Source of the DNA: Pseudomonadota bacterium
GTDB taxonomy: Bacteria; Pseudomonadota; Gammaproteobacteria; Xanthomonadales; Rhodanobacteraceae
Assembly: GCA_021793575.1 (NCBI GenBank)
Contig: JAJYSM010000002.1
Location: forward strand, 1 to 64,000
Reading direction: 5' to 3'
Length of the DNA stretch: 64,000 nucleotides
Made by a program: the position numbers and the translations under genes. Shown here in pieces: positions 1 to 64,000 of the stretch (the stretch's first letter is position 1; each line of letters begins with the position of its first letter). Below the pieces are notes generated by a model. That model had not been told where the DNA came from. It was given only the letters and a program-made list of their open reading frames with translations, and did no database searches.

Positions 1-121
1 GACGACACGCACGTCCCACGTTGGCCGCGGTGCGAATACCGTCGAAATTGCCGCGGGACACACCGCCTTGTTCACCCTCAGATAGGTGGGGTCAGCGGCT
101 CGCAATTAACGCGGGTCGTAA

Positions 122-490
122 CACCTGTTCGCGATGGAGCCTTCCGAATCGTGCACCCTGCTGTGCGGCGAAATTGCTTTGCATCAGATCGAGGGCATCT
201 CGGATGGATTTGTGCCGGGCATCTTCCAGCGACATGCCAGCCTGGTGGATGAGGTGCTCAGCGTCTCCAGCAGCGAAGCCGTCGAGTCGATGCGCCACCT
301 CGCACGCCACTATGGCCTGTTCTGCGGCCCCAGCTCGGGTGCGCATCTGCTGGCCGCGCGTCGCGTGCGTGAGCGCCATCCCGAGTTGCGTACCGTGGTT
401 ACCCTGTTCTGCGACGAGGGTGAAAAATACCTGCAGGAACACTTTATGCGCGACGACAGCGTCATCGTCAATGCCGGGCACTTCGCTTGA
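122..490 (+). pseudogene. cysteine synthase-family gene, 3' remnant
   Basis: This is the C-terminal part of a PLP-dependent cysteine synthase (CysK/CysM family). The peptide HLFAMEPSESCTLLCGE followed by HQIEGISDGFVP matches the end of the fold, where the family has 'VEP..S..L.GG..HKIQGIGAGFIP', and GLFCGPSSGAH is the second phosphate-loop-like region. The normal protein is about 300-330 residues and only about 120 remain. The PLP lysine, the substrate loop and the whole N-terminal half are absent. Upstream in the same frame there are stops at 83, 107 and 119, so the missing part does not simply lie in this frame. The ATG at 134 falls inside the conserved EP motif and is not a credible start. 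It is read as a dead fragment left by a deletion or rearrangement. The first 120 bases of the window hold nothing I recognise. Confidence 0.7.
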
Positions 491-612
491 GTCCTGCCGC
501 GCGGATATGGTTCCGTACATGTCGATGCACGCTGCGTCGAAACCGCGAGGGATTGCCGCGTTGTTGCACCAGCTACCGCCGGTACATCAGCTGTCGACGC
601 TCCTTGGTTTTC

Positions 613-640
613 TTGTCTTTTTGTTGCGTCGCACTATAGT
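613..640 (+). promoter_or_regulatory. putative sigma-70 promoter of gltBD
   Basis: TTGTCT (613-618) and TATAGT (635-640) are separated by 16 bases and lie about 30 bases upstream of the gltB start. They match the consensus -35 and -10 boxes at four and five of six positions. This is a visual match only, with no transcript data. Confidence 0.45.
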
Positions 641-673
641 CAATCCTCCCCCATACTCCTGGGAGTGGAGAGA

Positions 674-5377
<4,704 letters not shown>

Positions 5378-5400
5378 GCCACAAGGGGAATACACGACAC

Positions 5401-6864
5401 ATGGGCAAGATCACCGGCTTTCTCGAATACCCGCGGCTGCACGAGGCCAGCGAGGCACCGGCGCAACGCAAGAAGCACTGGCGCGAGTTTTCCAGGCATC
5501 TCAGTGACAGCGACGCCGGCATCCAGGCAGCGCGCTGCATGGACTGCGGCATTCCGTTTTGTCACAACGGTTGTCCGGTCAACAACATCATTCCCGACTT
5601 CAACGAGCTGGTTTACCGGCAGGACTGGAAGCAGGCGCTTGATGTCCTGCACTCCACCAACAACTTCCCTGAATTTACCGGGCGCGTGTGCCCGGCGCCG
5701 TGCGAAGCGGCCTGCACGCTGAACATCAACAGTGATGCGGTCGGCATCAAGTCGATCGAACACAAGATCGTCGACAAGGGTTGGGAGGAAGGCTGGGTGA
5801 CAGCCCAGCCCGCCGCGCAGCAGACCGGCAAAACGGTGGCCGTGGTCGGCTCCGGCCCTGCCGGGCTCGCCGCCGCGCAGCAGCTGGCGCGTGCGGGACA
5901 TGCGGTGACCGTGTTCGAGAAAAGCGATCGGATCGGCGGCCTGCTGCGCTACGGCATCCCGGACTTCAAACTGGAGAAAAGCCACATCGACCGGCGGGTG
6001 GAGCAGCTGCGCGGTGAAGGTGTGCAATTCCGCTGCGGTGTGTTCGTGGGCGAGGCCTCCGATGCGGCGGCCCATGGCGGGGTCGAGGCGATTACGCCAG
6101 AACAATTGAAGCGGGATTTCGACGCGGTGGTGATCGCCGGCGGTGCAGAGGCACCGCGCGACTTGCCGGTGCCGGGTCGCGCATTGAAGGGAATCCATTT
6201 CGCCATGGATTTCCTGCCGCAGCAGAACAAGGTGGTGGCCGGCGACAAGCTCAAACAACAGATCCTGGCCACCGCCGGACATGTGGTGGTGATTGGCGGT
6301 GGCGATACCGGCTCCGATTGCGTGGGCACCTCGAACCGCCATGGCGCAGCCTCGGTTACCCAGTTCGAATTGCTGCCGCAGCCGCCTGTGCAGGAGAACA
6401 AGCCTCTCGTGTGGCCGTACTGGCCGATTCGCCTGCGCTCATCCAGCTCACACGAGGAAGGCTGCCAGCGCGATTGGGCGGTAGCGACCAAGCGCTTCAA
6501 CGACGACGGTAAGGGCAACGTCAAGAGCCTCACCGCGGTGCGCCTGGAGTGGAAGGACGGCAGGATGCTCGAGCTGGCCGACAGCGAGTTCGAGATCCCG
6601 GCCAGCTTGGTGCTGCTGGCCATGGGCTTCGTCTCACCGGTGCAGAATGTTCTGGATGCCTTCGGTGTTGAGAAGGACGCGCGCGGCAATGCCAAGGCGA
6701 CGACGGATGGCGAGGCTTGCTACCAGACCAGCGTCAGCAAGGTCTTTGCCGCCGGAGACATGCGACGCGGGCAGTCGCTGGTGGTGTGGGCCATTCGCGA
6801 GGGGCGGCAATGCGCCCGCGCGGTGGACACGTTCCTGATGGGCAGTTCCACCCTGCCACGCTGA
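5401..6864 (+). CDS. gltD: glutamate synthase (NADPH) small subunit
   Basis: GltD is the FAD-dependent small subunit that takes electrons from NADPH and feeds them through 4Fe-4S clusters to GltB. The N-terminal cysteine clusters [15 protein letters not shown] (about residue 46) and CPAPCEAAC (about 98) are the ferredoxin-like cluster ligands. [17 protein letters not shown] (about 145) is the FAD dinucleotide fold, and [13 protein letters not shown] (about 298) is the NADPH fold. The C-terminal [16 protein letters not shown] closes the FAD site. Length 487 aa is normal for the family. An AGGGGA ribosome site precedes the ATG, and the 23-base gap to gltB indicates one transcript. Confidence 0.97.
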
Positions 6865-6895
6865 AACCGGTGCCGGCCAGTGAACCGCGCGTTGC

Positions 6896-6990
6896 TCATT
6901 CGATGCGCTGGGTGCCCTGCGGGCGCAACGGCGCCGCCGGCAGCGCACGCAAGGCCGCCGGCCTCACCGGCTTGTGCAGCAGCGGGTAAC
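6896..6990 (-). pseudogene. hybrid sensor kinase / response regulator, C-terminal scrap
   Basis: On the minus strand the reading [20 protein letters not shown], ending in a stop at 6896, resembles the last helix of a CheY-like receiver domain as found at the end of hybrid histidine kinases (the conserved 'hKPv.p..Lr.ll' with the KP lysine-proline). Only about 30 residues remain. The frame loses similarity near 6990, next to the isocitrate lyase-family fragment on the other strand. It is read as a remnant of a deleted neighbour. The short length makes this tentative. Confidence 0.35.
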
Positions 6991-6993
6991 TGC

Positions 6994-7356
6994 ATGCAAC
7001 ATCCAGGCGATTGCGACGCTGCTTGTTTCGACGACACGGTGCCGCGCGCGCAGGCCTATCTGGCGGCAGGCGCGGACTGTGTTTATCCCATCGCGCTGCG
7101 TGATGGCCCAATGTTGCAGGCACTGGTGAACGCGATCGACGCGCCGGTCAACGTCACTGCCGGTTCCGGAGTCCCGGAACTGGCCGAACTCGCCCGGCTC
7201 GGGATTGCCCGGGTGAGCACCGCCACACGCCTCGCAACCGTGGCACTGGCAGCGGTCGATCGTGCAGCCACCGAATTGCTTTCCAGCGGTCGATTCGATT
7301 GCCTGGCGTCCGGTTTCGGTTACCCGGATGCACAACGACTCTTTGACAGTGAGTGA
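6994..7356 (+). pseudogene. isocitrate lyase/PEP mutase-family protein, C-terminal remnant
   Basis: About 110 residues resemble the C-terminal third of the isocitrate lyase/phosphoenolpyruvate mutase superfamily. [20 protein letters not shown] corresponds to the strand after the conserved 'NARTD' motif, followed by INAPVNV-type VNVTAGSGVPELAELARLGIARVSTATRLATVAL and the terminal YPDAQRLF. The catalytic KKCGH-like loop, the metal ligands and the entire N-terminal barrel are missing; the intact protein is about 250-290 aa. The ORF track starts at 6880, but its first ~45 residues look like non-coding sequence, and ATG 6994 is only the nearest start. It abuts a receiver-domain scrap on the other strand, so this is a deletion scar. 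Confidence 0.6.
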
Positions 7357-7390
7357 AGGCCCGGTGCAGTTCCGCCCAACGGAGACAACA

Positions 7391-7852
7391 ATGAATATTC
7401 GTATCGATTACAGGAAGGCCGCCCCCGATGCCTTCAAGGCCATGCTCGATCTGGAAACCGGGGTGCGCCGCTCGGGGCTGGAACATGTGCTGCTCGAACT
7501 GGTGAAGATACGCGCTTCGCAGATCAATGGCTGTGCCTACTGTCTGGACATGCACAACAAGGATGCCCGCGCCGCCGGCGAGACGGAGCAGCGCTTGTAC
7601 CTGCTATCGGTATGGCGCGAAACAGTCTTTTATTCGCCGCGCGAGCGAGCGGCGCTGGCGTGGACCGAAGCCGTGACGCAGATTTCCATGAACGAATTGC
7701 CTGACATGCTGTACGCCGACGTGCAGGCACATTTCAATGACAAGGAGATCGTCGAACTGACCCTGGCCATCATTGCCATCAACGGCTGGAATCGTCTGGC
7801 GATTGCGTTCCGCCCAGACGTGGGAAGCCATGTGGCAAAGTCGACTGGGTGA
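7391..7852 (+). CDS. carboxymuconolactone decarboxylase / AhpD-like family protein
   Basis: A small alpha-helical protein of the AhpD/carboxymuconolactone decarboxylase fold (alkylhydroperoxidase-like). The redox motif CAYCLDMHNKDAR carries the family Cys-x-x-Cys and the nearby His of the proton relay, so a thiol peroxidase-type role is likely, although the substrate is unknown. Length 153 aa fits the family. ATG 7391 follows ACGGAGACAAC. The C-terminus after FRPDVGS looks unusual (HVAKSTG), and the stop lies where the IS5-type remnant begins. The last residues may therefore have been replaced when the element inserted or was deleted. Confidence 0.85.
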   Translation: MNIRIDYRKAAPDAFKAMLDLETGVRRSGLEHVLLELVKIRASQINGCAYCLDMHNKDARAAGETEQRLYLLSVWRETVFYSPRERAALAWTEAVTQISMNELPDMLYADVQAHFNDKEIVELTLAIIAINGWNRLAIAFRPDVGSHVAKSTG

Positions 7853-8975
7853 GATCCATGACGAGCGGTCATGGTGTGCCATCAGGCCTCGTGCGCGTTC
7901 GTTCCAGGCATGGGTACGTTCCACGACCCAGCGTTTGGCCAGCACGACAAAGTCTTTGGCTGGCGGATCCGGGAACAAGAGCTGCTGCATGTCGTCCCAA
8001 ATGCCCGTGTTGCGATTGTGGGGGTGACGGACGATTTCCACGTTCAAGGTCGGGTGCGCTGCCTCGATACCCTCTTTACATTTGCCGGCATAGGCGCCAT
8101 CGGCGTAGAGCTTTTGTAGCCCGGATACTTTGGCGCACGCCTGCGCAACCAGCGCCGGCGCGGCGTCCCGATCCTGCACGCTGGCCGCGGTGACCGTGAC
8201 GGCCAGCAACAGGCCCGGCGTGTCCACCTGGAGATGCCGCTTGCGCCCTTTGACCTTCTGCCGGCATCAAAACCGGTCATACCGCCTTGCACGCTGCTGC
8301 GGGTGCTCTGCTCATCGATGACGCCTGCCGTGGGCTCGGGGCGGCGGCCCATGCGTTCGCGCCATACCGGTCGTGCATCGCCTCGAACACGCCCGCGGCG
8401 GCCCAACGACTGAAGGCTTTGGCACCGCGGCCCATGGTGGGAAGCTCTTGGGCAACAGACGCCAAGCGCAGCCGTGCGTACGGCATAGCAGCACGCGTCG
8501 ACCATGTGCCTGCGGGTATGTTTCGCGGGTCGTCCCCGCCCGCCTTCGTGTACGAACAGATCGCTCACCAGCGCCCATTCGGCGTCGGTCAGGTCGGTGT
8601 TCATGCCGCTTTGACCCTTGCGCCGATGTCTGTCCGTGTAGCCGTAGCGTGTCGGCTTCTCATCATCGTGCTCAACCTGCGGCGTTCCGCGCTTGCGCGG
8701 CGGCTTGATCTTGCCGATACCCGCTTGCCGCAGCGCCTTGCGCACGGTCGCCGAACAGACGTGCGCCCCCGTGCGCCGATCCAGTTAGCGCATCACCTCA
8801 TCCAGCGTGGAGTGCGGGTGCTCGTGCACGATGGCACGCAACGCTGCCACGTGTCCTACACCCAGTGCCAGCTTGCGCCCGCGCTTCGCTCCGGCATGCG
8901 TTTTTTTACCCATGAAAACCATCCGCTCCTGAGATTCACGGCAGCTTTTACAGATTGTTTTATTTTGTCGACACC
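7850..8975 (-). mobile_element. degenerate IS5-family insertion sequence
   Basis: This stretch contains a transposase gene on the minus strand that is recognisable as an IS5-type DDE transposase but is broken in several frames. It fills the gap between the AhpD-like gene and the HipA-type gene. The left edge is set where transposase similarity ends (about 7850-7860), inside or just after the upstream gene. The right edge lies near 8975, just before the stop of the next gene. I could not identify a convincing pair of terminal inverted repeats, so the boundaries are approximate. Confidence 0.7.
7855..8922 (-). pseudogene. IS5-family transposase with N-terminal helix-turn-helix, disrupted
   Basis: Reading down the minus strand gives MGKKTHAGAKRGRKLALGVG, then a stop (TAA, 8785-8787) exactly between EVMR and LDRRTGAHVCSATVRKALRQ, an HTH-like module. 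MNTDLTDAEWALVSDLF then begins the IS5 transposase proper. The frame changes near VDACCYAVRT to GCAWRLLPKSFPPW, again to FSRWAAAGVFEAMHDR, back to VIDEQSTRSSVQGGMTGFDAG, and finally to DTPGLLLAVTVTAASVQDRD through KRWVVERTHAWNERARGLM. That is one nonsense mutation and at least four frameshifts. The normal ending after HHDR (about 40 residues) is missing. A good ribosome site (CAGGAG) precedes ATG 8922. It cannot make an active transposase. Confidence 0.75.
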
Positions 8976-8978
8976 CTA

Positions 8979-10352
8979 TCAGCCGAAGCGCTCGCGCAGC
9001 TGCGCCAACCGGGCATGATTGCCGGTGGCCAGCTGGCGGAAGCCGGCGCTGATCTGCGCATGCCGGCTCGCCTGCTGCCACAGCTGCATGGCCCAGCCGG
9101 TGGCCTGCTGCCAGTGCGCCAGCGCGGTGGGTGACGGTGGCGGTGGCTGGTAATCGCGCGGCGCGATGCCGCCGTTGGCGGCGGGCCGGTACAGCATCGG
9201 CAGCATGTCGTAGCTGGGCGCCAGCTGCAGCGGCAATGCATCATCCAGAAAAAAACCGAGGTTGCCGAAGTGCATGTCGGTGTTGCCGATCATGCGGCCG
9301 AACCAGCGCAGCTGCTGCACCTGTTCGGCGGCGGCCGCGCTCAGCCAGCCATCGCGCCGCATGCGCCCGGCGGCGCTCGCCCAGTCGTCGCGCACGCCGT
9401 CATGCGCATCGCTCCAGGCCGCCAGCGACACCACGCCGCGCCGCCCGTGCGCGCCCAGTCGGTCGAAGCGGGTCGATTCGAGACACAGGCGGCCGCCTGA
9501 CGTGATCAGCTCGGTGCGCGCGCTGGGCTGGCCGTGTTCGCGCAGCACCTCGCTGGCGAGGTGCTCGCAGATCAGCAGGTCGGCCCAACGCTGGCCCACC
9601 GGATTGCCGGCGACCGGTTCACTGAACTTCACGATCACATGCCGCAGCGAGCCGTTGGCTTGTTCGACGCAGGTGGTGAACTTCGGCTGCTCGCCGGCCG
9701 CCGAGGAACCGACCCGTTCGCCGGCCAGCGTGACATCGGCCAGGGCGCCGTAGTGCTTGGCGCGCGCGCGCGCAGGGAGCGGTAGCGGCTGCCGGCGCAG
9801 CGCCTGTTCCAGCGCCGCTTCGCCGAGCACGAAATGGCCGGGGCTGTCGTCGCCGTGCCGCAGCAGGGCCACCAGCACATCATCCGCATTCCACGTCAGG
9901 ATGTCGTCACGCAGGCCGAGTTCGCGCGCGTGGCGTTGCGCAAAGGCGCGGCCGAGAAAACCCTGTGGACGCATGTCATCGATGAACCAGGGCAGGCCGG
10001 GAAACAGGCCATCGGCGAACTCGCCACGCAACCACGGTGGTGGGTGCTCGACCGTTACCTGACAGCCGTCACCGTGCAGCGCCAGCAGCTGGCCGAAGGC
10101 CTGCGGCTGGCCGCGCTCATCGATGCGGAACAGCGGCCAGCGGCTGCCCAGCCCGCGCACCTCGCGCACGGCGGCATAGCGCCGGCTGCGTGCCTGGCCG
10201 ATGCCGGTGACCTGCTGGCCGGCGGCAGCGAGCACACGCGAGATCGTCGGCTGGCTGACCCCGAGCACCTCGCCCAATGCGCGCGCGGTGGCGACCCGGC
10301 GCAGCCGCAGCGCACCCAGCAAGGCATCCACGGAGAGCGTGCGTGCAGGCAT
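8979..10352 (-). CDS. yjjJ: HipA-family serine/threonine kinase toxin, YjjJ type, with N-terminal HTH
   Basis: A 457-aa HipA-like protein kinase. The N-terminal ~60 residues form a helix-turn-helix (ARALGEVLGVSQPTISRVLAAAG), as in YjjJ-type HipA toxins, which lack a separate HipB. The kinase domain shows the P-loop-like SSAAGEQPKFT, an RFDR segment, the catalytic loop GNTDMHFGNLGF with the Asp and Asn expected for phosphotransfer, and SYDMLPMLY in place of DFG. HipA kinases phosphorylate tRNA synthetases or related targets and arrest growth; the target here is unknown. No hipB-like gene lies beside it, and a 15-base palindrome just upstream could be the binding site of its own HTH. The A+T-rich upstream region contrasts with its neighbours. 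Confidence 0.85.
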   Translation of the reverse strand: MPARTLSVDALLGALRLRRVATARALGEVLGVSQPTISRVLAAAGQQVTGIGQARSRRYAAVREVRGLGSRWPLFRIDERGQPQAFGQLLALHGDGCQVTVEHPPPWLRGEFADGLFPGLPWFIDDMRPQGFLGRAFAQRHARELGLRDDILTWNADDVLVALLRHGDDSPGHFVLGEAALEQALRRQPLPLPARARAKHYGALADVTLAGERVGSSAAGEQPKFTTCVEQANGSLRHVIVKFSEPVAGNPVGQRWADLLICEHLASEVLREHGQPSARTELITSGGRLCLESTRFDRLGAHGRRGVVSLAAWSDAHDGVRDDWASAAGRMRRDGWLSAAAAEQVQQLRWFGRMIGNTDMHFGNLGFFLDDALPLQLAPSYDMLPMLYRPAANGGIAPRDYQPPPPSPTALAHWQQATGWAMQLWQQASRHAQISAGFRQLATGNHARLAQLRERFG

Positions 10353-10397
10353 GCATTGAATAGATACATGGATGGATAAATAAATACAAGTGCTTAG

Positions 10398-10412
10398 ATT
10401 ACATCATGTAAT
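10398..10412. promoter_or_regulatory. palindromic operator candidate upstream of yjjJ
   Basis: ATTACATCATGTAAT is a perfect palindrome (6-base arms, 3-base centre) in an A+T-rich gap of about 100 bases between the S9 peptidase stop and the yjjJ start. Because YjjJ carries its own helix-turn-helix, autoregulation through this site is a reasonable inference. Confidence 0.4.
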
Positions 10413-10453
10413 ACAGAAATCATTTATTCCATTGAATAGATTTCCGGAAGAAT

Positions 10454-12505
10454 TCACGGCGTCGCCGGCAGGTATTTCTCGAACCAGCCCAGCGCGCGCT
10501 GCAGCACGTCGCGCTGGTGCGCGGGATCGACGAACCAGTGGCCCTCGTTCGGGTACACCACCAGCGAGGTCGGCACGCCCTGGGCGCGCAGCGCGTGCCA
10601 GAACTCGAACGACTGCGGCGCCGGGCATTCGGCGTCGCGCTCGCCCACCACCACCAGCGTGGGGGTGGTGTCCTGCTTGATGAAGTTGATCGCCGAGCTC
10701 TTCGCGTACACCGCCGGGTCGTCGTACACGGTGGCGCCGAAGAACGGCGGCATCCACTGGTCGATCAGGTTTTCGCCGTAGTAGCTCTGCCAGTCGGAGA
10801 GGCCGGCGCCGGCCACCGCGGCGCGGAAGCGGTGCGTCTGGGTGGGCGCGAACATGGTCATGAAGCCGCCGTAGCTCCAGCCGGTGAGGCCGAGCCGCTT
10901 GTCGTCCACCGGCCACTGCTTCTCCACCGCGTCGACGCCGGCGAGAATGTCGCGCAGGTCGCCGTAGCCGAAGTCCTTGCGGTTGGCCTGCACGTATTTT
11001 TCGCCCTGGCCGAAGCTGCCGCGCGGGTTCGGCATCAGCACGAAATAGCCCAGCGCGGAGAACGGCACGCTGCCGTAGCCCACGCCCGGCCAGCGCGGCA
11101 GCACCGCGCTCGACGGGCCGCCGTGCACGCTGACGATCATCGGGTACGACTTGTGCGCGTCGTAGTCGACCGGGTACAGCAGCCAGCCCTGCACGTGGAA
11201 GCCCTGGTTGTCCCATTCCACCGAAACCGCCTTGCCCCACGCGGGTTGGAGCGCCGCGTTGATGCGGGTGACCGCGGGCGGCGGAGTGGCGCCGAGCGCG
11301 CCGGCATGCACCTCGGGCGCGGCGGCGTAGGAGCTCTGCACCCAGGCCACGCGCTGATGGTCACGCGAGAGCGACAGCGCCATCTCGGCGCTGCCGTCGC
11401 CGATGCTGGCCGGCAGGCTGAACAGCGTGCGTGCGAGCGTGGCCGCCTGCGCGCCGACGCGGTATTCGGCGACCTGGCTGTGGCCGTCGGCGACCTGGCT
11501 CACCAGCATCGACTGCGGCCCGGTCCAGCGCAGCCATGCCGGCGTGACGTGGATGCCGGGGGTGAGATCGCGCAGTGCGCCGCCGGCCGCGGGCACCGCG
11601 TAGATGTCGCCGCCGGTGGCGCCCTGATCGCTCATCAGGCCACCGATGAAGGCGATCCGCGCGCCATCCGGCGACCAGCGCGGCAGCGCGATCTGCAGCC
11701 CGTGCAGCGAGCCGCTGCTGCTGGCGGCCGGATCCACCAGCACGCTGGCGCTGGCACCGGCTTGGGCGGGCTGCGCGTAGAGGCGGGCGATCCACCAGTT
11801 GCCGTCGCCCGGCGGCGGCGCGGCGGTATAGGCGATGCGCGCGCCGTCCGGCGACCAGTCGAATTCGTAGGCGTACAGGCTGGCCGGGGTCAGCTCCTGC
11901 AGCGCGTGGCTGGCGAGATCGAAGCGCGCCACGCGCTGCACCTCGACCCCGCTCACGCCCACTTCGCCCTCGGCCGGCTTGGCGGCGGCCAGCGGGCTGG
12001 CGTGGCGGGTGGCGCCGGGCACGTACAGCAGCCCCAGCGAGCGGCCATCCGGTGCCCAGCGCAGGTCGTGCGCATAGCCCGCCAGCGTGGCCAGCTTGAG
12101 CGGCGCGCCATGCCCGGCGGTGTCGGCCAGGTACAGGGTGTTCTGCATCACCTTGGTGCTGGTGAGATCGCTGCTGCAGTCGGACACGAACGCCAGCTGG
12201 CGCGAGTCGGGCGCCCACGCAATGTCCGACTGCGCGCACTGGCCGAGCGGCAGCGACGGCGTCAGCCGACGCGCGTGCGAACCGTCGACCGCCGCCAGTT
12301 CAATGTCCGGCTTGCCCTTGCGCTCGATCACCCAGGCCAGCTGCCGGCCGTCCGGCGAGATCGCCACCGCCTCGATCGGCTGCACCTTGCCCAGCTGGGT
12401 CAGCAGGTGTTCGATGCGCGGGTCGATGCGTGCCGGCGCGGCGCACGTGGCGAGGGGCAGCGAGGCGAGCAGCAGGGCGGCGGACAGGCGCAGGCGATTC
12501 GACAT
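10454..12505 (-). CDS. secreted S9-family (prolyl oligopeptidase-type) peptidase
   Basis: A 683-aa exported serine peptidase of the S9/acylaminoacyl-peptidase type. The signal peptide is MSNRLRLSAALLLASLPLAT followed by CAAPA. Residues ~40-420 form a beta-propeller with repeated 'SPDG' blade motifs (AISPDGRQLAW, WAPDSRQLAF, WSPDGARIAY). The C-terminal alpha/beta-hydrolase domain contains the nucleophile motif GWSYGGFM (about residue 541), the acid in VVGERDAECPA and the histidine in NEGHWF. It probably degrades peptides in the periplasm. The ORF runs upstream to 12610, but ATG 12505 has GGAG eight bases before it and starts the signal peptide. Confidence 0.92.
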   Translation of the reverse strand: MSNRLRLSAALLLASLPLATCAAPARIDPRIEHLLTQLGKVQPIEAVAISPDGRQLAWVIERKGKPDIELAAVDGSHARRLTPSLPLGQCAQSDIAWAPDSRQLAFVSDCSSDLTSTKVMQNTLYLADTAGHGAPLKLATLAGYAHDLRWAPDGRSLGLLYVPGATRHASPLAAAKPAEGEVGVSGVEVQRVARFDLASHALQELTPASLYAYEFDWSPDGARIAYTAAPPPGDGNWWIARLYAQPAQAGASASVLVDPAASSSGSLHGLQIALPRWSPDGARIAFIGGLMSDQGATGGDIYAVPAAGGALRDLTPGIHVTPAWLRWTGPQSMLVSQVADGHSQVAEYRVGAQAATLARTLFSLPASIGDGSAEMALSLSRDHQRVAWVQSSYAAAPEVHAGALGATPPPAVTRINAALQPAWGKAVSVEWDNQGFHVQGWLLYPVDYDAHKSYPMIVSVHGGPSSAVLPRWPGVGYGSVPFSALGYFVLMPNPRGSFGQGEKYVQANRKDFGYGDLRDILAGVDAVEKQWPVDDKRLGLTGWSYGGFMTMFAPTQTHRFRAAVAGAGLSDWQSYYGENLIDQWMPPFFGATVYDDPAVYAKSSAINFIKQDTTPTLVVVGERDAECPAPQSFEFWHALRAQGVPTSLVVYPNEGHWFVDPAHQRDVLQRALGWFEKYLPATP

Positions 12506-12616
12506 GGGACAGCTCCGGCAGGCGGCAACGCAACGAGGGCGAGCGGGCAAGCTAACAGCTTGCCGCGCCGCGCTCCAGATGCCACACGGCATGCTTCGCG
12601 GCTGCCGCAACGTCGC

Positions 12617-13546
12617 TCAGTGGCCGGGCGCAGCGGCCGGCTGCGTCGCGGCCGCCAGGCGCGCTGCCGTCATCGCGGCGAGGCGGGCGCGGATCAGCGG
12701 CATCGCCGCCAGCGTGGCCTTTTCGCCTTCCAGAATGGCCTGATCCCGCTGCTCGAAATCGGTCGGCCCGATGTCGCCCAGCTGCGGCCGGATCACCACG
12801 TCGGCGCGCGCCATTTCCTGCGCGCCCAGCTGCTGGCCCATGATGCTGATCGACTGCCCCACGATGTTCACCATGCCCTGCGGATTGCTGCCGTTCGGCC
12901 GCGCCGAGATGTCCACCGCGATCACGAAATCGGCGCCGAGCTGGCGCGCCGCATCCACCGGTATCGGGCTCACCACGCCGCCGTCGATGTAGTGCCTGCC
13001 GCGGATCTCGACCGGCTCGAACACGCCCGGAATGCTGCTCGAAGCGCGCACCGCCTGGCCGGTATTGCCGCGCACGAACACCGTGCGCTGGCCGCTCTCC
13101 AGCTGCGTCGCGACCGCCGCGAACGGCAGCTTCAGGCGTTCGATCGGGCGTTCGCCGACCAGCCGGTTGACGTAGTCCTGCAGCTTGCGGCCCTGCACCA
13201 GGCCGCCGGAAAACAGCCGCACGTCGCGGATCTTCGCCTCGTCCAGCGCAAACGCCTGCTGCTGCAGCTGGAACGGATCCATGCCGCTGGCGTACAGCGC
13301 GCCGACCACGCTGCCGGCGCTGGTGCCGGCAACCACGTCCGGATGGATGCCGCTGGCTTCCAGCATCTTGATCACGCCGATGTGCGCGAAGCCCTTGGCG
13401 GCGCCGCCGCCGAGCGCAAGGCCGATCTTCAGCTTGGCCGGTACCACCGGCGCGGCGACCGGTGGCGGCGTGGGCCGGCGGTCGCCGAAGCAGGCGGTGA
13501 GCGCGAGTGTGGCGAGCAGCGGCAGCAGCTGGCGGCGGATCGACAT
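12617..13546 (-). CDS. patatin-like phospholipase lipoprotein (RssA-like)
   Basis: A 309-aa patatin-family serine acyl hydrolase. The N-terminus MSIRRQLLPLLATLALTAC is a lipoprotein signal with lipobox LTAC, so the enzyme should be membrane-anchored in the periplasm. The oxyanion-hole loop GLALGGGAAKGFAHIG, the nucleophile elbow GTSAGS and the catalytic dyad aspartate in YIDGGVVSP are all present, so it should be active on acyl esters such as phospholipids. ATG 13546 was chosen over the ORF start at 13600 because it begins the signal peptide. It lies 111 bases downstream of the S9 peptidase start on the same strand and about 100 bases from fbp. Confidence 0.9.
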   Translation of the reverse strand: MSIRRQLLPLLATLALTACFGDRRPTPPPVAAPVVPAKLKIGLALGGGAAKGFAHIGVIKMLEASGIHPDVVAGTSAGSVVGALYASGMDPFQLQQQAFALDEAKIRDVRLFSGGLVQGRKLQDYVNRLVGERPIERLKLPFAAVATQLESGQRTVFVRGNTGQAVRASSSIPGVFEPVEIRGRHYIDGGVVSPIPVDAARQLGADFVIAVDISARPNGSNPQGMVNIVGQSISIMGQQLGAQEMARADVVIRPQLGDIGPTDFEQRDQAILEGEKATLAAMPLIRARLAAMTAARLAAATQPAAAPGH

Positions 13547-13646
13547 CGGTGGGGGCGCCTGGAAAGGGATGCGTGGGTGGCGAGTCTGCGCCCGCCGCAT
13601 GGCGCGGCCGGGGCGCGCTGCGGCCGCGGCGCGGCGGGTGACAGCA

Positions 13647-14681
13647 TTAGCCCAGCGCGCCGTCCGCCTGGCGGTGGTAGCGGGTGGCCAGCTCGACCTC
13701 GGCCTGCGAGCCGAGGAACACCGGCACGCGCTGGTGCAGCCCGCCCGGCTGCAGTTCCATGATGCGCTCGCGCCCGGTGGTGGCCGCGCCGCCGGCCTGC
13801 TCGATGATGAAGGCCATCGGATTGGCCTCGTACATCAGCCGCAGCTTGCCGCCCTGCGCCAGGATCTTCGCGTCCAGCGGATAAAAGAACACGCCGCCGC
13901 GGGTCACGATGCGGTGCACGTCGGCGACCATCGAGGCGACCCAGCGCATGTTGAAATCCCGGCCGCGCGGGCCGTCCTTGCCGGCCAGCAGCTCGCCGAT
14001 GTAGCGCTGCATCGGCGCCTGCCAGTGGCGCTGGTTGGACATGTTGATGGCGAACTCGCTGGCCTGCTCGGGGATGCGGATGCCGCGGCGGCTGAGCATG
14101 AAGCTGCCCACCTCGCGCTCCAGCGTGAACTCGTGGGTGCCGTGGCCGAAGGTCAGCACCAGCACGGTGGCCGGCCCGTACACCACGTAACCGGCGGCCA
14201 GCTGCTCGGTGCCCGGCTGCAGGAAGTGCTCGGCCTTCGGCTCGCTGACGTGGTCGGGGCAGCGCAGCACCGAGAAGATGGTGCCGACCGAGACGTTGAC
14301 GTCGATGTTGGAGCTGCCGTCCAGCGGGTCGAACAGCAGCAGGTGGTTGCCCTTCGGATAGCCGTCCGGAATCTGCTGCGGGTCTTCCATCTCCTCCGAG
14401 GCGCAGGCGGCGAGGTGGCCGCCCCACGCGTTCGCTTCCAGCAGGATCTCGTTGGAGATCACGTCGAGCTTCTTCTGCGCCTCGCCCTGGATGTTGATGC
14501 TGGCCGCCTCGCCGGCGCCGGCGGCCATCCCCAGCACGCCGCCCAGCGCGCCCTTGTTGGTGGCCACCGCGATGCGCTTGCAGGCGCGCGCCACCACCTC
14601 GATCAGCAGCGACAGCTCGGCGTTGATGTGGCCGGCGCGGCGTTCCTCGATCAGGAACTGGATCAGCGAGATGGGCTTCAT
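13647..14681 (-). CDS. fbp: fructose-1,6-bisphosphatase class I
   Basis: Class I fructose-1,6-bisphosphatase, the gluconeogenic enzyme that hydrolyses fructose 1,6-bisphosphate to fructose 6-phosphate in the cytosol. The metal-binding motif [15 protein letters not shown] (about residue 115) and the upstream glutamates in ASEEMED are diagnostic. GGVFFYPLD and the substrate-binding [13 protein letters not shown] region are also present. Length 344 aa is typical. The long ORF reaches 14849, but [13 protein letters not shown] at 14681 is the normal N-terminus. Confidence 0.96.
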
Positions 14682-14779
14682 GGCGGGTCCGTGGCGAGAG
14701 GATGGCGCATTGTCCCGACTCCCGCTGCAGCGCGCCAGCGGCGTAGCCTGCATGCTGCATCCCCCCCACGGAGCCAACC

Positions 14780-14902
14780 ATGACCGCCATCGAGCTTCCG
14801 CTGGCGGTGCTCCGCGCCTACATCGACCGCGTGCTGGCGCGCCCGGCAATGCAGCGCGCGGCGGCGGCGGATGCGGCGCTGGCTGCCACGCAAGCGGCGT
14901 GA
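14780..14902 (+). CDS. 40-residue ORF resembling the C-terminal helix of a glutathione S-transferase
   Basis: This small ORF is absent from the ORF track. ATG 14780 is preceded by CGGAGCCAACC, a credible ribosome site. The peptide [17 protein letters not shown] resembles the last helix of many glutathione S-transferases ('L.aY..Rv.aRPavq.a'), followed by an alanine-rich tail. No GST N-terminal domain lies upstream, because fbp starts within 100 bases on the opposite strand. It may be a remnant that kept a start by chance or a true small protein. Confidence 0.35.
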
Positions 14903-14929
14903 GCGCAACCGGCAGCCGCTTGAGACCGC

Positions 14930-14979
14930 CTCTCTCCCGCCCGCCTCACCGCCGGGGTTAGAGGGCTGGGGTGAGGGGG
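14930..14979. repeat. partial copy of the 'CCCTCTCCC / GGGTGAGGGG' palindromic repeat
   Basis: The sequence CTCTCTCCCGCCCGCCTCACC followed by TTAGAGGGCTGGGGTGAGG is a degenerate half of the repeat that appears as full inverted pairs inside lhr (56809-56939 and 59071-59207). It lies in the 225-base gap between the small ORF and the ParB-like gene. The rest of that gap holds nothing I recognise. Confidence 0.5.
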
Positions 14980-15127
14980 CCTGGCGATCCAGCCGCTGCG
15001 GCAGTGCAGCCCCTGCGCGCAACGAGCGCGGGCGTGACCTGCGGCGCTGAGCTGAGCGCGGCGTGCACGCTTGCAGGCGGCGCGGCGGAGTAGGCTGGCG
15101 CGCACTCCCCGCGCAGGACCTATTCGC

Positions 15128-15736
15128 ATGCACCCGCATCACCCCATGCTGCTGCTGGACCCGGCCGATCTGCGGCCGACCCAGCTCACCGTCGGCTATG
15201 CCGAGGTGGCTGCCAAGCGCGCCGAGTGGGAGGGGCTCGGCAAGCGCAAGCGCAAGACCCTGCTCAGCCGGCACTGGTTTCCCGGGGTGCTGGGGCCGAA
15301 ACAGCGCTGCTACATCGTCGATCACCACCATTTGGGCCTGGCGCTGCTGGAGGAAGGCGTCCAGGGCGTGCCGGTGATGGTGCTGCGCGATTTTTCCTGG
15401 CTGGCGCCGGCGGAGTTCTGGCGCGCGATGGAGTTCTACCAATGGGCGCATCCCTACGATGCCGACAACGAGCGGCGCGACCACAGCGCCTTTCCGCGCA
15501 GCCTGGCGGAGCTGCAGAACGATCCCTATCGCAGCCTCGCCGCACGCGTGCAGGACGCCGGCGGTTACGCCAAGGATGCAATCCCGTATGCCGAATTCAT
15601 GTGGGCCAGCTTCCTGCGCGAGCGGCTGACCCTGCACAAGGACGAGGTGCTGTCGACGAAGCTGGTCGCCCGCGCGGTGAAGCTGGCGCACGGCCGCGAC
15701 GCGGCCTATCTGCCGGGCTGGAGCGGCAGGCGCTGA
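15128..15736 (+). CDS. ParB-like nuclease-family protein (ParBc_2)
   Basis: A 202-aa protein of the 'putative ParB-like nuclease' family. LLLDPADLRPTQLTVGYAEVAAKRAEW is the hallmark start. IVDHHHLGLALLEEGV is the ParB-like segment with clustered histidines, and PRSLAELQNDPYRSLAARV and FMWASFLRERL follow. The biochemical role of this family is not established to my knowledge; the ParB resemblance concerns the fold and does not imply a role in chromosome partitioning. ATG 15128 is chosen because AGGAC sits eight bases upstream. No signal peptide is visible. Confidence 0.8.
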   Translation: MHPHHPMLLLDPADLRPTQLTVGYAEVAAKRAEWEGLGKRKRKTLLSRHWFPGVLGPKQRCYIVDHHHLGLALLEEGVQGVPVMVLRDFSWLAPAEFWRAMEFYQWAHPYDADNERRDHSAFPRSLAELQNDPYRSLAARVQDAGGYAKDAIPYAEFMWASFLRERLTLHKDEVLSTKLVARAVKLAHGRDAAYLPGWSGRR

Positions 15737-15866
15737 GGCGACTTCCGCGCCGGCCACAAGTCATCTTGCATTCGCCCCGCGCGCATGAAATCGTCGCGCG
15801 GTTGAGGCGCCGCACGCCATCATCGCCACCACTTCCGCCGCGCGCGGAACAAACCAAGGGATCCCC

Positions 15867-17678
15867 GTGACAAGGACCAGAATGATCACCCGGCTGGCCG
15901 CCGGCGCGTTCGCGCTTGCCGCGCTGCTGCCGGTCGCCGCGGCTGCGCGCACCGCCGACGCCCGCTTCAAACACATCTACAGCACCGAATGGGCGTGGCG
16001 CACCGGCAAGTCCGGGATCAGCGCATCGGGTGAGCCGCAGCCGAACAACGGCCGGCTCGACGACGTCGGCGCGGCCAGCCAGCAGCAGCGGCTCGATTAC
16101 TGGCAGCGCGTGCTGCGGCAGCTCGACGGCATCCAGGTGGCGCAGCTGTCGCCGGCCAACCGGGTCAATTACGCGGTCTACCGCGCGCAAATCGCCAACC
16201 TGCTGGCCGACCAGCGCTTCGACAACTGGCAGATGCCGTTCAACAGCGACTCGGCCTTCTGGTCCGACATTGGCTACGAGCTCGGCGGGGACAAATTGCG
16301 CACGACCGCCGACTACCGCAAGTACCTCGATCGCCTGAGCCAGATCCCGGCGTACTTCAAGCAGCAGATCGCCAACATGCGGCTCGGCCTGAAGCGCGGC
16401 TTCAGCGTGCCGCGCGCGGTGCTCACCGGGCGCGATGCGTCGATCGCCGCCGTCGCCGGGCTGCGCGATCCCACCCAGAGCACGTTCTACGCCCCGTTCA
16501 GGCAGCTGCCGGCGTCGATCCCGGCCGACCAGGCGCAGGCGCTGCAGGGCGAGGCGGTGCAGCGCATCCGCGACCAGGTGATCCCGGCCTACGCGAAGCT
16601 GCTGACGTTCTTCCGCAACGAATATGTGCCGCAGGCGCGCACCACGCTGGCCGCCGAGGCGCTGCCGGACGGCAAGGCCTACTACCGCCAGCAGATCCGC
16701 GAGTACACCACGCTGGATTTGAGTCCCGACGCGATCCACCAGATCGGCCTGGAGCAGGTGGCGACGATCCACGCGCAGATGCTGCAGGTGATGCGGCAGT
16801 CCGGCTTCAAGGGCAGCTTTGCCGCGTTTCTGCAGTTCCTGCGCAGCGACCCGCAGTTCTATGCCAAGACCCCGCAGGAGCTGCTCGACAAGAGCGCGTG
16901 GGTGGCCAAGGAAGTGGACGGTCAGCTGGCGACATTCTTCGGCCACCTGCCGCGCGCACGCTTCACCATCGAGCCGGTGCCCGCGGCCATCGCGCCGTAC
17001 TACACCTCCGGCCGCGGCGGCCCGGACGTCTATCTGGTCAACACTTACGACCTGAAGTCGCGGCCGCTCTACAACCTGCCCGCGCTGACCCTGCACGAGT
17101 CCTACCCCGGCCATGCGCTGCAGCTGGAGCTGGCGGCGGAGGATCGCAGCCAGCCCGCGTTTCGCCGCGACAGCTACATCTCCGCCTATGGCGAGGGCTG
17201 GGCGCTGTATGCGGAATACCTCGGCAATGCGATGGGCATCTACCAGACGCCGTACCAGCAGTTCGGCTTTCTCAGCTACCAGATGTGGCGTGCCTGCCGA
17301 CTGGTGGTCGACACCGGCATCCATCACCTGGGTTGGACGCGGCAGCAGTCGATCGACTACCTCAGCGTCAACACCGCGCTGTCCGAGCGCGAGATCGCCA
17401 ACGAGGTGGATCGCTACATCAGCTGGCCGGGGCAGGCGCTGTCGTATGAACTCGGTTACCTGAAAATCCGCGAGCTGCGCGCCAAGGCGGAGCAGGCGCT
17501 GGGGCCGAAGTTCGACCTGCGCCACTTTCACGACACCGTGCTGCAGATCGGCTCGGTGCCGCTGCCGGTGCTGCAGCAGCGCATCGACCGCTTCATCGCC
17601 GAGGGTGGCCCGGAGCCGGACTACGGCTGCGATTGCGCGAAGCTGAAGTCGAAGCGGGCTTCGGCCCCTTCCGGCTGA
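15867..17678 (+). CDS. DUF885-family exported hydrolase
   Basis: A 603-aa exported protein of the DUF885 family, which contains putative metallohydrolases common in Xanthomonadales. The signal peptide is MITRLAAGAFALAALLPVAAAA. The conserved core LTLHESYPGHALQLELA (about residue 410) has two histidines and a glutamate arranged as in an HExxxGH metal site. SAYGEGWALYAEYLG and RACRLVVDTGIHHLGWTRQQ are further family signatures. GTG 15867 follows AAGGG, while the in-frame ATG 15882 follows AAGGA; either could be the start, and both give a signal peptide. It probably acts on peptides in the periplasm, but no substrate is known. Confidence 0.85.
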   Translation: MTRTRMITRLAAGAFALAALLPVAAAARTADARFKHIYSTEWAWRTGKSGISASGEPQPNNGRLDDVGAASQQQRLDYWQRVLRQLDGIQVAQLSPANRVNYAVYRAQIANLLADQRFDNWQMPFNSDSAFWSDIGYELGGDKLRTTADYRKYLDRLSQIPAYFKQQIANMRLGLKRGFSVPRAVLTGRDASIAAVAGLRDPTQSTFYAPFRQLPASIPADQAQALQGEAVQRIRDQVIPAYAKLLTFFRNEYVPQARTTLAAEALPDGKAYYRQQIREYTTLDLSPDAIHQIGLEQVATIHAQMLQVMRQSGFKGSFAAFLQFLRSDPQFYAKTPQELLDKSAWVAKEVDGQLATFFGHLPRARFTIEPVPAAIAPYYTSGRGGPDVYLVNTYDLKSRPLYNLPALTLHESYPGHALQLELAAEDRSQPAFRRDSYISAYGEGWALYAEYLGNAMGIYQTPYQQFGFLSYQMWRACRLVVDTGIHHLGWTRQQSIDYLSVNTALSEREIANEVDRYISWPGQALSYELGYLKIRELRAKAEQALGPKFDLRHFHDTVLQIGSVPLPVLQQRIDRFIAEGGPEPDYGCDCAKLKSKRASAPSG

Positions 17679-17710
17679 ATGCGACGACGCGCTGGCGGCT
17701 ACTGTACATA

Positions 17711-17723
17711 TGATGTAGCATCA
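17711..17723. promoter_or_regulatory. operator candidate of the Xre/RES toxin-antitoxin pair
   Basis: TGATGTAGCATCA is a perfect palindrome (5-base arms, TAG centre) about 30 bases upstream of the antitoxin start. Xre-type antitoxins usually repress their own promoter, so this is a likely binding site. It was read by eye only. Confidence 0.4.
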
Positions 17724-17753
17724 ACTTCAACTTTACAGGGAGAGTCAAGCGCC

Positions 17754-18167
17754 ATGGCTGCCCATCCGACCCGCATCGCCGAAGCCGCACCGCGTTACGC
17801 GGCGCCATCGGAGGCGCTTGCCGCGCCGGCGCTGCGCAGCTTCTTCCGGCTGGCCGACGCCTGGCAGCTGCGCATCGCCGACCAGCGCCGGCTGCTGGGT
17901 GATCCGCCGGAGTCCACCTTCTACAAGTGGAAACGCCTGCGCGACGGCGCGCTCGGCCGCGACACCCTTGAGCGGATCAGCTACCTGCTCGGCATCTGGA
18001 AATCGCTGCAGATCCTGTTTCCCGATCCGGCGCAGGCCGACGCGTGGCTGCACAAGTCGAACCAGTCGCCGCTGTTCGGCGGCCATTCCGCGCTGGAGCG
18101 CATGCTGTCCGGCAACGTCGCCGACCTGTTTGTGGTGCGCCAGTATCTGGACGCGCAGCGCGGCTGA
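17754..18167 (+). CDS. antitoxin with Xre/MbcA/ParS toxin-binding domain
   Basis: A 137-aa antitoxin of the Xre/MbcA/ParS (DUF2384) group, partner of RES-domain toxins. The N-terminal half contains the HTH-like region (SFFRLADAWQLRIADQRRLL; STFYKWKR; LERISYLLGIWKSLQILF). The C-terminal HSALERMLSGNVADLFVVRQYLDAQRG is the conserved toxin-binding segment. It should neutralise the RES protein encoded downstream and repress the pair. A palindrome sits in front of the gene. The gap to the toxin gene (175 bases, filled by a REPIN) is much longer than is usual for such pairs. Confidence 0.88.
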   Translation: MAAHPTRIAEAAPRYAAPSEALAAPALRSFFRLADAWQLRIADQRRLLGDPPESTFYKWKRLRDGALGRDTLERISYLLGIWKSLQILFPDPAQADAWLHKSNQSPLFGGHSALERMLSGNVADLFVVRQYLDAQRG

Positions 18168-18209
18168 ATCGCGGCTTGTAGCCCCGGGATCGGGGTAGCG
18201 ACTTCGATG

Positions 18210-18288
18210 GTGGGAGCGACTTCAGTCGCGATGCCGTTGCTTTGATGCAGCCTGAGAGCAAGAGCATCGCGACTGAAGTCGCTCCCAC
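18210..18288. repeat. REPIN-like inverted repeat between antitoxin and toxin
   Basis: Two 25-base arms, GTGGGAGCGACTTCAGTCGC plus GATGC and its exact reverse complement ending in GAAGTCGCTCCCAC, flank a 29-base spacer. The same element occurs at 32168-32247. This matches the REP-doublet (REPIN) organisation of gammaproteobacterial genomes. The transcript would fold into a long hairpin. Confidence 0.85.
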
Positions 18289-18342
18289 CCGCGCGAATGG
18301 CGACCGCCCCGCCGTGCCCCGTGTGGGCTTACTGGACTTCCG

Positions 18343-19029
18343 ATGCCTGCCGCCACGCCGCCGCTCAAACGCATCCGCTGGAGTCACGTCTGGCGCATCG
18401 TGCCCAGCCGCTTTCCGCCGGTGGGCGTGTTCGACCGCATCGCCGATCCGGCCGACCTCGACGCGGTGTTCGCGATCGAGGCGCTGACCAACCCGCGCCT
18501 GCGCGAGCAGGTCGGCGCGCTCAAGCGCGTGCCCGGCGGGCGGCGCATCAGCGGCCCGGGTTCGACCCCGGTGATGGCCGCGTTCACCCACCTCAACCCG
18601 GAAGGCAGCCGCTTTTCCGACGGCAGCTGGGGCGTGTTCTACGCCGCTCGCAGCGTAGCCACCGCGGTGGAAGAAACCGTGCATCACCGTCAGCGCTTTC
18701 TCGCCGCCACCGCCGAGCCGGCCTGCGAACTGTCCATGCGCTGCTACCAGACCAGCCTCGACAGCAGGTTGCATGATCTGCGTGGCGGCTGGCCGGCGGC
18801 GCACGATCCCGATAGCTACATGGCCAGCGTCGCGCTGGCGCGAGTGCTGCGTGCAGCCGACTCGAACGGGCTGGTTTACGACAGCGTGCGCCATCGCGGC
18901 GGCGAATGCCTTGCTGCGTTCTACCCCGACGTGGTGGCGCCGTGCGTGCAGGCGCAGCATCTGATCTACCGCTGGGACGGCGCGCGCATCGCGCAGGTGC
19001 TGCAAGTGAGCGAGCTGCGCCGCGGCTGA
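18343..19029 (+). CDS. RES-domain toxin
   Basis: A 228-aa RES-family toxin. RES proteins are NAD-consuming enzymes related to ADP-ribosyltransferases; they deplete NAD+ or modify targets and stop growth. The three namesake residues can be placed: the Arg in the N-terminal VWRIVPSRF or the RFSDGSWGVFYAA segment, the Glu in SVATAVEETVHH, and the Ser in GLVYDSVRHRGGECLAAF. ATG 18343 is the first start after the REPIN, and I see no strong ribosome site. Its antitoxin lies upstream on the same strand. The REPIN hairpin between them could lower toxin expression relative to the antitoxin or separate their transcripts. Confidence 0.85.
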   Translation: MPAATPPLKRIRWSHVWRIVPSRFPPVGVFDRIADPADLDAVFAIEALTNPRLREQVGALKRVPGGRRISGPGSTPVMAAFTHLNPEGSRFSDGSWGVFYAARSVATAVEETVHHRQRFLAATAEPACELSMRCYQTSLDSRLHDLRGGWPAAHDPDSYMASVALARVLRAADSNGLVYDSVRHRGGECLAAFYPDVVAPCVQAQHLIYRWDGARIAQVLQVSELRRG

Positions 19030-19054
19030 GCGATCCGCCGGCGCGGCCGGCTGG

Positions 19055-19948
19055 CTAGGCGCTGCGCCGCAGCGCCTCCACCAGCAGCGCGAACGCGGGC
19101 GAGGGCTGGCGCCGGCTCGGGTAGTACAGGTGGTAGCCCGGAAACGGCGGGCACCAGTCGGCGAGCAGGCGGCGCAGGCGGCCGGCGGCGATGTCCGCAC
19201 GCACCATGTCCTCGGGCAGGCAGGCCAGGCCGAAGCCGTCGAGCGCGCTGGTGCGGATCTGCCGCACGTCGTTGAAGGCCAGTCGCCCTTCCACGCGCAC
19301 GTTCAAGGCACGGCCGTTCTTCTCGAACTCCCACGGGTACAGACCACCGTGGGTGAGAAAGCGGAGGTTGATGCAGTCGTGCCCGGTAAGGTCGCCCGGC
19401 TTTTTCACCGGCGGCCGCCCGGCCAGGTAGCCGGGCGCGCCCACCACCGCCATCCGCTTCGGCGGCCCGATCGGCACGGCGACCATGTCCTTGGCCACCT
19501 GCTCGCCCAGGCGGATACCCGCGTCGAAGCGCCCGGCCACGATGTCGGTGAGGCTGGAATCGGTGATCACCTCGACGCGGATGTCCGGATAGTCCGGCAG
19601 CAGCCTGCGCAGCACCGGCCACAGGATGGTGCTGGCCGCATGTTCGGAGCTGGTGATGCGGATGGTGCCGCCGGGCTTGTCGCGCAGCTCGCCCAGGCCG
19701 GCGAGCGCCGCGTCGATGTCCTCGAAGTTGGGCGTCAGCGCGTGGAATAGCCGTTCGCCCGCCTCGGTCGGCGCCACGTTGCGGGTGGTGCGGGTGAGCA
19801 GGCGCAGGCCCAGCCGCGCTTCCAGCGCGCGGATGGTGTGGCTGAGCGCCGACTGCGACACGCCCAGCTGCGCCGCGGCGCGGGTGAAGCTGCGCTCGCG
19901 CGCCACGGCGAGAAAGGCGAGCAGGTCGTTGTAGTTCTCGCGCGCCAT
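19055..19948 (-). CDS. LysR-family transcriptional regulator
   Basis: A 297-aa LysR regulator. The winged HTH covers residues 6-65 (LLAFLAVARERSFTRAAAQLGVSQSALSHTIRALE), and the effector-binding domain covers ~90-290 (GTIRITSSEHAASTILWP; FDAGIRLGEQVAKDMVAV). It is divergent from the first aldo/keto reductase gene with a gap of about 120 bases. LysR regulators beside aldo/keto reductases and cupins usually control them, so these three genes are the likely targets. The effector is not predictable. Confidence 0.92.
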   Translation of the reverse strand: MARENYNDLLAFLAVARERSFTRAAAQLGVSQSALSHTIRALEARLGLRLLTRTTRNVAPTEAGERLFHALTPNFEDIDAALAGLGELRDKPGGTIRITSSEHAASTILWPVLRRLLPDYPDIRVEVITDSSLTDIVAGRFDAGIRLGEQVAKDMVAVPIGPPKRMAVVGAPGYLAGRPPVKKPGDLTGHDCINLRFLTHGGLYPWEFEKNGRALNVRVEGRLAFNDVRQIRTSALDGFGLACLPEDMVRADIAAGRLRRLLADWCPPFPGYHLYYPSRRQPSPAFALLVEALRRSA

Positions 19949-19963
19949 GCATGCACCGACGAT

Positions 19964-22081
<2,118 letters not shown>

Positions 22082-22155
22082 ATGCGCGACCGCAGGCAAC
22101 GGCGGATCAGGCGCCGGGTGCCGCACGCATCCTCATACCCACAGGAGCATCCACC

Positions 22156-22563
22156 ATGCAGCTGATCCGCAACGGCTCGCAGCCGTCGGCCCGCGGGCCG
22201 GAACAGTTTTTTACCGGCAGCGTGCGCATCGACATGCCGTTCAAGGGCGCGGGCGACGCGCGCATCGGCGGCGCCATCGTCACCTTCGAGCCCGGCGCCC
22301 GCAGCGCCTGGCACACGCATCCGCTCGGGCAGGTGCTGATCGTCACCGCGGGCAAAGGCTGGACGCAGTGCGAAGGCGAGCCGATCGTCGAGATCCACGC
22401 CGGCGACATCATCATCTGCCCGCCCGGCCACCGGCACTGGCACGGTGCTACGCCCACCACCGCGATGACCCACATCGCAGTGCAGGAGGCGCTGGACGGC
22501 AAAGCCGTCGACTGGATGGAGCAAGTCAGCGATGAGCAGTACCTTGCCGGCCCCGCCCGCTGA
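22156..22563 (+). CDS. cupin-domain protein
   Basis: A 135-aa single-domain cupin. The metal-binding motif 1 is [17 protein letters not shown] and motif 2 is [19 protein letters not shown]. Three histidines and a glutamine or glutamate are available as ligands. Such cupins, often found with aldo/keto reductases and carboxymuconolactone decarboxylases, have roles from quinone chemistry to ligand sensing. The function here is not defined. ATG 22156 follows ACAGGAGCATCCACC. Confidence 0.88.
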
Positions 22564-22584
22564 GTCTGCGCCGGCCCCTGCCCG

Positions 22585-26541
<3,957 letters not shown>

Positions 26542-26711
26542 GCGCCCTGCGCGGCATCCGTGGCGTCAAGAGCGCGGCGTCGACCTCGGCTTAACGATGC
26601 CGCGGAGTAGGATGCGCCGATGATTCGTCCAAGCGAACGCCGCATGGCCGCTGTACCCGTGGAACCCATGCACATGCGGGCCATACGCAGGCCGCATCGG
26701 AGTACCGCCGC

Positions 26712-28055
26712 TTGATCGCGTCCGCATCCGCGTTACCCGATGCATTGCCGATGCTGGCCGACGAGGCCCTGCTCGACCGGCTGCAGCGCGCCGCGTTCGG
26801 CTACTTCGAGCACAACATCAACCCGCGCAACGGCCTGGTGGCCGACACCTCGCGCGACAACTCGCCAGTCAGCATCGCGGTGGTGGGCTTTGCGCTGTCG
26901 GCGTATCCGGTGGCGGTGGAGCGCGGCTGGATGGCGCGCGACGAGGCGCTGCGGCGCAGCCTGGCGGCGCTGCGCTTCTTTCGCGACAGCGACCAGAGCG
27001 GCAGCCCCACCGCCACCGGCTACCGCGGCTTCTACTACCACTTCCTCGACATCCACAGCGGCGCGCGCGTGTGGCAGTCGGAGCTGTCGATGATCGACAC
27101 CGCGCTGCTGATCGCCGGCGCGCTCACCGCCGCGATGTATTTCAGCGCGGACAGCGCCGACGAGACCGAGCTGCGCGCACTGGCGGATTTTCTCTATCGG
27201 CGCATCGACTGGCGCTGGTCGCAGGACGACGGCGAGACGATACGCCAGGGCTGGAAACCCGAGTGCGGTTTCCTGCACTACGGCTGGGAAGGCTACAGCG
27301 AGGCGATCGTGCTGTATGTGCTGGCGATGGGTTCGCCCAGCCACCCGATCAGCGGCGACTGCTACCGCGCATGGACCGCCACCTACCAGTGGGAAAACCT
27401 GTACGACCACGACTATCTCTACGCCGGGCCGCTGTTCGTGCACCACTTCTCGCACGCGTGGCTCGACCTGCGCGGCATCCGCGACCGCTTCATGCGCGAG
27501 AAGCGCGCGGACTATTTCGAGAATAGCCGGCGCGCGGTGCTGATCCAGCGCGAATACGCCTGGCGCAACCCGCACGAGTTCGATGGCTATGACGAGAACG
27601 GCTGGGGCCTGTCCGCCTGCGATGGCCCCAGCGACGAGCAGCTCGGGCTGGCCAACGAACCGCGCCGGCTGTTCGGCTACGCCGCGCGTGGCGTGCCGTA
27701 CGGACCGGACGACGGCACGCTGTCGCCGTCCGCGGTGCTGTCGTCGCTGCCGTTCGCGCCCGATCTCGCGCTGGCCGCCGTGCGCAACCTGCTGCTGCGC
27801 TATCCGGAAATGCTCAACGACGACCGCCTCGCCAGTAGCGTCAACCCCTCACTGCGCGGCGCCGACGGCAAGGCCTGGGTGTCGGCCGGCCACTACGGGC
27901 TCGATCAGGGCATCGTGCTGATGATGATCGAGAACCATCGCAGCGGCCTGCCGTGGAAGCTGATGCGCGGCTGCAGCTACCTGCGCGACGGCCTGCGCGT
28001 GGCCGGCTTTCGCGGCGGCTGGCTGCTGGCGTCCGCGCCGGGCGGAGCGCACTGA
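26712..28055 (+). CDS. glycoamylase-family (PF10091) glycoside hydrolase
   Basis: A 447-aa (alpha/alpha)6-barrel protein of the 'glycoamylase' family, which includes GH144 endo-beta-1,2-glucanases. FGYFEHNINPRNGLVADTS is the conserved N-terminal element; GFYYHFLD, ECGFLHYGWEGYSEAIVLY, LFVHHFSHAWLDLRG and NGWGLSACDGP are the core motifs with candidate acids. No signal peptide is obvious from TTG 26712 or ATG 26751, so it may be cytoplasmic. The divergent GH94-type neighbour suggests joint action on beta-1,2-glucan. Its stop overlaps the next start (TGATG), so the downstream flavoprotein is translationally coupled. Confidence 0.78.
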   Translation: MIASASALPDALPMLADEALLDRLQRAAFGYFEHNINPRNGLVADTSRDNSPVSIAVVGFALSAYPVAVERGWMARDEALRRSLAALRFFRDSDQSGSPTATGYRGFYYHFLDIHSGARVWQSELSMIDTALLIAGALTAAMYFSADSADETELRALADFLYRRIDWRWSQDDGETIRQGWKPECGFLHYGWEGYSEAIVLYVLAMGSPSHPISGDCYRAWTATYQWENLYDHDYLYAGPLFVHHFSHAWLDLRGIRDRFMREKRADYFENSRRAVLIQREYAWRNPHEFDGYDENGWGLSACDGPSDEQLGLANEPRRLFGYAARGVPYGPDDGTLSPSAVLSSLPFAPDLALAAVRNLLLRYPEMLNDDRLASSVNPSLRGADGKAWVSAGHYGLDQGIVLMMIENHRSGLPWKLMRGCSYLRDGLRVAGFRGGWLLASAPGGAH

Positions 28056-29575
28056 TGTCGCCGCCGCCCACTCCGCCCACCACCCCGCAGGATGTCTACG
28101 AGCGCGAGCGGCTGGCCCACGTGCATCCCGAAACGTGGCGCAACCCGACCCCGGCCGAGCGCTATCAGCTGGTGATCGTCGGTGCCGGCCCGGCCGGCCT
28201 GGCCGCGGCGGAGCTGGCTGCTGCGCTGGGCGCGCGGGTGGCGCTGATCGAGCGTCATCTGCTCGGCGGCACCTGCCTCAACAACGGCTGCGTGCCGTCG
28301 AAAACGTTGATCCGCACCGCGCGGCTGTATGCCGACATGCGCGATGCACGGCGCTACGGCGCGCAGGCCCCCGCCGACATCCCGGTGGACTTTGCCGCCG
28401 CGATGGAGCGCGTGCGGCGCATCCGCAGCCACCTCGGCGGTGGCGATTCGGTACGCAAGCTGGCCGCTGCCGGGGTGGACGTGTTCTTCGGCAACATGCA
28501 GTTCACCGGCGCCGATACGCTGACCGTCAACGATGAAAAACTGTGCTTCGACAAGGCCATCATTGCCACCGGCGCGCGCCCGCACATTCCCGACATTGCC
28601 GGCCTGCGCGAGGCCGGCTGCCTGACCAATGCCAACGTGTTCAATCTCACCGAGCTGCCGCGCCGGCTGCTGGTGATCGGCGGCGGCCCGCTCGGCTGCG
28701 AGCTGGCGCAGGCATTCAGCCGGCTCGGTGCGCAGGTCACCATCGTGCAGGACAAGCCGCTGTTTCTCGAACGCGAGGAGCGCGATGCGGCGCAGATGCT
28801 GTCCGACGCGTTTGCCCGCGACGGCATCGAGGTGCGCCTGAATACCCGCGTCACCGCCGTGCGCGTGGTCAATGGCGAAAAGCTGATCGACATGGTCAGC
28901 GACGATTACCACAGCACCATCGCGGTGGACGTCATCCTCACCGGCGTCGGTCGTCTGCCGAATGTGGAAGGGCTGAATCTCGAAGCGGCTGGCGTCTCGT
29001 TGACGCACGCTGGCGGCATCACCGTCGACGACCACCTGCGCACCGCCAACCCGCGCATCTTTGCCGCCGGCGACGTCTGCCTGCAGCAGCAATACACCGC
29101 CACCGCCACCGCTTCGGCGCACATCGCGGTGCGCAACGCGCTGTTCGGCGGGCGCCAGCGGCTGAGCGACCTGATCGTTCCCTGGTGCACCTATACCGAT
29201 CCGGAAATCGCCCATGTCGGCCTGTACGTGCGCGAGGCGAACCGGCAGGGCATTCCGGTGAAGACCTTCACCATTCCGCTGCACGAGATCGACCGTGCGG
29301 TGACCGACAGCGAGCAGGGCGGCTTCGTGAAGATCCACGTGCGCGAGCGCAGCGACGAGATTCTCGGCGCCACCATCGTGGCCCTGCATGCCGGCAGCAT
29401 GATCAACGAAATCACCCTGGCGATGGTGGCCGGCATCGGCCTGCGCACGCTGTCGCGGGTGGTGCACGCCTACCCTACCCAGGGCGAGGCGATTCGCTGC
29501 GCTGCCGATGCCTGGAACCGCACGCGGCTGACCCCACGCATCCGCGCGCGGCTGCGCCGCTGGCTGTCACGCTGA
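28055..29575 (+). CDS. FAD-dependent pyridine nucleotide-disulfide oxidoreductase (mercuric reductase-like)
   Basis: A 506-aa class I flavoprotein disulfide reductase. An N-terminal extension of ~38 residues precedes the FAD fold [18 protein letters not shown]. The redox-active pair is in GGTCLNNGCVPSK. The NAD(P) fold is LLVIGGGPLGCELAQAF, the second FAD motif is RIFAAGDVC, and the C-terminal dimer domain carries the expected HAYPTQGEA. The HxxxxE-type motif is altered to HAYPTQGE, as is usual for the mercuric reductase-like uncharacterised subgroup. The C-terminal vicinal cysteines of true MerA are missing, so mercury reduction is unlikely. Its start overlaps the preceding glycoamylase gene. 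Confidence 0.88.
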   Translation: MSPPPTPPTTPQDVYERERLAHVHPETWRNPTPAERYQLVIVGAGPAGLAAAELAAALGARVALIERHLLGGTCLNNGCVPSKTLIRTARLYADMRDARRYGAQAPADIPVDFAAAMERVRRIRSHLGGGDSVRKLAAAGVDVFFGNMQFTGADTLTVNDEKLCFDKAIIATGARPHIPDIAGLREAGCLTNANVFNLTELPRRLLVIGGGPLGCELAQAFSRLGAQVTIVQDKPLFLEREERDAAQMLSDAFARDGIEVRLNTRVTAVRVVNGEKLIDMVSDDYHSTIAVDVILTGVGRLPNVEGLNLEAAGVSLTHAGGITVDDHLRTANPRIFAAGDVCLQQQYTATATASAHIAVRNALFGGRQRLSDLIVPWCTYTDPEIAHVGLYVREANRQGIPVKTFTIPLHEIDRAVTDSEQGGFVKIHVRERSDEILGATIVALHAGSMINEITLAMVAGIGLRTLSRVVHAYPTQGEAIRCAADAWNRTRLTPRIRARLRRWLSR

Positions 29576-29647
29576 CGTATCGCGCGCGCGCCTAAGCTCG
29601 GCCTTTGCAGGCAAGCCCTCCTCTCTTACTACCTCCAAGGACATCGC

Positions 29648-30553
29648 ATGAAACTCGGCATGATCGGACTCGGCAAGATGGGCGCCAACATGGCCGAGCG
29701 CCTGCTGCGCGGTGGCCACGCGGTGTGCGGCTTCGACCCCGACGCCAAGGCGCGCAGCGCGCTGGAAGCGAAGGGCGCCACGTCGGCCGGGTCGCTCGCC
29801 GCACTCGTCGCCGCATTGCCCGCGCCGCGCGTGCTGTGGCTGATGGTGCCCTCGGGCAAGATCACCGACGACACCGTCAACGCGCTGCTGCCGCTGCTGG
29901 CCCAGGGCGACAGCGTGATCGACGGCGGCAACTCGCACTACAAGGACAGCCTGCGTCGCGCCGCGTTGTATGCCGAACACGGCCTGCACTTTGTGGATTG
30001 CGGCACCAGCGGCGGCGTGTGGGGGCTGGCCGAGGGCTACAGCATGATGATCGGCGGCGACGCGGCGGCGGTCGAGGCGTTGCGGCCGATCTTCGAGACG
30101 CTGGCGCCGGGCAAGGCTCAGGGCTGGGGCCGCGTCGGCCCGGTCGGCTCCGGCCACTACACCAAGATGGTTCACAACGGCATCGAGTACGGCATGATGC
30201 AGGCCTACGCCGAAGGCTTCTCGATCCTCCGGCACAAGCAGGAGTTCGCCCTCGACCTGCACCAGGTCGGTGAGATCTGGCGTTACGGCAGCGTGGTGCG
30301 CTCGTGGCTGCTCGACCTCACCACCGACGCGCTCGGCAAGAACCCCGACATGCACGGCATCGCGCCCTACGTGGTCGATTCCGGCGAAGGTCGCTGGACC
30401 GTCGACGCCGCCCTCGAGCTCGGCGTGCCCGCGCCGGTGATCACGCTCGCCCTGATGGAGCGCTTCCGCTCGCGCGACGCCGACTCCTTCGCCGACAAGC
30501 TGCTGGCCGCGATGCGCAACGAATTCGGCGGGCACGCGATCAAGTCCGAATAG
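29648..30553 (+). CDS. gnd: 6-phosphogluconate dehydrogenase, short (NAD-type) form
   Basis: A 301-aa decarboxylating 6-phosphogluconate dehydrogenase of the short class (about 300 aa against 470 for the classic enzyme). It converts 6-phosphogluconate to ribulose 5-phosphate in the oxidative pentose phosphate pathway. The Rossmann motif is MIGLGKMGANMAERLL. The substrate loop DGGNSHYKDS, FVDCGTSGGVWG and the catalytic GHYTKMVHNGIEYGMMQ are all intact. ATG 29648 follows CCAAGGACATCGC. Confidence 0.93.
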   Translation: MKLGMIGLGKMGANMAERLLRGGHAVCGFDPDAKARSALEAKGATSAGSLAALVAALPAPRVLWLMVPSGKITDDTVNALLPLLAQGDSVIDGGNSHYKDSLRRAALYAEHGLHFVDCGTSGGVWGLAEGYSMMIGGDAAAVEALRPIFETLAPGKAQGWGRVGPVGSGHYTKMVHNGIEYGMMQAYAEGFSILRHKQEFALDLHQVGEIWRYGSVVRSWLLDLTTDALGKNPDMHGIAPYVVDSGEGRWTVDAALELGVPAPVITLALMERFRSRDADSFADKLLAAMRNEFGGHAIKSE

Positions 30554-30595
30554 GCTCTTTGCCGGTTTGAAAACCGCGGCGTGACACGTGGAGTG

Positions 30596-32122
30596 TCAGT
30601 GCCCGCCGGTCGCGGCGCCGGTCTTGGCGGTGAACGGCGGCCTGGCCAGCCAGATCACGAACACCAGCGCGATGAAGATCCAGCCGAGCACGCGGAACAC
30701 CTCGTCGAACGCGATCTGGAAGCCCTGCTGGGTGATCATGTTGTTGATCAGGCTGCCGCCGAGCCGGGTGTCGCCGTGGCCCAGCTGCCGCAGCGACGCC
30801 TGCGCGATCGGGTTGTAGGCGGTGATGCCTTCGGCCAGCTGCTCGTGATGCACCACCGCGCGCCGGTCCCACATCAGCGTGGTGAGCGAGGCGGCGAAGC
30901 TGCCGCCCAGCGTGCGCAGGAAGGTGGCCAGACCCGAGCCGGCGGCGATCTCGTTCTGCTGCAGGTCGGACAGCAGGATCGACAGGATCGGCATGAAGAA
31001 CAGCGCCACGCCCAGGCCCTGCAGCAGCTGCACCATGGCCACGTGATTGAAGTCGACGCCCAGATAGAAGTCCGACCGTAGGAAGCAGGTAATGCCCATC
31101 ACCACGAACGCCGCCGAGGCGACCAGCCGCAGGTCGAACCGATTGGCGTATTTGCCGACGAACACCGTCAGCAGCACCGGAATGATGCCCAGCGGCGCGG
31201 TGGCGTAGCCGGCCCAGGTGGAGGTGTAGCCGAGGTTGCGCTGCAGCCACAGCGGCACCAGCAGGCCGATCGCGAAAAACGCGGCGTAGGCCAGCACCAG
31301 CGCCAGCGTGCCGGCGCTGAAGTTGCGATGACGAAACAGCTTCAGGTTGACGATCGGGTCCTTGTCGGTGAGTTCCCAGATCAGGAACACCGCCAGCGCG
31401 ATCGCCGACACCAGCGCGGTGACCACGATGAAGGTGGAGTTGAACCAGTCCTCGTCGTTGCCCTTGTCCAGCACGATCTGCAGCGCGCCGACGCCGATGA
31501 TCAGGCTGATCAGGCCGACGTAGTCCATCTTCGGCCGCTCGGTGGTTTCCACCCGGCCCTTCATCTGGTTCGCCACCACCATGCTGGCGAAGATGCCGAT
31601 CGGCACGTTGATGAAGAAGATCCACGGCCACGAATAGTTGTCGGTGATCAGCCCGCCCAGGATCGGCCCGGCGATCGGCGCCACCACCGTCACCATCGCC
31701 AGCAGTGCCAGCGCCATGCCGCGCTTGGCCGGCGGATAGATGCCGATCAGCATGCTCTGGGTGATCGGGTACATCGGCCCGGCCACCGCACCCTGGATCG
31801 CGCGGAACACGATCAGCATGCCCATGCTCTGCGAGATGCCGCACAGGAACGAGGTCAGCGCAAACAGCAGGGTCGACCACACGAACAGCTTCACCTCGCC
31901 GAAGCGGCGCGTGAGAAAGCCGGTCAGCGGCAGCGAGATCGCCATGCTCACCGCGAACGAGGTGATCACCCAGGTGCTCTGGTTCGAGCTCACGCCGAGG
32001 TTGCCGGCGATCGTCGGCAGCGAGACGTTGGCGATCGTCGTGTCCAGCACCTGCATGAAGGTGGCCAGCGACAGGCCGATCGTGCTGAGCGCCAGGTTGG
32101 GTGGACGGAATGGTGTGGTCAT
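30596..32122 (-). CDS. emrB: DHA2-family MFS multidrug transporter
   Basis: A 508-aa inner-membrane proton antiporter of the EmrB/QacA (14-TM) family. LDTTIANVSLPTIAGNLGVSSNQSTWVITSF is motif D1 with the first loop. LTRRFGEVKLF is motif A and RAIQGAVAGPMYPITQSMLIGIYPP is motif B/C. Together with EmrA and the outer-membrane factor encoded upstream it forms a tripartite pump that expels hydrophobic toxic compounds. It is the last gene of the marR-led operon, separated from emrA by a REPIN that may tune its expression. Confidence 0.93.
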   Translation of the reverse strand: MTTPFRPPNLALSTIGLSLATFMQVLDTTIANVSLPTIAGNLGVSSNQSTWVITSFAVSMAISLPLTGFLTRRFGEVKLFVWSTLLFALTSFLCGISQSMGMLIVFRAIQGAVAGPMYPITQSMLIGIYPPAKRGMALALLAMVTVVAPIAGPILGGLITDNYSWPWIFFINVPIGIFASMVVANQMKGRVETTERPKMDYVGLISLIIGVGALQIVLDKGNDEDWFNSTFIVVTALVSAIALAVFLIWELTDKDPIVNLKLFRHRNFSAGTLALVLAYAAFFAIGLLVPLWLQRNLGYTSTWAGYATAPLGIIPVLLTVFVGKYANRFDLRLVASAAFVVMGITCFLRSDFYLGVDFNHVAMVQLLQGLGVALFFMPILSILLSDLQQNEIAAGSGLATFLRTLGGSFAASLTTLMWDRRAVVHHEQLAEGITAYNPIAQASLRQLGHGDTRLGGSLINNMITQQGFQIAFDEVFRVLGWIFIALVFVIWLARPPFTAKTGAATGGH

Positions 32123-32167
32123 CGGATCCGATCAGTGATGCAGGAGCGACGTGAGGGGGCAATTCCT

Positions 32168-32247
32168 GTGGGAGCGACTTCAGTCGCGATGCTGTTGCCT
32201 TGATGTACACCGAAGTGCAACAGCATCGCGACTGAAGTCGCTCCCGC
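32168..32247. repeat. REPIN-like inverted repeat between emrA and emrB
   Basis: The same element as at 18210-18288: GTGGGAGCGACTTCAGTCGC plus GATGCTGTTG pairs with CAACAGCATCGCGACTGAAG plus TCGCTCCCGC. The arms here are about 30 bases with one mismatch near the tip. It lies within the 152-base gap between emrA and emrB, which are otherwise an operon. Confidence 0.85.
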
Positions 32248-32274
32248 CAGCAGGGATGGCTTTGCCAACAGCAG

Positions 32275-33477
32275 TCATTTGTGGCCGCCCATGTTGGCGT
32301 GGATGATCTGCGCGATCGCCGCGTCGGCCTTCACCAGCTGCTGCTGGTAGATGTCGGTGCTGAACACCGGCTGGGTCGGCGAATGCTGCGCCAGCGTCGG
32401 GCCGTTGCGGTCGTGCAGGTTCACTTCCACGTTCAGCGACATGCCCAGCCGCAGCGGGTGGCGCTCAAGCTGCTGCGGATCGGTGAACACCACCCGCACC
32501 GGGATGCGCTGCACGATCTTGATCCAGTTGCCGGTGGCGTTCTGCGCCGGCAGCAGCGAGAACGCGCTGCCGGTGCCCACGCCCAGGCTCTCCACCTTGC
32601 CCTTGTACTGCACCGAGCTGCCGTAGACGTCGGAGTCGATCGTCACCGGCTGGCCGATGCGCATGTGGGTGAGCTGGGTTTCCTTGAAGTTGGCGTCCAC
32701 CCATACGCCGTGCAGCGGCACCACCGCCATCAGCGCGGTGCCGGGCAGCACGCGCTGGCCGACCTGCACCGTGCGTTTGGCCACATAGCCGTCCACCGGT
32801 GCCACCAGCACGGTGCGCGCGTCGTCGAGGTACGCGGCGCGCAGCCGGGCGGCGGCGGCCTGCACGTCCGGATGCGAGGCGACCACGGTGTCGTCGACCA
32901 GCACCTTGCTGGTCTGCAACTGCTGCTGCGCGGTGATCAGACCGCTTTCCGCGGTGCTCAGCGCATCGCGCGCATGCGCCAGCTCCTCGGCCGAGATCGC
33001 GCCGGAGCGTGCCAGCCCCACGCGCCGGGTGACATCGGCGCGCGCCTTGTCCACCGCCACCTTGCGGATCGCCATGTCGGCCTGCGCACCGTTGACGTTG
33101 CTGTACAGGCCGCGCACCTTGCGCACGGTATTGGCCAGGTTGGCCTTGGCCTCGGCCAGCAGCACGTCGGCGTCGCTGGGGTCGAAGCGCACCAGCACCT
33201 CACCGGCGTGCACGCGGTCGCCGTCGTCGGCGCCGATGCTGACCACGCTGCCGGCGATCTGCGGGGTGATCTGCACCACGTTGCCGTTGACGTAGGCGTC
33301 GTCGGTGCTCTCGTACCAGCGGCCGTCGAGGAAGTACCACAGCGCCCACGCGATCACGCCGAGCACGACGATCACGGCGAGCAGGCGCAGCAGCAGGCCA
33401 CGCGGGCTTTTCCTGGGAGGAGCGGCGACGGCCGTGCTGGCAGCCGTGTTGGCAGAGGAATCGGGTTGGCTGGACAT
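32275..33477 (-). CDS. emrA: HlyD/EmrA-family periplasmic adaptor
   Basis: A 400-aa membrane-fusion protein. A single N-terminal membrane anchor (GLLLRLLAVIVVLGVIAWALWYF) is followed by a lipoyl/barrel-sandwich domain split around an alpha-helical hairpin (VVQITPQIAGSVVSIGADDGDRVHAGEVLVRFDPSDA; VLVAPVDGYVAKRTVQVGQRVLPG) and a beta-barrel (VWVDANFKETQLTHMRIGQPV), all typical of EmrA. It bridges EmrB in the inner membrane and the outer-membrane factor encoded nine bases upstream. The C-terminal His-rich end (HANMGGHK) is a minor oddity. Confidence 0.93.
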   Translation of the reverse strand: MSSQPDSSANTAASTAVAAPPRKSPRGLLLRLLAVIVVLGVIAWALWYFLDGRWYESTDDAYVNGNVVQITPQIAGSVVSIGADDGDRVHAGEVLVRFDPSDADVLLAEAKANLANTVRKVRGLYSNVNGAQADMAIRKVAVDKARADVTRRVGLARSGAISAEELAHARDALSTAESGLITAQQQLQTSKVLVDDTVVASHPDVQAAAARLRAAYLDDARTVLVAPVDGYVAKRTVQVGQRVLPGTALMAVVPLHGVWVDANFKETQLTHMRIGQPVTIDSDVYGSSVQYKGKVESLGVGTGSAFSLLPAQNATGNWIKIVQRIPVRVVFTDPQQLERHPLRLGMSLNVEVNLHDRNGPTLAQHSPTQPVFSTDIYQQQLVKADAAIAQIIHANMGGHK

Positions 33478-33486
33478 GCTGCTGCC

Positions 33487-35019
33487 TCAGGAACGTGAAG
33501 TGCTGGAAGAGGGGGCGGGCGCGGCGGAAGCGGCCGCCGCCGGCGCCGCGGAAGCGGGTGGAAGCTCGTGCGGCGTGGGCCGATAGCCACCGCCGAGCGC
33601 CTGGATCAGCTGCACCGAGCGGATCACCTGCTGCGCCTGCAGCGCGGCCATGCCGCGCTCGGCGGCGAGCAGCTGCCGGCGCACGCCGAGCGCTTCCAGA
33701 TAGCTGCCGATGCCGGCCCGGTAGCGCTGCTGCGCCAGCTGCCAGGCGCCGCGGGCGGCGTCCTGCGCACGCTGCTGGGCGGCCATCTGCGCGCGCAGCG
33801 ACTGCAGCGCGGAGAGCTCGTCGGCAACCTGGTTGACCGCGCCGACCAGCGCCTGGTTGTACTGTGCTACGGCAAGGTCGTATTGCGCATCGCGGCCGCG
33901 CAGGTTGGCGCGCAGGCGGCCGCCGTCGAAGATCGGCAGGCTGATCGACGGGCCCAGTTGATAGAACCGCGCGGGCAGCTCGAACAGGTTGTGCCCGCCC
34001 AGCGTGATCAGGCCGGCCATCGCGCCGATGCTGACGTTGGGCAGGAATTCGGTCTTCGCCGCCTGGATGTCCTTGCTCGCCGCCTCGACCCGCCAGCGCG
34101 CGGCGACCAGGTCGGCGCGATGGCCGAGCAGGCCTACCGGCAGGTTGTCCGGCACCGCCAGTTCGGCGGGCCGCAGCAGCTGCGGACGGGCGATGTCGCG
34201 GCCACGATCCGGGCCCTTGCCCAGCAGCACCGCCAGCGCTGAGCGGGCGGCGTCGATCGCGCGCGCGGCCAGCGCCACCTGTTGCTCGGCGCTGGCCACT
34301 TCGGCGTCGCCCTGGCGCAGCTGGATCTGGTTGTCGATGCCGGCGGCGACGCGCTGGCGGGTCAGCTCGCGCGCCTTGCTGGCGCGCCCCAGTTCGGCCC
34401 GGCTCAGATCCTGCTGGGTGAAGGCGTAGCCGAGCTGGGCATAAGCGGCGGCGACATTGCCGGACAGCTCGATGCGCGCGGCGCGCGTCTCGATCTCGGC
34501 GGCGCGCGCGGTGCCCAGCGCGGCCTGCCACGCGGCGCGCCTGCCGCCCCACAGATCCAGCCCCCACTTGAAGCTGACATCGCCGTATTTGGCCACCCGG
34601 AAATGACCGCCGCCGACCTTGGCCGGTAGCACCGTGGTGGGCAGTCGGGCGCCGGCCACGCTGGCGCCGGCATTCACGCTGGGGCCGCGCGCAGCGTCGG
34701 CGGCGCCCACCGCGGCCTGCGCCGCGCGCGCCCGCGCATCGGCCACGGCCAGCCCGGGGTTGTCGCGCAGCGCCTCGGCCATCAGCGCGTCGAGCTGGGG
34801 ATCGCCCAGCCCGCTCCACCAGTCGGCCTGCGGCCAGGCGGCAGGCGACAGCGTCACGCCGCTGAGGCTGCGCGCGGTCTGCAGCGACGACGGCGCGATC
34901 GCCTGGCCGTCCGGATGCAGGCCGCCGCTGCTGACGCAGCCGGCGAGGGCCAGGGTGATGGCGGCGACCGCCACGAAAGGCACGCGCATGGAAGGGAGTC
35001 CGGGCAAAGAGAAAGTCAT
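33487..35019 (-). CDS. outer-membrane efflux lipoprotein, NodT/OprM type
   Basis: A 510-aa TolC-like outer-membrane factor of the NodT family. The signal MRVPFVAVAAITLALAGC has lipobox LAGC. Two long coiled outer-membrane-efflux repeats follow, with family motifs WWSGLGDPQLDALMAEAL, WGLDLWGGRRA and GPSISLPIFDGGRL. It forms the exit duct for EmrAB. The upstream marR gene ends in ATGA with the ATG at 35019, so this start is preferred over the internal ATG at 34989. A Pro/Ala/Ser-rich tail of ~30 residues closes the protein. Confidence 0.92.
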   Translation of the reverse strand: MTFSLPGLPSMRVPFVAVAAITLALAGCVSSGGLHPDGQAIAPSSLQTARSLSGVTLSPAAWPQADWWSGLGDPQLDALMAEALRDNPGLAVADARARAAQAAVGAADAARGPSVNAGASVAGARLPTTVLPAKVGGGHFRVAKYGDVSFKWGLDLWGGRRAAWQAALGTARAAEIETRAARIELSGNVAAAYAQLGYAFTQQDLSRAELGRASKARELTRQRVAAGIDNQIQLRQGDAEVASAEQQVALAARAIDAARSALAVLLGKGPDRGRDIARPQLLRPAELAVPDNLPVGLLGHRADLVAARWRVEAASKDIQAAKTEFLPNVSIGAMAGLITLGGHNLFELPARFYQLGPSISLPIFDGGRLRANLRGRDAQYDLAVAQYNQALVGAVNQVADELSALQSLRAQMAAQQRAQDAARGAWQLAQQRYRAGIGSYLEALGVRRQLLAAERGMAALQAQQVIRSVQLIQALGGGYRPTPHELPPASAAPAAAASAAPAPSSSTSRS

Positions 35020-35492
35020 GATTTGTCGCGCAGCGCGTGCAGCACGCGCTCCAGGTAATCGTGCAACTGCGCCCGCTCGGTTTCGCTCAGCGAGCGCTGC
35101 GCGGCGGTCATCACGCGGTCGCCGCAGACGAACGCGGTGTTCTGCCACATGGTGCTGCCGGCCTCGGTCAGCTCGATGCGCAGGGTGCGGCGATCCTGCT
35201 CGTGCGGGCTGCGGCGCAGATAGCCCTTGCGCTCCAGCTGATCCAGCTGGCGCGTCATGGCGCCGCCGTCCAGCTCGACCGCGCGCGCCAGCTCGGTGGC
35301 CGACAGCGGCCCCAGCTGCTGCGCCTTCTTCAGGATCAGGTACTGGGTGAAGCTCAGATCCAATCCCTGACGGGCGAATTCCGCCTCCAGCGCGTTGACC
35401 AGCTCGGAGCGCACCATGGTCAGCAGCATGCCCAGGCTGGGCGGAACCACCGGCGTGCTGACGGGAGTGGCGGGAGGCAGGTTCGGCTTCAT
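35016..35492 (-). CDS. MarR-family transcriptional regulator of the efflux operon
   Basis: A 158-aa MarR repressor. The winged HTH spans SFTQYLILKKAQQLGPLSATELARAVELDGGAMTRQLDQLERKGYLRRSPHEQDRRTLRIELT, with the DRR wing motif. It heads the operon marR-OMF-emrA-emrB and very probably represses it until a toxic compound binds. ATG 35492 was chosen because it lies eight bases after the -10 box TAGAAT, which suggests a leaderless or near-leaderless message. The ORF track start at 35621 lies beyond the promoter. Its stop overlaps the next start by ATGA. Confidence 0.93.
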   Translation of the reverse strand: MKPNLPPATPVSTPVVPPSLGMLLTMVRSELVNALEAEFARQGLDLSFTQYLILKKAQQLGPLSATELARAVELDGGAMTRQLDQLERKGYLRRSPHEQDRRTLRIELTEAGSTMWQNTAFVCGDRVMTAAQRSLSETERAQLHDYLERVLHALRDKS

Positions 35493-35500
35493 GCCGCGGC

Positions 35501-35540
35501 ATTCTATTGCCGGGAATATATTTGTCAAGGCAAATATATG
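35501..35540 (-). promoter_or_regulatory. marR-emrAB promoter with overlapping palindromic operator
   Basis: On the minus strand TTGACA (35528-35523) and TAGAAT (35506-35501) lie 16 bases apart. The perfect inverted repeat ATATATTTG-N6-CAAATATAT (35516-35539) covers the -35 box, the expected position for repression by the adjacent MarR protein. The A of ATG 35492 is only nine bases after the -10 hexamer. Confidence 0.75.
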
Positions 35541-35659
35541 CCAGTTTATGTTTGTTTCAGCAAGATGATGCCGCGCCCTCCGGTCGCATGAAGCTCGGTC
35601 GTGAATTTTCAGAGGCTGCACGCAGCCATGCGCTGGAATGCGCTATGGTGCACCTTACA

Positions 35660-35669
35660 CACTTAAGTG
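35660..35669. promoter_or_regulatory. palindrome in front of the sulfur operon
   Basis: CACTTAAGTG is a perfect 10-base palindrome ending four bases before the ArsR-type start. ArsR-family repressors bind dyads at their own promoter, so this is the best operator candidate in the ~180 bases between marR and arsR. Confidence 0.45.
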
Positions 35670-35673
35670 AAAT

Positions 35674-36570
35674 ATGGAATCAGCGATGCGCAAAGCCGCC
35701 GCCATGCATGCCCGCGCCCACGACACGGCGCGGCTGCTGCGCGCGCTGGGCAACGCGCGGCGGCTGCTGATCCTGTGCCGGCTGCACACCCGCGGCGAAG
35801 CCAGTGCCGGCCAGCTGGCCGAGGAGCTGGACCTGGGGCTATCGGCGCTGTCGCAGCATCTCAGCCGGATGCTCGCCGAGGGCCTGCTCAGCCAGCGCCG
35901 GCAGGGCCGCCAGCTGTTCTACCGCATCAGCGAATCCGCCTCGGGACAACTGCCGCGGTTGCTCGCCAGCATCTGCAGCGACGTTCCGCTGCCCACCCCC
36001 GCAACAGGAGATGACCCGATGAAACCGATCACCATGCTGGCCGCCGTGCTGGGCCTCAGCGTTGCCGCCAGTGCGGGCGTGCGCGCTGCGGATGGCTTCT
36101 GGCAGACCCCGACGATCCAGGGCGCCGGCAAGATGCACGCCCTGCCGCAGGCGGCCTACCAGCCCGACGCCAAGGCCACCTACAAGGTGGTGTTCGGCCT
36201 CACCGGCGCGGCCGCCAAGCCCGACCAGGTCAGCCCGGGGCTGGAACGGGTGGCGCGTGCGGTGAACCTGTACGTGCACGCCGGCGTGCCGCTGAAGCAC
36301 CTGCACTTCGTGGCGATCGCCTACGGCGCGGCCACCGCGATCGCGCTCGACGATGCCCACTACCAGAAGCAGTACGGCGTGCCCAACCCCAACCTGCCGG
36401 TGATCGCGCAGCTGCGCAAGGCCGGCGTCGACGTCGCCGTGTGCGGGCAGGCGGTGGCCGAGCACGAGTACAAGTACGACTGGATCGACAAGCGCGTGAC
36501 ACTGGCGCTGTCGGGGCTCACCACCATCATCGAGCTGCAGCAGAAGGGCTATGCCCTGATGCCGCTCTGA
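35674..36570 (+). CDS. ArsR-family (SqrR/BigR-like) regulator running in frame into a DsrE-family protein
   Basis: One 298-residue frame holds two proteins. Residues 1-~110 are an ArsR winged HTH (RLLRALGNARRLLILCRLH; GLSALSQHLSRMLAEGLL; GRQLFYRIS) with only two cysteines, Cys35 and Cys101. Their spacing of 66 equals that of the persulfide-sensing pairs in SqrR (41/107) and BigR (42/108). Residues 116-298 are a signal peptide plus a DsrE domain. The separate ribosome site for the second part, and the ATGA overlap that appears if one C of the run 35996-36000 is removed, argue that these are normally two genes. The regulator probably controls the whole downstream operon. ATG 35686, with GGA upstream, is an alternative start. 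Confidence 0.8.
   Translation: MESAMRKAAAMHARAHDTARLLRALGNARRLLILCRLHTRGEASAGQLAEELDLGLSALSQHLSRMLAEGLLSQRRQGRQLFYRISESASGQLPRLLASICSDVPLPTPATGDDPMKPITMLAAVLGLSVAASAGVRAADGFWQTPTIQGAGKMHALPQAAYQPDAKATYKVVFGLTGAAAKPDQVSPGLERVARAVNLYVHAGVPLKHLHFVAIAYGAATAIALDDAHYQKQYGVPNPNLPVIAQLRKAGVDVAVCGQAVAEHEYKYDWIDKRVTLALSGLTTIIELQQKGYALMPL
36019..36570 (+). CDS. periplasmic DsrE-family protein (internal start)
   Basis: Translation from ATG 36019, with ACAGGAG eight bases upstream, gives a 183-aa exported protein. The signal peptide is MKPITMLAAVLGLSVAASAGVRA, and the mature part is a DsrE/DsrF-like fold (YKVVFGLTG; ARAVNLYVHAGVP; LHFVAIAYGAAT; LRKAGVDVAVCGQAVAEH) with a single conserved-looking cysteine in VCGQ. 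DsrE proteins carry sulfane sulfur on a cysteine, so it may bind or relay persulfide in the periplasm for the cytochromes and DsbG-like protein encoded downstream. This start, rather than the ArsR fusion, is the one likely to give an exported protein. Confidence 0.75.
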   Translation: MKPITMLAAVLGLSVAASAGVRAADGFWQTPTIQGAGKMHALPQAAYQPDAKATYKVVFGLTGAAAKPDQVSPGLERVARAVNLYVHAGVPLKHLHFVAIAYGAATAIALDDAHYQKQYGVPNPNLPVIAQLRKAGVDVAVCGQAVAEHEYKYDWIDKRVTLALSGLTTIIELQQKGYALMPL

Positions 36571-36596
36571 TCCACCCTGGGCGCGCGGAGAGCAGC

Positions 36597-37541
36597 ATGC
36601 ACAAGGCACGAAGTCGCCGGCGCGGGCTGGCGCTGGCGCTGCTGACGGCGGCGATCGGCAGCACTGCAGCGGCGGCGCCGCCCGACTACCTGCCGCCGTG
36701 GAATCCGCCGCCCGCCGGCGGGGTGCAGTTCAGCGCACCGCCGGTGGACGCCATCGCCGACCTGCACGGCGACATCGTCGATCCGCAGCTGACGGTATTT
36801 TTCGCCGGCAACCAGTTCATGGTGGTGCACGACCTGCTGGCGGCGTTCCGGCAGGCCTATCCGCAGTACCGGCGCATCTTCGTCGAGACGCTGCCGCCGG
36901 GCATCCTGGCCAGGCAGATCGAGACCGGCTCGCTGGTGATGGGCAACCTGCGCATCGCGCTGAAGCCGGACGTGTTTACCGCCGGCAAGGCGTCGATCGC
37001 CGCACAGCAGAAACAACACGGCTGGTTTGCCGACACCTGCGACTACGCGCGCAACCCGCTCGCGATCCTGGTCGCGCAGGGCAACCCGAAAGGCATCCAC
37101 GGCCTGGCCGATCTCGGCCGCCCGGACGTGCGCGTGAGCATGCCGAACCCGGCGTGGGAGGGCATCGCGCGGCAGATCGAGGCCAGCTACCGCAAGGCCG
37201 GCGGCCAGGCGCTGGACACCGCGATCATGCACACCAAGCTGGCCGACGGCAGCACCTTTCTCACCCGCATCCATCATCGGCAGACGCCGCTGCGCGTGCT
37301 GCAGGGGGATTCCGACGCCGGCGTGGTGTGGTCGACCGAGGCGTATTTCCAGCAGCAGATCCTGCATCATCCGGTGCAGACGGTGGCGATACCGGCCGCG
37401 CAGAACAGCATGGCCACCTATACCGTCGCGCGCATGAAGGATGCGCCGCACGCGCAGGCGGCGAAGGATTTTCTCGCCTTCATGCAGACCCCGGCGGCGC
37501 AGGCGATCTACCGCAAGTACGACTTCCTGCCACCGCACTGA
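36597..37541 (+). CDS. periplasmic solute-binding protein, orphan
   Basis: A 314-aa exported protein (signal MHKARSRRRGLALALLTAAIGSTAAAA) with a type 2 periplasmic-binding fold resembling the ModA/sulfate-binding group: LTVFFAGNQFMVVHDLLAAFRQAYP, the hinge region NPLAILVAQGNPKGIHGLADLGRPDVRVSMPNP, and AGVVWSTEAYFQQQ. No ABC permease or ATPase gene is nearby, so it is probably not a transport component. In this operon it might bind an oxyanion such as thiosulfate or sulfite and deliver or sense it, but that is inference. ATG 36597 begins the signal peptide and lies 26 bases after the dsrE stop. Confidence 0.75.
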   Translation: MHKARSRRRGLALALLTAAIGSTAAAAPPDYLPPWNPPPAGGVQFSAPPVDAIADLHGDIVDPQLTVFFAGNQFMVVHDLLAAFRQAYPQYRRIFVETLPPGILARQIETGSLVMGNLRIALKPDVFTAGKASIAAQQKQHGWFADTCDYARNPLAILVAQGNPKGIHGLADLGRPDVRVSMPNPAWEGIARQIEASYRKAGGQALDTAIMHTKLADGSTFLTRIHHRQTPLRVLQGDSDAGVVWSTEAYFQQQILHHPVQTVAIPAAQNSMATYTVARMKDAPHAQAAKDFLAFMQTPAAQAIYRKYDFLPPH

Positions 37542-37551
37542 GAGGCACGGC

Positions 37552-38223
37552 ATGACCTTCACCCATCGCAAAGCGCGCATCCCGGGGCCACTGCTGGCGC
37601 TGCTGCTGGCTGCGCCGGGCGCCATGGCCGCAGACGCTGCCGTCATCGCGCAGCAGGGCAATGGCCGCGGCGCGCCAGCGTGCCAGACCTGCCACGGCGC
37701 GGATGGCGCGGGTCAGGCGGCGGCCGGGTTTCCGCGGCTGGCTGGCCTGAATGCGGCCTACCTGCGCAAGCAGCTGGACGATCTGGCCAGCGGTGCCCGC
37801 GGCAGCGCGGTGATGCAGCCGATTGCCACCGCGCTGAGCGCAGCGGAGCGCGCGGCGATGGCCGGCTACTACAGCGGGCTGCCGATCCCCGCCGCGCTGG
37901 CCCGGCCCGGCACGCCGATGCCGGCGGCCGACAGCGTGGGCGCGCAGCTGGCCCTGCGCGGCCGCTGGCCGCGGCAGGTGCCCGCCTGCGTGCAGTGCCA
38001 CGGCCCCGACGGCGTCGGCGTGGGCGCCCACTTCCCGCCGCTGGCGGGGCAGTCGGCCACCTATATCGCGGCGCAGCTGAAGGCATGGCAGCAGGGCACG
38101 CGTCACAACGATCCGCTGCAGCTGATGCAGCACATCAGCCACGCGCTGAGCGAGCAGGACATCGCCGCGGTCGCCGGCTGGTTTGCGGCGCAGCCGCTGC
38201 CGGCAGCGGGAGCAACGCGATGA
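37552..38223 (+). CDS. tsdB: diheme class I cytochrome c, TsdB-like
   Basis: A 223-aa exported cytochrome with two c-type heme motifs, CQTCH (about residue 48) and CVQCH (about 147), in two cytochrome c4-like domains (FPRLAGLNAAYLRKQLDDLASGAR; FPPLAGQSATYIAAQLKAWQQG). Such diheme proteins encoded directly before TsdA are the electron acceptors of thiosulfate dehydrogenase. The signal peptide ends near APGAMAADAA. It starts 10 bases after the binding-protein gene and overlaps the next gene by ATGA, so TsdB and TsdA should be made in fixed ratio. Confidence 0.85.
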   Translation: MTFTHRKARIPGPLLALLLAAPGAMAADAAVIAQQGNGRGAPACQTCHGADGAGQAAAGFPRLAGLNAAYLRKQLDDLASGARGSAVMQPIATALSAAERAAMAGYYSGLPIPAALARPGTPMPAADSVGAQLALRGRWPRQVPACVQCHGPDGVGVGAHFPPLAGQSATYIAAQLKAWQQGTRHNDPLQLMQHISHALSEQDIAAVAGWFAAQPLPAAGATR

Positions 38224-39170
38224 AGGCGCATCGGCTCGGCGCGCTGGCGCTGCTGGCACTGGCAGCCTGTTCCTCGCGGGTGCCGCCGCCGCCATCCGCG
38301 GCACCCGCGGCCAGCGCGCCTGCGGCGGTCGCGGCGCACCCTCGTGCTGTCGTCGACAGCACGGCAAAAGCGTTCACGCCGCCGCCCGAATCGGCGATAC
38401 CCGCCGGCCCGTTCGGCGACGCGGTGCGCCAGGGCCGCGCCATCTTCGTGCACACGCACGAGTACGCGAAGGCGTATGTCGGCAACGGCCTGCGCTGCAG
38501 CAACTGCCATCTCGACGCCGGCCGCCTCGCGCACTCGGCGCCGCTGTGGGGCGCGTATGTGGCGTATCCGCAGTACCGCCGCAAGAACGGTCATGTGAAC
38601 AGCCTGGGCGAACGCATCCAGGGCTGCTTCCGCTTCAGCATGAACGGCAAGGCGCCGCCGCTGGGCAGCCCCGAAATGGTGGCGCTGGAAAGCTATGCCT
38701 ACTGGCTGGCGACCGGCGCGCCGGTCGGTGCCCGGCTGGCCGGCGCGGGCTATCCGAAGCAGGGTTTCAAGCCGCCGCAGCCGCCGGACTATGCGCGCGG
38801 CCAGGCGGTATTCGTGCGCGACTGCGCGCTGTGCCACGGTGCCGACGGCCAGGGCCAGCAGGTGGCCGGCCGCTATGTGTTCCCGCCGCTGTGGGGGCCG
38901 CATTCCTTCAACTGGGGCGCCGGCATGGCGCAGCTGGACAACGCCGCCGCCTTCATCAAGGCCAACATGCCGCTGAGCCGCGGCGGCACCTTGAGCGACC
39001 AGGACGCGTGGGACGTGGCGATGTACATGGACGGCCACGAGCGCCCGCAGGATCCGCGCTACAAGGGAAATCTCGAACAAACACGCAGGCAGTACCACGA
39101 CTCGTCGCTGTCGCTGTACGGCACCGTGGTCGATGGCCGCCTGCTCGGCGCGCGGCCCGGTCACCGATGA
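38220..39170 (+). CDS. tsdA: thiosulfate dehydrogenase-like diheme cytochrome c lipoprotein, TsdA
   Basis: A 316-aa diheme cytochrome of the thiosulfate dehydrogenase family, which couples two thiosulfates to tetrathionate (and can work in reverse). GNGLRCSNCHLDAGR binds heme 1, and RDCALCHGADGQGQ binds heme 2. ERIQGCFRFSMNGKAPPLGSP holds the cysteine that in TsdA is an unusual axial ligand of the active-site heme. MALESYAYW-like VALESYAYWLATGAPVG is another signature. The start MKAHRLGALALLALAAC has lipobox LAAC, so it is probably an outer-membrane lipoprotein, and a Pro/Ala linker of ~30 residues follows. The start overlaps tsdB. Confidence 0.85.
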   Translation: MKAHRLGALALLALAACSSRVPPPPSAAPAASAPAAVAAHPRAVVDSTAKAFTPPPESAIPAGPFGDAVRQGRAIFVHTHEYAKAYVGNGLRCSNCHLDAGRLAHSAPLWGAYVAYPQYRRKNGHVNSLGERIQGCFRFSMNGKAPPLGSPEMVALESYAYWLATGAPVGARLAGAGYPKQGFKPPQPPDYARGQAVFVRDCALCHGADGQGQQVAGRYVFPPLWGPHSFNWGAGMAQLDNAAAFIKANMPLSRGGTLSDQDAWDVAMYMDGHERPQDPRYKGNLEQTRRQYHDSSLSLYGTVVDGRLLGARPGHR

Positions 39171-39189
39171 CGCCGCTGCCTGCCAATGA

Positions 39190-40026
39190 ATGCGCAGCCC
39201 ACCGCAACTCCCACTTACGCTGGATACCCGCGCCTTGAACAGCAGCAGCCTGAACCGCCCCGCCGCAACCGCCCGCCGCGCCATGCCGTGGATCGCGTCT
39301 CTGCTCGCGGCCCTGGCCGCCTGCGCGCAGGCGCAGGACGTGCCAGCGCCGATCCGCGCGCTGGCCGGCCAGGGCGTCACGATCAAGGGTCCGCTGACGG
39401 CACCGCCGGGCTTCAAGGGCTATGTCGGCGACTACCGCGGGCGGTCGCTGCCGATCTACCTGCTGCCCGACGGCCAGCACGTGGTGATCGGCACCCTGCT
39501 CGACGCCAGCGGCAACGACCTCACCCGCGCGCCGCTACAGGCCGCCGCCACGCCGTCGCTGGGCGCGGCGGCCTGGGCGCAGCTGGCCAAGGCCAGCTGG
39601 ATCGCCGAAGGCGCCACCCACCCGAAGCGCATCGTGTATGTGTTCACCGATACCGAGTGCCCGTATTGCCACAAGCTGTGGGCGGCCACCCAGCCGCTGC
39701 TGGCCGGCGGCGACGTGCAGGTGCGCCACGTGATGGTGGCGGTGATCGCGCCGCAGAGCCGCAGCCGCGCGGCGGCGATACTCGATGCGGCCAATCCGCA
39801 GGCGGCGCTGCAGCAGCACGAGCGCAGCTTCGGCCACAGCACGCTGGCACCGCTGCCGAACGTGCCCGCGGCCACCGCCCGCCGCATCGACGCCAACAAC
39901 GCGCTGATGGAAAAGCTGGGCATCGAGGGCACGCCGGCAACGATCTACAAAGACGCGGCTGGCCAGATTCGCATGCTGCAGGGCATGCTGCCCGAGGACC
40001 GCTTGAAGGCGATCTTCGGTGACTGA
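39190..40026 (+). CDS. DsbG/DsbC-like periplasmic thiol-disulfide protein
   Basis: A 278-aa thioredoxin-fold protein of the DsbC/DsbG type. An N-terminal dimerisation-like domain (VPAPIRALAGQGVTIKGPLTAPPGFKGYVGDYRGRSLPIYLLPDGQHVVIG) precedes the thioredoxin domain with active site DTECPYCHKLW and cis-proline loop GIEGTPATIY. DsbG reduces sulfenylated cysteines; here it may handle protein persulfides or keep the cysteine of DsrE or TsdA reduced. The signal peptide MPWIASLLAALAACAQAQ lies downstream of ATG 39190. A TTG at 39235, with GGAT nine bases before it, or ATG 39283 could be the real start. Confidence 0.82.
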   Translation: MRSPPQLPLTLDTRALNSSSLNRPAATARRAMPWIASLLAALAACAQAQDVPAPIRALAGQGVTIKGPLTAPPGFKGYVGDYRGRSLPIYLLPDGQHVVIGTLLDASGNDLTRAPLQAAATPSLGAAAWAQLAKASWIAEGATHPKRIVYVFTDTECPYCHKLWAATQPLLAGGDVQVRHVMVAVIAPQSRSRAAAILDAANPQAALQQHERSFGHSTLAPLPNVPAATARRIDANNALMEKLGIEGTPATIYKDAAGQIRMLQGMLPEDRLKAIFGD

Positions 40027-40915
40027 GCGAGCCGTCCTGCAGCCCACCGCGCCGCGCCCCGCCGTGCAGGCGTTCTTCCACGCGCCCAGCCACACCTTCA
40101 GCTACGTGGTGTGGGACCCGGCCACCCTGCAAGCGGCGGTGCTCGACAGCGTGCTCGACTACGACGCGGCGGCGGGACGCACCGGCCACGCGGCGGCGGA
40201 TGCGCTGGTCGCCTTCGTGCGGGCGCAGGGGCTGGGCGTGGATTGGGTGATCGACACCCACGTGCACGCCGACCATCTGTCGGCGGCGCCGTACGTGCAG
40301 GCGCAGCTGGGCGGCCGGCTGGGCATCGGCGAACACATCCGCACGGTGCAGGACACCTTCGGCCAGCTGTTCAACGCGGGCGGCGCCTTCCGCCGCGACG
40401 GCAGCCAGTTCGACCACCTGTTCGGGGACGGCGAGCGCTACGCGGTCGGTTCCATCGAGGCCGTCGCACTGCACACGCCCGGCCACACGCCCGCGTGCAT
40501 GACGCATGTGATCGGCGACGCCGCGTTCGTGGGCGACACGCTGTTCATGCCCGACTACGGCACTGCGCGCTGCGACTTTCCCGGCGGCGACGCGCGCACG
40601 CTGTACCGCTCGATCCAGAAAATCTTCGCGCTGCCGCCGGCCACGCGGGTGTTCCTGTGCCACGACTACAAGGCCGCAGGACGCGACACGTTCGTCGGCG
40701 AGACCGCGGTGGGCGCCGAGCGCGCCGGCAACATCCACGTGCATGACGGCATCGGCGAGGACGACTTCGTGCGCATGCGCCGCGCGCGCGACGCCACCCT
40801 GGCGATGCCGGCGCTGCTGCTGCCGGCAGTGCAGGTGAACATGCGCGCCGGGCAGCTGCCGCCGGCCGAGGACAACGGCGTGCGCTACCTGAAGATTCCT
40901 CTCGATGCGCTGTGA
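40019..40915 (+). CDS. persulfide dioxygenase-like metallo-beta-lactamase-fold protein (ETHE1/Blh type)
   Basis: A 298-aa metallo-beta-lactamase-fold protein. THVHADHLSAAPYVQAQLGG is the ETHE1/Blh form of the HxHxDH motif. HTPGHTPACMTHVIGDAAFVGDTLFMPDYGTARCDFPGG supplies the second His and Asp ligands and the Blh-specific sequence, and FLCHDYKAAGRD the last His. Enzymes of this type oxidise glutathione persulfide to sulfite with O2 at a single iron. It has no signal peptide, so it works in the cytosol on sulfur brought in or made there. The GTG start at 40019 overlaps the dsbG-like stop by eight bases. It closes the operon. Confidence 0.87.
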   Translation: MTERAVLQPTAPRPAVQAFFHAPSHTFSYVVWDPATLQAAVLDSVLDYDAAAGRTGHAAADALVAFVRAQGLGVDWVIDTHVHADHLSAAPYVQAQLGGRLGIGEHIRTVQDTFGQLFNAGGAFRRDGSQFDHLFGDGERYAVGSIEAVALHTPGHTPACMTHVIGDAAFVGDTLFMPDYGTARCDFPGGDARTLYRSIQKIFALPPATRVFLCHDYKAAGRDTFVGETAVGAERAGNIHVHDGIGEDDFVRMRRARDATLAMPALLLPAVQVNMRAGQLPPAEDNGVRYLKIPLDAL

Positions 40916-41073
40916 CCTGCGCTGCGCATGCCGGCCCTTCCACGCGACCGATCGCTGCCCGTCGCCACGATGCGCCGCGCTAGCTAGTCGGGACGTGAAA
41001 CTAGGAAATGGACATTTTTTTGTCTTAGAATGCGTTTCGAGGCCAGCTAGCGGCCGTTTTGTGGGATCTGGCC

Positions 41074-42291
41074 ATGCTTCACTCGTTTGCGCTCAAGAAC
41101 TTCCTTTCGTTCAAGGAACGAACCGAGGTGTCCTTTGCCCTGACTCAGAAGGCGAGTTCGCACGGCTGGGATGCGTCATCGCCAAGCGGCCAGCGTCTTG
41201 CCACGGCCTTGGCAGTGATCGGTGCCAATGGTGCCGGCAAGACGTCGCTCATCAAGCCGGTGGCGTTTCTGAGCTGGTTCATCAAGCACTCATTTCTGCA
41301 GAGCATCCCGAACGCACCGATGCCCATCAAGCCGCATTTCTCCGCACCACACGAGCCGATCGAGTTCGAGATTGAAGCCGACGACCTGGACGGCACGCTC
41401 TGGCGCTACGAACTGAAGGCGACGCCCGAACGTGTGCTGCACGAGGCCGTTTACAAGCGCCCGAACAAAAAGCGGGCGAAGTACTCCTATGTGTTCGAGC
41501 GGGACTGGGACGAAGCCTCGAAGGAATACATCATCAAGCAGGATGGCTTCGGCCTAAATCCTGCCGAGGCGAAGAAGGTTCGCCCAAATGCCTCGTTGAT
41601 TTCGACAGCAGCACAGTACGGCGTGGAGGCCGCACAACGCTTGGTCGGTGCCAACGTCGCCAGCAACATCATGCAGGTGGGTCGTGTTGATCCAAATCTC
41701 GGTTTCGTGAACGCGTCCATCTTCTTCCATGAAAATGCCGCTCTGAAGGCGCAGATGGAAACGTTGTTGCACGACCTGGATTTCGGCCTGTCCGGCGTGG
41801 AGATACGGAAACTGGACATTGCCATGCCACCGGAAATGAAGTTTCCAGAGGGCACAAAATTACCCGCGCAATATCAGGTTGTCGGCGTCCACACCTTGAA
41901 GAATGGTTCGCGGCACGAGCTTCAAATGATGGAGGAGTCCAGCGGCACGCGGACGGCGTTCACCCAACTCTGGTATCTGTTGAGTGTGCTGGCCAGTGGC
42001 GGCATCGCCGTGATCGACGAGTTGGAAAGCGACATGCATCCGCACATGATCGAACCCTTGCTCGATCTTTTCGCCAGCCCGCATACCAACCCGCACAACG
42101 CCCAGATCATCTTTACCAGCCATTCGATCGAAGTGATGGGCTTGCTTGGCAAATCCCAGGTCTTTCTTGTCGAGAAGAAGAACTGCGAGAGTGAGGCTTG
42201 GCGGCTGGACACGATGGACGGTGTGCGTGTCCAAGACAATCTGTATGCGAAATACATGAGCGGTGCCTATGGAGCCGTACCGCAACTATGA
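41074..42291 (+). CDS. AAA-family ATPase, RloA-like
   Basis: A 405-aa ATPase of the OLD/RecF-like ABC class. It starts MLHSFALKNFLSFKERTEVSF, the usual first strand, with Walker A in VIGANGAGKTSLIKPVAF, a signature-like MMEESSGTRTAFTQLWYLL, Walker B in GGIAVIDELESDMHP and switch histidine in IIFTSHSIEVMG. Paired with the downstream small protein it matches RloA-RloB (also described as AbiL-type) abortive-infection systems. The gene has a lower G+C content and different codon use from its neighbours, consistent with horizontal transfer. ATG 41074 is used; a TTG at 41059 is in frame and no strong ribosome site is visible. Confidence 0.85.
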   Translation: MLHSFALKNFLSFKERTEVSFALTQKASSHGWDASSPSGQRLATALAVIGANGAGKTSLIKPVAFLSWFIKHSFLQSIPNAPMPIKPHFSAPHEPIEFEIEADDLDGTLWRYELKATPERVLHEAVYKRPNKKRAKYSYVFERDWDEASKEYIIKQDGFGLNPAEAKKVRPNASLISTAAQYGVEAAQRLVGANVASNIMQVGRVDPNLGFVNASIFFHENAALKAQMETLLHDLDFGLSGVEIRKLDIAMPPEMKFPEGTKLPAQYQVVGVHTLKNGSRHELQMMEESSGTRTAFTQLWYLLSVLASGGIAVIDELESDMHPHMIEPLLDLFASPHTNPHNAQIIFTSHSIEVMGLLGKSQVFLVEKKNCESEAWRLDTMDGVRVQDNLYAKYMSGAYGAVPQL

Positions 42292-42830
42292 CGCCGTCAC
42301 CATCCAGCAAGACGCGCGCCGTCAAGGAAACCTTGCTGATCGTCTGTGAGGGCGATGCCGAGATGGCATTCGTCCGCTTTGTGAAACGCACGTATGCCGA
42401 CGCACTGGGGCGTGCCGTGCAGGCACACAATGCCAAAGGCAAAGGGGGCAAGCACGTCCTGGACACTGGCTTGAGCCGTGCGAAGAACAACCGCGCCTAC
42501 GACAAGGTCGTTCTGCTGCTGGATACCGATACCGACTGGAACGATGAACTGCGTGCCAGGGCACGAAAAGCCCGTGTCGGCAAACACCCGGTCAGCGTGA
42601 TCGAAGCATGCCCCTGCCTGGAAGCGTGGCTATTGCACGTCCTCGGCATCGAAACCGAAGGCGATAGTCAGCACATGAAGCAGACGTTCAAGGCCAACAC
42701 AGGTGTCCAGGCCCATGAACCTGCCTGGATGGAGAAGCGCCTCAGTCGCGAGACATTGGATGAAGCGAGAACGCGAGTATCACAACTGGCCGACTTGATG
42801 AATCACATGGGAATAGCGAAGAAGCCCTGA
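42288..42830 (+). CDS. RloB-like protein, partner of the AAA ATPase
   Basis: A 180-aa RloB-family protein. The Toprim-like pieces are LLIVCEGDAEMAFVRFVKR (with the conserved Glu) and VVLLLDTDTDWNDEL (with the DxD pair); the C-terminal CPCLEAWLLHVLGI is the RloB signature. Toprim-fold proteins of this kind are candidate nucleases of phage-defence systems, with the ATPase as sensor or regulator. ATG 42288 overlaps the ATPase stop (ATGA), so the two are made together. The ORF track start at 42198 is inside the upstream gene. Confidence 0.85.
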   Translation: MTPSPSSKTRAVKETLLIVCEGDAEMAFVRFVKRTYADALGRAVQAHNAKGKGGKHVLDTGLSRAKNNRAYDKVVLLLDTDTDWNDELRARARKARVGKHPVSVIEACPCLEAWLLHVLGIETEGDSQHMKQTFKANTGVQAHEPAWMEKRLSRETLDEARTRVSQLADLMNHMGIAKKP

Positions 42831-42856
42831 GGGTGTGAAATTTTCTACCTCAAGAA

Positions 42857-42876
42857 CGGAGAAAGTTAAATCTCCG
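42857..42876 (+). terminator. hairpin downstream of the RloAB pair, weak terminator candidate
   Basis: CGGAGA and TCTCCG form a six-base stem around an eight-base A-rich loop, 27 bases after the rloB stop. No run of T follows, so termination is uncertain. The remaining gap to 43228 shows no gene or repeat I recognise. Confidence 0.3.
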
Positions 42877-43228
42877 CTCCCTTGCTCCGTGCCCTGGCCG
42901 TCCTGGTCGACGCGCGAAGTACAGGAGAGTCAGGGTGTGTCTTGATGGTCATGCGGATACCGTAGTTCTGCGCAGCCGATATCCCAACCAAATTGAGCCG
43001 GCCAGTGAGGCTTGGGCCGTGGATATGGATGGGTCAGGGCGGGTGGTGCATACCGCCCACATCGTGTCGCCCTGACTTCATGGAAGTCTCGTGGCTGCGT
43101 CTTGTGTTGATACAAGAGGACTGCAGTGAACTGGGGGTGACTTCTGGCGGATGAAGCTGGCGGCGCGGCTGCCTATGCTGAGGCTTCCACGGCGCGCCGC
43201 GCGCCCCAGCCCCAGGATGCCCCGCACC

Positions 43229-44839
43229 ATGCGCAAACTTCCCCTCGCCGTCGCCCTGGCCGCGCTGCTGCTCAGCACGGCGACGCTGGCCGGTACCGCG
43301 AAGCCGGATGACAAGGCCAAGCCCGTCGCGGCGCCCGACGCCGCGCTGCTGCAGCCGCAGTCGTCGACCAGCGAGGGTGCGGTCACGGTCGAAGGCAAGC
43401 GCATCGACTACCAGGCCGTGGCCGGCACGCTGGTGCTGCACGGCAGCGGCGACAAGGAGGACGAGCCGGAAGTCAGCATGTTCTACGTCGCCTACTTCAA
43501 GAAGGGCGCGGCGGCCACCCGGCGGCCGGTGACCTTCATCTACAACGGCGGCCCCGGCTCGGCCTCGGTGTGGCTGCACATGGGCGCGTTCGGTCCCAAG
43601 CGCGTGGTGACGGCCGACGACACCCACACGCCGGCGGCGCCGTATGGCCTGGTCAACAACGACTACAGCCTGCTTGACGCCTCCGACCTGGTGTTCATCG
43701 ACGCGCCCGGCGCGGGCTTCAGCCGGCTGATTGCCGATGATGCCGACAAGGCCAAGCGCGCCGAGCAGATGAAGCAGCGCAAGAAGGCGATCTACGGCGT
43801 CGACGGCGACGGCCATGCCTTCGCCCAGTTCATCACCCAGTTCCTGTCGAAGTACGGCCGCTGGAATTCGCCCAAGTATTTATTCGGCGAAAGCTACGGC
43901 ACCACCCGCTCGGCGGTGCTCGCCAACATCCTGGAGAACGACGACAGCGTCGACCTCAACGGCGTGATCCTGCTGTCGCAGATCCTCAGCTTCGACACCA
44001 GCATCGACGGGCCGGAGTTCAATCCGGGCATCGACCTGCCGTACGAACTGGCGCTGCCGACCTACGCCGCCACCGCGTTCTATCACCACCAGCTGCCGCA
44101 GCAGCCGGCGGCGCTGCAGCCGTTTCTCGACGAGGTGAAGCAGTACGCGCTGGGCGAGTACGCGCAGGCGCTGATGGCCGGTTCGCGGCTGGGCGACGCG
44201 CAGAAGCAGGCGGTGGCGGAAAAGCTGCACCAGTACACCGGGCTGCCGGTGGCCTACCTGCTGAAGGCCAACTTGCGCGTCAGCGGCGGCATGTTCGAGC
44301 ACGAGCTGCAGGCCGCCACCGACACCACCACCGGCCGGCTCGACAGCCGCTTCTCCGGCCCGTCGCTGGACCCGCTGGGCAAGAGTTCCGAATACGATCC
44401 GCAGTCCTCGGCGATCAGCTCGGCCTACGTCGCCGCGTTCAACGACTACGTGCGCCGCGACCTCAAGTTCGGCCAGGGCCAGCGCTACCGGCTGTATGCC
44501 GACATCGACCACTGGGATTTCTCGCACAAGGCGCCGGGCGTGCAGGGCGAGGCGCTGCAGAGCTCGACCAACGTGATGCCGGACCTGGCGATGGCGATGA
44601 AGACCAACCCCGACCTCAAGGTGTATCTCAACGGCGGCTACTACGACCTGGCCACGCCGTTCTTCGCCGCCGACTACGAGATGCACCACTTGCCGATCCC
44701 GGCCAGCCTGGACGCCAACATCAGCTACTCGTGGTACCCGTCCGGCCACATGGTGTACGCGCACCTGCCGTCGCTGAAGCAGCTGCACGACAACGTGGCG
44801 CGCTTCATCGAGCAGACCGACAACGTCAAACCGCACTGA
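43229..44839 (+). CDS. secreted S10-family serine carboxypeptidase
   Basis: A 536-aa exported peptidase of the S10 (carboxypeptidase Y-type) family. The signal peptide is MRKLPLAVALAALLLSTATLAG. The oxyanion-hole motif TFIYNGGPGSASVWLH, nucleophile LFGESYGTTR, the Asp in NGGYYDLATP and the His in YPSGHMVYAH complete the catalytic set. It should trim C-terminal residues from peptides in the periplasm. Possible starts are 43151, 43217 and 43229. The last begins the signal peptide and has CAGGA twelve bases upstream. Confidence 0.9.
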   Translation: MRKLPLAVALAALLLSTATLAGTAKPDDKAKPVAAPDAALLQPQSSTSEGAVTVEGKRIDYQAVAGTLVLHGSGDKEDEPEVSMFYVAYFKKGAAATRRPVTFIYNGGPGSASVWLHMGAFGPKRVVTADDTHTPAAPYGLVNNDYSLLDASDLVFIDAPGAGFSRLIADDADKAKRAEQMKQRKKAIYGVDGDGHAFAQFITQFLSKYGRWNSPKYLFGESYGTTRSAVLANILENDDSVDLNGVILLSQILSFDTSIDGPEFNPGIDLPYELALPTYAATAFYHHQLPQQPAALQPFLDEVKQYALGEYAQALMAGSRLGDAQKQAVAEKLHQYTGLPVAYLLKANLRVSGGMFEHELQAATDTTTGRLDSRFSGPSLDPLGKSSEYDPQSSAISSAYVAAFNDYVRRDLKFGQGQRYRLYADIDHWDFSHKAPGVQGEALQSSTNVMPDLAMAMKTNPDLKVYLNGGYYDLATPFFAADYEMHHLPIPASLDANISYSWYPSGHMVYAHLPSLKQLHDNVARFIEQTDNVKPH

Positions 44840-44858
44840 CCCGAAGCGGCACCCGCAC

Positions 44859-45959
44859 TCAGCGGCGTGGCACCGCCGCGGTGCGCGGCGCGGTAGAGCC
44901 GCGCACCACCAGCTCGGGACGGAAGCCCTCGTTGGTGCTGTTCACCGGCTCGCCGTTGGCGTCGCGCTGCAGGTCGGTGATCAGCCGCTGCGCCGCGTGG
45001 CGGGCGATCTCCTCGGTGGCCTGGCGCGCGGTGGTCAGCGCCGGCCATGACTGCTTGGAAAACGGGCTGTCCTCGAAGCCGGCGATCGACAGCTCGTAGG
45101 GCACGTGGATGCCGTCCGAATGCGCCGCCGCCAGCACGCCGGCGGCGATCTCGTCGTTCGAGCCGAAGATGGCGCTGGGCCGGTCCTTCAGCGCCAGCAG
45201 CTTGCGCGCGCCGCGAAAGCCGTCGTCGAAGGTGAAGTCGCCCGGCACGATCAGCTTGCGGTCCAGCGCGATGCCGTAATCTTTCAGCGCATCCTCGTAG
45301 CCCTGGTAGCGTTCGGGGCTGGAGCGGTGCTCTCGGCCGCCCCACAGGAAGCCGATGCGCTGGTGGCCGAGCTGGATCAGGTGCTCGGTGATCGCGTAGG
45401 CGGCATCGCGGTCGTCCACGTAGACGCAGGGGTAGCCGTCCTGCGGATCCTGTCGCGCCGAGATGATCCGCATGAACGGGATCTTCGCCTCGCTCAGCGT
45501 GCGGATCAGCTGCGGCTGCTCGGACATCGGCGGCGCCAGCACCAGCCCGGCCAGCCGCGAGCGCCGCACCAACGTGCACAGCTCGTCGGCCAGCTTCGGC
45601 GAGGCCGAATCGCACGGATGGATCTGCAGGCCGAAGCCGCTGCTGCGGCATGCCGCCAGCACGCCGCGCTGCAGGTTGATAATGTAGTGCGCGTTGGGGT
45701 TGTCGTAGACCAGCCCCAGCGCATACGAGCGCGTGCTGCGCAGGCTGCGCGCGGAGGGGTCGGGCTGGTAGCTGAGCGCGTCGATCTCGCGCTGCACCTT
45801 GGCGCGGGTGCGCTCGTGCACGGAGGGCTCGTTGTTGATCACGCGCGACACCGTCTTCATCGAGACGCCGGCGCGTTCTGCAACATCCTTGATGGTGGCG
45901 CTGCGCAACCGCTGAACCTCATGCGTGGTGATGGTGGGCGCCGCTTGCGCCTCGCGCAT
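44859..45959 (-). CDS. LacI-family repressor of the sugar locus
   Basis: A 366-aa LacI-type regulator. The N-terminal HTH ATIKDVAERAGVSMKTVSRVINNEPSVHERTR and hinge SYQPDPSARSLRSTRS are followed by a periplasmic-binding-like effector domain (YALGLVYDNPNAHYI; DRPSAIFGSNDEIAAGVLAA; LSIAGFEDSPFSKQSWPALTT). It lies 36 bases downstream of the MFS transporter gene on the same strand. In xanthomonads a related regulator controls N-acetylglucosamine genes, and the hexosaminidase, nagX and transporter genes here fit that. Two TGTCA-type dyads in the 47.3-47.6 kb gap are its likely operators. Confidence 0.9.
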   Translation of the reverse strand: MREAQAAPTITTHEVQRLRSATIKDVAERAGVSMKTVSRVINNEPSVHERTRAKVQREIDALSYQPDPSARSLRSTRSYALGLVYDNPNAHYIINLQRGVLAACRSSGFGLQIHPCDSASPKLADELCTLVRRSRLAGLVLAPPMSEQPQLIRTLSEAKIPFMRIISARQDPQDGYPCVYVDDRDAAYAITEHLIQLGHQRIGFLWGGREHRSSPERYQGYEDALKDYGIALDRKLIVPGDFTFDDGFRGARKLLALKDRPSAIFGSNDEIAAGVLAAAHSDGIHVPYELSIAGFEDSPFSKQSWPALTTARQATEEIARHAAQRLITDLQRDANGEPVNSTNEGFRPELVVRGSTAPRTAAVPRR

Positions 45960-45995
45960 CCTAGCGTATGGCTATGCCGCGGGCGAATCCGCGCG

Positions 45996-47288
45996 TCACA
46001 CCGCGGCGCCCTGGCCGACCCGGTGGCCCCGCAGCCCGTAGAACAGGATGTACAGGTAGCAGGGAATCATCAGCAGCGCGAACGCCAGCTGGAAGTCGAT
46101 GTGCAGCTTGAGGTGGGCGAACAGCTGCGGCACCACCGCGCCACCGGCGATCGCCATTACCAGCAGCGCCGAGCCGCGCTCGGTGAGTGCGCCGAGTCCG
46201 CGGATCGCCAGCGGAAAGATCGCCGGCCACATCATCGCGTTGGCAAAGCCAAGCGAGGCGACGAAACCCACCGAGACATAGCCGCTGGTGAGGTAGGCGC
46301 CAATCGAGAACAGCACCCCGAGCACCGCCGAGATCGCCAGATAGCGCTGCTGCGACACCAGCCGCGGAATCAGCAGCAGGCCGGCCACGTAACCCAGCAG
46401 CATCGCCGCGAGGGTGAATGCGGTGAAGAACTTGGTCTGATCCAGCGGCAGGTGAAAGCTGGCGCCGTAGGTGCCGATCGCATCGCCGGCCATCACCTCC
46501 ACGCCCACGTACAGAAACAGGCACAGCACGCCCAACCACAGGTGCGGAAAGTGGCGCAGGCCGCGCTGCAAACCGGCATCGCTGGCGCGCGCCGGCGTGC
46601 GGTTGGCCGAGGCCGCCTCGATGTCCGGCAGCGACGAGCGCGCGATCCACACCGCCAGCAGTACCAGCACACCGGCCATCAGCAGATAGGGCGCGTGGAT
46701 CTTCGCGGCAAACACGTCCAGCAGCTGATTGCGCGTCGCCGGATCGGCCGCCTTCACCTGCTGGTCGAGATCGCCGATGCCGTTGAGCACGAAGGTGCCG
46801 ATCAACAGCGGCGCCAGGATGCCGGCCAGCTTGTTGCAGATGCCCATGAAGGCGATCCGCCGCGCACCGGTCTCGATCGGCCCGAGAATGCTGATATAGG
46901 GGTTCGACGCCGTCTGCAGCAGCGACAGTCCCGCACCGATCACGAACAGTCCGCTCAGCGCGCCGGCGAACACACGCAGACTGCCGAACTGCGCGAACAG
47001 CACGGCGCCGATCGCCATCACGAACAGCCCCAGCGCCATGCCTTTCTTCATCCCAGTGCGCCGCAGCAGCAGCGAGGCCGGCAGCGAAAACACCAGGTAG
47101 GAAATGTAGAACGCGAACGGCACCAGGAACGCATAGGCATCGGGCACCTGGAACGCCAGCTTGACGAAGGTGATCAGCGGTCCGTTGAGCCAGGTGACGA
47201 AGCCGAAAATGAAAAACAGCATGCCGATGATCAGCATCGGTCCGACATGCGTGCGATGGGATGGTGCTGCCGCCAGCGTTGTTGCCAT
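45996..47288 (-). CDS. MFS sugar transporter (NagP/FucP-like)
   Basis: A 430-aa, 12-TM permease of the fucose/glucose/N-acetylglucosamine (FHS) MFS family. The first helix MLIIGMLFFIFGFVTWLNGPLITFVK and the loop LLLRRTGMKKGMALGLFVMAIGA are characteristic, as are LLQTASNPYISILGP and the second-half motif AMMWPAIFPLAIRGLG. It should import a hexose or GlcNAc with protons across the inner membrane. ATG 47288 follows GGGGAG by nine bases. A consensus-like -35 (TTGACA) with a palindromic half-site lies upstream. It heads a two-gene unit with the LacI repressor. Confidence 0.9.
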   Translation of the reverse strand: MATTLAAAPSHRTHVGPMLIIGMLFFIFGFVTWLNGPLITFVKLAFQVPDAYAFLVPFAFYISYLVFSLPASLLLRRTGMKKGMALGLFVMAIGAVLFAQFGSLRVFAGALSGLFVIGAGLSLLQTASNPYISILGPIETGARRIAFMGICNKLAGILAPLLIGTFVLNGIGDLDQQVKAADPATRNQLLDVFAAKIHAPYLLMAGVLVLLAVWIARSSLPDIEAASANRTPARASDAGLQRGLRHFPHLWLGVLCLFLYVGVEVMAGDAIGTYGASFHLPLDQTKFFTAFTLAAMLLGYVAGLLLIPRLVSQQRYLAISAVLGVLFSIGAYLTSGYVSVGFVASLGFANAMMWPAIFPLAIRGLGALTERGSALLVMAIAGGAVVPQLFAHLKLHIDFQLAFALLMIPCYLYILFYGLRGHRVGQGAAV

Positions 47289-47366
47289 GAGTGATGCTCC
47301 CCGGTGGTCGGCGCGGTGCGCCCCGCTCGAAAGGACGGCGCCGAAGGCTCCTTTATTCGCCATAAA

Positions 47367-47380
47367 GTGCATCGTTGTCA
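47367..47380 (-). promoter_or_regulatory. operator/promoter candidate for the MFS transporter
   Basis: On the minus strand TTGACAACGATGCAC contains a -35-like TTGACA and, 18 bases later, AATAAA as -10. The half CGTTGTCA (plus strand) is identical to half of the dyad at 47568-47581, suggesting one LacI-type repressor binds both. Confidence 0.5.
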
Positions 47381-47567
47381 ATTGGCACGGCACCATGGCC
47401 ATCACGACGGCCGCCGGCGCCGCATGCGCAGGGCTGTCGTGCCCGTGGCATCGACCGCGCCTGGCCTGCATGCGGGCGATCGAGCCAGCCTGCCCGCAGG
47501 AAGCGCTTCTTGCAGGGCACTATTGGCGACGGCAGCAGTACCCGCAAAAAACTTTCCCTTGGCCTAT

Positions 47568-47581
47568 TGACACCGTTGTCA
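47568..47581 (+). promoter_or_regulatory. operator candidate in front of glucokinase
   Basis: TGACACCGTTGTCA has perfect TGACA/TGTCA arms and overlaps a TTGACA that could be a -35 box. It faces the glucokinase gene about 140 bases downstream. Its shared half-site with 47367-47380 links both genes to the adjacent LacI regulator. Confidence 0.5.
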
Positions 47582-47723
47582 TTTTGAAGACAGACTCGCC
47601 CCCATCCGGGCTGCAGCGGCCGCCGGTGACGAGCCTTCGTCGTCCGGCATCCGGCCCGCTCGGCACCAATCCGATCAGCAGCGGCCCATACAGCACGGGC
47701 CAGACCATCAGGGGAGCGCGGGA

Positions 47724-48848
47724 GTGGGGGATATCGCCAACCAGCAGCATGCATCCCGCGCGCCGGCGGCCGCGCTGGCCGACGCGCCGGCGGCGCGCGG
47801 CATGGCGTCCGCCGGCGCGGCCGCGAGCGAGCCGTTTCTGGCCGCCGACGTGGGCGGCACGCATGCCCGCGTCGGGCTGGTGGTCGGCAGCAGCGACCCC
47901 GCCCGGCCGATCCGCGTGCTGCATTACCACCGTTACAGCTGCGCCGACTGGTCGGACCTGACGGCGATGCTGCAGGACTTTGTGCAGCAGCTGGCCGGCA
48001 CCCCGCACGCGGCGGCGCGCAGCCGCATCGAGCACTGCGCGGTGGCCTGCGCCGGCTACGTGCTGGACGACGCCGTGGTGAACGAGAACCTGCCGTGGCC
48101 GGTGTCGATCCGCGCCATCCGCCACGGTCTGGGCATCCGCCGGCTGGCGGTGGTCAACGATTTCGAGGCGGTCGCCTACGCCACCCAGTTCCTCGGCGCC
48201 AACGACACGCGGCCGGTGATAGAAACCGCGCAGCCGCCGCTGCCGGGGCCTGTGCTGGTGATGGGGCCAGGCACCGGGCTGGGCTCGGCGGTGCTGCTGC
48301 CGGGCCAGCCGCGGGCGCAGGTGCTGGCCAGCGAGGCGGGGCTGGTGTCGCTGGCGCCGGGCACCGAGCGCGAGATCGAGATCCTGCGCGTGCTGCGCCG
48401 CGAGCGTGCGCACGTGTCGTACGAGGACGCGCTGTCCGGCCCCGGCCTGCTCAAGCTCTACCGCGCGCTGTGCGAGCTGCGCGACGGCACGCCGCGGCTG
48501 CTCACGCCAGCCGAGGTCACCGGCGCGGCGCTGGCCGGCAGCGACGGCGCCGCGCTGGAGGCGCTGCACGTTTTCTGCGGCCTGCTGGGCAGCTTCGTGG
48601 CCGACCTGGTGCTGCTGTATCGTGCCAGCGGCGGCGCCTATCTGGCCGGCGGCATCCTGCCGCAGATCCTGCCGTTCCTGCAGGCCAGCACGTTTTCCGA
48701 GCGTTACTTCAACAAGGGCGTCATGCGCGCCTACCTGCAACAGGTTCCGGTGCGGTTGATCGAGCACGGCCAGCTGGGCGTGCTCGGCGCAGCCGGGATG
48801 TATCTGGACAGCGGCATGCCCAGTGACGGGCGCGACGAGAGTTCGTGA
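47724..48848 (+). CDS. glk: glucokinase
   Basis: A 374-aa ATP-dependent glucokinase of the proteobacterial Glk family. The phosphate-1 motif FLAADVGGTHARVGLV, the catalytic Asp region RLAVVNDFEAVAYA and the adenosine-binding GPVLVMGPGTGLGSAVL are clear, as is GAYLAGGILPQ. It makes glucose 6-phosphate in the cytosol. The GTG at 47724 has GGGGAG eight bases upstream and is used, although the first ~35 residues are low-complexity and a later start is possible. It is divergent from the transporter gene across a 435-base regulatory gap. Confidence 0.9.
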   Translation: MGDIANQQHASRAPAAALADAPAARGMASAGAAASEPFLAADVGGTHARVGLVVGSSDPARPIRVLHYHRYSCADWSDLTAMLQDFVQQLAGTPHAAARSRIEHCAVACAGYVLDDAVVNENLPWPVSIRAIRHGLGIRRLAVVNDFEAVAYATQFLGANDTRPVIETAQPPLPGPVLVMGPGTGLGSAVLLPGQPRAQVLASEAGLVSLAPGTEREIEILRVLRRERAHVSYEDALSGPGLLKLYRALCELRDGTPRLLTPAEVTGAALAGSDGAALEALHVFCGLLGSFVADLVLLYRASGGAYLAGGILPQILPFLQASTFSERYFNKGVMRAYLQQVPVRLIEHGQLGVLGAAGMYLDSGMPSDGRDESS

Positions 48849-48953
48849 GCCAGGCAGAACCAACGTATTGAACCGGGCGCAAGCCCCGATCGCCACACAG
48901 CGCCGGCCGGTCAACCACCATCCGCGCTGACTTGCCTCTGAGGGGAGGACACC

Positions 48954-51713
48954 ATGTCATATCGCAAGACTCTGCTAGCCGCGAGCATCGTCGCCGGCCT
49001 ATGCCTGTCCGGCGCGCTGTCCGCGCAGGACAGCACCCCGACCACCACGGGCGCCGCCAAACCGGCGCCACCGAAGCGATCCAGCGTGAAGGAGCTGGGC
49101 ACGGTCATCGTCACCGGCATCCGCGACAGCGAGGCCGAATCGCTGGCCCTGAAGAAGGACGCCAATTCGCACGTCGAGATCGTCACCGCCGAGGACATCG
49201 GCAAGCTGCCGGCGCGCAATGTGGCCGACACCCTGCAGCGCCTGCCGGGCGTCAACATCAGCTCGGCCAGCGCCAGCGAGGGCGGCTTCGACGAAAACGA
49301 CCGCGTCAGCCTGCGCGGCACCAACCCCAGCCTGACCCAGACCCTGGTCAACGGCCACACCATCGGCACCGGCGACTGGTTCGTGCTGAGCCAGGTGCAG
49401 ACGGTGGGGCGCAGCGTCAGCTACAGCCTGCTGCCCTCGGAAATCGTCAGCGAGGTGGTGGTGCACAAGACCTCGGAGGCGCGCATCCAGGAAGGCGGCG
49501 CCGCCGGCTCGGTCGACATCATCACGCGCAAGCCGCTGGAGTACAGCAAGCCGTATACCGCGGAGGCCTCGGTCGGCGGCGTCTACTCCGACCTGCCCGG
49601 CAGCACCGAGCCGCAGTTCAGCGGCCTGTTCAACTGGAAGAACGCCGCCAACACCATGGGTCTGCTGGTGCAGGGCTTCTACGAGAAGCGCAGCCTGCAG
49701 CGCAACGGCCAGGAGATCGTCGGCGGCTACAACCAGATCGCCGCCACCGACCCGATCGCGACAGCCCATCCCGACCTCGCGGGCGTGTACTACCCGAACC
49801 TGATCGGCGCCGCGCTGTTCACCCAGCAGCGCGTGCGCAAGGGCGGCCTGATCGACTTCGAGATCAAGCCCACCGACAACCTCACGCTGAACCTCAGCGG
49901 CTTCTACTCCAAGCTCAAGGCCGACAACTACAACCGCAACTACCTGATGTGGGCGAGCCAGTTCGTGCCGAGCGGCGCCGGGCTGCAGCCGGGCTACACG
50001 GTGCAGAACAATGTGCTCAGCAGCGCCACCTTCGCCCCGGTGCCGGGCAGCACCGTCCCCTACGGCGTGTATGACCAGATCTCGCGTCCGGGTGCCGCCT
50101 CCGAATCCAACTACGTAACCCTGGACGCGGACTGGCGCGCCACCGACCACCTGAGCTTCAAGGGTCAGGTCGGCACCACCCAGGGCAAGGGCAGCAGCCC
50201 GACCCAGGACGTGATCGAGCTGGGCAACAACGCCGGCGGCGGCGCCAGCTGGGGCATGCGCGGCATAGGCCAGCCGACCAACTGGTCGCTGGGCGCCAGC
50301 AACAATTCCCCCGCCGGCATCCTGCCCCAGGCGGGCTGGATCTTCGGTGCGCAGGGCATCCAGGTGAAAGACAAGGAGACCTAGTTCCAGGGCGACGGCG
50401 AGCTGGATTTCGACGACGGCGCGCTGTCCTCGCTCGACTTCGGCATGCGTTATGCCGACCACACGCGCGAGAACCCGTTCGAGGTGGCGCAGGGCCCCAA
50501 CTTTGCCAGCGCCTGGCAGAATCCGGCCGCCTACCCGACCACTTACTCAAACTATCCGGGCGATTTTGGCAGCTCGCTGGGCGCCACTTTCCCCAGCAAC
50601 ATCTGGTACTACACCCCGGGCCAGCTGGCCGCCATCGACGCGCAGTTCGCCAATCGCAACCCGGTCACCCGTTTCTACTTCAACGACATCTACAAGGTGA
50701 ACGAGAAGGACGGTGCGGCCTACCTGCAGGCCAATTTCGCCGGTGACCGCTGGTCCGCCAACGTGGGCGTGCGCTACGTCAACACCAGGGAGAACATCGG
50801 TTACACCAGCACCGCGCCGGACGCCAGCGCGACCACGGTGACCGGCCCGATCACCGGCTCGGCCTTCGGCAACTACTACTGGGACACCTACCAGCACAGC
50901 TACGGCAAGCTGCTGCCCAGCGCGAACTTCAAGTTCGACATGACCGACAGCCTGATCGCGCGCTTCGCCTTTTCGCAGACGATGACGCGACCGGACTACT
51001 CGGCGCTGGCCGGCTCGGTCTCGGCGGATGACCTCACCCACACCGGCAGCGGCGGCAACCCGCAGCTGAAGCCGCTGATCTCCACCAACTTCGACGCGGC
51101 GCTGGAATGGTACTTCGCCCCGCGCGGCCTGCTTTCGGCCAGCGTCTACAACATGCAGCTGACGGACTACGTCAATTTCGGCAACCAGAACCGCGTGTTC
51201 AAGGACATGCAGGCCAGCAACGCGGCCGGGCATGACGTGTTCAACACCTACCTGATCAGCGTGCCCACCAACGTCGGCGGCAACGTCAAGGGCGTGGAGC
51301 TGAACTACATCCAGCCGATCGGCAAGAACTTCGGCGTGGCCGCCAATTACACCTACGCCGACGGCCACACCGACAACGGCCAGCCGCTGTCGGGCACCTC
51401 AAAGAAGACCTACAACGTATCGGGCTACTTCGAGAACGACCGCTTCAACGCGCGGCTGAGCTACACCTACCGCTCGTCCTTCTATGCGGGCGTCAGCCGC
51501 ACCGACACGTTCTTCCAGTCCGGCATCGGCAACCTGGCACTGTCGGTGGGGTACAAGCTCAGTGACCAGCTGTCGCTGTCGCTGGACGCGATGAACCTCA
51601 ACAACCCCAAGCTGAAGTACTACACGCAGAACGCCGCCTACGGCAAACAGCCCTATGCCTTCTACACCAACGGCCGCCAGTACTACCTGACCCTGCGTTA
51701 CAAGTTTTTCTGA
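48954..51713 (+). pseudogene. TonB-dependent receptor interrupted by one in-frame TAG
   Basis: Two ORFs in the same frame (48954-50384 and 50445-51713) form one ~919-codon TonB-dependent receptor. A signal peptide (TLLAASIVAGLCLSGALSAQ), TonB-box-like ELGTVIVTGIRDS, plug domain (IGKLPARNVADTLQRLPGVNI; GTNPSLTQTLVNG) and a 22-strand barrel ending in a C-terminal aromatic (LTLRYKFF) are all present. The break is the TAG at 50382 in KDKET-stop-FQGDGELDFDDG, where related receptors have a W, so TGG to TAG is likely. Nothing else is damaged. If real, the truncated product lacks half the barrel. It lies between glucokinase and hexosaminidase and probably imported chito-oligosaccharides. The ribosome site GGGGAGG is excellent. 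Confidence 0.88.
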
Positions 51714-51717
51714 GTCA

Positions 51718-51733
51718 CGCGTCTCTCGACGCG
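51718..51733 (+). terminator. hairpin after the TonB receptor gene
   Basis: CGCGTC-TCTC-GACGCG is a perfect six-base stem with a four-base loop, five bases after the receptor stop. No U-tract follows, so it may act as a weak terminator or an mRNA-stabilising hairpin before the hexosaminidase gene. Confidence 0.35.
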
Positions 51734-51855
51734 AGCCACGGACGGCTCACCATTCTCCCCAGACGGGCCCGGTTGCATGTTCCCGGGTCCGTCGTTTTGC
51801 GGGCGAGGCCCGCGCCGCGCGTGGCATGCTGCGGCCTCTGCGACGGAGACTGCCG

Positions 51856-54186
51856 ATGACACGCCGTTTGCTTCTTGCCTGCGCCGCCCTGTGCGCCGCG
51901 CTGTCCGTGCCCGCCACGCCGATGGCTGCGACGGCGGCAAGCCCATCACTGATTCCGCTGCCGGCCCGGCTCAAGCTGGCCAGCGGGCGCCTCACCGTCG
52001 ATGCGCACACGACTATCGTGGTCGCCGACCACAGCGCCGCCAGCCGCCGCACGGCGCACTACCTTGCCGCGCTGCTCGCGCGCACCCGCGGCCTGGCGTT
52101 GCGCGTCAGGCAGGGTGCGCCGAGCGCGCCGATGATCCTGCCGGCGATCGTGCTGCAGCGCGACCCGCGCGCGCCGGTGGCCGAGCCGGGTGGCTACGCG
52201 CTGGACGTCACGCCGCGAGGCGTGCGGATCACCGCGCGCAGCGATGTCGGTCTGTTCCACGGCGCGGTCACGCTGTGGCAGCTGCTCACGCCGGATGTGC
52301 GGCGTGGCGCGGTGACGCTGCGGGCGCTGCACATCCGCGACTGGCCGCGCTTCCGCTGGCGCGGGCTGATGCTGGATTCCGTCCGGCACATGCAGTCGGT
52401 GGCCGGGATCGAGCGGCTGCTCGACCAGATGGCGCAGCACAAGCTCAACGTCTTCCACTGGCACCTCACCGACGACCAGGGCTGGCGTATCGCGATCCCC
52501 GGCTATCCCGCGCTGACCCGTATCGGCGCCTGGCGCACGCCGCCGGACGCCGGCCGCGACGGCGAGCCGCTGCGCTACGGCGGCTACTACACGCCGGCGC
52601 AGATCCGCCAGCTGGTGGCGTACGCGGCGGCGCGCTACATCACCGTGGTGCCGGAAATCGACATGCCCGGCCACGCGCAGGCGGCGGTGGCGGCGTACCC
52701 GCAGCTGGGCGTCACCGGCCAGCGCCCGCCGGTGTCGGTGGACTGGGGCATCAACCCCTACCTGTACAACGTGGACGAACCCACCTTCCGCTTCATCGAC
52801 CGCGTACTCGACGAGGTGATGGCGCTGTTCCCCTCGAAGTTCATTCACGTCGGCGGCGACGAGGCGATCAAGGACCAGTGGCAGGCCGCGACCGCGGTGC
52901 AGGCGAAGATGCGTGCGCTGGGCCTGAAGAACTCGGACGCGCTGCAGGGCTGGTTCATCGCCCGCGTCGGCAAGTATCTCGCCGCGCACGGGCGCCGGCT
53001 GATCGGCTGGGACGAGATCCTCGACGGCGGCGCGATGCCGGCCGACGCCATCGTGATGTCGTGGCGCGGCACGGACGGTGCGGTCAAGGCGGCCAGGGCG
53101 GGCTACGACGTGGTGCTGTCGCCGGCGCCCGAGCTGTATTTCGATCAGCTGCAAAGCGACCGCGCCGACGAATACGCCGGCCGGCTGCCGGTGGAAACGT
53201 TGGCCAGCGTGTACGCCTTCGAGCCGGTGCCGAAGGCGCTCGATGCGGCGCAGGCGCGCCACGTACTGGGTGCCCAGGCCAACGTGTGGACCGAACACAT
53301 GCCGACCATGGCGCACGTGGAGCACGCGGTGTTTCCGCGGCTGGACGCGCTCAGCGAGGTCGACTGGTCGCCGGCCGCCGCGCGCAGCTGGAAGGGTTTC
53401 CTGGCGCGGCTGCCGGCGCAGTTCGCGCGTTACCGGGCGCAGCGCATCGGCTATGCCGACAGCGCGTTCGCACCGGACATCGCGCTGGACCGCAACGCCG
53501 CGCTGGCCGACGGCCACGCCACCGTCACGCTGTCCGATCAGGCGGATTTCGGTGCGCTGCACTACACGCTGGACGGCAGCGTGCCGGGCCTGCAGTCGCC
53601 GCGGTATCGCACGCCGTTCGCGGTGACGCTGCCGGTCACCGTGCGCGCGGCCAGCTTCGCCGCCGACGGCAGCGCGCTGGCCGCACCGCGCCAGCGCGTG
53701 CTCGATCGCGCGCATCTGCTCAGCCGCAGCGGCAACGCGATGCCCAACTGCCCCGGCAGCGATTTCCGCCTGCGCGTGCAGCCGATGCCGGACGCCACCA
53801 GCACGGCGCCGGTCTACAGCATCAACGTGTTCGACAGCTGCCAGCTGTTTCCGGCCACGCGCATGGACGGCGTGGCGGCGATCCACGTCGACGCAGTGCG
53901 GCTGGAGCGCAATTACGCGCTGGCGCATGACCAGAAGCTGGTGGTGTCGCGCCCGCACCGCACGCCGTTCGGCGAGCTGGTGGTGCATCAGGACCAGTGC
54001 AACGGTGCGGTGCTGGCCACGCTGCCGCTGCCCGATCCCGCGCACAGCGCGCGCACCTTCACGCTGGATGCGCCGCTGCCCGCGCTGACCGGCGCGCACG
54101 CGCTGTGCCTGATCTACACCGCGCCCATTGACGGCCCGCTGTACGCGCTGGGCCGCGTGTCGCTGCGGGCCGCGAAGTCGCCATGA
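51856..54186 (+). CDS. beta-N-acetylhexosaminidase, GH20
   Basis: A 776-aa exported GH20 hexosaminidase that removes terminal GlcNAc or GalNAc from chito-oligosaccharides or glycans. A signal peptide (MTRRLLLACAALCAALSVPATPMAA) is followed by a GH20b-like N-terminal domain. The catalytic barrel has RWRGLMLDSVRH, HLTDDQGWR, VVPEIDMPGHAQA and the catalytic Asp-Glu pair in IHVGGDEAIKDQW. A C-terminal domain of ~200 residues (DFGALHYTLDGSVPG, chitobiase-like) follows. ATG 51856 has GGAG eight bases upstream. Its stop overlaps nagX (ATGA). Confidence 0.94.
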   Translation: MTRRLLLACAALCAALSVPATPMAATAASPSLIPLPARLKLASGRLTVDAHTTIVVADHSAASRRTAHYLAALLARTRGLALRVRQGAPSAPMILPAIVLQRDPRAPVAEPGGYALDVTPRGVRITARSDVGLFHGAVTLWQLLTPDVRRGAVTLRALHIRDWPRFRWRGLMLDSVRHMQSVAGIERLLDQMAQHKLNVFHWHLTDDQGWRIAIPGYPALTRIGAWRTPPDAGRDGEPLRYGGYYTPAQIRQLVAYAAARYITVVPEIDMPGHAQAAVAAYPQLGVTGQRPPVSVDWGINPYLYNVDEPTFRFIDRVLDEVMALFPSKFIHVGGDEAIKDQWQAATAVQAKMRALGLKNSDALQGWFIARVGKYLAAHGRRLIGWDEILDGGAMPADAIVMSWRGTDGAVKAARAGYDVVLSPAPELYFDQLQSDRADEYAGRLPVETLASVYAFEPVPKALDAAQARHVLGAQANVWTEHMPTMAHVEHAVFPRLDALSEVDWSPAAARSWKGFLARLPAQFARYRAQRIGYADSAFAPDIALDRNAALADGHATVTLSDQADFGALHYTLDGSVPGLQSPRYRTPFAVTLPVTVRAASFAADGSALAAPRQRVLDRAHLLSRSGNAMPNCPGSDFRLRVQPMPDATSTAPVYSINVFDSCQLFPATRMDGVAAIHVDAVRLERNYALAHDQKLVVSRPHRTPFGELVVHQDQCNGAVLATLPLPDPAHSARTFTLDAPLPALTGAHALCLIYTAPIDGPLYALGRVSLRAAKSP

Positions 54187-55256
54187 GTGCCGCGCCGCAC
54201 CGGCTCGCCTCGCTCGACGCGCTGCGCGGCTGCACGGTGGCGGCGATGCTGCTGGTCAACGACCCGGGCGACTGGAGCCATGTGTATGCGCCGCTGGATC
54301 ACGCGGCGTGGAACGGCTGCACGCCCACCGACCTGGTGTTTCCGTTCTTCCTGTTCATGGTGGGCGTGTCGGTGGCGCTGGCGATCGTGCCGCGGCGGGA
54401 GCAGGGCGCGGCATCGGCGCCGCTGGCGCGCGCGGCGCTGTGGCGGGCGCTGCGCATCGTGGCGCTGGGCGTGGCGATCAACGGGCTGGCCTGGTGGCTG
54501 ATGCCCGGCGCGCACCTGCGCCTGCCCGGCGTGCTGCAGCGGATCGGCGTGTGCTTCGGCGCGGTGGCGCTGTTCGCGCTGTATGCGCGGCCGCGCGCGC
54601 AGTGGGCTGCGATCGCGACGCTGCTGCTGGGTTACTGGGGTGTGCTGGAGCTGGGCGGTTCGCTGCAGCCGTGGTTCAACATCGTCAGCCGCACCGACAC
54701 CGCGGTGTTCGGCCGCTACGTCTACCTGATCGATCCGGCGACGGGCCGCGGCCACGATCCGGAGGGCCTGCTCAGCACTCTGCCGGCGCTGGCCACCACC
54801 CTGCTGGGGCTGCGCGCGGGCTGCGCGCTGCGCACTGAAAAGCTGAAGCCGCTGCTGCTCGGCGGCCTGCTGACGCTGCTGCTCGGCGCGCTGTGGTCGC
54901 TGTGGCTGCCGCTGAACAAGAACCTGTGGACGCCATCGTTCGTGCTGTGGTGCGCCGGCTGGGCCACGCTGGCGCTGCTGGCGTTCCACGCGCTGATCGA
55001 CCGCCGCGGCTGGCCGCCGCTGGGGCGACGCCTCGGCGTCAACGCGATCGCCGCCTATGCCGGCTCCGAGCTGATGCAGATCCTGCTGCCCGCGCTGGGC
55101 TGGAGCGGACCGCTGTACCGCACGCTGTTCGCGCGCTGGATGACGCCGCGCTTCGGTCCGTACGTGCCGTCGCTGGCCTATGCGCTGGCGTTCGTGGCGC
55201 TGTGGTGGGTGATCGTGTGGGCGCTGGACCGGCGGCGCATTTATCTCAAGCTGTAG
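54183..55256 (+). CDS. nagX: NagX-like membrane acyltransferase-family protein (DUF5009)
   Basis: A 357-aa integral membrane protein of the NagX/heparan-alpha-glucosaminide N-acetyltransferase-like family. RLASLDALRGCTVAAMLLVNDPGDW is the characteristic start, and CTPTDLVFPFFLFMVGVSVAL and LRLPGVLQRIGVCFG are conserved. About nine to ten helices are visible. NagX is found in GlcNAc/chitin regulons of Xanthomonas and Shewanella and may transacetylate or transport chito-oligosaccharide intermediates. It is translationally coupled to the hexosaminidase by an ATGA overlap. Confidence 0.9.
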   Translation: MSAAPHRLASLDALRGCTVAAMLLVNDPGDWSHVYAPLDHAAWNGCTPTDLVFPFFLFMVGVSVALAIVPRREQGAASAPLARAALWRALRIVALGVAINGLAWWLMPGAHLRLPGVLQRIGVCFGAVALFALYARPRAQWAAIATLLLGYWGVLELGGSLQPWFNIVSRTDTAVFGRYVYLIDPATGRGHDPEGLLSTLPALATTLLGLRAGCALRTEKLKPLLLGGLLTLLLGALWSLWLPLNKNLWTPSFVLWCAGWATLALLAFHALIDRRGWPPLGRRLGVNAIAAYAGSELMQILLPALGWSGPLYRTLFARWMTPRFGPYVPSLAYALAFVALWWVIVWALDRRRIYLKL

Positions 55257-55265
55257 CCCGCCGCG

Positions 55266-56504
55266 TCAGGGCGCCGGATGCGCGGCCGGCCCGCCGTCGC
55301 CGCGGCGCGTCGGCGGCCGATCGGCGGACGGCGGCGCGGCGTGCCGCCGCAGCGCCTGCAGGTCGAGCGCGGCGTCGGCGGCATCGGCTTCGATCAGTGC
55401 CACGCAGCGGGCGCCGACCAGCGCCGCCACCGGCATGCCGTCGCGATACAGCACGCGCGAGGCGGTCAGCGCCGGCACCTTGTCGCCGGCCAGCACGGTG
55501 CCGACCAGGTTCAGCGGATCGGCGCCGCTGAGGCAGACCCGCTCGCCGTCGTCGGGGCGCCGGCGTACCGCCCGCAGCGGCGCGATCGCCTCCGGCAGCG
55601 CGAACTGCTCGCCGACCAGGCCTTCGACGAAGCGCCCGCCGCGGATCTCTCCGCGCGCCTCCAGCCGCCGGTACACCCGCAGCAGCTCGCGCCACGGCGG
55701 CAGCCACGGCGCCTCGCGCTCCAGCAGCTTCCAGAACACCACGCCGTAGCGGCACAGCAGGGCGCGAGCGATGTGCTCGATCGCCTCCCCGTCTGCGGCC
55801 GCTGCGCCGTGGCTGCGCGAAAGCGACCAGCGGCCCGCGTCCTCGATGCCGTTGAGCTGGTGCCGGCGCAGGCGGCGGTGGCGGCCGCCGTCGCGGCGGG
55901 CGGCCGGCAGCAGCAGGGCGCGCAGGCCGGCAAAGCTGTCGGCGCTGACGCGGCCGGCGGCGACCAGTTCGCCCAACGCGTTTTCCAGCTCGACGCGCAG
56001 CAGCCGGGTGGCACCGAGCAGCTCGTCGAAAAACAGCGCGCCCTGCGCCTGCAGCGCATCGGCTACCGCCTGCGCGCGCGAGGACAGCAGCACGGGTTGT
56101 GCATCGTCGCTGGCAGCAATGGACGTCCAGACGGCCAGACTGCGACGCGGCAGCAACACGATCGGCGTGCTGCGCAGCGGGCCACTGCCGCCGCCGCTGC
56201 CGGCGCGCAGCCGGCTCCAGCCGATGCGGCCGGCGCGGCACAGGTGGTCCAGCCAGCCGGGCGCGTAGTCGCCGATGCGCGCGGGCAGGATCTCCGCTTC
56301 CCACGCGCCGGCCGCCGCCTCGAAGCCTTCCAGCTGCTCCAGCGTGGCGAGCAGCGCGTCCGGCCCGCTCAGCCGGGTGGCCGCCGACACGTGCTGCCAG
56401 TCGAACAGGAAGCGCATCAGTTCGCGCCGGCTCACCGGCTCGATCTCGCGGCGCAGCCGGCCCAGCGTGTAGCGGTGGATGCGCGCCAGCAGGTGGCGCT
56501 CGCA
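55266..56504 (-). pseudogene. C-terminal part of Lhr helicase, cut off by an in-frame TGA
   Basis: This frame continues Lhr directly after the TGA at 56505-56507. It begins CERHLLARIHRYTLGRLRREIEPVS, a conserved Lhr motif normally preceded by Trp, and covers about 412 residues of the Lhr C-terminal domain (FLFDWQHVSAATRLSGPDALLATLEQLEGF; WEAEILPARI; LLCRYGVVFWKLLEREAPWLPPWRELLRVYRRLEARGEIRGGRFVEGLVGEQFALPEA). There is no ribosome site or convincing start until Met codons at 56435. It is unlikely to be made separately unless the stop is read through or is a sequencing error. Confidence 0.8.
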
Positions 56505-59500
56505 TCATTCGGTGTCGACGGCAGCGGCGCTGAAGCAGCCCTGCATCACGTAGCCCTCGGACTGCAGCCGCAGCAGCGCGGTTTCGATCTCGCTTGCCGC
56601 GACCGCCAGCGACTGCGCCAGCGCGGCCGCGGTGACCGGGCCGAGCCCGCCGAGCCGATGGCGCACCAGTTCCAGCAGCGCATCTTCACGCGTCCAGATT
56701 TGCGCAGCGTATTCGGAGGGCGCGGCGATCGGCGGCTGCATCGCGGCGCCGGGGTGCAGCGCCTGCCATAGCGGCAGCTTTTCGGCGGATGTCCAGATGG
56801 CCGACTGAGCCCTCTCCCCTGGCGCAGCCGGGGGAGAGGGTTGGGTGAGGGGGCGCTCTGGCTTTGCTCCAGCGCCAACGGCAAAAGCTTCCCCCTCACC
56901 CCAGCCCTCTCCCCCTGCCGCCGGCAGGGGGAGAGGGAGTAAAAATCGCGTGGCCCGCTGCGCCCTGGCGAGCGCCTGCAGCCGCTCCTCCCAGCCGGCG
57001 TTGGCGTCGACTTCCGCGGCGGTGACGAAGCCGAGCAGGGTCAGCGCCTCGTGCATCTCGTCGGCGTCGCGCACCTGCGGCCACGCCTCGTCGCGCACCG
57101 CGGCGATCGCCTCCGGATCGAGCCGGCCCAGGTCGTCGGCGCTGTCGCTGCCGCTGAGGCCGCGCGACTGCACCGCGCGAGTGCGGCGCTCTTCCAGCGG
57201 CGCGTCGTCGAGGAACGCGTACGGTGCGGCGTTGAGCACCTCGGCGGCGAGCGGGCTGGGCGCGGTGAGCTCGCGTGCCACGATGGCGATGGCGCCGCTT
57301 TCCAGTCCGCGCAGGATCTGCAGCAGGCCGTCCACGTCCATCGCCTCGCGCAGGCAGTCGTGCATGGTCTGGTTGACCAGCGGATGGTCGGGCACCTCGC
57401 GCTCGCCCACGATGTTCTCGAGGCAGGCGACCTGATCGGGGAACACCGCCGCGAGCAGGTCCTCGCTCTTCATCCGCTGCAGCGGCGGCGGGGTGCGCTT
57501 GCCGGCGGTGAAGCGCGGCAGCGCCAGCGCGGTGACCGCGTTCCAGCGCCAGCGCGCGGGGAACAGCGGCGCGTCCAGCAGCGCCTGGATCAGCACCTGC
57601 TCGGCGGTGTTCGAATGCAGGTAGTGCGCGACCTCCTCCAGCGGAAAGCTGTGGCTGGTGGACAGCGACAGCACGATCGCGTCCTCGGTCGCCGCCGCCT
57701 GCAGCTCGAAGTTGAACTGGCGGCAGAAGCGCTTGCGCAGCGCCAGCCCCCACGCGCGGTTGATGCGACTGCCCCACGGCGCGTGCAGCACCAGCTGGGT
57801 GCCGCCGGATTCGTCGAAGAAGCGCTCCAGCACCAGCGTGCGCTGCGTGGGCAGCACGCCGAGCGCGGCCTTGGCGCGCGCCAGGTAGTCGACCAGCTGC
57901 TGCGTGGCGGCTTCGTGCAGGCCGAGCTCGCCCACCAGCCAGGCCAGCGCGGCGGGCGCGCCGCCGGCGTCGAGCTGCGCGGCGATTTCCTCGCGCAGCC
58001 GCGACACGCCGAACGACAGCTCGCGGCTGCGCCCCGGCGCCTCGCCGAGCCAGAACGGGATGCTCGGCGGCGCGCCGCGCGCGTCCTCCACCCGCAGACG
58101 GTCGCGCTCGACCCGCTGGATGCGGTAGCTGGTGTTGCCGAGCTGGAAGATGTCGCCGGCCATGCTCTCGATGGCGAAATCCTCGTTCACCGTGCCCACC
58201 ACGATCGCCTGCGGCTCCAGCACCACCTTGTAGTCGGCGGTGTCGGGAATGGTGCCGCCGGAGGTCAGCGCGGTGAGCCGCGCGCCGCGTCGCGCGCGCA
58301 GCTGGCCGTGCACCGCGTCGCGGTGCAGGTAGGCCGCGCGCGGTCCCTGGCGGGTGCTGAAGCCCTCGGCCAGCATGCGCACCACGGCGTCGAAATCCGC
58401 CCGCGCCAGCGCGCGGTACGGATAGGCGCCGCGCACCAGTGCATACAGCGCGTCCTCGCGCCATTCAGTGCAGGCGACCTCGGCCACGATCTGCTGCGCC
58501 AGCACGTCCAGCGGCTGCGGCGGCAGGATCAGCGCATCGAGCTCGCCGCGACGCACGCAGTCGAGCAGGGCGGCGCATTCCACCAGGTCGTCGCGGCTGG
58601 ACGGAAACAGCCGCGCCTTCGGCGTGCCGGTGATGCTGTGGCCGGAGCGCCCCGCGCGCTGCAGGAAGGCGGCGATCGAGCGCGGCGAGCCGAGCTGGCA
58701 GACCAGGTCGACGTCACCGATGTCGATGCCCAGCTCCAGCGACGCGGTGGCCACCAGCACCGACAACTCGCCGCGCTTCAGCCGCTGCTCGGCGTCCAGC
58801 CGCAGCTCTTTGGCCAGGCTGCCGTGATGCGCCGCCACCGCGTCCTTGCCCAGCCGCTCGGACAGCTGCCGCGCGGCGCGCTCGGCCATCCGCCGCGTGT
58901 TGACGAACACCAGGGTGGTGCGATGCGCCTGCGCCAGCTGCGCCAGCCGGTCATACACCAGCGCCCAGCTGTCGTTCGACATCACCGCCTCCAGCGGCAC
59001 CGGCGACACCTCGATGGCAAGGTCGCGCGGACGGGAGTGGCCCACGTCGATGATGGCGCAGGCGAGTTTTTCCCTCTCCCCGCCGGGGAGAGGGCAGGGT
59101 GAGGGGCGGGTGCTCGCGAAGATGTCGCCAACGGCGATCGCGTCGTTGACCGTTCCGTGCGACCCCGCCCCCTCACCCCAACCCTCTCCCCGCAGGGGAG
59201 AGGGGGCAGTTCCCGCGCCAATCAGAAAGTCGGCCACCATTGCTATCGGCTTCTGCGTCGCTGACAGCCCGATGCGCAGCAGGCGGCGCTGGCACAGCGA
59301 CTGCAGCCGTTCCAGCGACAGCGCCAGGTGGGAACCGCGCTTGCTGCCGGCGATCGCGTGGATCTCGTCCACGATCACCGTGCGCGTGTCGGCCAGCATC
59401 GCGCGGCCGGAGGTCGAGCCGAGCAGCACGTACAGCGATTCGGGCGTGGTCACCAGGATGTGCGGCGGCAGCTTGCGCAGCAGGCTGCGTTCGGCCTGCG

Positions 59501-59888
59501 GCGTGTCGCCGGTGCGCACGGCGGTGCGGATCGCCACGTCGGGCAGGCCGAGCTTCTCCAGCTCGGCGCGGATGCCTGCCAGCGGCGCCTCGAGGTTGAT
59601 GTGGATGTCGTTCGACAGCGCCTTCAGCGGCGACACGTAGACCACGCGGGTGGCGTCCGGCAGCGCGCCTCCCAGCGCCACGCCCTCGCGCACCAGCGCG
59701 TCGATGGCGGCGAGAAACGCGGTCAGCGTCTTGCCCGAGCCGGTCGGCGCGGCCACCAGCGTGTGCCGCCCGGCATGGATCGACGGCCATGCCTGCGCCT
59801 GCGCCGCGGTGGGCGCGTCGAACGCGCCGCGGAACCAGCCGGCGACGGCGGGGTGGAAGGCGTCGAGCGGGTCGGGGTCCAGGCGCAT
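56505..59888 (-). CDS. lhr: Lhr-family ATP-dependent helicase, truncated at an in-frame stop
   Basis: The 1127 residues up to the stop contain the whole Lhr core. Motif I is [12 protein letters not shown], motif [20 protein letters not shown], motif III LSATQKP, and motif [11 protein letters not shown]; the winged-helix and Lhr-specific domains follow. Lhr is a 3'-to-5' translocase on single-stranded DNA that unwinds RNA:DNA hybrids, used in DNA repair. The stop (TGA, 56505) follows VDTE where the family has WC, so TGG to TGA is likely. The lost ~410 residues form the C-terminal domain, which is not needed for the motor in mycobacterial Lhr. Two repeat elements are inserted in frame. ATG 59888 is chosen over 59924. 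Confidence 0.88.
56809..56939. repeat. inverted palindromic repeat pair inside the lhr coding frame
   Basis: CCCTCTCCC and its partner GGGGAGAGGG with GGGTGAGGGG occur twice in opposite orientation, enclosing about 40 bases. The insert is read in frame as [21 protein letters not shown] and then [16 protein letters not shown], which interrupts the normal Lhr sequence. The same repeat is at 59071-59207. Confidence 0.8.
59071..59207. repeat. second inverted palindromic repeat pair inside lhr
   Basis: CCCTCTCCCCGCCGGGGAGA plus GGG at one end and CCCTCTCCCCGCAGGGGAGA plus GGGG at the other, each with a CACCC/GGGTG extension pointing inward, form a REPIN-like pair. It is translated in frame as [14 protein letters not shown] and [15 protein letters not shown], between the motor motifs III and IV of Lhr. 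Confidence 0.8.
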
Positions 59889-60096
59889 CGGCAACGATCC
59901 GTGCGGCGGCGGGAGGGGAGTCACCGATCATATATGAGGGCATCGTCTGTCCAGCCAAGCCATGACCGATGCCGCCGCAAGCGGGCGGTGGCGACGGTGC
60001 AGGCGCGATCGCGACATGTCAATATTCACGCTGGCCGCCGCAGGTCAGGGACTCCATGGGGGGGATCCTCCGGCGACCCTCAAGCAAAGGACTTCC

Positions 60097-62121
60097 ATGC
60101 ACGACAGGGAATTGATTCTGCCCGCGCGCGGTTCGCTGTGGTCGCGTGTGCGCCGGCTGGCATTCACGGCAATTCTCGGGTTTTCCGGCAACGCCGTCAC
60201 GCATGCGGCCAGCCTCGACCCGGCGGTATTGCCGAAGATCGAAGCCGCCACGTTCGAAGTGGTGCAGGCCAAGCCGGTCAATGATCCGCTGACCTATGAG
60301 AAACCGTTGCCGCTTGACCTGCTTCCGTATCAGGAACGTACCGACAAGTATTATTCGATCGGCACCGCCTTCGCGATCGGCAACAACCGCTATGTCACGG
60401 CAGGTCATGTGCTGCTGGCCGGTGTGGGCAGCCTGTGGGGGCCACCCGAATTGCGCGATGCCGCCGGCCACGTGTATCCGATCGGCAAGATCGAGAAGTT
60501 CTCGCTGCGCCAGGATTTCGTGGTGTTCTCGCTGGCACAGCCGCCGGCGACGGCCGCGGCGCTGGATATCGACAGCAAGCCGGCACTCAACCAGGTGGTC
60601 TACGCCGTCGGCAACGCGCTGGGTACGGGCGTGGTGATCCGCGACGGCCTGTATACCTCCAACACGCCGGAGGAACTGTCCGGCAGCTGGAACTGGATGC
60701 GCTTCTCCGCGGCAGCCTCGCCAGGCAACAGCGGCGGCCCGTTGCTGGACAAGGACGGCAGGCTCATCGGCGTGGTGCTGATGAAATCGCAGAACGAGAA
60801 CCTCAATTACGCGCTGCCGATCAGCGAAGTGCTCAAGGCGCCAGCGGATCGGGGCGTGATCGATGAGCGCACCAGCTACCAGTTCGACGCGTTCGATGCC
60901 ACCAACAACAGCCTGTTCAAGGCCAGCTTCGCGCTGCCTCTGAGCTTCGCGCAGTTCAGCAGCACCCTCCAGAAACTGTTCAATGAGCATGCCGACGCGC
61001 AGCTCAAGGCCCTGCTGGCCAGCCAGTCGGCCACGCTGTTCCCGCACGGTGCCGGGTCACGCCGCCTGCTGTACGGGCAGGCATGGGCGACCAGCATCCC
61101 CATGCTGATCGTGCGCGACAGCAGCGGCGACTGGGCTTTGTCGGGCAAACGGGGGGACCGGATTCCGCTGGCGGCCAATGGCTATGTCGTGCCCGGTGTC
61201 GCCGGTCACAACTACCTGTTCCACCTGCGCCGGCCGGACAATCTGCCGGCCAGTCGGCTGTATGGTGATCAGACCGTGCTGATGGACCAGCTGGCGAAGA
61301 CCGGCATGTTCAAGCGCACCGTGGGCAGCGAGCAGATCAAGGTCACCTCGCTGGGCGCGCCGGAAACCGAGTCGACTCATGTCGATGCCTGGCAGCGCCG
61401 ATGGCAGGTGGGCGTATGGCGGGTGCCATACGGGAATTTCCGCGTCGTGCTGTATTCGCTGCCGGTGCCGGATGGCTACGTGATGCTGCTGCGTTTTGCG
61501 CCGCCGGGCCACGAGCACGATGGCCTGATGGACCTCGCGGCGTTGACGGATTTCGTCTACGTGGACTACGAGGGCACGCTGGCCCAGTGGAAGGACTACC
61601 TGAAGAATGCCGCGCTGCTGCCGGCGGCGCTGCGCGACATCCACATCGACTTCGACTACGACCAGCGCTTCAGCTACGCCTCGAAGCGGATGGCCTTCTC
61701 CTTCACCCCGGCACTGCAGAAGATCACCCCGGACAGCCTGCTGTCCCTCTATTTCAACTATTTCCTCGATCACGGCAAGGCGGTATGGGACGTCGTCGAC
61801 GTGCGCGTGTGGAAGAACAAGATCTCCGACGACGCCAACCGTATCAACATCGAGCGCTACATGGCCCCGCCGGAGGACATGGACGACGACTTCAAGAGCA
61901 AGTGGCGGCAGGTATCCCGGCACGAGCATCCCTACGACGGCGTGGCGTTCAACGACAATGATGTGATGAAAATCGAGGTCGTCGTCGATCCGCCCGCCGG
62001 TGCAGCTCCGCCGAGCGTCCTGTACACCGCCTTCTATGGTGTCCAGGGCAACCAGCCCCAGCCGGCGATGAAAGCGAAGCTGGACATGTTGATGAAGAAC
62101 CTGCGCGTATTCGAGCACTGA
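60097..62121 (+). CDS. exported trypsin-like serine protease with a large C-terminal domain
   Basis: A 674-aa protein. A charged N-terminus and the hydrophobic LAFTAILGFSGNAVTHA serve as signal. Residues ~75-260 are a trypsin-like (S1C/HhoA-type) domain with the His in RYVTAGHVLL, the Asp in LRQDFVVFSL and the Ser in AASPGNSGGPLLDKDG. The remaining ~400 residues are not recognised; no PDZ domain is apparent. The C-terminal region is rich in aromatic and charged residues (FVYVDYEG; YFNYFLDH). It probably cleaves proteins in the periplasm. ATG 60097 has AAAGGA six bases upstream; the ORF start at 59962 has none. Confidence 0.82.
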   Translation: MHDRELILPARGSLWSRVRRLAFTAILGFSGNAVTHAASLDPAVLPKIEAATFEVVQAKPVNDPLTYEKPLPLDLLPYQERTDKYYSIGTAFAIGNNRYVTAGHVLLAGVGSLWGPPELRDAAGHVYPIGKIEKFSLRQDFVVFSLAQPPATAAALDIDSKPALNQVVYAVGNALGTGVVIRDGLYTSNTPEELSGSWNWMRFSAAASPGNSGGPLLDKDGRLIGVVLMKSQNENLNYALPISEVLKAPADRGVIDERTSYQFDAFDATNNSLFKASFALPLSFAQFSSTLQKLFNEHADAQLKALLASQSATLFPHGAGSRRLLYGQAWATSIPMLIVRDSSGDWALSGKRGDRIPLAANGYVVPGVAGHNYLFHLRRPDNLPASRLYGDQTVLMDQLAKTGMFKRTVGSEQIKVTSLGAPETESTHVDAWQRRWQVGVWRVPYGNFRVVLYSLPVPDGYVMLLRFAPPGHEHDGLMDLAALTDFVYVDYEGTLAQWKDYLKNAALLPAALRDIHIDFDYDQRFSYASKRMAFSFTPALQKITPDSLLSLYFNYFLDHGKAVWDVVDVRVWKNKISDDANRINIERYMAPPEDMDDDFKSKWRQVSRHEHPYDGVAFNDNDVMKIEVVVDPPAGAAPPSVLYTAFYGVQGNQPQPAMKAKLDMLMKNLRVFEH

Positions 62122-62205
62122 CCTTTGGCGTCGCGAGGGATTTGGCCTCCAGTCATCCGGGTGGCCCAGATGCTTCGTGTGCCCGCTGATTGACCATGAC
62201 GGTGC

Positions 62206-63099
62206 GTGCGAGCGCCAACAGAGAACGCGGTGGGACCAGTGACATCATCTCAAGAAGGCATTGCCAGCACGAGCCCCGCCTGGCTGACGATGGCCGACGG
62301 CCAGCGGCTGTTTCTGCGCGACTGGCCGCGCACAAAGGCGCGTGGCGCGGTGCTGCTGGTGCACGGGCTGGGCGAGCACAGCGGGCGTTACCAGCGCCTC
62401 GCGCAGTGGTTTCGCCAGCGCGGCTACGCGGTGCGCGGCTACGACCAGCGCGGTCACGGCCAGACGCCGGGCCAGCGCGGCGCGCTGCGGCACGCCGACG
62501 ATCTGCTCGAGGATCTGGCCACCGTGTATCTGGATTACGCCGCCGGCCTGGCTGATCCGCCGCTGCTGCTCGGCCACAGCATGGGCGGGCTGGTGGCGAC
62601 ACGCGCCGTGCTCGACGGCCGCATCGTACCGCCCGCGCTGGTGCTGTCCTCGCCGGCGCTGCGCAGCCGCGAGCCGGCATGGCTGCAGCAGCTGGCACGC
62701 CAGCTGACGCGCGTGCTGCCGGGTCTTCCGCTGCGCAGCCGGCTGGCGTTCGAGCTGCTGTCCCACGATGCGCAGGTGGTGGCGAGCTATCGCGACGATC
62801 CGCTGCGCAGCGGCTGGATCACGCCGCGGCTGGCCGACTTCATCTTTCGCGCCGGCGCCTCGTCGATCGCCGACGCCGCCCGGCTGCGCGTACCGACGCT
62901 GCTGCTGGTGGCCGACAGCGACGCGCTGGTGGACCCGTCCGGCAGCCGCGACTTCTCCCGTGCCGCCGCCCCGACGCGGCAGCTGACCACGCGCTTTTTC
63001 TCCACCCTGTACCACGAGCTGTTCAACGAGACCGAGCCCGGTCGCAGCCAGGTGCTGATGCAGCTGGGCGACTGGCTGGGCCGCCACGCCGGCCGCTGA
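62206..63099 (+). CDS. alpha/beta hydrolase (monoacylglycerol lipase-like)
   Basis: A 297-aa serine hydrolase of the monoglyceride lipase (Hydrolase_4) family. LLVHGLGEHSGRYQRLAQWFRQRGYAVRGYDQRGHGQTPG is the oxyanion-hole region, the nucleophile is in LLGHSMGGLVATRA, the acid in LLVADSDALVDPSG and the histidine in LYHELFNE. It probably cleaves fatty-acid esters in the cytosol. The GTG start at 62206 is the ORF limit; GTG 62230 or 62239 may be used instead, since family similarity begins at SPAWLTMADGQRLF. Confidence 0.9.
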   Translation: MRAPTENAVGPVTSSQEGIASTSPAWLTMADGQRLFLRDWPRTKARGAVLLVHGLGEHSGRYQRLAQWFRQRGYAVRGYDQRGHGQTPGQRGALRHADDLLEDLATVYLDYAAGLADPPLLLGHSMGGLVATRAVLDGRIVPPALVLSSPALRSREPAWLQQLARQLTRVLPGLPLRSRLAFELLSHDAQVVASYRDDPLRSGWITPRLADFIFRAGASSIADAARLRVPTLLLVADSDALVDPSGSRDFSRAAAPTRQLTTRFFSTLYHELFNETEPGRSQVLMQLGDWLGRHAGR

Positions 63100-63244
63100 T
63101 CGGCGTCGGGTCGAAGCGGTGCCATGGCGTGCCGGAAACGCAGGCGCAGGATCCGCTGTCGGGCTGAGACCGCGCTCCGCCGTGCCGGCGGCGCGATCCT
63201 CCTATGATGCGGCTACAGCCACGGCCGCCCGGGTGGGATCAGCG

Positions 63245-64000
63245 ATGTTCAAGGAATACTTGCAGCACGACGCCACCGGCCTGGCCGAGCTGATCGCCCG
63301 CGGCGAGATCTCCGCCGCCGAGGCGCTGGAAGCCGCCTTGGCGCGCGCGGCCGAGGTCGAACCGGCGCTGGCGGCGATCTGCCTCCCGATGCAGTCGCTG
63401 GCGCGCGCCCGCGCGCAGGCGCCGCTGGCCGGGCCGTTCGCCGGCGTGCCGTTTCTGCTCAAGGACATGGGCCAGGATTACGCCGGCGTGCCCAGCCCCT
63501 CGGGCAGCCGCGCGCTGCGCCAGTGGCTGCCGCCGCAGCATGCGGAAATCGTGCGGCGCTTCCTCGACGCCGGCTTCGTGATCTTCGGCAAGACCGCCTC
63601 GCCGGAGTTCGCCCTGAAGGCCGAGACCGCGCCGCGGATCTGGCCGCAGCCCACGCGCAATCCGTGGGATCTTGCACGCACGCCGGGCGGCTCCTCCGGC
63701 GGCGCGGCGGCGGCGGTGGCCGCCGGCATCGTGCCCGCAGCGGGCGCGTCCGACGGCGGCGGCTCGATCCGCATTCCGGCCGCGTACTGTGGCCTGTTCG
63801 GGCTGCGCCCCTCGCGCGGCCGCGTGCCCTCCGGTCCGCGCCAGGGCGAGTTCTGGGAGGGCGCCTCCAGCCAGCACGCGCTGACCCGCAGCGTGCGCGA
63901 TTCGGCGCGCATCCTCGACGCCATCGCCGGCGCCGAGGCTGGCGCGCCGTTCGCCATCGCACCGCCCGCGCGGCCCTGGGCGGAGGACATCCTGCGCCCG
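63245..64000 (+). CDS. amidase (amidase-signature family), 5' part; runs off the window
   Basis: The first 252 residues of an amidase-signature enzyme, not in the ORF track because it has no stop here. The Ser-cisSer-Lys triad is visible: Lys in PFLLKDMG, cis-Ser in TPGGSSGGAAAAVAAG and Ser in ASDGGGSIRIPAAYCGLFGLRPSRGRVP. The GGSS motif and SDGGGSIR are intact. Substrates range from amides to glutamyl-tRNA, and the partial sequence does not decide; the neighbouring genes suggest a catabolic amidase. ATG 63245 begins MFKEYLQHDATGLAELIARG, a typical amidase start. Confidence 0.9.
   Translation, partial: MFKEYLQHDATGLAELIARGEISAAEALEAALARAAEVEPALAAICLPMQSLARARAQAPLAGPFAGVPFLLKDMGQDYAGVPSPSGSRALRQWLPPQHAEIVRRFLDAGFVIFGKTASPEFALKAETAPRIWPQPTRNPWDLARTPGGSSGGAAAAVAAGIVPAAGASDGGGSIRIPAAYCGLFGLRPSRGRVPSGPRQGEFWEGASSQHALTRSVRDSARILDAIAGAEAGAPFAIAPPARPWAEDILRP

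Follow-up and report, generated by a model that had tools for sequence, protein, structure and literature searches.

An ArsR-DsrE fusion gene heading a predicted thiosulfate/tetrathionate operon in Rhodanobacteraceae

What does a compact run of sulfur-related genes do in a genome of the family Rhodanobacteraceae, and how might it be controlled? The genes lie within a 64,000-nucleotide stretch of contig JAJYSM010000002.1 (hereafter the window), and a preliminary description had read them as seven genes forming a possibly novel unit. The coordinates and spacing of the ORFs do support a compact operon in one direction, on the + strand from 35674 to 40915, where neighbouring ORFs overlap slightly or lie no more than 26 nt apart (Table 1). 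All seven functions are present, but they are encoded by six ORFs. The ArsR and DsrE "genes", split in that description, are a single 298-codon frame with no stop between them, and this in-frame fusion, the most unusual feature of the locus, had been overlooked. Further downstream, 10 nt separate the stop of the solute-binding protein (SBP) gene (37541) from the TsdB start (37552), an ATGA overlap joins TsdB and TsdA (38220/38223), about 19 nt lie between the TsdA stop (39170) and DsbG (start codon uncertain), and the last 8 nt of DsbG (40019-40026) are shared with the dioxygenase ORF.

Table 1. Positions of genes, domains and putative signals of the operon within the window.
Feature	Position	Strand	Basis or remark
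Putative operator CACTTAAGTGAAAT, containing the perfect 10-bp palindrome CACTTAAGTG	35660..35673	+	sequence; abuts fusion start codon
ArsR-DsrE fusion ORF, 298 aa	35674..36570	+	uninterrupted frame; same fusion in nine further family genomes
ArsR/SqrR/BigR-type winged-helix domain, residues 1-102	35674..35979	+	profile, PDB and alignment
Internal Shine-Dalgarno AGGAG	36006..36010	+	GGAG ends 8 nt upstream of internal ATG
DsrE unit from internal ATG, putative separate exported product	36019..36570	+	hydrophobic stretch and DsrE domain
SBP	36597..37541	+	26 nt after DsrE stop at 36570
TsdB, di-heme cytochrome	37552..38223	+	best PDB match is TsdB half of TsdBA 5lo9
TsdA, predicted thiosulfate dehydrogenase / tetrathionate reductase	38220..39170	+	PDB matches, PF21342
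DsbG thiol:disulfide interchange protein, CPYC	39190..40026 (start codon uncertain)	+	NF008657, PDB
Persulfide dioxygenase, PDO2/Blh dioxygenase-domain type	40019..40915	+	9g8t, 4efz, 4ysk

Gene content and conservation of the operon

Searches against Pfam, NCBIfam and PDB upheld the families first proposed, except that the dioxygenase is without the N-terminal domain of Blh. TsdB scored 145 bits against the TsdB half of 5lo9 versus 108 for cytochrome c4, while TsdA reached 290 bits with 5lo9 and 190 bits with 4wqc. TsdA contains both CxxCH motifs (CSNCH and CALCH) and a SoxA/TsdA domain, and keeps the position of the distal Cys heme ligand (ERIQGCF versus QRIGDCF of 4wqc). Both cytochromes, described before as TsdB-like and TsdA-like, match TsdBA, and interconversion of thiosulfate and tetrathionate is predicted for TsdA. 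The SBP is an exported protein of the SBP_bac_11 type, distant from sulfate/thiosulfate-binding proteins, with no adjacent permease gene in the operon. DsbG scored 276 bits with NF008657 (cut-off 124) and matched 5g1l and 1v57. The dioxygenase covers only positions 138-423 of the Blh profile NF040641 (367 bits versus a cut-off of 625) and was thus classified as a PDO2-type domain without DUF442; of its earlier ETHE1/Blh-type assignment the dioxygenase domain stands, but the N-terminal sulfurtransferase domain is missing. For soxB and soxY, the reported absence of sox genes from the window extends to the whole genome, where neither gave a match over the cut-off, and by these two markers, as read from the sequence, the genome falls outside the Sox system.

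When related genomes were searched for the seven-gene order, a core of DsrE, SBP, TsdB and TsdA was found co-located in more than 10 genera and dozens of loci, including Acetobacter plasmids, an arrangement far beyond chance. The exact order of seven functions recurred in one other genome only, the 93%-identical FW021_bin.58. A conserved, novel seven-gene unit was consequently rejected, and wide conservation holds for the four-gene core only. The genes for DsbG and the dioxygenase are accessory, coming and going between loci. FW021_bin.58, the closest relative, carries Rhd442 (sulfurtransferase) and TauE (sulfite exporter) directly downstream of the operon. In the window a pair of defence-like genes takes the place of this tail; TauE is absent from the window, and a search of its genome turned up no Rhd442 elsewhere. 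On an Acetobacter plasmid the same cluster is joined to a cbb3-type oxidase, and onion-associated Pantoea plasmids bear related exported DsrE genes with blh, tauE, yeeE-like, dsbD and dsbG.

The ArsR-DsrE fusion and its internal start

Of 234 genomes of the family, 10 carry the fusion; they belong to Rhodanobacter, Dyella, Oleiagrimonas and one further genus. R. glycinis S10 and D. ginsengisoli LA-4 are carriers. A fusion-profile search of a phylum-wide sample of 398 other genomes found none. Since ten genomes, each assembled separately and with identity down to about 42%, all have the frame open, misassembly and accidental loss of a stop codon were rejected. The common state is a standalone ArsR and a standalone exported DsrE; in Sphingomonas aliaeris the two are adjacent, separate genes with an intervening stop. 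Fused loci cluster as one group on the DsrE tree, so that the conserved internal start (see below) and the association with DsbG (downstream of 10/10 fusions versus 2/63 standalone DsrE loci) may reflect shared ancestry. TsdA was not found beside three of the ten fusions. No description of ArsR-DsrE fusions was found in the open-access literature, a scope outside which most subscription journals lie.

The ArsR domain passed the family profile NF033788 (65.3 bits, cut-off 55) and its top PDB match was BigR (3pqj). With the curated BigR equivalog it stayed below threshold (57.9 bits, cut-off 155) and was therefore filed as SqrR/BigR-like, not BigR; the persulfide-sensor-type regulator proposed earlier holds in this form, with both cysteines in place. 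Cys35 (35776-35778), Cys101 (35974-35976) and Cys257 of the DsrE domain (36442-36444) are invariant in all eight aligned fusions, the first two being placed in the second and last helices like the SqrR/BigR pair. SqrR and SoxR sense sulfane sulfur through the equivalent pair, which is required for sensing (PMC10451225). In every pair compared, dN of the ArsR part was clearly lower than dS, indicating purifying selection. The structure model of the window's fusion has low confidence in the ArsR domain and a pLDDT of about 97 in the DsrE fold, for which Foldseek retrieved 1l1s and 2pd2. By sequence no PDB relatives of DsrE were found; PF02635 gave 43 bits versus 22.7, and the cysteine of its VC[GA]Q motif is conserved across the alignment. 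In the Oleiagrimonas model both domains are mostly above pLDDT 90, with a disordered linker, and Foldseek matched SqrR and BigR for ArsR (SqrR 6o8o being the closest structure) and DsrE folds for DsrE.

Eight of the ten fusions combine a signal-peptide-like stretch (residues 116-139 in the window) with an internal AGGAG-8-nt-ATG start for DsrE, and the spacing from GGAG to ATG is identical in all eight. The Gly codon GGA used in this internal GGAG accounts for 4 of the 169 Gly codons (2.4%) in six window genes. The first start codon of the fusion, by comparison, is without a clear Shine-Dalgarno. The other two fusions (Oleiagrimonas, L144, and the Rhodanobacter MAG FW106_bin.6, L085) have lost signal peptide and internal start with the frame still open, and are plain two-domain ArsR-DsrE proteins that keep the DsrE cysteine. 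A chance run-together of two ORFs is unlikely given the conserved internal spacing and these two homologues. Maximum hydropathy (Kyte-Doolittle, 17 residues) is about 1.6-1.9 in the eight and 0.75 in Oleiagrimonas; the stretch may be a weak transmembrane segment, although it may also simply be cleaved as a signal peptide. AT-rich palindromes of the TTTCA...TGAAA type stand at the equivalent start-codon position in fused loci. An idealised 18-bp palindrome had zero matches with up to three mismatches in the window and the whole genome, which leaves the operator poorly defined and no regulon callable.

Proposed mechanism and rival readings

The reading that we hold somewhat better than even is a TsdBA-based thiosulfate/tetrathionate module under a putative autoregulated, sulfane-sulfur-responsive ArsR-DsrE repressor. 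The earlier sulfur-module interpretation fits the TsdBA match, the SqrR/BigR-type regulator, the PDO2/Blh dioxygenase and the cross-genus core. A small amount of ArsR-DsrE would be made from the first start codon and would repress the operon by binding the palindrome just ahead of that codon, while the internal AGGAG-ATG would yield a larger amount of free, exported DsrE. In the periplasm TsdA would oxidize thiosulfate to tetrathionate with TsdB as electron acceptor, and the DsrE cysteine would accept a sulfane or thiosulfonate group, as archaeal DsrE3A takes thiosulfonate from tetrathionate (PMC4175335). Mixed disulfides would be resolved by DsbG, and incoming persulfide would be converted to sulfite by the cytosolic dioxygenase. 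With rising sulfane sulfur, the fusion's DsrE domain, or sulfane sulfur directly, would load Cys35 and Cys101 of ArsR, and the resulting sulfur bridge would end repression. More tentatively, one gene could give two proteins by internal initiation: an ArsR-DsrE one-component sensor spanning the inner membrane, relaying a periplasmic sulfane-sulfur signal to the operator of its operon, plus a free exported DsrE acting as carrier and competing sink, with a purely cytosolic sensor arising later in some lineages. Having lost both the signal peptide and the internal ATG, the fusions of Oleiagrimonas and the Rhodanobacter MAG would serve solely as regulators, probably in the cytosol.

The fusion might instead be a convenience of expression, the polypeptide being cut by signal peptidase so that ArsR, staying at the membrane, senses sulfane sulfur with its own two cysteines and DsrE, an exported carrier, has no part in sensing. 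We regard this as possible, if rather unlikely. Most of the eight signal-peptide fusions do have a good cleavage context (VRA-AD, ALA-AD, AMA-DE), and the standalone state of both proteins is common, the adjacent pair of S. aliaeris included. However, L144 and L085 retain DsrE and its cysteine despite having neither signal peptide nor internal start, which suggests that the regulator itself benefits from this domain.

A different question is the purpose of the operon, which could mainly be detoxification of reactive sulfur and thiol repair, not energy gain: TsdBA would remove thiosulfate/tetrathionate, DsbG repair periplasmic disulfides and the dioxygenase clear persulfide. We give this a fair chance, clearly below even, and it is compatible with the regulator model. 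The fusion tracks DsbG and not TsdA, exported DsrE relatives keep similar company on the Pantoea plasmids, and soxB and soxY are lacking, but both cytochromes, TsdB and TsdA, transfer electrons, and the cbb3-type oxidase of the Acetobacter cluster suits respiratory use of thiosulfate electrons. The preliminary proposal of a single conserved unit leading from periplasmic thiosulfate to cytosolic sulfite appears improbable. All its functions occur in the window and in FW021_bin.58, which adds Rhd442 and TauE, yet these two are near relatives and the full set is confined to them. A complete route finds no support in the window, where no sulfur importer was identified within the operon and Rhd442 and TauE are missing relative to FW021_bin.58.

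Relation to known sulfur-responsive systems

How sulfur-oxidation repressors sense extracellular sulfur is described as poorly understood, and signalling to SoxR in Hyphomicrobium requires SoxT1B, a separate membrane protein (PMC11582611). Within one protein, the fusion could couple sulfur beyond the membrane to gene regulation, and a repressor joined to a sulfur carrier that bears an export-like signal makes extracellular-sulfur sensing testable in a single-gene system. Adjacent genes, the putative dual-product fusion and the fusion without signal peptide may form a natural series toward a one-component sulfur sensor.

With SqrR, BigR and SoxR the regulator shares the ArsR winged helix, the equivalent cysteine pair and, as predicted targets, sulfur-oxidation genes; in their known forms these repressors consist of a single domain and measure about 95-124 aa, whereas the fusion adds a C-terminal DsrE, placed behind a signal-peptide-like stretch in 8/10 cases. 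The layout of ToxR/CadC, with a cytoplasmic N-terminal winged helix, one hydrophobic segment and a periplasmic C-terminal domain, is possibly shared, although the DNA-binding family differs and two fusion homologues have no hydrophobic segment or a degraded one. DsrE3A of Metallosphaera cuprina is alike in the DsrE fold, the active cysteine and tetrathionate as a plausible substrate (PMC4175335), but it partners TusA, whereas the window's DsrE is predicted to be exported or repressor-fused and belongs to a different subfamily. The dioxygenase has the full dioxygenase domain of Blh/PDO2 without the fused DUF442 sulfurtransferase. TsdB and TsdA each match their own half of TsdBA of Marichromatium purpuratum (5LO9) better than any other structure; that enzyme is fused, whereas in the window its halves are separate genes joined by the ATGA overlap and linked to DsrE and the SBP.

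Layout and Enzymes of the Operon

The preliminary description had recognized here a compact sulfur operon of seven functions. This is confirmed in part: the operon is real and well placed, with one gene fewer than supposed, since the ArsR and DsrE parts form a single frame. The six open reading frames, lying 26, 10, and about 19 nt apart or overlapping by 4 and 8 nt, belong to the families ArsR plus DsrE, SBP_bac_11, di-heme cytochrome c (TsdB), SoxA/TsdA-type di-heme cytochrome (TsdA), DsbG, and persulfide-dioxygenase-type metallo-beta-lactamase. TsdA and TsdB each have as best solved-structure match their own half of TsdBA 5lo9, and the Cys heme-ligand position is kept in TsdA. Along its whole length the dioxygenase aligns with PDO2-type structures (4ysk is a Pseudomonas PDO2), and it lacks the DUF442 part of Blh. 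DsbG lies above its curated cut-off. The solute-binding protein (SBP) is no more than a remote relative of sulfate-binding proteins, and no permease gene is found in the operon. Sequence comparison finds no relative of DsrE in the PDB; the DsrE model clearly predicts a DsrE fold.

Directly downstream there is an AAA ATPase/RloB pair (PADLOC AbiLi, 239 bits; AbiLii, 40 bits). Since the closest relative, FW021_bin.58, carries a sulfurtransferase (Rhd442) and a sulfite exporter (TauE) at the same place, this defense-like pair seems to have taken the place of the sulfur operon's tail.

Coordinates of the operon and its surroundings (window positions unless stated)
Feature	Position	Strand	Content
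Sulfur operon	35674-40915	+	six ORFs
ArsR-DsrE fusion	35674-36570	+	298 codons
Directly upstream	30596-35621	-	divergent MarR regulator, outer-membrane factor, HlyD-type and MFS efflux genes
Directly 3' of dioxygenase	41059-42830		AAA ATPase/RloB pair
Same place in closest relative	13390-14700 (locus L088)		Rhd442, TauE

The ArsR-DsrE Fusion and its Internal Start

From the region of ArsR Cys101 to DsrE Met116 the codons read ATC TGC AGC GAC GTT CCG CTG CCC ACC CCC GCA ACA GGA GAT GAC CCG ATG, with zero stop codons in between, and a ribosome starting at the ArsR start codon must continue into DsrE. We searched 234 genomes of the family (E below 1e-30) and found a DsrE of this kind in 78, ten of which encode it fused to ArsR in a single uninterrupted frame: the window, FW021_bin.58 (93% identical), Rhodanobacter glycinis S10, FW106_bin.6, one genome of another genus (G214), four of the Dyella ginsengisoli/lutea genus, and Oleiagrimonas sp. 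C23AA (about 42%). No further fusions appeared among 398 other genomes sampled from the phylum. On the DsrE tree the fused state needs one change (support 63/99), which fits a single origin without proving it. In fused pairs the ArsR part shows dN well below dS (e.g., 0.12 vs. 1.16 and 0.26 vs. 1.05), arguing that it is under selection and no relic. On a plasmid of Sphingomonas aliaeris, ArsR and DsrE are two consecutive genes that share a frame but are divided by an intact stop codon, a possible precursor of the fusion; dioxygenase, YeeE-like, sulfurtransferase, and TauE genes adjoin them.

In all eight fusions with a signal-peptide-like stretch, a GGAG motif ends exactly 8 nt 5' of an internal ATG, using the Gly codon GGA (which encodes 4 of the 169 glycines in six window genes). 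No clear Shine-Dalgarno precedes the ArsR start, at or near which an AT-rich palindrome ends. These features suggest that the fusion is weakly translated and the exported DsrE better. The Oleiagrimonas fusion lacks both signal peptide and internal start; that of FW106_bin.6 has lost the internal ATG, and an Asp breaks its hydrophobic core. Because this genome also keeps a separate standalone DsrE-SBP-TsdB-TsdA cluster, its fusion is free to act as a regulator only. To our knowledge, no in-frame fusion of ArsR to DsrE with an internal start has been described, and the open-access papers searched report none.

Conservation of the Gene Set

The core DsrE-SBP-TsdB-TsdA is a known kind of module, present at the majority of the Rhodanobacter and Dyella loci examined as well as in several other proteobacteria, acetic acid bacteria included. 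Many Rhodanobacter loci have Rhd442 and TauE downstream, with the dioxygenase present or absent. Rhodanobacter thiooxydans, one of three congeners with soxB among those searched, has DsrE-TsdB-TsdA without SBP within a few kb of soxY and soxB. Candidatus Kuenenia MAGs (anammox bacteria) carry a DsrE relative (about 37%) with a TsdA-like gene directly downstream. On a mobilizable plasmid of Acetobacter ascendens the core runs on into cbb3-type oxidase genes, which points to respiratory use of its electrons; together with identical DsrE in Acetobacter estunensis, A. sicerae, and Komagataeibacter xylinus, this suggests that a thiosulfate-respiration cassette has spread recently.

DsbG lies downstream of the fusion in 10/10 loci against 2/63 standalone ones (Fisher 1e-10, overstated since the fused loci are related), often accompanied by a membrane thioredoxin-like gene. 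TsdBA was not found beside three of the ten fusions (R. glycinis, Oleiagrimonas, and FW106_bin.6, whose contig ends 1.4 kb downstream), all of which have DsbG. The fusion therefore follows this thiol-repair gene more closely than the cytochromes. R. glycinis S10 has kept the fusion with a truncated SBP frame and neither TsdB nor TsdA; a membrane thioredoxin-like gene, DsbG, Rhd442, and TauE come directly after.

Proposed Sulfur Role and Sensing

The complete route from thiosulfate to sulfite proposed in the preliminary description is weakened, as soxB and soxY are absent from the genome, the window has neither Rhd442 nor TauE, and a search for Rhd442 in the rest of the genome, without a positive control there, came up negative. 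A reactive-sulfur role is supported by plasmid pAJ2b_E of onion-associated Pantoea agglomerans, where a related exported DsrE occurs with blh, tauE, dsbD, and dsbG, and with two YeeE/YedE-type genes and a FAD oxidoreductase beside it; this set is possibly a cassette for tolerance to plant sulfur compounds. Four other plasmids from onion isolates belong with pAJ2b_E, the one whose gene set was read. The nearest unfused ArsR-domain relatives found in the scan (mostly Parvibaculum) lie divergent beside persulfide dioxygenase genes in 9/9 loci, which supports a sulfur role for this ArsR branch.

In Metallosphaera, a DsrE protein accepts on a cysteine the thiosulfonate group of tetrathionate and then hands it on (PMC4175335). 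Because TsdA makes tetrathionate, we propose that DsrE here would be loaded likewise; within the fused protein, either that load or free sulfane sulfur would reach the ArsR cysteine pair and relieve repression. The model of the Oleiagrimonas fusion predicts a well-formed winged helix, nearest to SqrR, BigR, and YgaV, and a well-formed DsrE domain, nearest to DsrE-family proteins, joined by a disordered linker; in the model of the window fusion, confidence is high for the DsrE part (about 97) but not for the ArsR part. The protein was not filed as BigR because its ArsR part falls below the curated BigR cut-off. Cys35 and Cys101 of the ArsR part and Cys257 of the DsrE part are invariant in 8/8 aligned fusions. 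SqrR and SoxR sense sulfane sulfur by a Cys pair (PMC10451225), and it is this pair that Cys35/Cys101 of the fusion match.
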